A DNA stretch of 37,576 bases. It comes from Chloroflexota bacterium (GTDB lineage Bacteria > Chloroflexota > Dehalococcoidia > Lucifugimonadales > UBA3495). The stretch spans positions 34,011-71,586 of the forward strand of contig PBMF01000018.1 of NCBI GenBank assembly GCA_002721995.1. The letters run 5' to 3'. Below the pieces are notes generated by a model that made no database searches, was not told the DNA's origin, and was given only the letters and a program-made list of their open reading frames with translations. How positions within the stretch are numbered: the stretch's first letter is position 1; each line of letters begins with the position of its first letter. Both the position numbers and the translations under genes were made by a program. Positions 1 to 37,576 of this stretch are shown here, piece after piece.

Positions 1-479
1 TCGTAGTGGGCGTTGGGGTTTCCGCTGTTGCCGTACTGGTACAGCATGAAATAGTCGTTGCCGTGCTTTTCCATCAGGTCTTGGGCGACTTCGATGGAGC
101 CGTTGGTCCCCCGGGAGCCGTCGGAGGGGATGATCTCCGCGCCGTAGGCTTCCAGTAGCTGCACCCGTTCGATGCTGACGTTTTCCGGCATGACAACGGC
201 CATCTTGTAGCCCTTCATGCGGGCAATCATGGCCAGTGATATGCCGGTGTTGCCGCTGGTGGGCTCGAGGATGGTGCGGCTGGGGGAGATTTCCCCGTCG
301 CGCTCCGCCTGCTCAATCATCTTGAGGGCGATGCGGTCTTTGACACTGCCGGTGGGGTTCTGCCCCTCCAGTTTGGCGAATATGCGCACCCCTTCTTTGG
401 GGGTCATGTGCTGCAATTCGACCATCGGTGTATTGCCGATGGTGTCCAGTATCCCTTTGTAGGTGAGCCTAGTTACCAT
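1..479 (-). CDS. Cysteine synthase (O-acetylserine sulfhydrylase family), C-terminus cut by window edge
   Basis: PLP-dependent beta-replacement enzyme of the CysK/CysM family, which makes cysteine from an activated serine and a sulfur donor. About 159 N-terminal residues are visible from ATG at 479. Family marks are GNTPMV (15-20), the PLP lysine K47 in TGSVKDR, and the phosphate-binding SGNTG loop at 75-79. The other half lies beyond base 1. It sits 79 nt downstream of a MoeB/ThiF-like E1 gene. That pairing fits a sulfur-carrier-protein-dependent cysteine route (CysM/CysO type), but the carrier and JAMM protease are not in view, so CysK versus CysM cannot be settled. A possible terminator hairpin lies in the gap. 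Confidence 0.93.
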   Translation of the reverse strand, partial: MVTRLTYKGILDTIGNTPMVELQHMTPKEGVRIFAKLEGQNPTGSVKDRIALKMIEQAERDGEISPSRTILEPTSGNTGISLAMIARMKGYKMAVVMPENVSIERVQLLEAYGAEIIPSDGSRGTNGSIEVAQDLMEKHGNDYFMLYQYGNSGNPNAHY

Positions 480-515
480 GTTGCCTGTGTCTATCTCAAG
501 GTTTGGGCCGGTGTG

Positions 516-544
516 AAAAGGGGCGTCCTTTTACAAAACGCCCC
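516..544 (-). terminator. Candidate intercistronic terminator/attenuator between moeB and cysteine synthase
   Basis: On the minus strand GGGGCGT (544-538) pairs with ACGCCCC (526-520), followed by CTTTT. The 7-bp stem and short T-run make a weak terminator at best. It could reduce, rather than stop, transcription into the cysteine synthase gene. Confidence 0.4.
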
Positions 545-558
545 CCATCCAGCCTTGT

Positions 559-1404
559 TTAGTCCGAACCTACCGCCGCCGGCTCGTGGGGCTCGGCGAT
601 GCCGCAGAAGACTTCGTAGTCGATCAACTCCGTCACTGTGGGGTTGTCACCGCACAGCGGGCAGTTGGGGTTCTTCTTCAGCCGGACCTCACGGAAGGTC
701 ATGCTGAGGGCGTCCACCAAGAGGAGCCTGGAACTCAGGGACTCGCCGATGCCCAGGAAGTGCTTCAGGGCTTCGGTGGCCTGGATGCTGCCCACCAGCC
801 CGGTCAGTGCGCCCAGAACGCCGGCTTCGGCGCAGTTGGGGACCATGCCGGGAGGGGGAGGAGACGGGAAGAGACAGCGGTAGCAGCCCTCACCGGGCAG
901 GAACACGGTGGCCTGGCCGTCGAAGATCAGGATACTGCCGTCCACCAGGGGCTTGTTCAGCAGGTAGCAGGCGTCGTTGACCAGATACCGGGTGGCGAAG
1001 TTGTCGGCGCCGTTGATCACCAGGTCGTACTGGCTGATGATTTCCATGGCGTTGTCCGACTCGAGCCTCGTCTCGTGGAGCACCACGTTTACGTCGGGGT
1101 TGTAGGACTTGATGTTGTCCAGGGCGGACTGGACCTTGGGACGGCCCACGTCAGAGGAGTGGTGCAGGACCTGGCGCTGCAGGTTGGACAGTTCAACCAC
1201 GTCGAAATCGACGATTCCCACGGTACCGACACCGGCCAATGCAAGGTAGATGGCGGAGGGGGAACCCAGTCCGCCGGCGCCTATGATGAGCGCTTTGGAG
1301 CCCATGAGTTTGCGTTGTCCATGGCTGCCGACATCACCCATGATGATGTGGCGGCTGTATCTTTTTACCTGCTCTGGTGTGAGCGTGATGGGCTGATCGG
1401 CCAT
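559..1404 (-). CDS. moeB: MoeB/ThiF/HesA-family sulfur-carrier adenylyltransferase (E1-like)
   Basis: 281 aa. E1-like enzyme that adenylates the C-terminal glycine of a ubiquitin-fold sulfur carrier (MoaD, ThiS or CysO). Visible are the nucleotide-binding GAGGLG (42-47), the NGADN acidic site (131-135), zinc cysteines C174/C177 (CYRC) and C248/C251 (CPLC), and a candidate catalytic C191 in PNCAEAG. Full length for a MoeB without rhodanese domain. ATG at 1404 follows a good GGAGG. Expression probably starts about 240 nt upstream, through a structured leader. The cysteine synthase downstream suggests a role in cysteine assembly; molybdopterin or thiamine roles cannot be excluded, so the symbol is family-level. 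Confidence 0.9.
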   Translation of the reverse strand: MADQPITLTPEQVKRYSRHIIMGDVGSHGQRKLMGSKALIIGAGGLGSPSAIYLALAGVGTVGIVDFDVVELSNLQRQVLHHSSDVGRPKVQSALDNIKSYNPDVNVVLHETRLESDNAMEIISQYDLVINGADNFATRYLVNDACYLLNKPLVDGSILIFDGQATVFLPGEGCYRCLFPSPPPPGMVPNCAEAGVLGALTGLVGSIQATEALKHFLGIGESLSSRLLLVDALSMTFREVRLKKNPNCPLCGDNPTVTELIDYEVFCGIAEPHEPAAVGSD

Positions 1405-1648
1405 GGGTTGAACCCTCCTCTTTCCTTTGGACCTTTTCTTTTGCTATTTAGATGTGCCGTGGCACGGACGGATGCCGGAATTCCACTTTGCGATAAAAAA
1501 AACCGGCAATAAAAAAACCCGCGCTTCCCCAATGGGTTCCTCTGGCAGGGTGGGCGCGAGTTTCAGAAACGCGGATTTATCGCCCGCCCCCTATGTGGGC
1601 GGACACGTACAAGCGCAAGGCAGTTGAAATTGGTACGCGTTCATTAAC
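1405..1648 (-). promoter_or_regulatory. Structured 5' leader of moeB with alternative hairpins
   Basis: The 312-nt gap 1405-1716 holds no gene. From the predicted start near 1648 the leader can form: a 6-bp GC hairpin within 1583-1602; a second hairpin 1555-1573 (GTTT/AAAC with outer CGC/GCG); and a terminator 1511-1560 that shares the arm at 1554-1560 with the second hairpin, so the two exclude each other. A short inverted repeat GTGCC-GT-GGCAC lies at 1454-1465. No known T-box, S-box or TPP motif was recognised. The folding was judged by eye. Confidence 0.45.
1511..1560 (-). terminator. Candidate leader terminator (attenuator) upstream of moeB
   Basis: On the minus strand CTCGCGC (1560-1554) pairs with GCGCGGG (1524-1518, one U-G pair), followed immediately by seven T (1517-1511). 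The loop is about 29 nt and contains a small CCCA/TGGG hairpin. It lies inside the moeB leader, more than 100 nt before the start codon, so it would control read-through rather than end a gene. Confidence 0.5.
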
Positions 1649-1654
1649 TTTTCG

Positions 1655-1683
1655 AGTCTATAACTGGCAAATGTGGTTGTCAA
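1655..1683 (-). promoter_or_regulatory. Sigma-70-type promoter for moeB-cysteine synthase
   Basis: Perfect -35 TTGACA (1683-1678), 17-nt spacer, -10 TAGACT (1660-1655, 4 of 6 consensus). It lies just after the rrf2 stop codon, so moeB can be transcribed separately from rrf2. Confidence 0.65.
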
Positions 1684-1716
1684 GCGGATTCAGGCGTGAG
1701 GCATGCCTGTCCGAGC

Positions 1717-2154
1717 CTAGAGCGGCAGAGCTGCTTCGCCCGCCAGACTGGTCTGCCGGTCGGCCAGGTCTGCCACGGTGATGTTGCTGAGGACGTCGCG
1801 TATGGACTCTTCTACGGTCTTCCATACTTCCTGCTGGGCGCAGGTGTCGGACAGGGCGCAGTCATGGGGGTTGATGAGGCAGTCCAGCGGCGAATTGCTG
1901 CTGTCCAGACGCTCCATCACCATGTTCAGGTCAATGTCTTTGGGGTCAAGGGCCAGGAAATGCCCGCCCTGGGGCCCCCGGCGGCTGTGGACGAAGCCAA
2001 ACTTGTTGAGTGAGGTCATCAATTGGTCCAAATAGGCTTCGGGGATACCCTGTTTGGAGGCGATTACGGCGGTCTGGACGGGGCCGTCACCGTAGTGAAG
2101 GGCCAATTCCACCAGGGCCCGCACCCCATAGTCGACTTTCATGGGAATCTTCAT
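1717..2154 (-). CDS. Rrf2-family transcriptional regulator with IscR-like cysteine triad
   Basis: 145 aa winged-helix regulator. The N-terminal helix-turn-helix spans about 1-65, ending in the Rrf2 signature SRRGPQGGH (57-65). C92, C99 and C105 (C-x6-C-x5-C) match the cluster-binding cysteines of IscR-type proteins, so an iron-sulfur or redox sensing role is likely; CymR-type members lack them. ATG at 2154 has GGAGG upstream. Its promoter (TATAAT at 2189-2194) abuts a perfect palindrome at 2219-2243 resembling an IscR type 1 site, suggesting autoregulation. The downstream neighbours moeB and cysteine synthase suggest it controls sulfur/cysteine supply. Confidence 0.9.
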   Translation of the reverse strand: MKIPMKVDYGVRALVELALHYGDGPVQTAVIASKQGIPEAYLDQLMTSLNKFGFVHSRRGPQGGHFLALDPKDIDLNMVMERLDSSNSPLDCLINPHDCALSDTCAQQEVWKTVEESIRDVLSNITVADLADRQTSLAGEAALPL

Positions 2155-2188
2155 TTAGACCTACCTCCAGGCTGGTAAACCATGGCAA

Positions 2189-2217
2189 ATTATACACCAG
2201 CCCTACCCTAAATCCAA
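2189..2217 (-). promoter_or_regulatory. Promoter of the rrf2 gene
   Basis: Consensus -10 TATAAT (2194-2189) with a weak -35 TTGGAT (2217-2212) and 17-nt spacing. The predicted start is near 2182, about 28 nt before the ATG. The weak -35 right beside a regulator site suggests regulated use. Confidence 0.7.
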
Positions 2218-2218
2218 G

Positions 2219-2243
2219 ATTGTCGACTAAATGAGTCGACAAT
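2219..2243. promoter_or_regulatory. Perfect 25-bp palindrome, IscR type 1-like operator
   Basis: Arms ATTGTCGACT (2219-2228) and AGTCGACAAT (2234-2243) flank AAATG. Compared with the published E. coli IscR type 1 consensus, as recalled, 22 of 25 positions agree. It directly adjoins the rrf2 -35 and overlaps the thioesterase stop codon. There is no T-run after it, so it is not a terminator. Binding by the neighbouring Rrf2 protein is an inference. Confidence 0.7.
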
Positions 2244-2668
2244 CAGGTGCCGGTGCGGGGCTGGATACGCAGGTAGGTGCCAAGGCTCTGGGCGATGAGT
2301 GTCCCGTCCTGGTCTTTGACCTCGGTCTCGCCGACGATGGCCCGCTCTCCGGAACTGACTATCTTGGTGTTGGCGGTCAAGACCCCCTCTATGGCGGGGG
2401 CCAGGAAGTTCAGCTTCAACTCGATGGTGGTGGTGGCCTCGCCCGGCTGGAGCAGAGGCTTCACGGCACGGAAGAACGAATAATCGGCCAGGGCGACGAC
2501 GATGCCACCCTGGACCCGGCCCGCCAATTGCAGGTGGTTGGAATTGATGGGCATATAGACGGTGCTGGTGCCGTCTTCGGGGTCGGTGACGCGCATATCC
2601 AGCAATTTGGCAAAGGGGGACTCGTGTACGTAATCGTCCCCGTTAATGGGGTCTTTTCCGGCGGCCAA
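2243..2668 (-). CDS. PaaI-family hotdog-fold thioesterase
   Basis: 141 aa, normal for the family, which hydrolyses acyl-CoA thioesters in the cytoplasm. The central hotdog helix is seen in HLQLAGRVQGGIVVALAD (residues ~45-62), where the typical HGG is replaced by QGG. The C-terminal strands follow (TTIELKLNFL, VGETEVKDQDGTLIAQ). The start is TTG at 2668 with GGAGGG a few bases before it; no in-frame ATG is near. It ends inside the palindrome at 2219-2243. The substrate cannot be told from sequence. Confidence 0.85.
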   Translation of the reverse strand: MAAGKDPINGDDYVHESPFAKLLDMRVTDPEDGTSTVYMPINSNHLQLAGRVQGGIVVALADYSFFRAVKPLLQPGEATTTIELKLNFLAPAIEGVLTANTKIVSSGERAIVGETEVKDQDGTLIAQSLGTYLRIQPRTGT

Positions 2669-2770
2669 TGGCCCTCCTCGGCAGGGGCGCCTCTTGATCT
2701 GGGCGGCACCAGTATACGCCGTAACGGGCGTTTTCGGGCAGCGGTCTGTGCGTGGGGCCGAAAGCGAGTC

Positions 2771-2802
2771 TATAATGTTGGAACGCCATTCGGGCGTTCC
2801 AA
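2771..2802 (+). promoter_or_regulatory. TATAAT box followed by a perfect inverted repeat
   Basis: Consensus -10 TATAAT (2771-2776) reading rightwards; no good -35 is seen. Immediately downstream TTGGAACGCC (2778-2787) and GGCGTTCCAA (2793-2802) form a perfect 10-bp inverted repeat around ATTCG. It lies over the expected transcription start, so it could be an operator or a 5' mRNA hairpin. Confidence 0.5.
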
Positions 2803-2828
2803 CCCAGCAGCGATCAGGAGCTAATCAG

Positions 2829-2879
2829 TTGATATCCGCCAATACCGGGCACGGCAGCAGACGGTCCAAATCATGGTGA
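2829..2879 (+). CDS. Possible 16-codon leader peptide upstream of the small membrane protein
   Basis: TTG at 2829 is preceded by AGGAG (2816-2820) at 8 nt. It opens 16 codons (MISANTGHGSRRSKSW) whose TGA (2877-2879) overlaps the ATG (2873) of the next gene in another frame. The downstream gene has no ribosome site of its own, so coupled translation is plausible. No homology is recognised; it may be chance. Confidence 0.3.
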   Translation: MISANTGHGSRRSKSW

Positions 2880-3214
2880 AAGGGGTCTTCATCGGATTTG
2901 GAGTCATCGTCATCTTGGCCCTGATTCCCATTGTCCACTTCGCGGGTATACCCTTCGGGCCCTTCATCGGCGGCTATTACGGTATAACGGCCGTTACCGA
3001 CAGCCAGAGCTCCTCCGGCCGCAAGGCGTTGGTGTTCGGCATCTGGACCGGAATTTTGATGTTTGTGGTGTTGGCCGTATCCGCCACCTTCGCCACCATC
3101 TACAGCGGCGTCATGCCCCTCCTTCTCTGGGGAGGAGTGTGGGTTTTCACCTTCTACTACGGGAGCATGGCCGGCTTGGGGGCTTGGTATGCGGAGTTGA
3201 AGGCCAAGGGCTGA
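2873..3214 (+). CDS. Small multi-pass membrane protein of unknown function
   Basis: 113 aa, almost entirely hydrophobic. About three membrane segments are visible (roughly residues 5-35, 50-72 and 78-102) with short Gly-rich turns such as GPFIGGYYG. It resembles small DUF5518-like membrane proteins, but the assignment is not secure. ATG at 2873 lacks a Shine-Dalgarno sequence; translation may depend on a short upstream reading frame ending across the start. No catalytic residues can be proposed. Confidence 0.65.
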   Translation: MVKGVFIGFGVIVILALIPIVHFAGIPFGPFIGGYYGITAVTDSQSSSGRKALVFGIWTGILMFVVLAVSATFATIYSGVMPLLLWGGVWVFTFYYGSMAGLGAWYAELKAKG

Positions 3215-3253
3215 TTCATTCTGTTGTGCTGTTGTGGCCGCCGGGTCTGAACT

Positions 3254-4186
3254 GTGAATAAGAAGTGGTGGCTGCTGGTCGGGCTGATCATCGGCGTCTT
3301 TGTTGCGCTGGCGGGTTACGGCGACTTCGGCGATACCCTGGACGAGATTGGAAATCTCTCCGTCCCCCATCTGCTGGCCGCCCTTGGGTTGGCTGCGGCC
3401 AACTACTTCCTCCGGTTCCTACGCTGGGCTTTCTACCTGCGCGTGCTTCGGTTGGCCGTGCCAACCGGGGTCAGTGCATTGGTGTTTCTCTCCGGTCTCG
3501 CCATGTCCATAACACCGGGAAAAGCAGGCGAGTTGGTAAAATGTTACCTGTTGCAGAGCCGCACGGGGGTGCCGGCGGGGCGGTCCGCGCCGGTGGTGGT
3601 GATGGAGCGGCTGACCGACGTGATATCGGTGGTCATCCTCGGGTTAACCGGGTTCGCTCTTTTGCCGCTGCCCGTGACCGCGGTACTGGCGGTGGCCCTG
3701 GCCGTTTCCGTGGCAGGGCTCCTCTTCGCGGTCTCTCGGCACGCGGTCCGGCTGGCGAACCTGCCCGTTCTGTCCCGGTGGAGTGAATTGATCCGGGACT
3801 CCCAGCAGGGTTTCAAGGAATTGGCCGCACCCAAGGTGATGTTTGCCGGAGTGGCCATCGGAGTCCTGTCCTGGTTTGCCGAGGGCTTGGCCCTGTGGGT
3901 TGTTCTCAAGGGCATCGGGTCTGAGATTGACCTGCTCCGGGCGCTGCCGATCTATGCCGCGGCCACCCTGGTGGGAGCCTTAACCGCCCTCCCCGGGGGT
4001 CTGGTGGGGACTGAGGGCAGCATGTTGGCCCTGCTGCAACAGAGCGGTGTTACCAGGGCAGGAGCATCGGCGGGTACCGCCCTGGTGCGGCTGGTTACGC
4101 TCTGGTTCGCGGTGGTCCTTGGACTGTTGGCCCTTTTGGCGCTGCGCCGGGTGCCGGCGATGGACCAGGCAGCTGAGGCAAATTGA
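3254..4186 (+). CDS. Lysylphosphatidylglycerol synthase TM-region (flippase-like) membrane protein
   Basis: 310 aa integral membrane protein of the PF03706/UPF0104 type, related to the membrane half of MprF and to archaeal AglD. Family marks include LRFLRWAFYLR (~53-63), SITPGKAGELVKCYLL (~85-100), MERLTDV (~117-123) and LPGGLVGTEGSMLALL (~247-262). Seven or eight membrane segments are expected. The cytoplasmic lysyltransferase domain of MprF is absent, so it is probably a lipid or lipid-linked-sugar transporter rather than a lysyl transferase. GTG start at 3254; its stop is 6 nt before the next gene, implying co-transcription with the UbiA-family enzyme. Confidence 0.87.
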   Translation: MNKKWWLLVGLIIGVFVALAGYGDFGDTLDEIGNLSVPHLLAALGLAAANYFLRFLRWAFYLRVLRLAVPTGVSALVFLSGLAMSITPGKAGELVKCYLLQSRTGVPAGRSAPVVVMERLTDVISVVILGLTGFALLPLPVTAVLAVALAVSVAGLLFAVSRHAVRLANLPVLSRWSELIRDSQQGFKELAAPKVMFAGVAIGVLSWFAEGLALWVVLKGIGSEIDLLRALPIYAAATLVGALTALPGGLVGTEGSMLALLQQSGVTRAGASAGTALVRLVTLWFAVVLGLLALLALRRVPAMDQAAEAN

Positions 4187-4192
4187 TCGAAA

Positions 4193-5140
4193 TTGACCAC
4201 GTCGAATAACACGGAGAATCCCCCGTCAGAGGGTGTCTTGGCCCTGGACCCCAAGTCCTTGGTCAGAGCGTTGCGCCCTCTCCAATGGATCAAGAACGGC
4301 TTGGTCTTCCTGCCCTTTGTCTTCGCCATTGATGTGGCCTGGAGCACCGATGACCTGGAACCGGTGCCCGAGTTTCTGTGGGAGCTGCTGCTGGTGGCCC
4401 TGGCATTTTGCGCTCTGTCCAGTGCCGTCTACCTTCTCAACGACCTGATGGACCGCGCCGGTGACCGCCTGCACCCGACCAAACGCAACCGGCCCATCGC
4501 CTCGGGCAGGGTCAGCGTACCCGTGGCCGGGGTGGTGATGGTTGTCCTCGCGGCGGCGGGCCTGGTGGTAATGATGTCGGTGGACTCCTGGCTGGGTATG
4601 GCCGGTGGGATTTACGCCGCGATAAACATCGGATATTCCTTGGGCTTGAAGAACGTGGTGCTGCTGGACGTTTTCGCCGTCACCAGCGGCTATGTGATTC
4701 GCGCAGCGGCCGGGGCAATGGCAATCGACGTGGACCCTTCACCCTGGCTCTACGCCACAACCGGCGCAGGGGCGCTCTTTATAGTACTGGGCCGCCGTTT
4801 CGCCGAGGTCAGGCTAGCCGGGGACGCCGCCCGCGAGCAGCGGTCGGTGCTGAAAGATTACTCCGGCCCGTTTATCAACCAGTTGTTGCTGCTGGCTGCC
4901 GCGGCCGCATGGCTGAGCTATACTCTATACACGGTGGAGGCCACCAACCTCCCCGACAACAACACCATGCTATTTACCCTGCCCCTGGTGACCTTAGGGC
5001 TGTTTCGCTACCTGTTCTTGTTGAACAACAGCGAGCAGGCCGAGGCCCCGGAGCAGTTGATCATCCGTGACCTGCCCCTGGTGCTTTCCATCGTCGGTTG
5101 GGTCGCCGTTTCAGCCCTAGTTCTGGTTTTGAATAATTAG
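4193..5140 (+). CDS. UbiA-family prenyltransferase, decaprenyl-phosphate phosphoribosyltransferase-like
   Basis: 315 aa membrane prenyltransferase. The first Asp-rich motif is N83-D84-x2-D87-x3-D91 (NDLMDRAGD) followed by PTKRNRPIASG. The second region is YSLGLKNVVLLDVFAVTSGY (~158-177). The KRNRP and the LKDYS near 225 resemble decaprenyl-phosphate phosphoribose synthases of actinobacteria, which load phosphoribose on polyprenyl phosphate, more than quinone-type UbiA. TTG start at 4193, 6 nt after the flippase-like gene; no strong ribosome site, so translation may be coupled. Together with the flippase-like protein this suggests handling of a polyprenyl-linked sugar; that is inference. Confidence 0.85.
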   Translation: MTTSNNTENPPSEGVLALDPKSLVRALRPLQWIKNGLVFLPFVFAIDVAWSTDDLEPVPEFLWELLLVALAFCALSSAVYLLNDLMDRAGDRLHPTKRNRPIASGRVSVPVAGVVMVVLAAAGLVVMMSVDSWLGMAGGIYAAINIGYSLGLKNVVLLDVFAVTSGYVIRAAAGAMAIDVDPSPWLYATTGAGALFIVLGRRFAEVRLAGDAAREQRSVLKDYSGPFINQLLLLAAAAAWLSYTLYTVEATNLPDNNTMLFTLPLVTLGLFRYLFLLNNSEQAEAPEQLIIRDLPLVLSIVGWVAVSALVLVLNN

Positions 5141-5177
5141 CGTCTCTTCGCGGCGCGTTATCTGTAGGAGCAGAACC

Positions 5178-6323
5178 ATGAGTTCTCAAGACTCCAGCAC
5201 CACCCAGCCCCTACCGGATTCCGGTCCTGGCAGCGGGTCCGGCAGCGGCGCGCCCACCGTGGCCGTGGTTGCAACCTCTCCGGCAACGGCGGTGGAGGAC
5301 ATGGGCCGGGCCATGGACCTGGCGGGTGTAGACCAAATCTTGTCGCCGGATATTAAGACCCTGCTGAAGGTGAACATATCCTGGCAGCACTGGTACCCCG
5401 GCTGTTCCACCACGCCCTGGCAGATAGAGGGGGTGAGCCAGGCCTTGAAAGCCAGGGGCCACACCGACCTGGTGGCCGCCCACAACGGCACGGTGGTGGT
5501 GGACTCCTTCGAGGGCGAACTGAACAACAAACACAAGTCGGCCCAGGAAAAATCCGGCCTGCCGAACATCCACCTTGACTCGCCGCCCAACAAATGGATC
5601 GAGTACAAGCCCAAGGCCGAGATGTTGGTGTTGGACGACATATTCCCCGAGGGGATACAGATTCCTGAGACCTTCCCCGGCACCAACATCGTCCACCTGC
5701 CCACCATGAAGACCCACGTCTTCACCACCATGACGGGGGCCATGAAGAACGCCTTCGGCGGGCTGCTGCACCGCAAGCGCCACTGGACCCACTCGGTCAT
5801 CCACGAGACGTTGACCGACCTTCTGGCCATCCAAAAGGAGATACATCCCGGCCTGTTCGCGGTGATGGACGGGACGTTCGCCGGTGACGGCCCCGGGCCC
5901 AGGGCCATGCGTTGGCACATCAAGGACCGGATACTGGCCAGCAACGACCAGGTGGCCATCGATGCCGTGGCCGCCAAGATGATGGGCTTTGACCCCATGA
6001 ACATCAAGTTCATCCGCCTGGCCCACGAGCGGGGTCTGGGCTGCGGAGATGTTTCCAAGATCAACGTCGTGGGTGAGGACATCAGCCAGGTCAACTGGGA
6101 GTTCACCGGCGTTGAGAATACACTTGCCAGCCGGGGGCAGAAGCTCATCTATTGGGGGCCGTTGAAGCCCCTGGAAAACATGCTGCTGCGCAGTCCGCTC
6201 GTGGGCCTGGCCTTTCTGGCTTCCAATCTGTACCACAACGGCTACTGGCTGAAGACCCGGGGCCGCCGCCGCATCAAGGCAGCCCTTGAAACAGACTGGG
6301 GAAAACTCTTTGAATCTTATTAG
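5178..6323 (+). CDS. DUF362 domain-containing protein
   Basis: 381 aa. After a low-complexity Gly/Ser/Pro N-terminus (about 10-27) comes a DUF362 domain: LLKVNISWQHWYPGCSTTPW (~62-81), HLPTMKTHVFTTMTGAMKN (~173-191), AVMDGTFAGDGPGPRAMRW (~229-247) and SNDQVAIDAVAAKMMG (~254-269). There is no ferredoxin-like cysteine cluster, unlike the longer DUF362-ferredoxin proteins. ATG at 5178 has AGGAG at good distance. It is third in a same-strand run after the flippase-like and UbiA-like genes, 37 nt downstream. DUF362 function is not established. Confidence 0.87.
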   Translation: MSSQDSSTTQPLPDSGPGSGSGSGAPTVAVVATSPATAVEDMGRAMDLAGVDQILSPDIKTLLKVNISWQHWYPGCSTTPWQIEGVSQALKARGHTDLVAAHNGTVVVDSFEGELNNKHKSAQEKSGLPNIHLDSPPNKWIEYKPKAEMLVLDDIFPEGIQIPETFPGTNIVHLPTMKTHVFTTMTGAMKNAFGGLLHRKRHWTHSVIHETLTDLLAIQKEIHPGLFAVMDGTFAGDGPGPRAMRWHIKDRILASNDQVAIDAVAAKMMGFDPMNIKFIRLAHERGLGCGDVSKINVVGEDISQVNWEFTGVENTLASRGQKLIYWGPLKPLENMLLRSPLVGLAFLASNLYHNGYWLKTRGRRRIKAALETDWGKLFESY

Positions 6324-6381
6324 CCAGGCCTTTAATGGCCGGGGAGAGCTCTTCCAGTCTTACTAGCGAAAGCACGAGGTT

Positions 6382-6387
6382 TATAAT
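6382..6387 (+). promoter_or_regulatory. -10 box six bases before the YchF-like start codon
   Basis: TATAAT followed by only CCAGGT and then the ATG at 6394. Transcription starting 6-7 nt after the -10 would begin at or next to the start codon, giving a leaderless mRNA. The -35 region (near 6359-6364) is poor. Confidence 0.55.
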
Positions 6388-6393
6388 CCAGGT

Positions 6394-7488
6394 ATGGATA
6401 TTGCAGTGATCGGTCTGCCCCAGAGCGGCAAGACCACGGTTTTCAACGCCCTGACGGCGGGGCATTCCAGTTCCACCGGCGCCGGCGGCGCGGGCCCCAT
6501 GCAGGTTGGTGTGGTCAAGGTCATAGACCCCCGCCTGGCGGTGCTGGACGGAATGTACCGCCCCAAAAAGGTGGTCCATCCCGAGATCAAGTACTGGGAC
6601 CTGCCGCCCATCGACCGGGAGGCGGCCTCCGCCAACCAGCTGCTCAGCGGCCGCCAACGGAACCTGCTCCAGGCCGCCGATGCCCTGTTGATCGTGGTGC
6701 GGGCCTTCGAGGATGACGCTCTGCTCCACCCCATGGGCGGCGTCGATCCTGGCCGCGACGCCAAGGCGATGCTGGAAGAGCTGGCCCTGGCCGACCTGGA
6801 AGCCATGGAACGCGCCGAAGCCCGCCTGGACAACGAACTCAAAAAGGCCAAGCCCGCCGAACGCCCGGCCCTGGTTCCCCAATTGGAGACGGTCCAGAAA
6901 GTCAAGGCGGGGCTGGAAGAGGGGATTCCCATGAAGTCCCAGACCCTGACTCCTTCGGAGTCGGCGGCCCTGGCGGACTTTCAGCTGCTGACCGGAAAAC
7001 CGGTGGTGGTCGCCTTCAACACCGGAGAGTCCGAAACCACCCCCACCCTGGAAAGCCTGGGCATCTCCAAGGACGTATCCGGGGGACTGGGTGAGGTGGG
7101 TCTCTGCGCCAAGTTGGAAGAGGACCTGGCGGTCATGGAACCCGACGAGGCCGACGAATTTCGCGAGGCTATGGGCCTGGACGAGCCTGCAGTGGAGCGT
7201 GTGAAGTCGGTCTGCTACGCCACGGTGGGCCTGGTGTCCTTCCTGACCGTTGGCGAAGACGAATGCCGCGCCTGGCCGGTGCCCGCCGGCATCGAGGCCC
7301 AGATGGCCGCCGGGACCATTCACACCGATTTTACCCGGGGCTTTATCCGGGCCGAGGTGATCGCCTACGAAGACCTGATCCGGTGCGGCAGTCTGGCCCA
7401 GGGCCGCAAGGAAGGTGTCCTCCGCTCCGAGGGCAAGACATACGAGGTCAAAGACGGCGACGTAATCAACTTCCTGGTTAACACCTAG
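6394..7488 (+). CDS. YchF/Obg-like GTPase family protein (DUF933/TGS C-terminus), divergent
   Basis: 364 aa, the usual YchF length. P-loop GLPQSGKTT (7-15) replaces the common GxPNVGKST. The G3 region reads WDLPPIDRE instead of the DxxG of typical YchF. NTGE in VAFNTGESE (~208-216) matches the YchF NxxE motif that relaxes base specificity towards ATP. A coiled-coil region of charged helices lies around 125-175. The C-terminus has the YchF TGS-type sequence (TIHTDFTRGFIRAEVI, GKTYEVKDGDVINFL). Likely a cytoplasmic ribosome-associated NTPase, but the altered G1/G3 motifs suggest a paralogue with different chemistry. The -10 lies six bases upstream. Confidence 0.85.
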   Translation: MDIAVIGLPQSGKTTVFNALTAGHSSSTGAGGAGPMQVGVVKVIDPRLAVLDGMYRPKKVVHPEIKYWDLPPIDREAASANQLLSGRQRNLLQAADALLIVVRAFEDDALLHPMGGVDPGRDAKAMLEELALADLEAMERAEARLDNELKKAKPAERPALVPQLETVQKVKAGLEEGIPMKSQTLTPSESAALADFQLLTGKPVVVAFNTGESETTPTLESLGISKDVSGGLGEVGLCAKLEEDLAVMEPDEADEFREAMGLDEPAVERVKSVCYATVGLVSFLTVGEDECRAWPVPAGIEAQMAAGTIHTDFTRGFIRAEVIAYEDLIRCGSLAQGRKEGVLRSEGKTYEVKDGDVINFLVNT

Positions 7489-7513
7489 GAGACCCTAACT
7501 TCCGACAGGCGGC

Positions 7514-8032
7514 ATGACCGGCACTGCATCCCCCACTATCAGGACCTTTCGACCTGGCGATCTGACCCAGGTACGGGATTTGTTTGCCAGCGGACTGATG
7601 GAGTTCGCGGGCGACGTCTCCGACCAGGTCCAACGCTATGTGGACCACTCACTGCGCGACGACATGGCCGACATTCCGGGCCATTACCTCTCCGGACTCC
7701 GCAGCAATTTCTGGGTGGCCGATTCAGCCGGTGAGGTGGTGGGAATCGTCGGAATCCAGCCCCGGGAGCAACCGGACGAGGCCGAGCTGCGCCGGATGAG
7801 CGTTTCACCAACCGTCCGGCGGCAGGGCTTGGGCCAAAGACTGCTGGAGACCACCGAGGAGTTCTGCCGTGGTAACGGATACCGGAGAATCTGCCTGTCG
7901 TCGGTGAACATCTTGCAGCCGGCCTTGGCGATGTATCAAAAATATGGTTACCGGCTGGTGAAAGAAGAACCCTACGGCGAACCTCCCCATCAGGTCATCG
8001 TGGTCCATCACATGATTAAGGAGCTTGGATAG
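7514..8032 (+). CDS. GNAT-family N-acetyltransferase
   Basis: 172 aa single GNAT domain using acetyl-CoA. Motif A is seen in ELRRMSVSPTVRRQGLGQRL (91-110) with the pyrophosphate loop RRQGLG (102-107). Motif B is LAMYQKYGYR. The strand WVADSAGEVVGIVGI (67-81) is typical. ATG at 7514, 25 nt after the YchF-like gene, so possibly co-transcribed. It ends ahead of a strong bidirectional terminator facing the solute-binding protein gene. The substrate is unknown. Confidence 0.88.
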   Translation: MTGTASPTIRTFRPGDLTQVRDLFASGLMEFAGDVSDQVQRYVDHSLRDDMADIPGHYLSGLRSNFWVADSAGEVVGIVGIQPREQPDEAELRRMSVSPTVRRQGLGQRLLETTEEFCRGNGYRRICLSSVNILQPALAMYQKYGYRLVKEEPYGEPPHQVIVVHHMIKELG

Positions 8033-8051
8033 CCGGACTGCTGAGAATCGT

Positions 8052-8094
8052 AAAAAGAAAGGGCCTGGCACTTGTTGCCAGGCCCTTTCTTTTT
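8052..8094. terminator. Bidirectional intrinsic terminator (GNAT versus solute-binding protein 1)
   Basis: A perfect 19-bp inverted repeat, 8052-8070 and 8076-8094, loop CTTGT. The GC core GGGCCTGGCA is flanked by A-rich and T-rich ends, so the structure has a T-run in both directions. It separates convergent genes. Confidence 0.93.
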
Positions 8095-8120
8095 GTTTGC
8101 TGTTATCAGGCTTTCAGTTG

Positions 8121-9911
8121 TTACTGAGGCTTGACGTATTCGAAGGCCACCGGCGTCCGGATTTCACTCCAGTCGGTCGGTTCCCAACCTTCGATGGACA
8201 GACGCTTGCCCACGGGCCAGACACTGTCATGGGTGTAAAGGGCGGAAGCCATTGCGTTGTCGAAGATCCAGTCATAGACCTTGACGTTCTTTTCCCACGC
8301 CTTTTCGGGGTCAACCTCGGTAGCCGCGTCGCCTACGTTCTCATCCAACCAGGGGTGGTGAGTACCGTAGCTGAAGGTCGACTTGGTCTGATAGTTGGAA
8401 GCACCAACGATGGGGGAGAGCCTCACGCCAACGGTGTGGCAGGTGGCGCCCTGGTACTTCCGGGTAATCAGCTCGGGACGCAGGGTGGCGTATGGGATGT
8501 TCTGGAATTTGACGTCGATTCCGATCTCTTCCCAGTACTGGGCGACGGCTTCACAGGCCTCGACCTCGGCAACCGCGCCGCGGATGGAGGGGGTCAGAGT
8601 GATGGTGAAACCATCGGGATAACCTGCCTCGGCCAGGAGCTGGCGGGCCTGGTCGGGATCGTAGTCATATACCCACTCGGGGTTGGCCCGGGCGCTATGA
8701 CCCATCCAGTCGCGGACACCCAAGGGGGCGCCGAAACCGGAGAGGAGTTCATCAACGATGGTCTGGCGGTCGATGGCCAGGTTCATGGCCTTCTTTACCT
8801 TGACAGCGTTGGCCCATTCCTCGGACTCGGTGTCCAGGTTGGAGGACACCCAGGCCAGGTCTGGGTTGTAGAACTCGTATTCGTTGCCGTCCTTGTCGAC
8901 GCCGTAGAGCTGGCCGTAGAGGTTCAGACCGGCCTGACCGGCGTTGGGGAAGCCAAGGACTTGCGCGCCTTCCACATCTTCCACGGTGGGCAGGGAGTCG
9001 AAGGCCATGTCAAAGCTGTCCAGCTGACCGGTCTGGAAGCCGGCCACGCGGGCAGATTCTTCGGGGATGGTCCAGTAGACCAGCTCGTCGAAGTAGGGGC
9101 TCTGGCGCCAGTGGTCTTCCACGGCGCTCATCCGCCAGAATTCGCCACTGGAATGCTCTTCGATCTGCCAGGGACCGGTGCCGGCGATGTCTTTGCTGGC
9201 AACTTCAATGCCAAGTTCTTCGGATTGAGCTTTGCTGACAACCCAGGAACTGGAGCCGCCGCCGTTGCGCATGAACTCGAAGACCTGGGCTGGGACCCAA
9301 GGCACGCCGGTGTTGACCGACATCGTCAGGTCGTCGATGATCTCAACCGAACCATCGGGATGGCCGCCAAAATAGTCGCCAATGATTCCGGAGCGAGCAT
9401 GTTTGGCGCCGGCATGCCATTGCTCGTAGGAGTAAAGGACGTCTTCGGCGGTCATTTCGCCGTAGCCTTTATGGAACTGGACGCCGTCTTGGAATTTCCA
9501 GGTCCAGACCAAGAAGTCATCGGAGACACTCCAAGATTCCGCCAACATGGGGCTGGCTGAGAAATCGGGAGCCGTGGTGATCAGACCCTCACCAACGGAG
9601 CTGCTAGTGAATTGAATCCTGGGGCTGGAACTCAGACCGGGATGACCTTCAAAGATTCCGGTCTCCTTTTGTCCCATGTGGATTGTCCCCGCGGGCTCGG
9701 ACATCATGGCATCCGTCGGGGCTTCGGTGGCCTCCGGCATGGCCGTCGGCGAGTCGGTGGAGTCGGCCGTCGGCGTGGGATCGGGACTGGTTGAGGCCAC
9801 GGGAGTAGCTGTGGCGGAGGAGCCGCAGGCCACTATCAGCGCCGCAACCATCAGGACCAACGCCTGAGGCAAGAAGCGGAAAATTGCTTTCCTGTTACCA
9901 GATTTGGGCAC
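8121..9911 (-). CDS. ABC transporter family 5 solute-binding lipoprotein, copy 1
   Basis: 596 aa extracytoplasmic substrate receptor of the SBP_bac_5 (peptide/nickel/opine) class. The lipoprotein signal ends in LIVAC with lipidated C29, followed by a Thr/Pro/Ala-rich linker (~30-70) and the binding domain (from about 74). Start GTG at 9911 has AGGAG 8 nt away. Two close paralogues follow upstream at 10299-12107 and 12478-14289. A variable stretch near 178-190 (FGGHPDGSVE) distinguishes it. No permease or ATPase gene is adjacent, so it must share components encoded elsewhere. It has its own TTGACA/TATAAA promoter and shares a terminator with the GNAT gene. Confidence 0.93.
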   Translation of the reverse strand: MPKSGNRKAIFRFLPQALVLMVAALIVACGSSATATPVASTSPDPTPTADSTDSPTAMPEATEAPTDAMMSEPAGTIHMGQKETGIFEGHPGLSSSPRIQFTSSSVGEGLITTAPDFSASPMLAESWSVSDDFLVWTWKFQDGVQFHKGYGEMTAEDVLYSYEQWHAGAKHARSGIIGDYFGGHPDGSVEIIDDLTMSVNTGVPWVPAQVFEFMRNGGGSSSWVVSKAQSEELGIEVASKDIAGTGPWQIEEHSSGEFWRMSAVEDHWRQSPYFDELVYWTIPEESARVAGFQTGQLDSFDMAFDSLPTVEDVEGAQVLGFPNAGQAGLNLYGQLYGVDKDGNEYEFYNPDLAWVSSNLDTESEEWANAVKVKKAMNLAIDRQTIVDELLSGFGAPLGVRDWMGHSARANPEWVYDYDPDQARQLLAEAGYPDGFTITLTPSIRGAVAEVEACEAVAQYWEEIGIDVKFQNIPYATLRPELITRKYQGATCHTVGVRLSPIVGASNYQTKSTFSYGTHHPWLDENVGDAATEVDPEKAWEKNVKVYDWIFDNAMASALYTHDSVWPVGKRLSIEGWEPTDWSEIRTPVAFEYVKPQ

Positions 9912-10012
9912 GTTCCATTCTCCTTTGTTACGAGATACATATAAGCGCTTTGCGCATATCGTAAAGACAAACCCGGGGAAATAATGACTCTCCCAGGTTT
10001 CTCAGGCCCTCG

Positions 10013-10041
10013 TTTATAAGACACTGCATCATGAATGTCAA
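10013..10041 (-). promoter_or_regulatory. Promoter of solute-binding protein copy 1
   Basis: -35 TTGACA (10041-10036), 17-nt spacer, -10 TATAAA (10018-10013). The gap 9912-10298 (387 nt, AT-rich) otherwise holds a leader of about 95 nt with two hairpins (9971-10002, CCTGGG pairing CCCGGG-like; and GCGC-TTT-GCGC near 9948-9958) and the terminator of copy 2. Confidence 0.85.
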
Positions 10042-10205
10042 TAATCATTTATAAGCGATATCAAGAAATAGTTTGCGGTTCGATTATTGTTACTGAAAAA
10101 ACCCATGCGCACTACGTTAATATTTCGGCGATGATATGTGCGGTTTCTTGAAAAATGTCAAATAAAATCCACAAACCGGGATTTGGGATTCCCGGTTGAG
10201 ACGGG

Positions 10206-10251
10206 CAACAAAAAAGGGCCCCGGCATCATTACCGGGGCCCTTTTTTGTTG
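10206..10251 (-). terminator. Intrinsic terminator of solute-binding protein copy 2
   Basis: A perfect 19-bp stem: 10206-10224 against 10233-10251, loop CATCATTA, core GGGCCCCGG, flanked by six A and six T. It lies 47 nt past the copy 2 stop codon. Confidence 0.93.
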
Positions 10252-10298
10252 CTCAGCAGAGGGACGTCCCGTCCCGGCTGCCTGTGCTTGGTGGCTAA

Positions 10299-12107
10299 CT
10301 ATTTGGGCTTGGCATACTCGAAGGCGGACGCAGTCCGGACTTCGCTCCAGTCGAGGGGCGTCCAGTCGGGGTCCAAACGCGGCCCGATGGGCCAGATCCC
10401 GTCATGGACGTACAGCGACGAGGAGGTAGAGTTTTCCCAGATCCAGTCGTAGATCTTGCGCTCTCCTTCCTGGATCTTTACCGGGTCTACCTCGACAGAG
10501 GTGGCTCCGATGTTCTCTTCCATCCAGGGATGATGGGTCCCGTAGCTGAAGGTGGACTTGGTCTGGTAGTTGGAAGCGCCGATGATCGGCGACAGGCGGA
10601 CACCAACGGTGTGGCAGGTGGCGCCGTTGTACTTCCGGGTGATCAACTCAGGCCGGATGGTGGCGTAAGGCACGTGCTGGAGGCTTACATCCACGCCGAT
10701 GGCCTCCCAGTACTGGGCGACGGCTTCGCAGGCTTCCACCTCAGCGGGTGCGCCGCGGATGGACGGAGTGAGGGTGATGGAGAAACCATCGGGATAACCG
10801 GCGTCGGCCAGCATCTGCTTGGCCAGGTCCGGGTCGTACTCATATTCCCACTCGGGGTTGGCCCGGGCTTCGTGACCCATCCAGTCCCTGACGGACTGGG
10901 TCTTACCAAAGCCGGACAGCAGTGTGTCGACGATGGTCTGGCGGTCGATGGCGATATTCAGGGCTTTACGTACCGTGACAGCGTCGGCCCATGCCTGAGA
11001 ATCGGTATCGAGGTCCGAGGAGACCCAGGCGTTATCCGGGTTGTAGAACTCGTACTCGTTACCGTCTTTGTCCAGTCCGTAGAGCTGGCCGTAGAAGTTC
11101 AGGCCGGCCTGTCCGGCGTTAGGGAATCCGTTGACAGTTGCGCCTTCCACCGCTTCCACGGTGGCCAGGGAGTCGAAGGCCATGTCAAAGCTGTCCAATT
11201 GACCGGTCTGGAACCCAGCTACGCGGGCGGACTCTTCGGGAATGGTCCAGTAGACCAATTCGTCGAAGTAGGGGGTCTGCCGCCAGTGGTCTTCGACCTT
11301 GCTGAAGCGCCAGAACTCACCGCTGGCGTGCTCTTCGATCTGCCAGGGGCCGGTGGCGGCGATGTCTTTGCTGGCCGCTTCAACTCCGATCTTCTCGGAC
11401 TGGGCTTGGCTGACGACCCAAGAACTGGAACCGCCGCCGTTGCGCATGAACTCGAAGACCTGGGCAGGTACCCAGGGCAGACCGGTGTCGATGACCATGG
11501 TGTGATCGTCAACGATCTCCAGAGAAGCGCCTTCGCGTCCTCCGAAATCGCCGTCGATGCCGCCGAAGTATTCGCCCATGATTCCGGAGCGGGCGTGCAA
11601 AGCGCCGGCGTTCCACTGTTCATAGGAGTAGAGGACGTCGTTGGCGGTCATCTCTCCATAACCCTTGTGGAACTGGACGCCTTCCTGGAACTTCCAGGTC
11701 CAGGTCAGGAAGTCCTCAGAGACCTCCCAAGACTTTGCCAGCATGGGGCTGGCGGAGAAGTCGGTGGCTGTCGTGATCAGACCCTCACCGACGGAGGAGC
11801 TGGTGAACTGAATACGAGGGCTCGAGCTCATGCTCGGGTGGGCCTCGAAGATACCAGTCTCTTTCTGTCCCATGTGGATCGTCCCGGCGGGCTCCGCCGT
11901 CATGGCCTCAGTTGGGGCCACTGTGGCTTCCGGCATCGCCGTCGGCGATTCACTGGAACTGGCCGTCGGGGTCGGCTCGACGCTGGTCGAGGACACCGGG
12001 GTGGCCGTGGCAGAAGAACCGCAGGCGAATAGTAGCGCTACGAATAGCACGACAATCGCCTTGGATAGGTGCTTAAAAATGGGTAGCCTTGCTCTTGTTT
12101 GTCGCAC
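10299..12107 (-). CDS. ABC transporter family 5 solute-binding lipoprotein, copy 2
   Basis: 602 aa, clearly paralogous to its two neighbours along the whole length. Lipobox LLFAC, C29 lipidated; linker rich in Thr/Ser/Pro (~30-70); then TIHMGQKETGIFEAHPS, as in copy 1. The variable stretch GGIDGDFGGREGAS (~181-194) is the longest of the three. Blocks such as FMRNGGGSSSWVVS and NAGQAGLNFYGQLYG are nearly identical between copies. GTG start at 12107 with GAGGGA upstream. Own promoter and terminator; orphan receptor with no transporter genes nearby. Confidence 0.93.
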   Translation of the reverse strand: MRQTRARLPIFKHLSKAIVVLFVALLFACGSSATATPVSSTSVEPTPTASSSESPTAMPEATVAPTEAMTAEPAGTIHMGQKETGIFEAHPSMSSSPRIQFTSSSVGEGLITTATDFSASPMLAKSWEVSEDFLTWTWKFQEGVQFHKGYGEMTANDVLYSYEQWNAGALHARSGIMGEYFGGIDGDFGGREGASLEIVDDHTMVIDTGLPWVPAQVFEFMRNGGGSSSWVVSQAQSEKIGVEAASKDIAATGPWQIEEHASGEFWRFSKVEDHWRQTPYFDELVYWTIPEESARVAGFQTGQLDSFDMAFDSLATVEAVEGATVNGFPNAGQAGLNFYGQLYGLDKDGNEYEFYNPDNAWVSSDLDTDSQAWADAVTVRKALNIAIDRQTIVDTLLSGFGKTQSVRDWMGHEARANPEWEYEYDPDLAKQMLADAGYPDGFSITLTPSIRGAPAEVEACEAVAQYWEAIGVDVSLQHVPYATIRPELITRKYNGATCHTVGVRLSPIIGASNYQTKSTFSYGTHHPWMEENIGATSVEVDPVKIQEGERKIYDWIWENSTSSSLYVHDGIWPIGPRLDPDWTPLDWSEVRTASAFEYAKPK

Positions 12108-12197
12108 GTTTCCCTCTCTAGTTTTACGTAATGCGTCTAAGTACTGTCGAATCCCTGATAATCGCTATCTTCCCAACTTTGGGAATAGAACTAGTGA

Positions 12198-12226
12198 TTT
12201 ATATGTCACAGCATATTAGATGTCAA
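12198..12226 (-). promoter_or_regulatory. Promoter of solute-binding protein copy 2
   Basis: -35 TTGACA (12226-12221), 17-nt spacer, -10 TATAAA (12203-12198). An inverted repeat GTGA-N8-TCAC surrounds the -10 and may be an operator. A leader hairpin TTCCCA/TGGGAA lies at 12170-12185. The rest of the AT-rich gap 12108-12477 shows only the terminator of copy 3. Confidence 0.87.
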
Positions 12227-12397
12227 TAAGGTTAGCTAAAGAGTATCAAGATATTTCTTGCGGAATGATAAGTAGTTTTGCAAAATATAAATTTCATAAA
12301 CTTAAAAACTAGTAAAAGTGATGCGGATTCCGTCAAATATATCCAAAGAAATCCATATAACGGGATTTCCGTGCTCAATCGACATTTATCACGCAAA

Positions 12398-12428
12398 AAA
12401 AGACCCCGGCTTCAAGTCGGGGTCTTTT
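12398..12428 (-). terminator. Intrinsic terminator of solute-binding protein copy 3
   Basis: An 11-bp stem, AAAAGACCCCG (12398-12408) against CGGGGTCTTTT (12418-12428), with extra A residues upstream giving a seven-T run on the minus strand. It lies 50 nt past the copy 3 stop codon. Confidence 0.9.
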
Positions 12429-12477
12429 GGTCTGCCAGTTGTGATCGGGCCCTATGGACCCGCTGTCACTGAAGGGA

Positions 12478-14289
12478 CTACCTATTAGGCTCTGCGTACT
12501 CGAAGGCGGTAGCCGTCCGGACTTCACTGTAGTCCGTGGGCTGCCAGCCAGCGACCAAACGCGGTCCCACCGGCCAGATGCCGTCGTGCGTGTAGAGGGA
12601 CGCGAATATCACGTTGTCGAATACCCAGTCGTAAATCTCGCGCTCTCCGGCCTGAATCTTTGCCGGGTCAGTCTGCAACTTGGTGTCGGTGACATGCTCT
12701 TCCAGCCACGGATGGTGTGTTCCATAACTGAAGGTTGACTTGGTCTGGTAGTTACCAGCGCCAATGATCGGAGTGAGCCTGATGCCGACGGTGTGGCAGG
12801 TGACTCCGTTGTACTTCCGGGTGATCAGCTCGGGGCGGATGGTTGCATAGGGAACGTGCTGCAACTTTACATCCACGCCGATGGCCTCCCAGTACTGGGC
12901 GACCGCTTCACAGGCTTCAACTTCACCGGGTGCTCCGCGAATGGCTGGAGTCAGGGTGATGGAGAAACCATCAGGATAGCCGGCGTCGGCCAGCATCTGC
13001 TTGGCCAGTTCCGGGTTGTATTCGTGGACCCAATCGGGGTTGGCCCTAGCGTCGTGGCCCATCCAGTCCCTCAGAGACTGGGGAGCGCCGAAACCAGAGA
13101 GGATGGTGTCTACGATGGTCTGACGGTCGATGGCGATGTTGAGCGCCTTACGAACGTCGCGAGCATCCTTCCAAGCCTGGGACTCGGTGTCCATATCAGA
13201 GGAGACCCACGCGTTGTCCGGGTTGTAGAACTCGTATTCGTTGCCGTCTTTGTCCAGGCCATAGAGTTGGCCGTAGAAGTTGAGTCCGGCCTGTCCGGCG
13301 TTGGGCCAGCCAACAACTGTGGCCCCTTCCACCGCTTCCACGGTTGCCAGGGAGTCGAAGGCCATGTCAAAGCTGTCCAGCTGACCGGTCTGGAAACCGG
13401 CGACGCGGGCAGCCTCTTCGGGGATGGTCCAATAGACCAGCTCGTCGAAGAGGGGGCTCTGCCGCCAGTGGTCTTCAACGGCACTGAACCGCCAGAACTC
13501 ACCGCTGGCGTGTTCTTCAATCTGCCAGGGGCCGGTGGCGGCGATGTCTTTACTGGCCGCTTCGGCGCCCAATTCATCAGACTGGGCCTTGCTGACGACC
13601 CACGTGCTGGAGCCGCCGCCGTTTCGCATGAATTCAAAAACGTCTTGTTGGACCCAAGGGGTACCGGTATTGACGACCATCGTGTAGTCGTCAACCACAG
13701 TTACCGATGCGCCCGGTCGGCCGGGGCCGCCCACGGAGAAGTACTCGCCAATGATTCCGGAGCGGGCATGGAGTGCGCCCTCATGCCACTGCTGATAGGA
13801 ATAAAGGACGTCTTCCGTGGTCATTTCGCCGTAACCCTTATGGAATTGCACGCCCTTCTGGAAGTTCCAGGTCCACTCCAGGAAATTTTCTGATATTTCC
13901 CACGAGGCGGCTAACATGGGGTTGGCGGAAAGGTCAGGGGCGGTTGTGATTAGACCTTCACCAACGGAGCTGCTGGTGAATTGGATCCGGGGGCTGGAGC
14001 TCATGCTGGGATGGGCTTCAAATATCCCGGTCTCCTTCTGACCCATGTTGATGGTTCCGGCCGGTTCAGCCATCGCCGGAGGGGCTTCGGTGGCTTCCAT
14101 AACTGCCGTTGGTACTGGGGTGGCCCCGGGGGCCGTTGTGGCCGGTACAGCAGTCGGCTCCACGCTAGTTGAAGGCACTGGGGTCGCGGTTGCGGAGGAA
14201 CCGCAAGCGAACAACAGCGCCACAAATAGCAGGACGATTGCCTTCGGCAGATGCTTGGATAATGAGAACTTTGGCCTTGGATTCGTCAC
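12478..14289 (-). CDS. ABC transporter family 5 solute-binding lipoprotein, copy 3
   Basis: 603 aa, third paralogue. Lipobox LLFAC with C29; Thr/Ala/Pro linker (~30-72); TINMGQKETGIFEAHPS begins the binding domain. The signal peptide is nearly the same as copy 2 (KAIV-LFVALLFAC), and the promoters of copies 2 and 3 are also most alike, so these two probably diverged last. The variable stretch reads FSVGGPGRPGAS (~181-192). GTG start at 14289 with AGGAGA. Role as for the others: binding of a peptide-like or other small solute outside the cell; ligand unknown. Confidence 0.93.
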   Translation of the reverse strand: MTNPRPKFSLSKHLPKAIVLLFVALLFACGSSATATPVPSTSVEPTAVPATTAPGATPVPTAVMEATEAPPAMAEPAGTINMGQKETGIFEAHPSMSSSPRIQFTSSSVGEGLITTAPDLSANPMLAASWEISENFLEWTWNFQKGVQFHKGYGEMTTEDVLYSYQQWHEGALHARSGIIGEYFSVGGPGRPGASVTVVDDYTMVVNTGTPWVQQDVFEFMRNGGGSSTWVVSKAQSDELGAEAASKDIAATGPWQIEEHASGEFWRFSAVEDHWRQSPLFDELVYWTIPEEAARVAGFQTGQLDSFDMAFDSLATVEAVEGATVVGWPNAGQAGLNFYGQLYGLDKDGNEYEFYNPDNAWVSSDMDTESQAWKDARDVRKALNIAIDRQTIVDTILSGFGAPQSLRDWMGHDARANPDWVHEYNPELAKQMLADAGYPDGFSITLTPAIRGAPGEVEACEAVAQYWEAIGVDVKLQHVPYATIRPELITRKYNGVTCHTVGIRLTPIIGAGNYQTKSTFSYGTHHPWLEEHVTDTKLQTDPAKIQAGEREIYDWVFDNVIFASLYTHDGIWPVGPRLVAGWQPTDYSEVRTATAFEYAEPNR

Positions 14290-14387
14290 GTTGCCTTCTC
14301 CTATTTTACGAATAACACTAATGAATTTGTATATTCCAAAAAATCGATATAGTACTTAAATTTGTATCCAACGAATGGAACTAATGA

Positions 14388-14416
14388 TTTATATGTCAGT
14401 GTATTCAGAATGTCAA
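14388..14416 (-). promoter_or_regulatory. Promoter of solute-binding protein copy 3
   Basis: -35 TTGACA (14416-14411), 17-nt spacer, -10 TATAAA (14393-14388). The TGACATATAAATCA block is shared with the copy 2 promoter. The predicted leader is about 90 nt and AT-rich. Confidence 0.87.
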
Positions 14417-14480
14417 TTAGGTTATAATGATATTGCGTGATAAATAGAATTGTTTTTACTGATGATGGGAAATGCCGAGG

Positions 14481-14513
14481 AAAGACAAAAGACGCTCCGT
14501 ACGCCTTGGAGCG
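14481..14513 (-). terminator. Candidate terminator of the VOC gene
   Basis: On the minus strand CGCTCC (14513-14508) pairs with GGAGCG (14498-14493), followed by TCTTTTGTCTTT. Short 6-bp stem, 66 nt after the VOC stop codon. Confidence 0.6.
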
Positions 14514-14578
14514 CCAAGTGCCGTCGATGAGGCTAATGCAGCTTGCCTCGAACCGTGCGGGATGAGAGGAGCCGGGAT

Positions 14579-14932
14579 TTAGAGGGGTTTGGCGAAGGAG
14601 AGTTCGTGGGCGTCGGGGTCGTTGATGTGGAAGTAGCGCTCGCCCCAACTGGCGTCCGCCGGCTGGGTCAGGGGAGTGAGCCCGGCGTCCACCAGGCGCT
14701 GGTGGAGGGCATCCACATCTTCAACGTAGAAAATTAAACGTCCCCACCAACTTGGGGTCCTATTGGCATCTAGGACGAGATTGATGTAGCCGCCACCTAC
14801 CTTGTAACTGGTGAATGAAGCGGAAGCGCCACCGTAGAGCATTTCCAGACCGACTTTGGAGCCGTAAAAATCCACTGACCGGGCCATATCGGAGACGGCC
14901 AGTGTAACGGCGCTGATGGATCGAACACTCAA
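14579..14932 (-). CDS. VOC (glyoxalase/bleomycin resistance) family protein
   Basis: 117 aa with one pair of beta-alpha-beta-beta-beta modules. Module 1: ISAVTLAVSDMARSVDFYGSKVGLEMLY (starts ~6). Module 2: GRLIFYVEDVDALHQRLVDAG (starts ~64), ending YFHINDPDAHELSF, where E is the usual metal ligand. The family includes glyoxalase I, dioxygenases and antibiotic-binding proteins; substrate not predictable. ATG at 14932. A terminator-like hairpin follows. Confidence 0.87.
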   Translation of the reverse strand: MSVRSISAVTLAVSDMARSVDFYGSKVGLEMLYGGASASFTSYKVGGGYINLVLDANRTPSWWGRLIFYVEDVDALHQRLVDAGLTPLTQPADASWGERYFHINDPDAHELSFAKPL

Positions 14933-14963
14933 TGCGTGTCCTCCCGGAGGAGTCTGGCGGGAA

Positions 14964-15677
14964 TCAGTAGCGGCGGCGGCCCGGCAGGCCGGGGTAGACC
15001 CGCTCTTCCAAGACCCAGTCCAGGCGCCGCTTCAGGGCGTCAATTTCTTCTTGGGGTAGGAGGGTCACAAGTTCGTTTACCAGGGGAGGCTGGGATTCGG
15101 CCGGTGTTTCCAGTTGCTGTCGGAACTCGGTCAATGACGAAAGCAGGTTTTCGGGAATCGGCTCGCTGCAGAAGTCCCAGATCACCGTACGGACCTTCAT
15201 ATCGGAATGGAACGTCAGGCCGTGATCAATGCTCCAGATCTTGCCGCCATCTTCTATCAATAGATGGTTCGCCTTTCGGTCTGTACTGTTGGCCACCAGA
15301 TCGAAGCAGGCGATGACCCGCAATTGGTCGGCGCAGCCATCTTCAAAGGTATAGTAGTTTTGCTTGGGGTCGTGTTCGACGAACTGTTGGACGGAGCCGA
15401 CGCCGTGGGGGCCGTCTCTGATGATGGTGAAGGGAATGAAGTCCCAACCAAGGATCTGGCTCAAGAGATAGGCGGCGTATTCCCTCTTATAAAGGGTGCC
15501 GGAGGGAAAGTCCCAGAGAGGTGCTTCGCCCTTTTGGGGTTTGTAGATGGCCAGACTCTCGTTGCCGTCCAGGTCGATATTGACCAGAAAGGTGTAGTTG
15601 GAACCCAGCGGGGTTAACTGGTATGAGACTATTTCGCCGCGGCGAATTATGTCTTTGGTCGTCGGCTCGCTAGTCAA
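14964..15677 (-). CDS. SCO1664-family protein (PI3/PI4-kinase-like fold)
   Basis: 237 aa, member of a family first seen in actinobacteria and distantly related to phosphatidylinositol 3/4-kinases. Kinase-like residues: K46 in AIYKPQKGE, E66 in YKREYAAYLL, catalytic-loop D133-x-K135-x-N137 (STDRKANHLL) and metal-binding D151 in SIDHGLTFH. TTG start at 15677; no strong ribosome site. It lies 36 nt after the DUF3090 gene, the partner it accompanies in actinobacteria, often beside a phosphomutase-like gene and mshC; those are missing here. The substrate is unknown. Confidence 0.85.
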   Translation of the reverse strand: MTSEPTTKDIIRRGEIVSYQLTPLGSNYTFLVNIDLDGNESLAIYKPQKGEAPLWDFPSGTLYKREYAAYLLSQILGWDFIPFTIIRDGPHGVGSVQQFVEHDPKQNYYTFEDGCADQLRVIACFDLVANSTDRKANHLLIEDGGKIWSIDHGLTFHSDMKVRTVIWDFCSEPIPENLLSSLTEFRQQLETPAESQPPLVNELVTLLPQEEIDALKRRLDWVLEERVYPGLPGRRRY

Positions 15678-15713
15678 AAACGTATTCCGTTACCGCTGCT
15701 CTGGTGTTCCGGC

Positions 15714-16277
15714 CTAGCCCGCCTCCAAGACGGTGTGACCGCTGGTCCTGGGACAGGCGTGTCCGTCCGGGTTTATGGGCTGACCGCACAAAAAACAGGT
15801 GGGGCGGCCCGCGGCGCAGATGATCAACGCTTCCTGGCCTAGGTCGCCTGCTCTGGCGGCGGTGACCCAGAACCCCACGGATTCGGTCTCGCCGATTTGG
15901 GGATTGTCCTCGTCCGCCGGTTCGTCCGTTTCCCGTTCGTAGGCCTGAAGATAGAAGGAGTTGCTCTCTTGGTCATGGCTGAGCAGCATCTGGCCTGCTT
16001 TGAAGTCAACATTCAGGTCGCCTCCGGTCCAGCCATCTGCCTTGGGCGATGTAGACCGTTCACGCTCTTCCTTTGGCTGACGGTCTACCACATCCTTCAA
16101 GTAGGTGCCCAATTGGAGGAGCTGTTCCTTCTCCATCCATATGGAACAGAATGCCTGGCCCGACCGGACATCTAGCCGGAAAGTCCGCCGTCCGGGTTCT
16201 CCAAAGGTGAAGGCTTCAATGCTGGAAACGGGGCCCAGCGAGTATTTAACTTTTTTCGACTCCACGGTAAATATCAT
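15714..16277 (-). CDS. DUF3090-family protein
   Basis: About 187 aa from the ATG at 16277 (MIFTVESKK); an in-frame GTG at 16319 would add 14 residues but the upstream peptide looks non-native. Features: FGEPGRRTFRLDVRSG and SIWMEKEQLLQLG near the N-terminus, and a C-terminal zinc-ribbon-like tail CFLCGQPINPDGHACPRTSGH-like pattern, written as CxxC-x9-C-x5-H. DUF3090 proteins pair with SCO1664 proteins; both here are on the minus strand 36 nt apart, suggesting an operon and joint function. The biochemical role is not known. Confidence 0.85.
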   Translation of the reverse strand: MIFTVESKKVKYSLGPVSSIEAFTFGEPGRRTFRLDVRSGQAFCSIWMEKEQLLQLGTYLKDVVDRQPKEERERSTSPKADGWTGGDLNVDFKAGQMLLSHDQESNSFYLQAYERETDEPADEDNPQIGETESVGFWVTAARAGDLGQEALIICAAGRPTCFLCGQPINPDGHACPRTSGHTVLEAG

Positions 16278-16396
16278 AGTCGCCGCCCCACGACCGTGAC
16301 AAGGGTGAATTACGGGCACAAATCACGTTTACCCGGAATCCTGTTGAGCGGGCGCCTCACAACCGTGGATGTGGATGCTCCACCGCCAGTTAGGGG

Positions 16397-16402
16397 TATA
16401 AT
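16397..16402 (+). promoter_or_regulatory. -10 box of the GlcG/HbpS-like gene
   Basis: TATAAT, 51 nt before the ATG at 16454, in the divergent gap with the DUF3090 gene. No convincing -35 at 17 nt. The mRNA leader carries GGAGG at 16440-16446. Confidence 0.5.
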
Positions 16403-16453
16403 CCCCGTAATTCCCAGCGGGAAGAATTCATGGAATATTTTGGAGGCTAACCG

Positions 16454-16864
16454 ATGGCAGAAGGACTGACACTTCAGCAGGTCCAGGCGGCAATGAAAGC
16501 AATGATGGACAAGGCGATGGAGAAGCCGAACGAGCCCATAGCCATGTGCATCGTGGATGCCGCCGGAAATTTGGAGGCCTACGCCAAGATGGACAACCTG
16601 CGCATATTCAGCCGCCGGCACGCCCAGCGCAAGGCCTACACCGCCGCGGTGATGGGCATGGACACTGGCGCCCACGCCGAGCGGCTCCACGGCGGCGGCC
16701 GCAACATCGCTGATCTGGGTGATCCCATGCTGACCCACGGCCAGGGGGGTCTGGTGATAATGAAGGATGGCGTCATCCTGGGCGGAATCGGCGTCGGTGG
16801 ATACCCCAGTGGACAGGCCGATGAGGACATTTCCCGGGTTGGGTTGGAGGCGATGAATTTCTAG
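16454..16864 (+). CDS. GlcG/HbpS-family (PF03928) protein
   Basis: 136 aa, single PF03928 domain, the fold of the heme-binding HbpS and of GlcG. Typical sequence: MCIVDAAGNLEAYAKMDN (~31-48), RRHAQRKAYTAAVMG (~55-69) and the C-terminal GGVILGG-like KDGVILGGIGVGGYPSGQAD (~103-122). ATG at 16454 with GGAGG. No signal peptide, so probably cytoplasmic. It ends before a strong terminator. Heme or small-molecule binding is possible; function not defined. Confidence 0.87.
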   Translation: MAEGLTLQQVQAAMKAMMDKAMEKPNEPIAMCIVDAAGNLEAYAKMDNLRIFSRRHAQRKAYTAAVMGMDTGAHAERLHGGGRNIADLGDPMLTHGQGGLVIMKDGVILGGIGVGGYPSGQADEDISRVGLEAMNF

Positions 16865-16885
16865 TTTGGACCCGCCTGACCTTTT

Positions 16886-16927
16886 ACGAAAAGAAGCCCC
16901 GGCGACCGCGCCGGGGCTTCTTTTCGT
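16886..16927 (+). terminator. Intrinsic terminator of the GlcG/HbpS-like gene
   Basis: A perfect 18-bp inverted repeat, 16886-16903 and 16910-16927, loop GACCGC, core GAAGCCCCGGC with a TTTT run. Strong and nearly symmetrical. Confidence 0.93.
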
Positions 16928-17031
16928 ACGGGCGTCCGCGGCTGCTGCAACGGATGGCTAACGGCTCGCGGCTTGTACTTAGGCGGGTAGCTGATAGCCT
17001 GAGGCTAAGGAACATGTGTCAGGAGGCCCCG

Positions 17032-17484
17032 ATGGCGAAGGTATTGGTTGTAGAGGATGAAGACGATATCAGACAGTTACTGACCGAAGACCTGGAGGGC
17101 AGAGGGCATCGGGTCCGGGGAGCCGGTAACGGTGTCATCGCCATCCAACAGGTCAAGCAACGGATACCGGACATCATCTTTGGTGACATCATGATGCCGA
17201 TCATGGACGGGTTCGATCTTATCTTGAAACTCAGGGAAAACCCCGAGACCGCCGCCATCCCCATGGTGTTGGTCACCGCCATGAACGCCAGGGACGCCGA
17301 GGGCAAGGCCCGGGAGTTGGGTGTGGAGCATTTCCTGCCCAAACCCTGGGAGCCGTGGTCCCTGGACTTTGTGCTGGACCAGATACTGAATCCCAAGAGC
17401 ACCGCCCGAAAGGGCGACGGCAAGCTGCAGGTCTATCCCCAGCGGGTGCCCGAGGGCTCCACCAACTACCCCAGCGCCGCCTGA
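17032..17484 (+). CDS. Single-domain response regulator (CheY-like receiver)
   Basis: 150 aa: a receiver domain (1-~122) and a tail of about 28 residues rich in Lys/Pro/Ser without a DNA-binding domain. Acidic pocket E9-D10, phosphoacceptor D52 in GDIMMPIMDG, T82 and K104 (LPKPW) are all present, so phosphorylation should work. ATG at 17032 is chosen over upstream starts because AGGAGG stands 5 nt before it. No kinase gene is adjacent, so its partner is elsewhere. The output is probably protein-protein interaction. Confidence 0.9.
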   Translation: MAKVLVVEDEDDIRQLLTEDLEGRGHRVRGAGNGVIAIQQVKQRIPDIIFGDIMMPIMDGFDLILKLRENPETAAIPMVLVTAMNARDAEGKARELGVEHFLPKPWEPWSLDFVLDQILNPKSTARKGDGKLQVYPQRVPEGSTNYPSAA

Positions 17485-17532
17485 TCTCTCTCTAGCTATT
17501 TGATCCTTCAGCCCTGTCTCAGGGTCGGGATA

Positions 17533-17581
17533 ACTCGGGTCCACCCGAGACGACCGCTATTCCTTCAATCCCGCATATAAT
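17533..17581 (+). promoter_or_regulatory. Hairpin and -10 box upstream of the peroxiredoxin
   Basis: A perfect inverted repeat CTCGGG-TCCA-CCCGAG at 17533-17548 (roughly -50) and TATAAT at 17576-17581, 59 nt before the ATG at 17641. No clear -35. The hairpin has no T-run and could be an operator or a weak terminator of the response regulator. Confidence 0.45.
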
Positions 17582-17640
17582 GACGAAGTAGGCGCTCCGT
17601 TCACGACTATCGCCAAGCGCCGAAAGGTAAATAGGTTCCA

Positions 17641-18210
17641 ATGGATCGAGTATCGGGAGAGTCGCCACGTCGAGCCACGGGTTCCATGAGTCACGTCATT
17701 GTGGTTGTTGTGATTACCGCGGCCCTATCCTTCCTGCTGGCATGCGGCGGTCCGAGCCAGGACACAGCTCCGGACTTTTCCCTGCCCGATTCCCGAGGTG
17801 GAGAAGTGGTTCTTGCCCAGTTGGTGCAAGAACACCGGTCAGTGGTCATCGTCTTCTACAGAGGGTTCTTTTGAGGCATATGCCGAGGCCAACTGGACGA
17901 GTTGGCAGATGCTTATCCCCAGTTCCGCGAATTGGGCACCGAGATCGTGGCCATCAGCACGGACGATGTAACTGACGCCAAACAGATGGCCTCGCTGGTG
18001 AACGCTCCCTTCCCGGTGCTGGCGGACCCCAGTTCCGAGACAGCTCTCGCATATGAGGTTTTTGACCTGTTGGATGACGGCGTGGCAGCTCCGGCGGTTT
18101 TCATAGTTGATGGCGACCAGGTTGTCCAATGGAAACAGATCGGCCAGGACATCGCCGACCGGCCAAGCCTCGGCGAGTTGCTCAGTGTGGTCCAAGGCCA
18201 GGGCAACTAG
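17641..18210 (+). CDS. Selenocysteine-containing peroxiredoxin-like lipoprotein (UGA read-through)
   Basis: 189 codons with one in-frame TGA at 17872-17874 (codon 78). Upstream: signal peptide ending SFLLAC, a perfect lipobox, then the AhpC/TSA start APDFSLPDSRGGEVVLAQL and VVIVFYRGFF. Downstream, in the same frame: GICRGQLDELADAYPQF and the rest of the thioredoxin fold (STDDVTDAKQ, FPVLADPSSETA, PAVFIVDGD). The TGA is exactly where AhpC/TSA proteins of the YRGxxCxxC type have the peroxidatic Cys, giving UxxC, and a SECIS-like hairpin follows. Start at 17641, or ATG 17686 which gives a shorter signal peptide. Probably an outer-face membrane-bound peroxidase. A nonsense mutation or base error is the alternative. 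Confidence 0.85.
17872..17912 (+). promoter_or_regulatory. UGA codon and candidate bacterial SECIS hairpin
   Basis: After the TGA (17872-17874), GCCAACT (17888-17894) and AGTTGGC (17900-17906) form a perfect 7-bp stem with apical loop GGACG. The loop begins 21 nt after the UGA and starts with GG, fitting the published bacterial SECIS pattern (loop 16-37 nt away, a G in the first two loop positions). GCAT/ATGC (17876-17879 with 17909-17912) can extend the base. It lies within the coding sequence, as bacterial SECIS elements do. Confidence 0.75.
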
Positions 18211-18237
18211 GGCGGCGATTCGTCACTAGACGTCCAG

Positions 18238-19665
18238 TCAGCTAACCGCCGTCCGGGGCCGGTACTGCAGAGCCTCGGCCAGGTGGGCGACGTCTATACC
18301 CTCGGAACCTTCCAGGTCGGCCACGGTCCGCGATACCTTGAGGATGCGGTGGAAGGCCCGGGCCGAGAGGTTCAGTCGCTGGGTAGCCGTTTGCAGGAGT
18401 CCCCTGGCACCGTCGTCCAGCTTGCAGAACTTCCAGACCTCGGCGGGCCCCATCTCCGAGTTGCAGAAGAACCCGCACTCCTTGAACCGCTCCCGCTGCA
18501 CTTCCCTGGCCTCTTTCACCCGCAGCCTGGGCTTGCTGGACTCCTCGGCTTGCTGGTCCTCCACCAGCTTTTCGTACTCCACCGGCGGCACTTCCACGAA
18601 AACGTCCACCCGGTCCAACAGCGGCCCGCTGATCCGTTTTTGGTAACGGGCCACGGTGGACGGTGAGCAGGAACATTCCTTGCTTGGGTGGGTGTGGAAA
18701 CCGCAGGGGCAGTGGTTCATGGCTGCCACCGGCATGAAACTGGCCGGGTAGGTGACGCTCCCCGACACACGGCTGATGGTCACCACCTTGTCTTCCAAGG
18801 GTTGGCGCAACGACTCCAGGGCCGTGTGGTTGAATTCGGGCAGCTCGTCCAAGAACAACACACCACGGTGGCTCATGGTGATCTCCCCCGGCCGAAGTGT
18901 TCGGCCGCCGCCCACCAGTCCGGCGTTGGAGATGGTGTAGTGGGGCGAACGGAAGAGACGCTGGAGGACCAGTGGGTTCTCGGCGGACAGCACCCCGTTC
19001 ACGCTGTAGATCTTGGTCACTTCCAACGCTTCCTGTTGGGCCATGCTGGCCCGTTTGGCGTGCTCCTGGCCCCGGACGTTGGCCAGGTCCATCTCGTAAA
19101 CGCCGGCCGTGTCATAGATGGACTGCCAGCCGTCCTCGGCCAGGGGAGTGATCTCCCTTTCGCAGCGTAGATGGTTAATTAGGTGCTTGAGGCTGGCCAC
19201 CGGGTAGACTTGGATGTCTTCCACCAAAGAGGCTTCGTCGGCATCCACCGAGGGTACGAAGACCGAGGTGTAGCCCTGGTCCCGGGCGACTGAGGCCATG
19301 GCTAGGATTCCGGTGGTGTGGCGCAGGCTTCCGTCCAGGGAGAGTTCTCCCAGGAAAACGGCGCCCTCGGGCAGCGAGTCTATCTGCCCGGAACTGAGCA
19401 GCATGCAGACGGCGATGGGCAGGTCGTAGGACGGGCCCTCCTTCTTGAGGTCGGCGGGGGCCAGGTTCACCGTGATGCGCCGCAGAGGGAATTCGCAGTT
19501 GCTGTTGCGGAGGGCAGCGCGCACTCTTTCTTTGACTTCTTGGACCGCGGCGTCGGGAAGGCCGACGATGTTGAATGCGGGGAGTCCGGGGGAGATCTCC
19601 ACTTCGACCTGGACCACAAATCCGTCCAGACCGATGACCGCGCAGGTCTGAGTGTTGGCTAGCAC
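18238..19665 (-). CDS. YifB/ComM-family Mg-chelatase-like protein lacking the Walker A segment
   Basis: 475 aa against about 500-510 normally. The N-terminal Lon-like fold (1-~170) is intact (ISPGLPAFNIVGLPDAAV, 24-41). Next, RGQEHAKRA (198-206) runs straight into SMAQQEALEVTKIYSV: about 34 residues, including the GPPGxGKT P-loop that belongs between them, are absent, with the frame kept. Walker B GVLFLDE (268-274), zinc cysteines C319/C321/C331/C333, DRVD (351-354) and the C-terminal region remain. ComM is a hexameric helicase in DNA branch migration during transformation; without Walker A, ATP use seems impossible. GTG start at 19665 with GGAG. True deletion versus assembly collapse is open. 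Confidence 0.88.
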   Translation of the reverse strand: MLANTQTCAVIGLDGFVVQVEVEISPGLPAFNIVGLPDAAVQEVKERVRAALRNSNCEFPLRRITVNLAPADLKKEGPSYDLPIAVCMLLSSGQIDSLPEGAVFLGELSLDGSLRHTTGILAMASVARDQGYTSVFVPSVDADEASLVEDIQVYPVASLKHLINHLRCEREITPLAEDGWQSIYDTAGVYEMDLANVRGQEHAKRASMAQQEALEVTKIYSVNGVLSAENPLVLQRLFRSPHYTISNAGLVGGGRTLRPGEITMSHRGVLFLDELPEFNHTALESLRQPLEDKVVTISRVSGSVTYPASFMPVAAMNHCPCGFHTHPSKECSCSPSTVARYQKRISGPLLDRVDVFVEVPPVEYEKLVEDQQAEESSKPRLRVKEAREVQRERFKECGFFCNSEMGPAEVWKFCKLDDGARGLLQTATQRLNLSARAFHRILKVSRTVADLEGSEGIDVAHLAEALQYRPRTAVS

Positions 19666-19761
19666 GGCAGCCGCTCCTTTGGCTCCGTCTGGGGGCAGAG
19701 TTGGGGAGCCGACGGGGGTTACGGGCCGGTCGCCGCGCTAACTGTATTGGAGAAAATGAGT

Positions 19762-19793
19762 CCGGCGCTACGGGCTGTTGACAGTAGCGCCGG
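19762..19793 (-). terminator. Terminator-like hairpin after the FAH-family gene
   Basis: A 9-bp perfect stem, CCGGCGCTA (19762-19770) and TAGCGCCGG (19785-19793), with a 14-nt loop that can itself pair (CTGT/ACAG). On the minus strand it is followed by ACTCATTTTC, a modest T-run. Confidence 0.6.
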
Positions 19794-19804
19794 TTGTTTC
19801 GTCT

Positions 19805-20590
19805 TTACTCTTCGGCGGCTACTACGTTGCGCAGCGTGCCAATCTCCGGGATCTCCACTTCCACCACCTGGCCGGGCTCCAGGCCCTCCACGGCGCCGGG
19901 GGCGCCGGTGAGGATGAGGTCGCCGGGGTGGAGGGTCACATGCTGGCTGATTCGGCTGACCGTCTCGTAGCAATTGAAGGTCATGCCCGAGGTGCTGCCC
20001 CGGTCGGTCTCCTTGCCGTTCACCTTGGTGATGATCTCCACATTCTGCGGGTCCAGGTCGGTCTCGATCCACGGTCCCACTGGGCCGAATGTGTCCGAAG
20101 TCTTCTTGCGCCAGTTGGATGGGTCGTCGTGCCAGGAACCCTCGCTGCTCACGTCGTTGCCGCAGGTGTAGCCCAGGATGAAGTTGGGCGCTTCCTCGGG
20201 AGTGATACGCTTGGCCGGCTTGCCGATGACGATGACCAACTCGCCCTCATAGTGAACGTAGTCCGACTCCTTGGGCAGGATGATGGTGTCGTCCTGGCCG
20301 ATGATGCTGCTGACGCCCTTTTGCCAGGGCCGGAAGGTCTGAGCATCGCGGGCGATGCGCTCGGCGTCCAGGTTCTCGATCTGGTGGGCAACGTGGTCGG
20401 CGTAGTTGAGGCCCACGGCCCAGAAGCTCTGGGGTTTGGTGGGCGGTAGAATCCTCACGTCTTTGATGTCATATCTGGCTTCGGTGAAACGGTGCTCGCC
20501 GAATAGGTCGCCCTGAATGACCCGAATCCGGTCGCCTTCGACAACGCCGTAGCTCTGCCAGCCGTTGGTCTCGAATCTACAGAATTTCAT
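19805..20590 (-). CDS. Fumarylacetoacetate hydrolase (FAH) family protein
   Basis: 261 aa. Short N-terminal domain then the FAH catalytic fold. Signatures: SFWAVGLNYADHV (~55-67), metal-binding E-x-E in HYEGELVIVIGKPAK (~112-126), GYTCGNDVSSE with metal Asp (~140-150), and the C-terminal LHPGDLILTGAPGAVEGLEPG (two adjacent blocks). The family includes hydratases, decarboxylases, isomerases and acylpyruvases acting on 2-oxo acids; which one is not predictable. ATG at 20590 with AAGGAG. It follows the MBL gene by 37 nt, so it may end the same transcript. Confidence 0.9.
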   Translation of the reverse strand: MKFCRFETNGWQSYGVVEGDRIRVIQGDLFGEHRFTEARYDIKDVRILPPTKPQSFWAVGLNYADHVAHQIENLDAERIARDAQTFRPWQKGVSSIIGQDDTIILPKESDYVHYEGELVIVIGKPAKRITPEEAPNFILGYTCGNDVSSEGSWHDDPSNWRKKTSDTFGPVGPWIETDLDPQNVEIITKVNGKETDRGSTSGMTFNCYETVSRISQHVTLHPGDLILTGAPGAVEGLEPGQVVEVEIPEIGTLRNVVAAEE

Positions 20591-20627
20591 GGTTGCTCCT
20601 TATAACCTGGTGATTCGCTGCAAGGTA

Positions 20628-21449
20628 CTAGCCGTCAACAGTGATCTGCCTCAGGTCGAAGGCGGCGCTGATGGGTCCGCTGTAGTGCTTCTTGGCATCG
20701 TCCAGAAGCGGCTGCTGGTCCTGGTGGAATACGGTGTCCAAGTGGGTCAGAACCAGCTCTTTGACATCGGACTGGGCTGCTGACCGGGCGGCGTCGCCTG
20801 CGGTGGCGTGTCCGTGGTGGTTGGCCCGTTTCGCTTCCTCGTCGGTGCAGAAGGCCTCGTGGATCAAAAGCCGGGCGCCCTTGGACGCTTCAACCAGGTT
20901 GGGATTGAAGCGGGTGTCGCCGGAGAAGACCACGGCCAGGCCGTTGGACTCCACCCGCCACCCGACGGCCCCCGAAATGTGGTCGGCGTCGAAACAGGAC
21001 GCTTTGGTGGTGGGGCCCAGGGAGACTTCCTGGCCGGACTTCACCGTGTTCCAATTCATCACCTGGCGCCCGTCCGAATTCTTGGCTCCGGTGTCATCCA
21101 CCTCGAAGACGTTCAGGTGGCTGGAGGTGCACATCATCTGTGCCCACTCCAGGGTCTCCTCGGTGAGGTAGACCTCAAGGGCCGGCGCGTCCTGCCGCTC
21201 CAGGGCCCGGACGAACTGGACGAACAGCAGGCCGGACAGATGGTCCGGGTGGTGATGGGACAGCAGGACCTGGTCGTAGCTCGCCACCGGGATGCCCAGT
21301 TCGGAGCCGTTCTTGGCCACGGAGTTTCCCGAGCTGGTGTCAATGAGCAGCCTGGTGCCGTCGTCACAGTCGTAGACCATGGCGGTGTGGGCACGGTTGG
21401 TCGATGTTCCGGACCCCGTGCCGAGAAAACTGATCTTCATCTCTGGCAT
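20628..21449 (-). CDS. MBL-fold metallo-hydrolase (RNase Z-like)
   Basis: 273 aa metallo-beta-lactamase fold. Metal motif H65-x-H67-x-D69-H70 in SHHHPDHLSG, further ligands in DADHISGAVGWR and FSGDTRFN, and HGHATAGDAA and LTHLD near the C-terminus. The order matches RNase Z/arylsulfatase-like hydrolases, but the RNase Z exosite is not apparent. ATG at 21449 (GGAGA upstream); another in-frame ATG is three codons later. It lies between the translin-family gene and the FAH gene on the minus strand. Substrate unknown. Confidence 0.88.
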   Translation of the reverse strand: MPEMKISFLGTGSGTSTNRAHTAMVYDCDDGTRLLIDTSSGNSVAKNGSELGIPVASYDQVLLSHHHPDHLSGLLFVQFVRALERQDAPALEVYLTEETLEWAQMMCTSSHLNVFEVDDTGAKNSDGRQVMNWNTVKSGQEVSLGPTTKASCFDADHISGAVGWRVESNGLAVVFSGDTRFNPNLVEASKGARLLIHEAFCTDEEAKRANHHGHATAGDAARSAAQSDVKELVLTHLDTVFHQDQQPLLDDAKKHYSGPISAAFDLRQITVDG

Positions 21450-21480
21450 TTGGTTGTCTCCAAAATTAGTGCCGGGGCGG

Positions 21481-22128
21481 TTAGCCGGCCTGGTTCTTTT
21501 CCCAGTCGGCTAGCCGGGCCTCCAAAGAATGCTGCCGCAGGGCCATGGTCAGGTCGCCCCGGGTGCGCTCCAACACGCCCCGCATGGCGTCGGTGTTGTG
21601 CCGCAGGCCGCTGGTCACCCCTTCGGGGAAGTCGATGGTGACCAGTACGCTGTACATCTCGTCCATGATGTCCATGAACTCCTGGCAGCCGTCCACGGCG
21701 TCGCGGCGCAGCGCATCGAGTATATACCGGCGCAGTTCGCCAATCACCTCCGCCATTCCGTTGATGTAGGCGGCGGCGTCAACGCCCAGGTCCTTTATTG
21801 AAGGAATGTCGCTGCCCGAGATAACGGCCAGGGTGACGTTGGCCTCGGTGAATTCCTTGCGGGCGTCGTTCATGAAGCCGGCGTTGAAGATCTGGGGGCT
21901 GCTGTTTTTTATGTGGTCAGCCTCTTGCAGGCGGGCTGCGCCCTTGCCGATGAGTTCCCGGGCGGCGTCGAAGTCACCTCGGTGTACCGCACGGATGGCG
22001 TTGGCCGAGAACCGGATGACCTCACGGGAGACGGCCAGGGCCTGCTCCCGGTCCCGGTTCCGTTCGGTTAATTCCTCGATGACGGCGGAGCCGATCTCTG
22101 AAAAGTGAGCGCTATAGCGGGATGGCAT
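21481..22128 (-). CDS. Translin/TRAX-family protein
   Basis: 215 aa, all helical. Translin-family blocks: EVIRFSANAIRAVHRGDFDAA-like region (36-56), KEFTEA (91-96) with acidic E92/E95, EVIGELRRYILDALRR (127-142) and the C-terminal VTSGLRHNTDAMRGVLERTR (171-190) then GDLTMALRQ. Eukaryotic and archaeal relatives bind or cut RNA/ssDNA; E92, E127, E131 and D192 are candidate metal residues by position. The start is ATG 22128, overlapping the thiE stop (TGATG), so translation is coupled. Longer upstream readings merely shadow thiE. Bacterial examples are often misnamed haloacid dehalogenase. Confidence 0.82.
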   Translation of the reverse strand: MPSRYSAHFSEIGSAVIEELTERNRDREQALAVSREVIRFSANAIRAVHRGDFDAARELIGKGAARLQEADHIKNSSPQIFNAGFMNDARKEFTEANVTLAVISGSDIPSIKDLGVDAAAYINGMAEVIGELRRYILDALRRDAVDGCQEFMDIMDEMYSVLVTIDFPEGVTSGLRHNTDAMRGVLERTRGDLTMALRQHSLEARLADWEKNQAG

Positions 22129-23120
22129 CAGGTCTTTCCCCCGGCTTCTTCTATTAACTTGACTAGGTTGGTGGCGGCGGCCTCGGGCTCGTCGGCTAGG
22201 GCCACGGCGGCGGTGAGGCAGATGGCGTCGGCCCCGGCTTCCACCACCGATGTGATGTTCTCGGCGTTGAGCCCGCCGATGGCCACAAGGGGAGTTTTGG
22301 CCGTGTCCTTGGCCAGCCGCAACTGCTCCACTCCCCGTGGCGGACGGCCCGTATTCTTGCCAGTGGTGTTGGTCTGGAAGATGGCGCCGAAGGCCACATG
22401 GTCGGCGCCCATATCCTCGGACTCGGTCAGTTGTTCCAGCTCCCGGTTGGAGCGGCCAATCAACTGGTGCTGGGCCAATACCCGGCGGGCCTGGTCCACA
22501 GGCAGGTCGGTCTGGCCGATGTGCAGTCCCGCCGAACCGACCACCGAAGCCAGGTCGGCATGGTCGTTGATTATCAGTGAAGCGCCAGACTCCTGGCATA
22601 GCTTCTGCAGGCTCTGGGCCAAGGGCAGCTGTTCGCCCTTGTCGCGGAACTTGTCCCGCAGCTGGAGCATGCTGGCCCCGCCGCGGATGGAAGCCATGGC
22701 GATGTCCAAGGGGTCGCGTCCGCCGGTGACCTTCGGGTCGATTATCACGTACAAGCCCCGCACCAAATCAGCCCTGTCGTGCCGGGCCAGGGCGCCGAGC
22801 TGGGTGATGAGATCATCCAGGATGCGGGTTATCCCGGCCAGGGTCTCCCAGCCAAGGGGATTGGCCGAGGACGACTCGTCCAAGAGCGACATGGTGTTTC
22901 GGGCCAAAGTCACCAGTTGCAGGGCATCTTGGGCGCTGGCCGGAGGTCCGTCGTCGGTCTCTGCCAGCGCTGAGGGCGAGGGCATGGCGGGCAGCACTTC
23001 CCGCAGACTTTCCAGTCCTGAAATGGATGACTGAACGGGTGGAACGAAGCGCGAGGCGGCTTCTAAACATTGGAAAAGTACCTGGTAATGGCTCTGGCTG
23101 GGTCCGCCAGATGAGGTCAT
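22128..23120 (-). CDS. thiE: Thiamine-phosphate synthase with extra N-terminal domain
   Basis: 330 aa. Residues ~122-330 are a complete ThiE TIM barrel: LYVIIDPKV, the pyrimidine/pyrophosphate site LQLRDK, LIINDHADLA, GLHIGQTDLP, HVAFGAIFQT and VAIGGLNAENI. It joins HMP-pyrophosphate and thiazole phosphate. Residues 1-~120 are an additional mostly helical region with no ThiD2 signature (no DANLNRAREGLR-type motif) and not recognised. ThiE alone is usually ~210 aa. ATG 23120 overlaps the upstream FmdB stop by 4 nt and its own stop overlaps the translin start, so these form one tightly coupled operon. Confidence 0.92.
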   Translation of the reverse strand: MTSSGGPSQSHYQVLFQCLEAASRFVPPVQSSISGLESLREVLPAMPSPSALAETDDGPPASAQDALQLVTLARNTMSLLDESSSANPLGWETLAGITRILDDLITQLGALARHDRADLVRGLYVIIDPKVTGGRDPLDIAMASIRGGASMLQLRDKFRDKGEQLPLAQSLQKLCQESGASLIINDHADLASVVGSAGLHIGQTDLPVDQARRVLAQHQLIGRSNRELEQLTESEDMGADHVAFGAIFQTNTTGKNTGRPPRGVEQLRLAKDTAKTPLVAIGGLNAENITSVVEAGADAICLTAAVALADEPEAAATNLVKLIEEAGGKT

Positions 23121-23455
23121 AGGTCCAAGCCCTTGGGGGTCTCACCGGAGCGGGCGGCGTCGATGTTGTCGCGGATGGTCTGGGGCATATCCATCCCGTA
23201 CTTCTCAAAGGCGGACTCAACGCCTCGGCCGATGTTGCGCGGGTTATTGTAATAGCCCGGAGACCCTTCGCTGCCCGCCGAGAAATTCTCGTGGACCGAA
23301 CCCACGGTCTTGCCCATGGAGAATGACGACATCCGCCGCTCCATATCCGTGCTCTGGCAGTGGGTACAGACCGGGTCCAACTGGCTGTTGATGGACCTTA
23401 CGAAGAAGGAAGAAACGCCGGAACAATCTTGGCAGCGGTATTCGTAGGTGGGCAT
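23117..23455 (-). CDS. FmdB-family zinc-ribbon protein, copy 1
   Basis: 112 aa. N-terminal zinc ribbon MPTYEYRCQDC with second knuckle PVCTHCQS (two CxxC pairs, ~8-33), followed by a less conserved region containing ERRMSSFSMGKTVGS. FmdB proteins were named for a regulator of formamidase; most act in unknown ways. It is the second of two adjacent FmdB genes (5-nt gap) and overlaps the thiE start by 4 nt. Confidence 0.85.
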   Translation of the reverse strand: MPTYEYRCQDCSGVSSFFVRSINSQLDPVCTHCQSTDMERRMSSFSMGKTVGSVHENFSAGSEGSPGYYNNPRNIGRGVESAFEKYGMDMPQTIRDNIDAARSGETPKGLDL

Positions 23456-23460
23456 GGCGG

Positions 23461-23775
23461 TTAGGAGTCCCTCATCTCGCGGCGTTCCCGGTTGAATTCC
23501 GGGGTTACTTGGCCGCCCATCTCCTTTTTGATGCGGCCCATGTGGGCGTCGATGCTGGCGGGACTGCTCTCGTCCACGTCGCGGGAGGTCTCACCGCTGG
23601 GCGCCCAGTTCAGGCTGTCGCCCCAGGCGGGCCGGAAGGAGAACTTGGAGACCAAACGCTGCATGTTGGCGCTCTGGCAGTGTTCGCACTCGGGTTGTTT
23701 TTCGTCCGACCAACTGCGGAACAGGACGGAAGTGACCTCCTGGCAGTCGTCGCAGCGGTATTCGTAGAGCGGCAA
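23461..23775 (-). CDS. FmdB-family zinc-ribbon protein, copy 2
   Basis: 104 aa. Zinc ribbon MPLYEYRCDDC and PECEHCQS, then MQRLVSKFSFRPAWG, as in the neighbouring copy, and a charged tail. TTG start at 23775 with GGAAG upstream. First gene of the minus-strand run fmdB-fmdB-thiE-translin; a weak TAAAAT -10 lies near 23813-23818. It diverges from polA. Confidence 0.83.
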   Translation of the reverse strand: MPLYEYRCDDCQEVTSVLFRSWSDEKQPECEHCQSANMQRLVSKFSFRPAWGDSLNWAPSGETSRDVDESSPASIDAHMGRIKKEMGGQVTPEFNRERREMRDS

Positions 23776-23884
23776 GGGTCTTCCTTATCATGCGGAGTCG
23801 AGAAGCTGGAATCATTTTAGCATGGGCTGGTGCAAAGCCCGGTTAATGACGGCCGCCAGGCGCACAGTTAAGGGGTGCCTAATG

Positions 23885-23890
23885 TATAAT
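23885..23890 (+). promoter_or_regulatory. -10 box of polA
   Basis: TATAAT preceded by ATG, 57 nt before the polA ATG, in the divergent gap with the FmdB operon. No good -35 at 16-18 nt. Confidence 0.5.
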
Positions 23891-23947
23891 GCTGCCACCA
23901 ACGTCGTCTGTTTCCAAGGCTGGCGGCGGACCTGCTGAGGTGCCTCC

Positions 23948-26767
23948 ATGGCGGAAGAACAATCCCACACTCTGCCCCTGTTCGGCGACGAGGAAGTTGG
24001 CCCTGCTGAGCAAGCCGAAACCGCTGCAAAGCCCTTAGAACGCCAGCCTTTGCTGATGATCATGGACGGCCATGCCATGGTGCACCGGTCGTTTCGCGCC
24101 ATCTCCACCCAACGGCACCTGACGGTGAACGCCACCGGCGAAGACGTGACCGGCGTGTACGGTTTCACCAACGTATTTCTAAGGGCGCTCCAGGACTGGA
24201 ACCCCGCCTACTGCGCCATCGCATTCGATACCTCAGTCCCGACCTTCCGGCACAAGCAGTTCGAGGAATATAAAGCCCAGCGTGAGTCGACGCCCGAGGA
24301 GTTGCGCCCCCAGTTCGGGCGGGTCAAAGAACTGATGGAATCCTTCGGCGTGGCGGTCTATGAACTGGAGGGCTGGGAAGCTGACGACGTGATTGGCACT
24401 CTCTCCGCCCAGGCCGAGAAGATGGGCCTGGACTCGGTGATTCTCACCGGAGACCGGGACACCTTCCAGCTCATTTCGCCCAAGGTCAAAGTGGACCTCG
24501 CCTCCAGCATCCAGGACCGGCGGGTCTATGACGAAGCCGAACTCGCCGAGCGGTATTCGGGTCTGACCTCGGCCCAGCAGCCCGACTTCAAAGCTCTATT
24601 GGGCGACAGCTCGGACAACATTCCCGGGGTGCCCAAGGTCGGGGAGAAGACGGCCATTACGCTGTTGAACGACTACAAGAACCTGGAGGGCATCTACGAG
24701 CACATCGATGAGGTCTCCCGGCCAAGCGTCAAGCAGTCGTTGGAGGAGTTCAAAGAGCGGGCCTTTTTCAACCGGGAAATAATGACCATAGATCGGAACA
24801 GCCCGGTGGAGTTGGACTTGGAGCGGGCCAAGTTCGGGGAGTTCGACCGCGACGCCGTGGTGAAGTTCATGACCGAACTGGAGTTCTTCACCATCATCCC
24901 GCGCATCCCCGAGACCGATTCCTCCCAGGGTACGTCCACTGCGGCGGACTCTCCGATCCAGGCCCCCGGCGAAGGCGCCGATTACACGGTGGTCCGCACC
25001 AAAGAACAATTGGCCCAACTGGTGGCGGCGCTGAAGGACGCAGGGAGATTCTCCTTTGACACCGAGACCACGGGCCTGGACGCCGTGCAGTCCGGCTTGG
25101 TGGGGCTGAGCTTCTCCACCGAGCCCTCCGTCGCCTGGTATGTGCCTGTCGGACACTCTGAAGGCGAACAACTCCCCATGGAAGAGGTGCTGGCCGAACT
25201 GCGGCCCCTGTTAGAATCGCCGGACATCAGCAAGTGCGCCCACAACGCCAATTACGACATGACAGTGCTGGCCAGCCACGGCATCATCTGCCAGGGCGTG
25301 GACTTTGACACGATGGTGGCCGCCCACCTGCTGAGCAGGGGACAACTGGGTCTGAAGAACCTGGCGCTGGACGTGTTGGGCCAGGAGATGACGCCCATCA
25401 CCGAGTTGATCGGCACGGGTCGGAAGCAGATCACCTTCGACCAGGTGGACATCGACCAGGCCGCACCCTACGCCGCCGCCGACGCCGACATGACCGGCCG
25501 GCTGCGTGAAGCATTTGAAGAGCCCATCGTCAGGGATGGCCTATCCTCGCTGATGACCGACTTGGAGATGCCCCTGGTGCCTGCCTTGGTGACCATGCAG
25601 CGTCACGGCATCAAGCTGGACACGGCGCTGCTGCGGGAGATGTCCGATGACCTGAGCCAGCAGATGGGCCAGGTGGAAGAAGAGCTATACAAGTCCATCG
25701 GCCACACGGTGAACATCAACTCGCCCCAGCAATTGAGTGACCTGCTTTTCAAGGAGATCGGGCTGCCCAAGACCAAGCGCACCAAGACCGGCTTCTCCAC
25801 CGACGCCAATTCCCTGGAGAGTCTCAAAGGTCTGCACCCGGTGGTGGACCAGATACTGGAGTACCGCCAGGTGTCCAAGCTCAAGTCAACCTATGTGGAC
25901 GCACTGCCCGACATGGTGAACCCTGGCACGGGACGGGTGCACACCAGCTACAACCAGACGGGTTCCGCCACCGGGCGCATGTCCAGCAGCGATCCCAACC
26001 TGCAGAATATTCCCATCCGCACCGAGTTGGGCCGCCAGGTGCGCCGGGCCTTCGTCGCCGAGGGCGCGCCGGACTGGCTCTTGTTCTCCGCCGACTACTC
26101 CCAGATCGAGCTTCGGGTGCTGGCCCACATATCCAAGGACCCCGGCCTTTTGGAGGCCTTCCAGCGGGGCGAGGACATCCACGCCTCCACGGCGTCCCTG
26201 ATGTTCGACGTGCCGTTGAACGATGTCGATTCGGAACAACGCCGCATCGCCAAGGTACTGAATTTCGGGGTCATCTACGGCCTATCTCCCCACGGCATCT
26301 CCCAGCAGACCGGGTTCAGCCGGGAGGAAGGCGCCTCCTTCATCGAGACCTACTTCGCCAAGTACCCCGGCATCAACCAGTACCTGGAAGAGGTGAAGGC
26401 CAAGGCCAGGGCCGAGCAGTATGTGGAGACCCTGCTGGGACGCCGCCGCTACCTGCCCGACATCAACAGCTCCAACTTCAACGTCCGGGGCGGGGCGGAA
26501 CGGATGGCCATCAATATGCCCATCCAGGGCACTGCAGCCGACATCATGAAGCTGGCCATGATCCGGGTGCAAAAGCGCCTCGAGGAAGAGAATCTGGAGA
26601 CCAAGATGCTGCTCCAGGTGCACGATGAACTGGTCTTCGAGACTCCCAAGGAAGAGATGGACGCCCTCAGGGACCTGGTCTTCGACGAGATGCCCGGCGC
26701 CATGGACCTGGATGTGATCCTGAAGGTGGATGCCAAATGGGGCATCACCTGGGGCGACATGGAATAA
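23948..26767 (+). CDS. polA: DNA polymerase I
   Basis: 939 aa, full length. The 5'-3' flap nuclease domain (~34-305) shows DGHAMVHRSFRA, EADDVIGTL, TGDRDTFQL and GDSSDNIPGVPKVGEKTA. A proofreading 3'-5' exonuclease looks active: D371/E373 in FDTETTG, HNANYDMTVL, and YAAADADMT. Polymerase motifs: A with D716 (DYSQIELR), B helix RRIAKVLNFGVIYG (from ~765), C with H892-D893-E894 (VHDE). It carries about 30 extra residues at the N-terminus before LLMIMDGHA. ATG at 23948. Functions in Okazaki-fragment processing and repair synthesis. No gene-order signs of transfer. Confidence 0.98.
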   Translation: MAEEQSHTLPLFGDEEVGPAEQAETAAKPLERQPLLMIMDGHAMVHRSFRAISTQRHLTVNATGEDVTGVYGFTNVFLRALQDWNPAYCAIAFDTSVPTFRHKQFEEYKAQRESTPEELRPQFGRVKELMESFGVAVYELEGWEADDVIGTLSAQAEKMGLDSVILTGDRDTFQLISPKVKVDLASSIQDRRVYDEAELAERYSGLTSAQQPDFKALLGDSSDNIPGVPKVGEKTAITLLNDYKNLEGIYEHIDEVSRPSVKQSLEEFKERAFFNREIMTIDRNSPVELDLERAKFGEFDRDAVVKFMTELEFFTIIPRIPETDSSQGTSTAADSPIQAPGEGADYTVVRTKEQLAQLVAALKDAGRFSFDTETTGLDAVQSGLVGLSFSTEPSVAWYVPVGHSEGEQLPMEEVLAELRPLLESPDISKCAHNANYDMTVLASHGIICQGVDFDTMVAAHLLSRGQLGLKNLALDVLGQEMTPITELIGTGRKQITFDQVDIDQAAPYAAADADMTGRLREAFEEPIVRDGLSSLMTDLEMPLVPALVTMQRHGIKLDTALLREMSDDLSQQMGQVEEELYKSIGHTVNINSPQQLSDLLFKEIGLPKTKRTKTGFSTDANSLESLKGLHPVVDQILEYRQVSKLKSTYVDALPDMVNPGTGRVHTSYNQTGSATGRMSSSDPNLQNIPIRTELGRQVRRAFVAEGAPDWLLFSADYSQIELRVLAHISKDPGLLEAFQRGEDIHASTASLMFDVPLNDVDSEQRRIAKVLNFGVIYGLSPHGISQQTGFSREEGASFIETYFAKYPGINQYLEEVKAKARAEQYVETLLGRRRYLPDINSSNFNVRGGAERMAINMPIQGTAADIMKLAMIRVQKRLEEENLETKMLLQVHDELVFETPKEEMDALRDLVFDEMPGAMDLDVILKVDAKWGITWGDME

Positions 26768-26804
26768 CACCCCCTTACCCCCATAGACGTAGAAGAGGAC
26801 TCAA

Positions 26805-27683
26805 TTGGAACTGTTTCGCAGCTTTATATTTGTGCCCGGCAACCGGGCCAACATGTTGGAACGCGCCCGTAATTTCAACTCCGACGTCATAATGGTCGAC
26901 CTGGAAGACTCGGTGCCCCCCGGCGAGAAAGAGACCGCCAGGGAGATGGCCAAGGAGTGGGTGCCGGCCCTGAAGAAGGAAGGCAAGCGGGTGATGGTGC
27001 GGGTGAATTCCCTGGACACCGGCCTGACGAGACAGGAATTGGAGGCCGTGGTGTCGCCTGACCTGTACGGCATCAGTCTGGGGAAGGTGGAGTCCACCTG
27101 GAACATGCGGGACGCCGATCGGATGCTGAGTTCAATAGAACACCTGGCCGGAGTTGAACCCGGTTCCATCAAGATGGTCGCCTGGGCGGAGACCGCAAGC
27201 GCTCTGGTGGACGCCCGAGACATCGCCACCGCCTCCAAAAGGGTGGTTGCCCTGGCCTTTGGCGCCGAGGATTTCACCAACGACATGGGAATCGAACGTA
27301 CAGATACGGGGGAGGAGGTCCGGGTGCCCCGCTCTCTGGTGCCGGTGGCCGCCCGCGCTGCCAACGTGGCGTCCTTGGATTCGCCCTTTGTGCTATTCCA
27401 AGACCCCGACGCGCTGCGGGCCGACGCCCAGAGGGCCCGACAGATGGGATATACCGGCAAGTTTGCCATCCATCCCGCCCAACTGGACATAATAAACGAT
27501 ACCTTCAGCCCATCCGCTGAGGAGATCGCCTATGCCCGCCAGATAATGGCGGCCTGGGAAGAGGCGAAAGCCGCCGGCCGAGGCTCTCTGGCCATGGACG
27601 GCCGGATGGTCGATGTGCCGGTGGTGAAACGGGCCCAGAACCTGCTGGCCTTCGCCGACGCGGTTGAGGCCCAGGGCCGGTAG
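26805..27683 (+). CDS. HpcH/HpaI aldolase / citrate lyase beta-like CoA-ester lyase
   Basis: 292 aa TIM-barrel lyase of the CitE/malyl-CoA lyase class. Signatures: RSFIFVPGNRANMLERA (5-21), VDLEDSVPPGEK with the metal/base acids (~31-42), VRVNSLDTG with substrate Arg (~66-74), KMVAWAETASAL (~123-134) and AFGAEDFTNDMG (~149-160), FAIHPAQLDIIN near the C-terminus. Start TTG 26805 with GAGG. Next to polA and folB on the plus strand; function probably unrelated to them. Substrate could be malyl-, citramalyl- or beta-methylmalyl-CoA. Confidence 0.9.
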   Translation: MELFRSFIFVPGNRANMLERARNFNSDVIMVDLEDSVPPGEKETAREMAKEWVPALKKEGKRVMVRVNSLDTGLTRQELEAVVSPDLYGISLGKVESTWNMRDADRMLSSIEHLAGVEPGSIKMVAWAETASALVDARDIATASKRVVALAFGAEDFTNDMGIERTDTGEEVRVPRSLVPVAARAANVASLDSPFVLFQDPDALRADAQRARQMGYTGKFAIHPAQLDIINDTFSPSAEEIAYARQIMAAWEEAKAAGRGSLAMDGRMVDVPVVKRAQNLLAFADAVEAQGR

Positions 27684-27694
27684 CTAGCACAGCC

Positions 27695-28078
27695 ATGAGC
27701 AGCGAATTTTCCCGAGATGACCGTATAGTCCTGGAGGGCATGCGCTTCTACGGGTTCCACGGTGTTAACCCCGAAGAACGTGTGCTGGGCCAGGAGTACG
27801 TGGTGGACCTCACGGTTGAGATGGACCTGGGCCCTGCTGGAGAGTCGGACCGGCTGGAGGACACCGTCAGCTACGCCCACATCTACCGTGCCGTGAAGGA
27901 CGTGATGGAGGGCGAACCCAAGAACCTGCTGGAGGCCGCGGCCCAGGCCGTAGCCGACCGGGTTTTGGCCGAGTTCTCGGTGGACTCGGTTGGGGTGCGG
28001 GTCAAGAAGCCCCACCCACCCATACGAGGTTCGGTCATCGAAAACGCCACGGTGGAGATTTACCGCAACCGCGGCTAG
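27695..28078 (+). CDS. folB: Dihydroneopterin aldolase
   Basis: 127 aa. Folate pathway enzyme cleaving 7,8-dihydroneopterin to hydroxymethyl-dihydropterin. Conserved LEGMRFYGFHGVNPEER (13-29) with the catalytic Glu region, LEDTVSYAHIY, LLEAAAQAVADRVL and KKPHPPIRG with catalytic Lys. Slight N-terminal extension MSSEFSRDD. 11 nt after the lyase gene, so likely co-transcribed. No other folate gene is in the window, apart from a pterin dehydratase at 31736. Confidence 0.94.
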   Translation: MSSEFSRDDRIVLEGMRFYGFHGVNPEERVLGQEYVVDLTVEMDLGPAGESDRLEDTVSYAHIYRAVKDVMEGEPKNLLEAAAQAVADRVLAEFSVDSVGVRVKKPHPPIRGSVIENATVEIYRNRG

Positions 28079-28107
28079 GCCGCTCCAGAACTTTGAGGGG
28101 GAGCCAG

Positions 28108-28674
28108 ATGAAGGTCCACGACTACCACGCCGGCAACCGGCAGATGCAGGACAAGTTCGGCACCCGGAAGCTGGCCGACCGGATGGCGGAGCGGGCCAGC
28201 GAGGTTATCTCCGATGATGCCCGCGGGATGATAGAGCGGGCTGAAATGTTCTTCCTAGCCACCTGCGACGAACGGGGACTGCCCACGTGCTCCTACAAGG
28301 GCGGCGCCCCGGGATTTGTCCGGGTTCTGGACGAGTCCACCATCGCCTTCCCCAACTACGACGGCAACGGCAAGTACCAGTCCATGGGGAACCTGCTGCA
28401 GAACCCCAACGCCGGCCTGCTGTTCATCGACTTTGAAAACCAGTCTAGATTGCGGCTCCAAGGCGCGGTGTCCATCGACGATGACGACCCGCTTTTGGGT
28501 GAGTATCACGAGGCCCAGTTCATCGTCCGGCTGAAGGTCACGGAAGTCTACCCCAACTGTCCACGTTATATCCCCAAGATGACCCAGGTGGAGCCGTCGG
28601 TGTATATACCGAAAGCGGGGCGGGAGACGCCTCAGCCGCGCTGGAAGAGCAGGCCTGAGTATCAGGTGGATTAG
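28108..28674 (+). CDS. Pyridoxamine 5'-phosphate oxidase-family (FMN-binding split barrel) protein
   Basis: 188 aa from ATG 28108, chosen because GGGGGAG lies just upstream; an earlier TTG at 28093 overlaps that site. Split-barrel signatures: ARGMIERAEMFFLATCDERG (~31-50), SYKGGAPGFVRVLDEST, NYDGNGKYQSMGNLLQNPNA (~83-102) and LLFIDFENQSRLRLQGAV. A C-terminal YPNCPRYIPK block typical of the family follows. Probably binds FMN; may act on a small oxidised substrate or F420/heme. Ends before a bidirectional terminator. Confidence 0.88.
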   Translation: MKVHDYHAGNRQMQDKFGTRKLADRMAERASEVISDDARGMIERAEMFFLATCDERGLPTCSYKGGAPGFVRVLDESTIAFPNYDGNGKYQSMGNLLQNPNAGLLFIDFENQSRLRLQGAVSIDDDDPLLGEYHEAQFIVRLKVTEVYPNCPRYIPKMTQVEPSVYIPKAGRETPQPRWKSRPEYQVD

Positions 28675-28680
28675 ACAAAG

Positions 28681-28714
28681 AGAGCCCCGGCCCGACATAT
28701 CGGACCGGGGCTCT
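28681..28714. terminator. Bidirectional terminator (PNPOx-like versus cupin)
   Basis: AGAGCCCCGG (28681-28690) pairs with CCGGGGCTCT (28705-28714); the loop contains CCGA/TCGG. Between convergent genes, core shared with terminators at 16886 and 29530. Confidence 0.88.
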
Positions 28715-28735
28715 TGGTTACGCGCGGGGTGTGTC

Positions 28736-29095
28736 CTATTGGGCGGCGGTGATGGTTATGTGGGACATGTAGGAATTGGCCTTGGCCCCGTGCCAGTGGT
28801 TCTCGCCTTCCAACACGTGGACAATGTCGCCGACGGTGATCTCCTGTTCGTGGTTCTCGTCGGCCACCATGCCGACGCCCGCGGTGACGACCAAAATCTG
28901 GTCGCTCTTGTGGGTATGCCAGCCGGTGGTGGCGCCCCGCTCGAAGTTCACGATGCTGCTTTCAAAGTGCTTGCTGGCGCCTTCGGGAAGGATGGGCTGC
29001 CGGCTGCGCTTCACATCACCGCCGGTCCAACCGGGGATGGGGGTGGCCGTGGCGATGGGCACAGTCTCGATTTCGCCGATTCGGATTACTTTCAT
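28736..29095 (-). CDS. Cupin-domain protein
   Basis: 119 aa single cupin barrel. Motif 1 supplies H60, H62 and Q66 (TGWHTHKSDQILVV); motif 2 supplies H100 or H102 (GENHWHGA), a metal site of the usual cupin type. First ~40 residues are a short lead-in with PGWTGGDVKR. ATG 29095 with AGGAGG. It is convergent with the PNPOx-like gene. Enzymatic or sugar/auxin-binding roles cannot be separated. Confidence 0.88.
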   Translation of the reverse strand: MKVIRIGEIETVPIATATPIPGWTGGDVKRSRQPILPEGASKHFESSIVNFERGATTGWHTHKSDQILVVTAGVGMVADENHEQEITVGDIVHVLEGENHWHGAKANSYMSHITITAAQ

Positions 29096-29249
29096 GACGT
29101 CCTCCTGGGTCCAATTGGAATTCAGTCACGATAATACACCCGGTGTCCAGCGCCCGTGCCCCTCTCGATACGTCTGCCGTAGGCACGCCTTGGTTGTTTG
29201 AGCGTGGCCGGTGTGTTAATGTGGAACACGTCCAATAAAGAAAAAACGG

Positions 29250-29255
29250 TATAAC
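29250..29255 (+). promoter_or_regulatory. Possible -10 box of rpmB
   Basis: TATAAC, 47 nt before the rpmB ATG, in the divergent gap with the cupin. No clear -35. The leader has no strong Shine-Dalgarno (AAAG only). Confidence 0.4.
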
Positions 29256-29302
29256 TTGCCGCCTGGCCACGGTCCGAAGCGGCAGCCAAAGAGTCAAAAG
29301 AT

Positions 29303-29509
29303 ATGCGCTGTGAAATTTGTCTAAAGTCCGGCATGAGCGGCAACAACGTCAGCCACTCCATGCGTCACACCAAAACCCGGTTCAAGGCCAACGTCCACAA
29401 GCAGACGCTGATGCGCGACGGAAAACCGGTGAAGGTCAAGCTGTGCAGCCGTTGCCTGCGGTCCCTGCACAAGTCCAAGAAGGTCCAAAAGGCCTTCGCC
29501 GCTCTCTAA
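29303..29509 (+). CDS. rpmB: 50S ribosomal protein L28
   Basis: 68 aa. Zinc-ribbon form with C3/C6 and C48/C51 (MRCEIC, LCSRCLRS). Central basic VSHSMRHTKTRFKANVHKQ (two adjacent blocks ~16-35) contacts 23S rRNA. Standalone gene with a strong terminator 21 nt after its stop. Confidence 0.97.
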   Translation: MRCEICLKSGMSGNNVSHSMRHTKTRFKANVHKQTLMRDGKPVKVKLCSRCLRSLHKSKKVQKAFAAL

Positions 29510-29529
29510 TCAACCAACCCTAGGAACAC

Positions 29530-29567
29530 AAAAAGCCCCGGTCCGAATCATCGGACCGGGGCTTTTT
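29530..29567. terminator. Bidirectional terminator (rpmB versus rpe)
   Basis: A perfect 17-bp inverted repeat, 29530-29546 and 29551-29567, loop ATCA, core GCCCCGGTCCGA, A5/T5 ends. Convergent genes share it. Confidence 0.94.
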
Positions 29568-29593
29568 CTTATCCGAAAGCTGAAAGCGACCGC

Positions 29594-30277
29594 CTAAAAC
29601 GCCGAGGCGATGCAGCCGCGCATCCCCTTCATGGCCTCGGGGATCGTCTCCTGGTTGTTGAAGATTGCGGAGCCTGCAACCAGGATTGTTGCGCCGGCTT
29701 TCACCGAATCGATGGCCGTGTTGTCGGCCTTTATCCCGCCGTCCACCTCTATCTGGGTGTCGTAGTTGCCCTGGTCGATGATTCCCTTCAGCCGTCGTAT
29801 CTTGTCCAGGCTCTGGGGGATGAAAGACTGGCCGGCGGCGCCGGGGTTTACCGACATCACCATCACCATGTCCAGCATCGAAAGCACGTCTTCCACGGCG
29901 CTGACCGGAGTGCCTGGGTTGATGGCTACGCCAACGGGGTTGCCCATGTTCCTGATACGGGACACGGTGCGGTGCAGGTGACCGCAGGCTTCGGCGTGGA
30001 CAAGCACCTGGTCGGTCTCAACCTTGGCGAAGGTAGAAAGCAGGTTCTCCGGCTCCTGGATCATCAGGTGGATGTTCAGCGGGACATCGGTGTTGGCTCT
30101 GATGGCATCGACCACCACCTCGCCGAAGGATATGGCCGGCACAAACATGCCGTCCATCACGTCCACATGGATTAGGTCGGCGCCGGCGTCGGTGACCGCC
30201 CGCACCTGGCGGCCCAGGTCGGCGAAGTCGGCGGACAGCACGGAGGGGGCTATCAGCACCCTGGCCTCAGAAACCAT
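29594..30277 (-). CDS. rpe: Ribulose-phosphate 3-epimerase
   Basis: 227 aa TIM barrel interconverting ribulose 5-phosphate and xylulose 5-phosphate. Signatures: IAPSVLSADFADLG (9-22), metal H37/D39 in LIHVDVMDGMFVP (35-47), INIHLMI-like NIHLMIQEP, HAEAC, MSVNPGAAGQSFIP, IEVDGGIK with catalytic Asp, and the phosphate loop VAGSAIF. ATG 30277 overlaps the argH stop by 11 nt, so translation is coupled. Next to a strong terminator. Confidence 0.96.
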   Translation of the reverse strand: MVSEARVLIAPSVLSADFADLGRQVRAVTDAGADLIHVDVMDGMFVPAISFGEVVVDAIRANTDVPLNIHLMIQEPENLLSTFAKVETDQVLVHAEACGHLHRTVSRIRNMGNPVGVAINPGTPVSAVEDVLSMLDMVMVMSVNPGAAGQSFIPQSLDKIRRLKGIIDQGNYDTQIEVDGGIKADNTAIDSVKAGATILVAGSAIFNNQETIPEAMKGMRGCIASAF

Positions 30278-31616
30278 TTCCAGCAGCCTCCAGTATCATT
30301 TTTGCCTCTTTCAATGCCGCCGCGACTCTTCCCGGCGCGGTGCCGCCGGGGTTGTCCCTGGCGGCGGCCGACGACTGGGCGGTGATGTCGTAAACGTCCT
30401 GGTCGAAGAGACCGGACTGTTTCTTGTACTCGGCCAGCGGCAGCTCCTGCAAGCTGACGCCGTTGTCGTCACAGTGGCGGGAGAGTTGCCGCATGATGCC
30501 GTGGGCCTCCCGGAAGGGCATGCCCTTGGCCACCAGGTAGTCGGCCAGGTCGGTGGCCAGCATCTGGCTCTCTCCGGCCAGACTGGATACCCGGTCCGTG
30601 TTCAGATTCATGCCGGGAAGCATGGCCCCGAAGACATCCAGAGTAGTCGTCAGAGTGTCTGCCGCATCGAAGAAGCCCTCTTTGTCTTCCTGCAGGTCCC
30701 GGTTGTAGGTCAGCGGCAGGCCCTTGAGAGTGGTGAGCAGGCCCATCAGGTCTCCGTAGACCCGGCCGGTCTTGCCCCGGGCCAGCTCGGCGAAGTCGGG
30801 GTTCCGCTTCTGGGGCATGATGCTGCTGCCGGTGGTAAACTCGTCGGCCAGCCGGATGAACCCGAACTCGCCGCTGGACCAGAGGATCAGTTCCTCGGAC
30901 ATTCGGGAGAAGTGCATCATGCAGACCGATGTAGCCGCGAGGAATTCCACCACAAAGTCCCGGTCGGAGACGGCGTCCATGCTGTTGGCGCTGATGCGGC
31001 TGAAGCCCAGTTCCCTGGCCAAGAACTCACGGTCCGTTTGGTAGGCCACGCCGGCCAGGGCGCCGCTGCCTAGGGGCATCACATCGGTGCGCTGGTAGCA
31101 GTCGCGGAACCGGCCCACGTCCCGCTGGAACATCTCGAAATAGGCCAGCATGTGGTGGGCGAAGAGCACCGGCTGGGCCCGCTGCAGGTGGGTGTAGCCG
31201 GGCATCACCACGTCGTGGTGCTTGGCAGCCAACCCCACCAACGCCTGCTGCACGCCCCTAAGTCCGGAGGCGATCTGGGTGATGGTCTCCTTGGTGTAGA
31301 GCCGCAGGTCGACGGCCACCTGGTCGTTCCGCGACCGGGCCGTGTGCAGCCGTCCCGCCGCCGCGCCGATCAGTTGGTGCAGGCGGCTTTCGATGTTCAT
31401 GTGCAGGTCTTCCAGGTCCGGGTCCCAGGGGAATTCCTCTTCCTGAATCTCCCTCTCGATGGTCTTCAGGCCCTGGGTGATTTGGGCGCAGTCCTCATCG
31501 GAGATGATGCCCTGCTTGGCCAGCATCTTGGCGTGGGCCATGGACCCGGCAACGTCCTGTCTGTAGAGACGCCGGTCATAGTCTATGGAAACCGTGTACG
31601 CTCTGAAATCGGTCAT
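30267..31616 (-). CDS. argH: Argininosuccinate lyase
   Basis: 449 aa. Last step of arginine synthesis: argininosuccinate to arginine and fumarate. Superfamily signatures: HTARSRND (91-98), YTHLQRAQP (141-149) with catalytic Thr/His, and the mobile loop [12 protein letters not shown] (263-274) with catalytic Ser. The start MTDFRAYTV lacks the LWGGRF found at the beginning of many ArgH proteins, and an in-frame TAG two codons upstream rules out extension, so the N-terminus is shorter by about ten. The promoter lies so close that the mRNA appears leaderless. It is followed by rpe. Confidence 0.95.
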
Positions 31617-31625
31617 ACCCTAAAG

Positions 31626-31654
31626 ACTATAAACCCCAGGGGAGCGGCGCTCAA
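31626..31654 (-). promoter_or_regulatory. argH promoter giving a probably leaderless mRNA
   Basis: -35 TTGAGC (31654-31649), exactly 17-nt spacer, -10 TATAGT (31631-31626), then only nine bases to the ATG at 31616. Transcription should begin within about three bases of the start codon. No Shine-Dalgarno sequence. Confidence 0.65.
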
Positions 31655-31735
31655 GGAATCCCCGCCTCCGCCCTATGCTAAAATCGGCCCCACGGACCCA
31701 GCACCAGTTTGAAATCATCTCCCAGAGGTACAGAT

Positions 31736-32089
31736 ATGGCCGGACTGAACAACGAGAAATGCGAGGCGTGCCGACGGGACTCGCCCAGCGTCACGGAAGA
31801 GGAGATAGCCCAGTTCAAACCCGAGATTCCCGAGTGGGACTTGGTGAATGAGAACGGCATCCCCAAGTTGGACCGGGTGTTTAAGTTCAAAGACTTCCAG
31901 CAGGCCCTGGACTTCACCGCCCAGTTGGGCGAACTGGCCGAAGACCAGGGACACCACCCGCGGCTGACCACCGAGTGGGGCCGGGTACAGGTGACCTGGT
32001 GGACCCACAAGATTCGCAACCTGCACCGCAACGACTTCATCATGGCGTCCAAGTCGGATTACATCTACCAGGAAGCCGCCAAGGACTGA
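31736..32089 (+). CDS. Pterin-4a-carbinolamine dehydratase
   Basis: 117 aa from ATG 31736 (AGAGG upstream; an in-frame TTG at 31709 would include that site). The PCD motif is seen in EDQGHHPRLTTEWGRVQVTW, followed by the THKIRNLHRNDFIMA block with the two active-site histidines and Asp. An N-terminal NEKCEACRRDSPSVT region (CxxC) typical of bacterial PhhB-like proteins is present. Recycles 4a-hydroxytetrahydrobiopterin or acts in molybdopterin-related pterin chemistry; no aromatic hydroxylase is in view, so the pathway is open. Confidence 0.9.
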   Translation: MAGLNNEKCEACRRDSPSVTEEEIAQFKPEIPEWDLVNENGIPKLDRVFKFKDFQQALDFTAQLGELAEDQGHHPRLTTEWGRVQVTWWTHKIRNLHRNDFIMASKSDYIYQEAAKD

Positions 32090-32145
32090 CATGAAAGTCC
32101 CTGATCATATCCATCTGGTACGCTCCAAGGACTAACATGAAAGTC
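32079..32145 (+). repeat. Short direct repeat at the pterin dehydratase/LLM gene junction
   Basis: A 21-nt sequence at 32079-32099 recurs at 32125-32145 with one difference (TGA versus TAA): CCAAGGACT-x-ACATGAAAGTC. Each copy joins a stop codon to an ATG. Between them a 14-codon frame (32091-32135, MKVPDHIHLVRSKD) opens and closes. This suggests a tandem duplication of a gene junction. Confidence 0.75.
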
Positions 32146-33159
32146 ACGTATCGACTGGCCTCCAAGGCCCTGGCGTCGGTGCCCTCGGAGGCGGCGTGGG
32201 CCGAGAACATGGGCTACGATTCGGTCTCCAGCAATGAGACCGCCCACGACTCCTTCATGCCGCTGACCTTGGCCGCCACCTCCACCAACCGGGTGACATT
32301 GGAGACTCGGGTGGCCATAGCCTTCCCCCGCTCGCCAATGACCACCGCCTACCTGGCCCGCGACCTGCAGGACCTGTCCCGGGGACGGTTCCGGTTGGGC
32401 CTGGGCACCCAGGTGAAAGGCCACATAGAGCGCCGTTTTTCCACCAGTTGGGAGCCTCCCGGCCCTCGCCTCCGTGAGTACGTGCAGTCCCTGCGGGCCA
32501 TCTGGGATAGCTGGCAGAACAAGGAGAAGCTGGACTACCAGGGGAAGAGCTACCAGTTCTCGCTGATGACTCCCTTCTTCGACCCCGGCCCTAGCGAGTA
32601 CCCCACTCCCGAGGTCTTCACCGCCGCCGTCAACGGCTACAACTGCCAGGTGGCCGGCGAGGTGTCAGACGGCCTGATGCTGCACTCCCTGACCTCTCCG
32701 AAATACGTGAGCAAGGTGGTGCGGCCGGGCCTGCAGAAGGGCGCCCAGAAGGCTGGTAGAGACAGCGGCTCGTTGAAAGTTACGGGCGGCGGCTTCATCA
32801 TTACGGGACCGGACCGTTCCAGCATCCGGGCCGTCCAGGCGGACGTGCGCCGACGCATCGCCTTTTACGCTTCGACCAGGACGTATTTCCCCGTTCTGGA
32901 AGCTCACGGTTTCGAGGAGATCGGTCAGCAGCTGCACCAGATGTCCCTGGAAGGCAAATGGGCTGAGATGGGCGAGCTGGTCAGCGACGAGATGTTGGAC
33001 GCCTTCTGCGTTTCCGGCGAGTACGACGAGATCGCCGACGAGTTCCACCGGCGCTACGGCGGCCTCTTGGACGAGGCCTGCTTCACCGTCTACAGCGAGG
33101 ACCCGCCGGAGGAAGAGCAGATGCGCAGGATGGTCCGGAGACTTAGAGAACTGGGCTAG
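32137..33159 (+). CDS. LLM-class flavin/F420-dependent oxidoreductase (TIGR03617-like)
   Basis: 340 aa luciferase-like TIM barrel. Signatures: AENMGYDSVSSNETAHDSFM (~22-41), LETRVAIAFPRSPMTTAYLA (~55-74), LSRGRFRLGLGTQVKGHIERRF (two adjacent blocks, ~80-101) with the G-x-G coenzyme motif and YVQSLRAIWDSW. The GTQVKGHIERRF block is typical of the TIGR03617 F420-dependent group. ATG 32137 has no strong ribosome site (the upstream duplicate may have supplied one). Substrate unknown. Confidence 0.9.
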   Translation: MKVTYRLASKALASVPSEAAWAENMGYDSVSSNETAHDSFMPLTLAATSTNRVTLETRVAIAFPRSPMTTAYLARDLQDLSRGRFRLGLGTQVKGHIERRFSTSWEPPGPRLREYVQSLRAIWDSWQNKEKLDYQGKSYQFSLMTPFFDPGPSEYPTPEVFTAAVNGYNCQVAGEVSDGLMLHSLTSPKYVSKVVRPGLQKGAQKAGRDSGSLKVTGGGFIITGPDRSSIRAVQADVRRRIAFYASTRTYFPVLEAHGFEEIGQQLHQMSLEGKWAEMGELVSDEMLDAFCVSGEYDEIADEFHRRYGGLLDEACFTVYSEDPPEEEQMRRMVRRLRELG

Positions 33160-33197
33160 CCGGGCGTCACAACCCGCTGGCCGTGCGGGGTGTGTTG

Positions 33198-33929
33198 ATG
33201 GTGGACGCCGTAGTAGCTGCTGATTCTGCGACCTCCGGCCCATTCAAGCGGGGCAACGAGACCGGGCTGACCTACGACTTGAAGATGGCCGCTTGGGAGT
33301 GGCTCTACCACCAGGCCGGCTGCCGGGTGATCGGGTTGGAAGTGAAGCTGGAGGGCCCGGGTGGGCGCATCGTGGACCTGGCGGCAGTAGGACCCCAGAA
33401 CACCTTCTACATCGTCGAGGTCAAGTCCAGCAAGTCGGATTTCTCCAGGGATGACCACACCGCCGGCGATTTCTCGGAGTTACGGGAGCGGGAGGTGACC
33501 GTCGCCGGGCGCACGGAACTGGCCAAGGATACCCTTCGCCAGGCGGTGGACTATGCCAAGGCCACCAGACCAGACTCGTGGCGGGAGGTACCGGCCTTCA
33601 AGCAGGCCCTGGCCGACTACCGGCGGGTGGCTGGGAAAGAGGAGGCCTACCGCAACCGGGTGGCCACCTTCAGCACCAAGTTCCACGACCCCAAGTTCAT
33701 GGGTATCGCAGACTACCACTATTTAATTGCCCCCAAAGGTGTAGTGACCCGCAACAGCCTGCCGCCGCAGTGGGGACTGCTGGACGAGACCCCGTCTGTG
33801 TCATACCCCGCCCCCCACAAAGGACCCCGCAAGAACTCGGGGATAGTTTCCAATTTTCTCCGCGCCATCGCCCGCAGCAACACCACGTCCATGATGCGTT
33901 CCCAAGGTATGAGCTTTAAGCGGGTGTAA
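33198..33929 (+). CDS. PD-(D/E)XK nuclease-like (MmcB-related) protein
   Basis: About 243 aa from ATG 33198 (GTG 33183 would add five). The nuclease core GRIVDLAAVGPQNTFYIVEV then KSSKSDF (~51-77) contains D and E-x-K of the PD-(D/E)XK fold, as in MmcB-type DNA repair proteins. A middle charged section and a ~90-residue C-terminal tail (FMGIADYHYLIAPKGV, then a basic Ser/Asn-rich end) make it longer than typical MmcB (~150 aa). It could be a nuclease or DNA-binding relative; no ImuA/B/C partners nearby. Confidence 0.75.
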   Translation: MVDAVVAADSATSGPFKRGNETGLTYDLKMAAWEWLYHQAGCRVIGLEVKLEGPGGRIVDLAAVGPQNTFYIVEVKSSKSDFSRDDHTAGDFSELREREVTVAGRTELAKDTLRQAVDYAKATRPDSWREVPAFKQALADYRRVAGKEEAYRNRVATFSTKFHDPKFMGIADYHYLIAPKGVVTRNSLPPQWGLLDETPSVSYPAPHKGPRKNSGIVSNFLRAIARSNTTSMMRSQGMSFKRV

Positions 33930-33950
33930 CGGGTCTGCCTCAGTCGTAGG

Positions 33951-33969
33951 GGTGGGTTTCCAACCCACC
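33951..33969. repeat. Hairpin repeat
   Basis: GGTGGGTT (33951-33958) and AACCCACC (33962-33969), loop TCC. First of three palindromic elements in the gene-free stretch 33930-34340. No T-run, so not a typical terminator for the gene ending at 33929. Confidence 0.55.
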
Positions 33970-34015
33970 TTGCCACCTGGCAGGTCAATCTTGATCTGAC
34001 CCTGCAACTTATCAC

Positions 34016-34115
34016 CCGCTCATGGTGAGCCTGTCGAACCACGGTCACTCCGCATAAGGCTTTGCCTTGGGAACCTTGACTGACGCGCATCCTTCGACAG
34101 GCTCAGGACGAGCGG
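34016..34115. repeat. Imperfect inverted repeat (TGAGCCTGTCGAA-type)
   Basis: The left arm 34016-34038 and right arm 34093-34115 are complementary at about 20 of 23 positions around 54 nt. The shared core TGAGCCTGTCGAA is one I recall as an interspersed palindrome in many environmental bacterial genomes. No reading frame in it looks real. Confidence 0.6.
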
Positions 34116-34142
34116 TGTTTGGGTGGTGGCCTTGTCACCTGT

Positions 34143-34229
34143 AATTCCCGCGAAAGCGGGAATCCAGTATGCCGCACATAATGGCGTTTGACCTTTCCCG
34201 ACCAAACTGGATTCCGGCCTGCTCCGGAA
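34143..34229. repeat. Composite palindromic (REP/MITE-like) element
   Basis: Three nested or adjacent pairings: ATTCCCGC-GAAA-GCGGGAAT (34143-34162); GGAATCCAGT (34159-34168) with ACTGGATTCC (34206-34215); TTCCGG-CCTGCT-CCGGAA (34212-34229). The layout resembles a clustered REP unit. ATGAGA/TCTCAT (34241-34254) follows. No transposase or RAYT gene is in the window. Confidence 0.6.
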
Positions 34230-34275
34230 CGGCGCAGGGCATGAGAGGTCTCATATGAAATGGCGTGAAAGAAAT

Positions 34276-34305
34276 AGGGCGGTCCCGGTTAATCGGGACC
34301 GCCCT
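34276..34305 (-). terminator. Terminator of the PIG-L gene
   Basis: A perfect 12-bp stem AGGGCGGTCCCG (34276-34287) with CGGGACCGCCCT (34294-34305), loop GTTAAT. On the minus strand it is followed by ATTTCTTTC, a moderate T-run. Confidence 0.72.
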
Positions 34306-34340
34306 TGCGGTTATCAGGTCAATTCCTTGGGGCAACAGTC

Positions 34341-35084
34341 CTACCGGTGCAGCATCTGCCAGTCCAGGGAGCCCAGGTTGAAGGTTATACGGCGGAAGGC
34401 CTCGGCGTACTCCAGGCCGGTTTCCTCCTTGTGGCGGCTGGAGTTGTTCTTGATGCGCTCCAGGCGCTCCTCCCTTGTTGAGGACATCTGGCTGGCGTGG
34501 GCGCCCAGGGAGTCCACCTTAACGTCCAGATAGGGGCGGATGTCCACGAAAACGTCGGGCTCTTCGGTGCCCCACATGAGGGCCTGCTCCACCCGGTGGG
34601 GTTCCAGACCTTCCTCGGTGATCTGCTCGGGGAAGTGCTGGTAGCTCCAGGCGTAGGTGAATGCGGCATCCAGGGCCACCTGTCCGCTCTTGCGGTGGTC
34701 GCGGTGGGTGTGGCTGACACTTCGGTAGGGGTCGATGCAGAGGATGAGGTCGGGCTTGAAGCGGCGGATCTCCCTGGTGACCTGGCTGCGGAACAGCTCC
34801 GAATCTTCCAGTCCGCCGTCGGGGTGGGCCAGGAAGACCACATCGTCGATGCCCACGATGTCCGACGCCGCCTTTTGCTCCACCACCCTGGTGGCGGCCA
34901 GGCGTTCGGGGGTCATCTCCCGGTCTCCGGTGCCCTTGTTGCCGTTGGTGCACATGACCACGCAGCCAACGGTGCCGAATTCATGGATCCACTTGGAGAG
35001 TGTGGCGCCGCATCCGCCCTCGCAGTCGTCGGGGTGGGGCGTCACTGCCATGGCCCGTTTGGGGGCCGTCGTCAGAATTTCCAT
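34341..35084 (-). CDS. PIG-L/LmbE-family N-acetylglucosaminyl-deacetylase-like protein
   Basis: 247 aa. Zinc site H17-P-D19-D20 in TPHPDDCEGG and H127/H130 in HTHRDHR (125-131). The family de-N-acetylates GlcNAc-linked molecules, including precursors of mycothiol (MshB) and bacillithiol (BshB); here no thiol-synthesis partner is near, so the substrate is open. VDSLGAHASQMSS near the C-terminus is common to the family. ATG 35084. Preceded by a gap of 117 nt. Confidence 0.9.
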   Translation of the reverse strand: MEILTTAPKRAMAVTPHPDDCEGGCGATLSKWIHEFGTVGCVVMCTNGNKGTGDREMTPERLAATRVVEQKAASDIVGIDDVVFLAHPDGGLEDSELFRSQVTREIRRFKPDLILCIDPYRSVSHTHRDHRKSGQVALDAAFTYAWSYQHFPEQITEEGLEPHRVEQALMWGTEEPDVFVDIRPYLDVKVDSLGAHASQMSSTREERLERIKNNSSRHKEETGLEYAEAFRRITFNLGSLDWQMLHR

Positions 35085-35201
35085 CCGGGTATCGGTAGTC
35101 TCCTGTGTGGGGCTGCCACGCCAGCCATTATACGTATTTCAGGGGCGTGTTTGCAGGCCTTGGGGCCGGTCAAAATGGGAAAGGATACCGGAGGCGGGGA
35201 A

Positions 35202-35861
35202 TCAGCTGATGGAGGTTTTTTCCAGACCCACGGGGGTGGTGGCGTAGCGGCCCGAGCGGCCGGGGATGCGTTCCAGCCAGCCGAACTTGGAGCGGGCGGC
35301 ATTGCGCAGGGTCTGGGTGAAATTGCCCGGCTTCCGCCAGCCGGCCATGTCGAAAAGCAGGCCCAGTTCATCGGCGTTGACACCGTCCAGGCCGAAATGC
35401 CTGCTGGCGCCCTCCGCTGCGACGACTACCCGCTTCATGTCGCCGACAGGGTTGACCCCCTGGCAGAAGGCGGCGAAATCTCGGCGGACCTCTTCCGACA
35501 TCAACTCCGGAGGTACAGAAACTGTTTCCTGCCTTGTGCCATTTCCGTTGGTGGTAGCAGGCGTTTCCTGGGCCGGTGCGGGTACAGGTGTATCTTCGAC
35601 AGGAGCGGGTATTGGGGCCGGGGCCTCGGCCTGCGGCGTTTCCGGTGTAGTTGCTACTGCGGCGGCCAGGGCGGAGGTGGCTACGCTGGTACCTTTTTCC
35701 TCAGCGGATGCGGGATTCGGCCCGGCTGCAGGCTGGGAGCCCATCAGCTCGCGGGGCAGGTCACGGAGCACCATACCCACGACTTCATGCAGCACCTCGG
35801 CCTCTTCGGACTCAAAAGTGATCTGCGTGTTGTTGGGCAGTGATATGGAAACTTTGACCAT
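35202..35861 (-). CDS. Protein of unknown function: short N-terminal domain, Ala/Pro/Thr linker, C-terminal domain
   Basis: 219 aa from ATG 35861; an in-frame ATG at 35921 would add 20 residues that look less native. Neither has a good ribosome site. N-terminal ~1-38 (MVKVSISLPNNTQITFESEE) is a short domain; ~40-130 is an Ala/Pro/Thr-rich linker; the last ~85 residues (VVVAAEGASRHFGLDGVNADE to the end, listed in parts) form an alpha/beta or winged-helix-like domain ending in GRYATTP. I do not recognise the family. It lies 176 nt downstream of uvrC. No membrane segment or signal. Confidence 0.6.
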   Translation of the reverse strand: MVKVSISLPNNTQITFESEEAEVLHEVVGMVLRDLPRELMGSQPAAGPNPASAEEKGTSVATSALAAAVATTPETPQAEAPAPIPAPVEDTPVPAPAQETPATTNGNGTRQETVSVPPELMSEEVRRDFAAFCQGVNPVGDMKRVVVAAEGASRHFGLDGVNADELGLLFDMAGWRKPGNFTQTLRNAARSKFGWLERIPGRSGRYATTPVGLEKTSIS

Positions 35862-36037
35862 GTTTACATTTATCCAGCCGGGCTTGGTGCTGAGTACCTT
35901 CCGGTAGAAAGGGATACCCATTGGTCAGGCCTGGGGATACATGGTAACGCACGCCTGCCTCGATGGCAACAAGACATTGTGCAGAAGTGTAGGCAGAGAG
36001 GGGCCCAGGCGTGGGGCAGGCGTGAAAAAAAGAGGCG

Positions 36038-37576
36038 CTAGAGGGTCTGCTTCAACCGGATGGCCAGGGAACGGGTCATGCCGGGTACCGCCGCAAGATC
36101 GTCGATGGCGGCCTCTTTGATACCCTTTAGCGTGCCGAAACGGCGCATCAACATCCGCTTGCGTTTGGGCCCGATGCCGGTCACGTTGTCGATGGGGGAA
36201 CGCAGGCTGCTCTTGCTCCTCAGGTTGCGGTGGTAGGTGATGGCGAAGCGGTGGGCCTCATCCCTTATCCGCTGCACCAGGTAGAGGGCCTGGGAATCCC
36301 GGGGCAGGATGATGGGTTCCGGTGTGTGGGGGACGAACAGCTCTTCGTTCTCCTTGGCCAGGGACGCCAGAGGTATGTCGTCCAGGCCCAGCTCCAATAA
36401 GACCTCCAGGGCGGCGGACAGCTGCCCCTTGCCGCCGTCGATCAGCACCAGGTCGGGAATGACGCCGAAGCTGTCCACGCCAAGGCCCTCTCCCTCGCCC
36501 CGTTTCTCGGCGGCGCGGGCGGCGGCCAAGCGCTTGAACCGGCGGCGGATGACCTCGCGCATGCTCTCGAAGTCATCGACCCCATCAACCGTTTTGATCT
36601 TGAACCTGCGGTAGTGGGAGGGCTTGGGTTTGCCGTCCTCAAACACCACCATGCTGGCCACGGTGTTGCTGCCCTGTATATGGGATATGTCGTAGCACTC
36701 CATCCGGCGCAGGGGCAGGGGCAGGCTCAGTTCTTCCTCCAGGTCGGACATGGCCTGTTGGATGATGTCGGTGTTGTCCAGCCACTTGATGCGGTGCTGG
36801 GCCAACCCCTGGCGGGCGTTGTCGGCCACGGTCTGGACCAACTGCTTGTGGACGCCGCGTTGGGGGCAGACCAGGCGCACGGCCCCGCCACGAGTTTGGC
36901 GCAGCCACTCGGTGATTGTCTCTTCGTCCTCGGGCATGTGCTGCACGACCACCCGGGGCGGGACCACCAACGCCGATTCGTAGAACTGCTTCACGAACTG
37001 GCCGAGGACCAGCGTTTCCGTGTCGTCGTCGGTGCCCTCCATGAAGAAGTGTTCCCGGCCGATGAGTTTGCCCTTGCGGATGAAGAACACCTCCACCCAG
37101 GTCTCGTTACTGCCCTGGGCCAGGGCTATGACGTCCATATCGCTGATGGGGTTGGAATCAACTTTGATGCGCTGTTCCTCGGCCACCTTCTCCACGGCCT
37201 TCATCCTGTCGCGGAGCACGGCGGCCCGTTCGAACTCGAGGTTCTCCGAGGCCAGTTCCATGTTCTGGTTCAGGTCCCGGGTGACGGTCTCAGTGTCACC
37301 CTCCATGAACATGATCACCTGGTCGATGACCTTGCCGTAGTCCTCTTTGGTGGCCGTGCCGGTACAGGGAGCAACGCAGCGGTTGATGTAGTACTCCAGG
37401 CAGGGACGCGGGTCGTTGCCGGTGATGTTCTTGGTGCAGGAACGGTAGGGGAACAGGCGCTTGACCAGGTCCATGGTCTTGCGCACTGTACCGGCCGTGG
37501 CGAAGGGGCCGAAGTAACGGGCGCCGTCCTTGGCGACCTTGCGGGTGATGTAGACCCGGGGGAACTCCTCGGCCAG
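36038..37576 (-). CDS. uvrC: Excinuclease ABC subunit C, N-terminus cut by window edge
   Basis: 513 codons visible, without the start. The part of the GIY-YIG domain nearest the cut (VYITRKVAKDGARYFGPF) is present, followed by the Cys-containing PCLEYYINRCVAPC segment, the UVR motif region, the endonuclease (RNase H-like) part with ECYDISHIQGSNTVASMVVF (a block typical of UvrC) and PDLVLIDGGKGQL, and a C-terminal HhH region (TGIGPKRKRML, AVPGMTRSLAIRL). Makes both incisions at UvrB-bound lesions in nucleotide excision repair. A poly-T run follows its stop, without an obvious stem. Confidence 0.97.
   Translation of the reverse strand: MAEEFPRVYITRKVAKDGARYFGPFATAGTVRKTMDLVKRLFPYRSCTKNITGNDPRPCLEYYINRCVAPCTGTATKEDYGKVIDQVIMFMEGDTETVTRDLNQNMELASENLEFERAAVLRDRMKAVEKVAEEQRIKVDSNPISDMDVIALAQGSNETWVEVFFIRKGKLIGREHFFMEGTDDDTETLVLGQFVKQFYESALVVPPRVVVQHMPEDEETITEWLRQTRGGAVRLVCPQRGVHKQLVQTVADNARQGLAQHRIKWLDNTDIIQQAMSDLEEELSLPLPLRRMECYDISHIQGSNTVASMVVFEDGKPKPSHYRRFKIKTVDGVDDFESMREVIRRRFKRLAAARAAEKRGEGEGLGVDSFGVIPDLVLIDGGKGQLSAALEVLLELGLDDIPLASLAKENEELFVPHTPEPIILPRDSQALYLVQRIRDEAHRFAITYHRNLRSKSSLRSPIDNVTGIGPKRKRMLMRRFGTLKGIKEAAIDDLAAVPGMTRSLAIRLKQTL

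Follow-up and report, generated by a model that had tools for sequence, protein, structure and literature searches.

A predicted Prx-like UxxC selenoprotein with a lipoprotein-type anchor in a SAR202-type Chloroflexota genome

Does the single in-frame TGA found in an AhpC/TSA-type gene of a Chloroflexota bacterium stand for selenocysteine (Sec) and, if so, what kind of enzyme does the gene encode? The window, meaning the whole stretch of 37,576 nucleotides analysed here, belongs to contig C18 of genome G000, an assembly of 2.57 Mb in 50 contigs that is 88% complete. An earlier note made from the sequence alone had proposed a selenocysteine at the peroxidatic position of a membrane-anchored peroxiredoxin. 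The selenocysteine, the intact gene and the lipoprotein-type anchor of that proposal stood up to the analysis, the peroxidatic position and the name peroxiredoxin did not.

The in-frame UGA and its conservation

Direct translation of positions 17641-18207 of the forward strand, with the TGA read as U, gives one protein of 189 aa with a single internal TGA at 17872..17874, the codon of Sec78, with which a UxxC motif begins. The start codon is at 17641 or 17686, the stop codon TAG is at 18208-18210 and the complete selenoprotein gene covers 17641..18210 (forward strand). The sequence around codon 78, FYRGFF-U-GICRGQL, lies within a Pfam AhpC-TSA match of 124 residues (residues 41-164, E 6.2e-29) that is unbroken across the TGA and that, with 100.9 bits against a gathering score of 26, places the protein in PF00578. 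Translation and continuous match confirm the coordinates, the in-frame TGA and the motif given in the earlier note.

We searched 147 relatives and found a homolog in 50 genomes, nearly all with exactly one internal TGA, and the best 30 loci of this search all had TGA at the equivalent of codon 78. When 84,980 species genomes were scanned, 64 loci came up; of the 63 that were readable, 61 had TGA (51 UxxC, 9 UxxD and 1 UxxE), one TGT and one AGT. When both searches were pooled, 75 of 77 distinct sequences from Chloroflexota, Gemmatimonadota and Latescibacterota carried TGA at the Sec codon, and because the same codon is TGA in so many homologous loci its presence at codon 78 is not due to chance. 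A phylum-wide sample yielded 32 strong matches, with one in-frame TGA in 30, a count that includes L159 (genome G419), whose Sec-site codon is TGC and whose TGA is probably the terminal stop. TGC (Cys) was present at the Sec codon in four further homologs, namely L156, L157 and L159, which belong to the 32 phylum-wide loci, and L145, which is separate from them. The motif FF-U-GIC, with U or Cys at the site in homologs, is thus of the UxxC type. Both the comparison of the codon in related genomes and the alignment with Cys homologs, which the earlier note had suggested as checks, came out in favour of Sec. Judging from these counts, the branch seems to retain selenium in place of sulfur in nearly all the relatives found.

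The earlier note had also described the sequence around the TGA as undegraded. Downstream of the UGA, 37 close pairs gave a median dN/dS of 0.18, indicating purifying selection, and the gene does appear intact. A nonsense mutation, a sequencing error or a pseudogene, for which nothing speaks besides the TGA itself, has to face this selection, the recurrence of the TGA across independent assemblies and the covarying SECIS hairpin described below; we consider it extremely improbable, and a TGA conserved from species to species refutes it in practice. For a genome-wide use of TGA as a sense codon (Trp or Gly) no support was found. Of the 77 homologs 27 end with TGA, as do 4 of 15 Pfam-supported genes of the window, and where close homologs lack the internal TGA the residue is Cys and neither Trp nor Gly. 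The probability of a sense codon is practically nil, being refuted in practice by the use of TGA as a terminator.

The SECIS hairpin and the selenocysteine machinery

A hairpin with the form of a bacterial SECIS, identified by its fold and covariation, is located at 17888..17906 of the forward strand (GCCAACT-GGACG-AGTTGGC). It has 7 bp and a 5-nt loop starting with GG, which lies 20 nt past the UGA, and it folds with -9.8 kcal/mol. Published rules for bSECIS elements ask for a loop of 3-9 nt, 4-16 bp, a G in loop positions 1-2, a spacing of 16-37 nt and an energy of at most -7.5 (PMC13188914), and the window hairpin complies with them. The structural rules also hold in 74 of the 75 Sec homologs, with a loop spacing of 20-21 nt in 70, and a hairpin of at least 6 bp was found in 72 of these 75 vs 157 of 741 control windows taken from these genes. 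Folded alone, the 50-nt region gave a modest z-score of -1.58.

The hairpin codes for QL[V/G/D]EL, and two synonymous sites in it covary, namely position 3 of the Gln codon and position 1 of the distal Leu codon: CAA-TTG was found 40 times, CAG-CTG 26, CAG-TTG (a G-U pair) 3 and CAA-CTG once (Fisher 8e-15, a value uncorrected for the kinship of the sequences). In genes with a GC3 of at least 0.6 alone the respective counts were 27, 25, 2 and 0, and the control with other Leu codons in the same genes gave an odds ratio of merely 2.06. Furthermore, the proximal Leu codon tracks the E/Q codon (CTC-GAG 44, CTG-CAG 5). Codon bias alone cannot account for this covariation.

The genome itself contains selA (562.6 bits), selB (343.3 bits) and selD (371.5 bits), all above the curated cut-offs. 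The selD gene (G000:C48:12067-12984; L015:1483-2529) has an in-frame TGA (...SHCAGUAAK) at the usual Sec site, and the UxxK site of SelD is listed as Sec (PMC13188914); by its sequence, SelD of this genome is itself a selenoprotein. The tRNA-Sec family model retrieved ordinary tRNAs above or near the cut-off plus one match of 40.6 bits, which corresponds to the 3' 69 nt of a tRNA-Sec, from the anticodon arm to GCCA, fused to unrelated sequence (G000:C12:127-195, loci L077/L151, 69/69 identical to the gene of G001). Two other 3' fragments of this gene are located at G000:C8:56706-56754 (46/49 identical, locus L148) and, on the reverse strand, at about 27842-27858 of G000:C12 (17/17 identical, locus L149). 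All three fragments start in the anticodon arm and lack the 5' half. They resemble integration scars at selC, and no integrase gene was recognised among the few ORFs inspected beside them.

An intact tRNA-Sec was not found in the 88%-complete assembly by covariance model, ARAGORN or BLAST, and Rfam and tRNA scans of the window gave no matches. Intact genes were present in 19 of the 20 relatives searched, including G001, G006 and G007 of the same genus, and those put through ARAGORN were called tRNA-SeC with anticodon tca. Because intact genes occur in same-genus relatives, the one of this species probably lies in the portion that the assembly does not cover. The machinery that the earlier note proposed to look for was therefore recovered as far as selA, selB and selD are concerned, and selC only as 3' fragments. 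Across the relatives selA is present in 124 of 147 and, being so widespread, makes its co-occurrence with Sec homologs a weak test. Five genomes (G009, G116, G140, G090 and G084) are without selA, yet have selB, and incompleteness is the more likely reason; G090 has a Cys copy and G084 a Thr copy, for which we claim no link to a loss of the Sec trait.

The presence of Sec at this TGA is thus supported by the machinery, the conservation of the TGA, the Sec/Cys pairs and the hairpin. Because the codon is conserved and under selection, the SECIS covaries and selA, selB and a Sec-containing selD are present, the UGA at 17872-17874 is almost certainly read as selenocysteine.

Active site on a peroxiredoxin scaffold

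The closest solved sequence is AhpE of M. tuberculosis (Rv2238c, E about 2e-13), a protein with a Cys nucleophile that is not known to have a signal peptide. Its stretch FFPLAFTGICQGEL and FYRGFFUGICRGQL form a gapless alignment, so that Sec78 corresponds to the Thr of PxxxTxxC and Cys81 (17881..17883, forward strand) to the peroxidatic Cys of FTGIC, which is unchanged. Because the peroxidatic Cys of AhpE aligns with Cys81, Sec78 is not at the peroxidatic position, where the earlier note had put it. Nor is the classical active site PxxxTxxC/TxxU present: in RGFFUGIC the Pro is replaced by Arg75 and the Thr by Sec78, and the active-site Arg116 of AhpE is replaced by Pro151 (18091..18093, forward strand), at the cis-Pro position that is Arg in peroxiredoxins. 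This Pro (alignment column P117) is invariant in 60 aligned family members. With the Pro, Thr and Arg of the active site absent, the label peroxiredoxin had to be dropped as well. A selenoperoxiredoxin of the classical kind, in which Sec takes the peroxidatic position, would agree with the AhpC-TSA domain and with a Sec within the active-site turn, but it is the Cys81 that occupies this position, the three residues are missing and the known selenoprotein peroxiredoxins are TxxU (PMC13188914). We regard this reading, rejected by the AhpE alignment, as very unlikely.

The fold, as predicted by AF2 (pLDDT 96.8), is that of peroxiredoxins. The best structural match of the model was Bcp4 (Z 24.4) and the second AhpE (Z 23.5, 28% identity), with ~150 residues aligned; no glutathione peroxidase chain appeared among the best 50 structural matches listed, from which no exclusion follows. 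In the thioredoxin-fold atlas, the position of the CxxC turn that peroxiredoxins use is the C-terminal one (TxxC), with Arg replacing the cis-Pro, and for glutathione peroxidases it is the N-terminal one (PMC2757866). Sec78 would then be found one helical turn from the classical Prx catalytic position, at the nucleophile position of thioredoxin and glutathione peroxidase (GPx), and the alignment and the model together suggest a peroxiredoxin scaffold combined with a thioredoxin/GPx-type nucleophile position.

One clade of the tree, from Anaerolineae, well supported and nested among UxxC members, has Asp or Glu in place of Cys81 and keeps the Sec, with the motif UGPD or UQPE (L102, L107, L108, L116, L117, L133, L136, L138, L142 and L144). 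All its members except L144 have a Cys two residues before the Sec (RCGU/KCGU). Because this clade has lost Cys81 yet keeps Sec, it is the Sec, and not Cys81, that appears indispensable.

Similar proteins have been catalogued before. The Prx-like UxxC selenoproteins of three studies (PMC2398784, PMC13188914, PMC1088965) share with the window protein the PF00578 domain, the Sec as first residue of UxxC and the SECIS just downstream. They were named 'Prx-like 1' in the GOS survey, which counted 225 Sec vs 2,740 Cys homologs (PMC2398784), 'Prx-like' in the Sargasso Sea survey (PMC1088965) and 'Prx-like thiol:disulfide oxidoreductase', with PF00578 and UxxC/UxxU (PMC13188914). The branch of the window differs from them by its signal peptide and lipobox, its motif FYRGxFUGxCRxQL and the presence of Sec in nearly all members. 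The selenoperoxiredoxin TxxU/PrxU (NF040737) belongs to the same superfamily, but there the Sec comes last in the motif (TxxU vs UxxC) and the window protein scores 51.8 bits with a model whose cut-off is 270. The best NCBIfam match was the SelL-related redox protein (NF040769), with 57 bits under a cut-off of 120, and none of the NCBIfam models, including the selenoprotein ones, reaches its cut-off on the window protein. Glutathione peroxidase (UxxT) is alike in that its Sec occupies the N-terminal position in this active-site turn, but it belongs to another Pfam family, which the Pfam search of the window protein did not match, and has Thr at +3 where the window protein has Cys. On sequence grounds, we assign the window protein to the Prx-like UxxC selenoproteins, an established and computationally predicted category, and not to the classical TxxU peroxiredoxins. 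The new points would be the lipoprotein-type anchor, the dominance of Sec and the UxxD clade, although earlier marine surveys may already include the branch. Our literature searches found no paper describing this exact Chloroflexota branch, and none on SAR202 and selenoproteins.

Probable membrane anchor, gene neighbours and proposed role

Direct reading of the N-terminus, MDRVSGESPRRATGSMSHVIVVVVITAALSFLLAC-GG, reveals a lipoprotein-type signal peptide (17641..17742, forward strand) with RR in the n-region, the h-region VIVVVVITAALSF and the lipobox-like LLAC, and a putative lipidated Cys35 at 17743-17745. The stretch VVVVITAALSFLLAC has the lipobox Cys of a bacterial lipoprotein under a relaxed rule, with Leu at -2; the lipobox called perfect in the earlier note is thus present in this looser form. 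The lipobox rule was passed by 43 of the 77 homologs and another N-terminal hydrophobic segment was found in 23 more. The lipobox and the N-terminal anchors in most homologs support the outward-facing, lipoprotein-type anchor that had been proposed, and the protein is predicted to be attached to the membrane on its extracytoplasmic side.

The neighbours in the window, a response regulator (16954-17484, forward strand), a YifB/ComM-type Mg-chelatase (18238-19665, reverse strand) and three consecutive paralogous genes for family-5 solute-binding proteins (8121-9911, 10299-12107 and 12478-14289, reverse strand), give no functional hint. In several near relatives the selenoprotein gene is directly beside, and on the same strand as, a CopC-CopD-cytochrome c fusion (L084 and L097) or a cytochrome c gene (L094), which supports an extracytoplasmic redox role and is also compatible with a Sco/TlpA-like reductase. 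Same-strand adjacency of this kind was seen as well in L021, L024-L026, L082 and L085.

Loci from the order to which the species of the window belongs match SAR202/Dehalococcoidia records, and on this ground we place the species close to SAR202-type MAGs. Those relatives that have a name belong to Dehalococcoidia/SAR202 and Anaerolineae. Copies from Gemmatimonadota and Latescibacterota are nested in the tree, which points to some horizontal transfer or to binning errors. Near-identical copies from MAGs of these two phyla were observed within the Chloroflexota tree at L089, L093, L101, L104, L106 and L132. The window copy has a patchy distribution, because the paralogs in genomes of the same genus are all more distant (about 37% identity). 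Two or three Sec paralogs are present in several relatives (L150 in G001:C40, G071, G023, G033 and G052), in tandem in G001, G023, G033 and G071, and the genome of the window has a second, divergent one with a lipobox (YEGLY-U-VFCRQQLVEL, G000:C13:114277-114762, L147).

With good confidence we propose a Sec-based, membrane-anchored, extracytoplasmic redox enzyme of the Prx-like UxxC type with an AhpE-like fold. The signal peptide would export the protein, and the lipidated Cys35 would fix it on the outer side of the cytoplasmic membrane. There the selenolate of Sec78 would be the attacking nucleophile, like the residue that thioredoxin and glutathione peroxidase have at this position. Most likely, Sec78 would reduce a hydroperoxide and become a selenenic acid; this would form a Se-S bond with Cys81, the proposed resolving Cys, and an extracytoplasmic thiol partner would reduce the bond. 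The substrate is the weakest step of the proposal, a peroxide being only slightly favoured over a protein disulfide. A selenoperoxidase activity is plausible, and the thioredoxin-like Pro151 together with the loss of the Prx Pro/Thr/Arg set weakens the peroxidase reading.

Alternatively, the same selenoprotein could be a ResA/TlpA/Sco-like thiol-disulfide reductase by which protein thiols or copper sites outside the cytoplasm are kept reduced, for example in cytochrome oxidase assembly. The combination of UxxC and a cis-Pro position occupied by Pro resembles thioredoxin (PMC2757866), near relatives have the gene in an operon-like arrangement beside CopC-CopD-cytochrome c and the class was catalogued as a thiol:disulfide oxidoreductase (PMC13188914), but the overall fold is AhpE/Bcp-like and the Anaerolineae clade keeps its Sec without the second Cys, a loss that a dithiol reductase would not tolerate unless the CxU Cys substitutes for it. 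We hold such a reductase to be a serious possibility, if somewhat doubtful.

Returning to the redox enzyme proposed above, a wider picture can be drawn only tentatively, and as a whole we think it rather unlikely: a Chloroflexota-centred extracytoplasmic Prx-like family in which Sec would be ancestral and near-obligatory, at the glutathione-peroxidase position on a peroxiredoxin scaffold, in which one clade would have exchanged the partner Cys for Asp and gained the CxU Cys, and which would serve copper/cytochrome c electron transfer at the SAR202-type cell surface. In standard annotation such genes are cut short or split at the UGA, and the protein would then be missed or called a fragment. 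SAR202-type Chloroflexota thus place selenium in a predicted outward-facing redox enzyme, and a Sec-dominated family with natural UxxC, UxxD and CxxC versions would be a good test system for the abilities of Sec vs Cys.

Follow-up and report, generated by a model that had tools for sequence, protein, structure and literature searches.

The window analysed here is a stretch of 37,576 nucleotides from a Chloroflexota genome. It carries a redoxin gene at 17641..18210 on the forward strand (possible alternative start at 17686), which is open up to a TAG stop when one in-frame TGA is read through. The product of 189 amino acids contains the PF00578 AhpC-TSA domain (E = 6e-29), and its N-terminus resembles a lipoprotein signal ending in LLAC (…LSFLLAC-GG). 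The active site reads FYRGFF-U-GIC-RGQLDELA, a UxxC motif. Its putative Sec codon is the in-frame UGA at 17872..17874 (forward strand, U78), and the resolving Cys (C81) is encoded by the TGC at 17881..17883 on the same strand. The aligned codon was UGA in nearly all close homologues, more than 80 of which had UGA at this codon, and Cys in few; C81 was near-invariant. An AhpC/TSA domain and Sec at the first CxxC position (U78-x-x-C81) are together the features of a Prx-like UxxC selenoprotein. None of the curated NCBIfam models scored above its cut-off for the product, and the best was SelL_rel_redox, with 57 bits of the 120 required.

Immediately 3′ of the in-frame UGA, inside the coding region, lies a hairpin at 17888-17906 (forward strand), 14-32 nt after the UGA. 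Its 5′ arm GCCAACT (17888..17894) and 3′ arm AGTTGGC (17900..17906) form the perfect 7-bp stem described in the initial annotation, and the apical loop GGACG (17895..17899) begins after a spacing of 20 nt. The folding energy was −9.8 kcal/mol for the stem alone and −11.7 kcal/mol for a 31-nt region. The consensus for bacterial SECIS elements has a loop of 3-9 nt, a stem of 4-16 bp, a spacing of 16-37 nt, a minimum free energy of −7.5 kcal/mol or lower and a G among the two bases that open the loop, usually as G[G/U] (PMC13188914). All values of this copy, with its 5-nt loop and GG at the loop start, fall inside these limits. The redoxin clade differs from the consensus in having no conserved lower stem.

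A further 4-bp outer pairing had also been proposed. Its letters GCAT/ATGC are present (17876-17879 and 17909-17912), but the pairing was not conserved, and 17872-17912 takes another fold at minimum energy. In the 83 homologues, 44.3% of cells were paired at these positions; slid controls gave 37-46%, and the outer pairing is thus probably due to chance. Folds of the window and of homologue L029 also showed a longer outer helix (GG.AUA.GC/GC.UAU.CC), which was rejected because it too did not exceed slid controls. A transcription terminator was rejected as well, as no U-run is present 3′ of the hairpin. Rfam gave no match within the window at gathering scores.

Judged from this one sequence, the hairpin departs only mildly from chance and is not very improbable. 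One to two of 200 dinucleotide shuffles folded as well as the hairpin region, and a hairpin qualifying under the same rules was found at 8.8% of random window positions. Among synonymous recodings of the redoxin gene, 27% kept all 7 pairs, and 11% did so with Watson-Crick pairs only. These recodings favor the explanation that the hairpin is a mere coding by-product of the repeated peptide QLxEL (CAR CTN NNN GAR YTG), with no function in the RNA. As the signal from one sequence is weak, evidence from the family is needed.

In searches of relatives, of the class, and of named genomes, well over 100 homologues shared the UGA at this codon; Cys homologues were far fewer. Most of the UGA homologues belong to Chloroflexota (Dehalococcoidia, SAR202 and others), and scattered ones are from Gemmatimonadota, Myxococcota, Acidobacteriota and Gammaproteobacteria. 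The closest showed 38-51% identity; the sequence past the UGA was conserved, and the DNA alignment downstream of it was gapless. A single viral_contigs scan turned up no relative. A pseudogene or sequencing error, in which the UGA is a true stop, has nothing in its favor but the in-frame stop itself and the missing intact selC of the assembly. We regard this as extremely unlikely, because about 80 distinct homologues share the same UGA, and their downstream sequence is conserved to near the C-terminus.

The hairpin is conserved in evolution at the level of the RNA. With columns numbered in nucleotides from the UGA (18 = 17889, 21 = 17892, 31 = 17902, 34 = 17905), the strongest covariation among 1770 column pairs (60 nt from the UGA, 56 sequences) was that of stem pair 18-34, with GC in 22, CG in 10, UA in 6 and AU in 3 sequences. 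Pair 21-31 ranked fifth in the same comparison and was 96% paired. Columns 18 and 21 lie in the 5′ arm, and their partners 34 and 31 in the 3′ arm. In the alignment of 83 UGA sequences, 92.1% of helix cells were paired, and four of the seven pairs varied on both sides. The covariation score of 0.272 was above every shuffle (0.127) and every slide (at most 0.078), and RNAalifold returned the same helix unprompted. On a protein tree built without the residues coded by the hairpin region, column 21 showed at least 26 changes, yet it was still paired in 81/83 sequences. On starred branches, eight independent pairs differed at this column, too few for significance by themselves; the partner followed in about four and never went in the opposite direction, and in the rest it was unchanged, as G-U allows. 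The compensatory changes that the initial annotation suggested looking for are therefore present in the UGA homologues.

The covariation, at silent sites and between codons, already stands against a coding by-product, and so does a codon null. Here the proteins were held fixed and the codons redrawn according to each gene's own usage in 3000 draws. The six-pair helix was observed in 59/83 sequences, whereas 7.5 ± 2.5 were expected and 17 was the maximum of all draws. The five-pair core was observed in 76/83 against 19.8 ± 3.7 expected. Codon use in QLxEL was skewed in the same region: the first Leu was CTC in 61% (background 18%), the second was TTG or CTG in 98% (background 51%), and Glu was GAG in 84% with GAA absent (background GAG 50% of Glu codons). 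The two neighboring Leu residues use different codons, in agreement with the needs of the stem. The earlier proposal that these bases are doubly constrained, by the RNA and by coding for GQLDELA, is thus borne out.

The loop showed its own conservation, which also argues against a by-product. The loop started with G[G/U] in 81/83 Sec homologues, in line with the G noted there in GGACG at the outset, and in 8/32 Cys homologues. Of the Sec homologues, 81/83 had V, G or D as the loop-coded residue. Most relatives have a 3-nt loop, GUN or GGN, closed by C24-G28. The present copy has G·G in place of this closing pair, which results in the 5-nt loop. It is one of six copies with a D residue (GAY, base 26 = A), and in all six the preceding Leu codon ends in G at base 24 (p = 2e-6). 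As A at base 26 always comes with G at base 24, the GG motif is kept by a shift of register. Four sequences have G-C at the closing pair 24-28, and in these E is replaced by Q or R.

Cys homologues gave the comparison by which the initial annotation would have been refuted, had the hairpin been equally present in them. It was essentially absent: the five-pair core was found in only 2/32, against the 76/83 of the Sec homologues, and one of the two was L060, the nearest Cys member to the protein of the window. Ten Cys homologues code for QLxxL and still do not form the helix (2-4 of 5 core pairs). The structure is therefore tied to UGA and not to Cys, being conserved in the former homologues and not needed in the latter. 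The tree has only six switches between Sec and Cys, and the contrast is partly confounded with phylogeny; it is thus weak on its own, and the covariation is the stronger evidence. With pairing far above the codon null, the by-product explanation is already refuted at the family level, and for the present copy we consider it very improbable.

The same genome encodes SelA, SelB and SelD, as expected for Sec decoding. SelB has the winged-helix domains SelB-wing_2 and wing_3. The SelD gene has an in-frame UGA of its own (CAGU), and 27 nt past it lies the loop, GUC, of a strong hairpin. A covariance model of the element searched against the genome had as its four best matches the UGA codons of four redoxin-like genes, the one in the window included. 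Because the model covers the UGA with its neighboring codons, and two of these four genes were in its training set, the matches are supporting and not independent.

An intact tRNA-Sec gene (selC) was not found in this assembly, which is 88.1% complete, and ARAGORN found no tRNA within the window. Most congeners have an intact gene, and given the completeness the missing selC is most simply an assembly gap. A match on contig C12 was rejected as the selC of this genome, since only its 3′ part aligns to intact tRNA-Sec genes; this part is fused to an unrelated 5′ half. Such 3′ fragments, one or more, were also observed beside the intact gene in genomes of the genus (L259 at C12:106-215, L255-L258; contigs G001:C27, G002:C31 and G006:C94). 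They are near-identical over about 45-90 nt and often 1-6 kb away, and the genome of the window has fragments only. They resemble fragments left behind by elements that integrate into selC; no integrase was identified.

The remnant on C12 (C12:106-190) is tRNA-like and has a UCA anticodon, which could suggest that an altered code or a suppressor tRNA assigns UGA to an ordinary amino acid without SelB. However, UGA works as a stop elsewhere in the genome, where TGA closes the response regulator ORF immediately upstream; SelA, SelB and SelD are encoded, and a hairpin of the SECIS type is linked to the UGA of the redoxin gene. The chance of such a reading is minute.

We conclude with high confidence, from comparison of sequences, that the hairpin is a bacterial SECIS which would direct Sec at UGA 17872-17874 and give a Prx-like Sec-x-x-Cys product. 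In the mRNA, SelB loaded with Sec-tRNA(UCA) and GTP would recognize the G[G/U] loop of the hairpin through its winged-helix end. The ribosome would then insert Sec at this UGA with no termination. The predicted product is a Prx-like thiol:disulfide oxidoreductase that would be exported and probably lipid-anchored, with Sec-x-x-Cys at its active site.

By its sequence features, the element belongs to a kind already known, the bacterial SECIS. In E. coli, the fdhF SECIS follows its UGA as an in-frame hairpin, and its loop contains G[G/U]. Both features are shared by the hairpin described here, which differs in its short stem without a bulged U. The protein likewise appears to be of a known kind, the Prx-like thiol:disulfide oxidoreductase selenoprotein family with PF00578 and UxxC (Zhang et al. 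2005, PMC1088965; Zhang and Gladyshev 2008, PMC2398784; reviewed in PMC13188914). It shares with this family the AhpC/TSA fold, Sec in a thioredoxin-like UxxC and a bacterial SECIS just past the UGA. Unlike that family, the clade studied here is mostly from Chloroflexota (Dehalococcoidia/SAR202 type) and lipoprotein-like, and nearly all its close members have Sec.

Several other UGA redoxins were observed in the lineage. Two or three of the genes often stand in tandem, and every copy then has a UGA and a hairpin of its own (L065 on G001:C40, L132, L138, L141, L035, L039, L115). A related subfamily, LRGFxUPFCRRHL (L073-L075, L078, L162, L164-L167, L169, L171-L174, L177), can have a shifted stem, such as CTCCGCC-AGTT-GGCGGAG in L074; here the SECIS register seems to have moved while the Sec position stayed. 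Two redoxin-like genes have two in-frame UGAs, as UxxU: L098 and L263 (C15:18143-18193, minus strand), and in the latter the first UGA is followed, at 25 nt, by a hairpin of 7 bp. Classical peroxiredoxins of the lineage have UGA at the TxxU position, for example FTGGU (L077, L088, L090, L093-L097, L099-L104). The lineage appears to be rich in selenoproteins.

The SECIS RNA, and not the enzyme, probably dictates part of the protein sequence in this clade. The need for G[G/U] at the loop start would limit the residue between QL and EL to V, G or D, pairing would fix the flanking Leu and Glu codons, and replacements would come as compensated pairs, such as QLxEL to QIxDL in L194 and QLxEL to QLDQL in L035 and L053. 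No description of so deep an RNA constraint on the QL[V/G/D]EL peptide was found in the papers searched, and this absence is not proof of novelty. Selenoproteins of this mostly Chloroflexota clade are little described in the same papers. Bacterial SECIS elements are usually called singly by a loose hairpin rule, which about 9% of random window positions also pass. In the redoxin family, whose sequences form a deep and alignable set, covariation at silent sites backs the element. The family would also be a clear example of enzyme residues constrained by an RNA signal.
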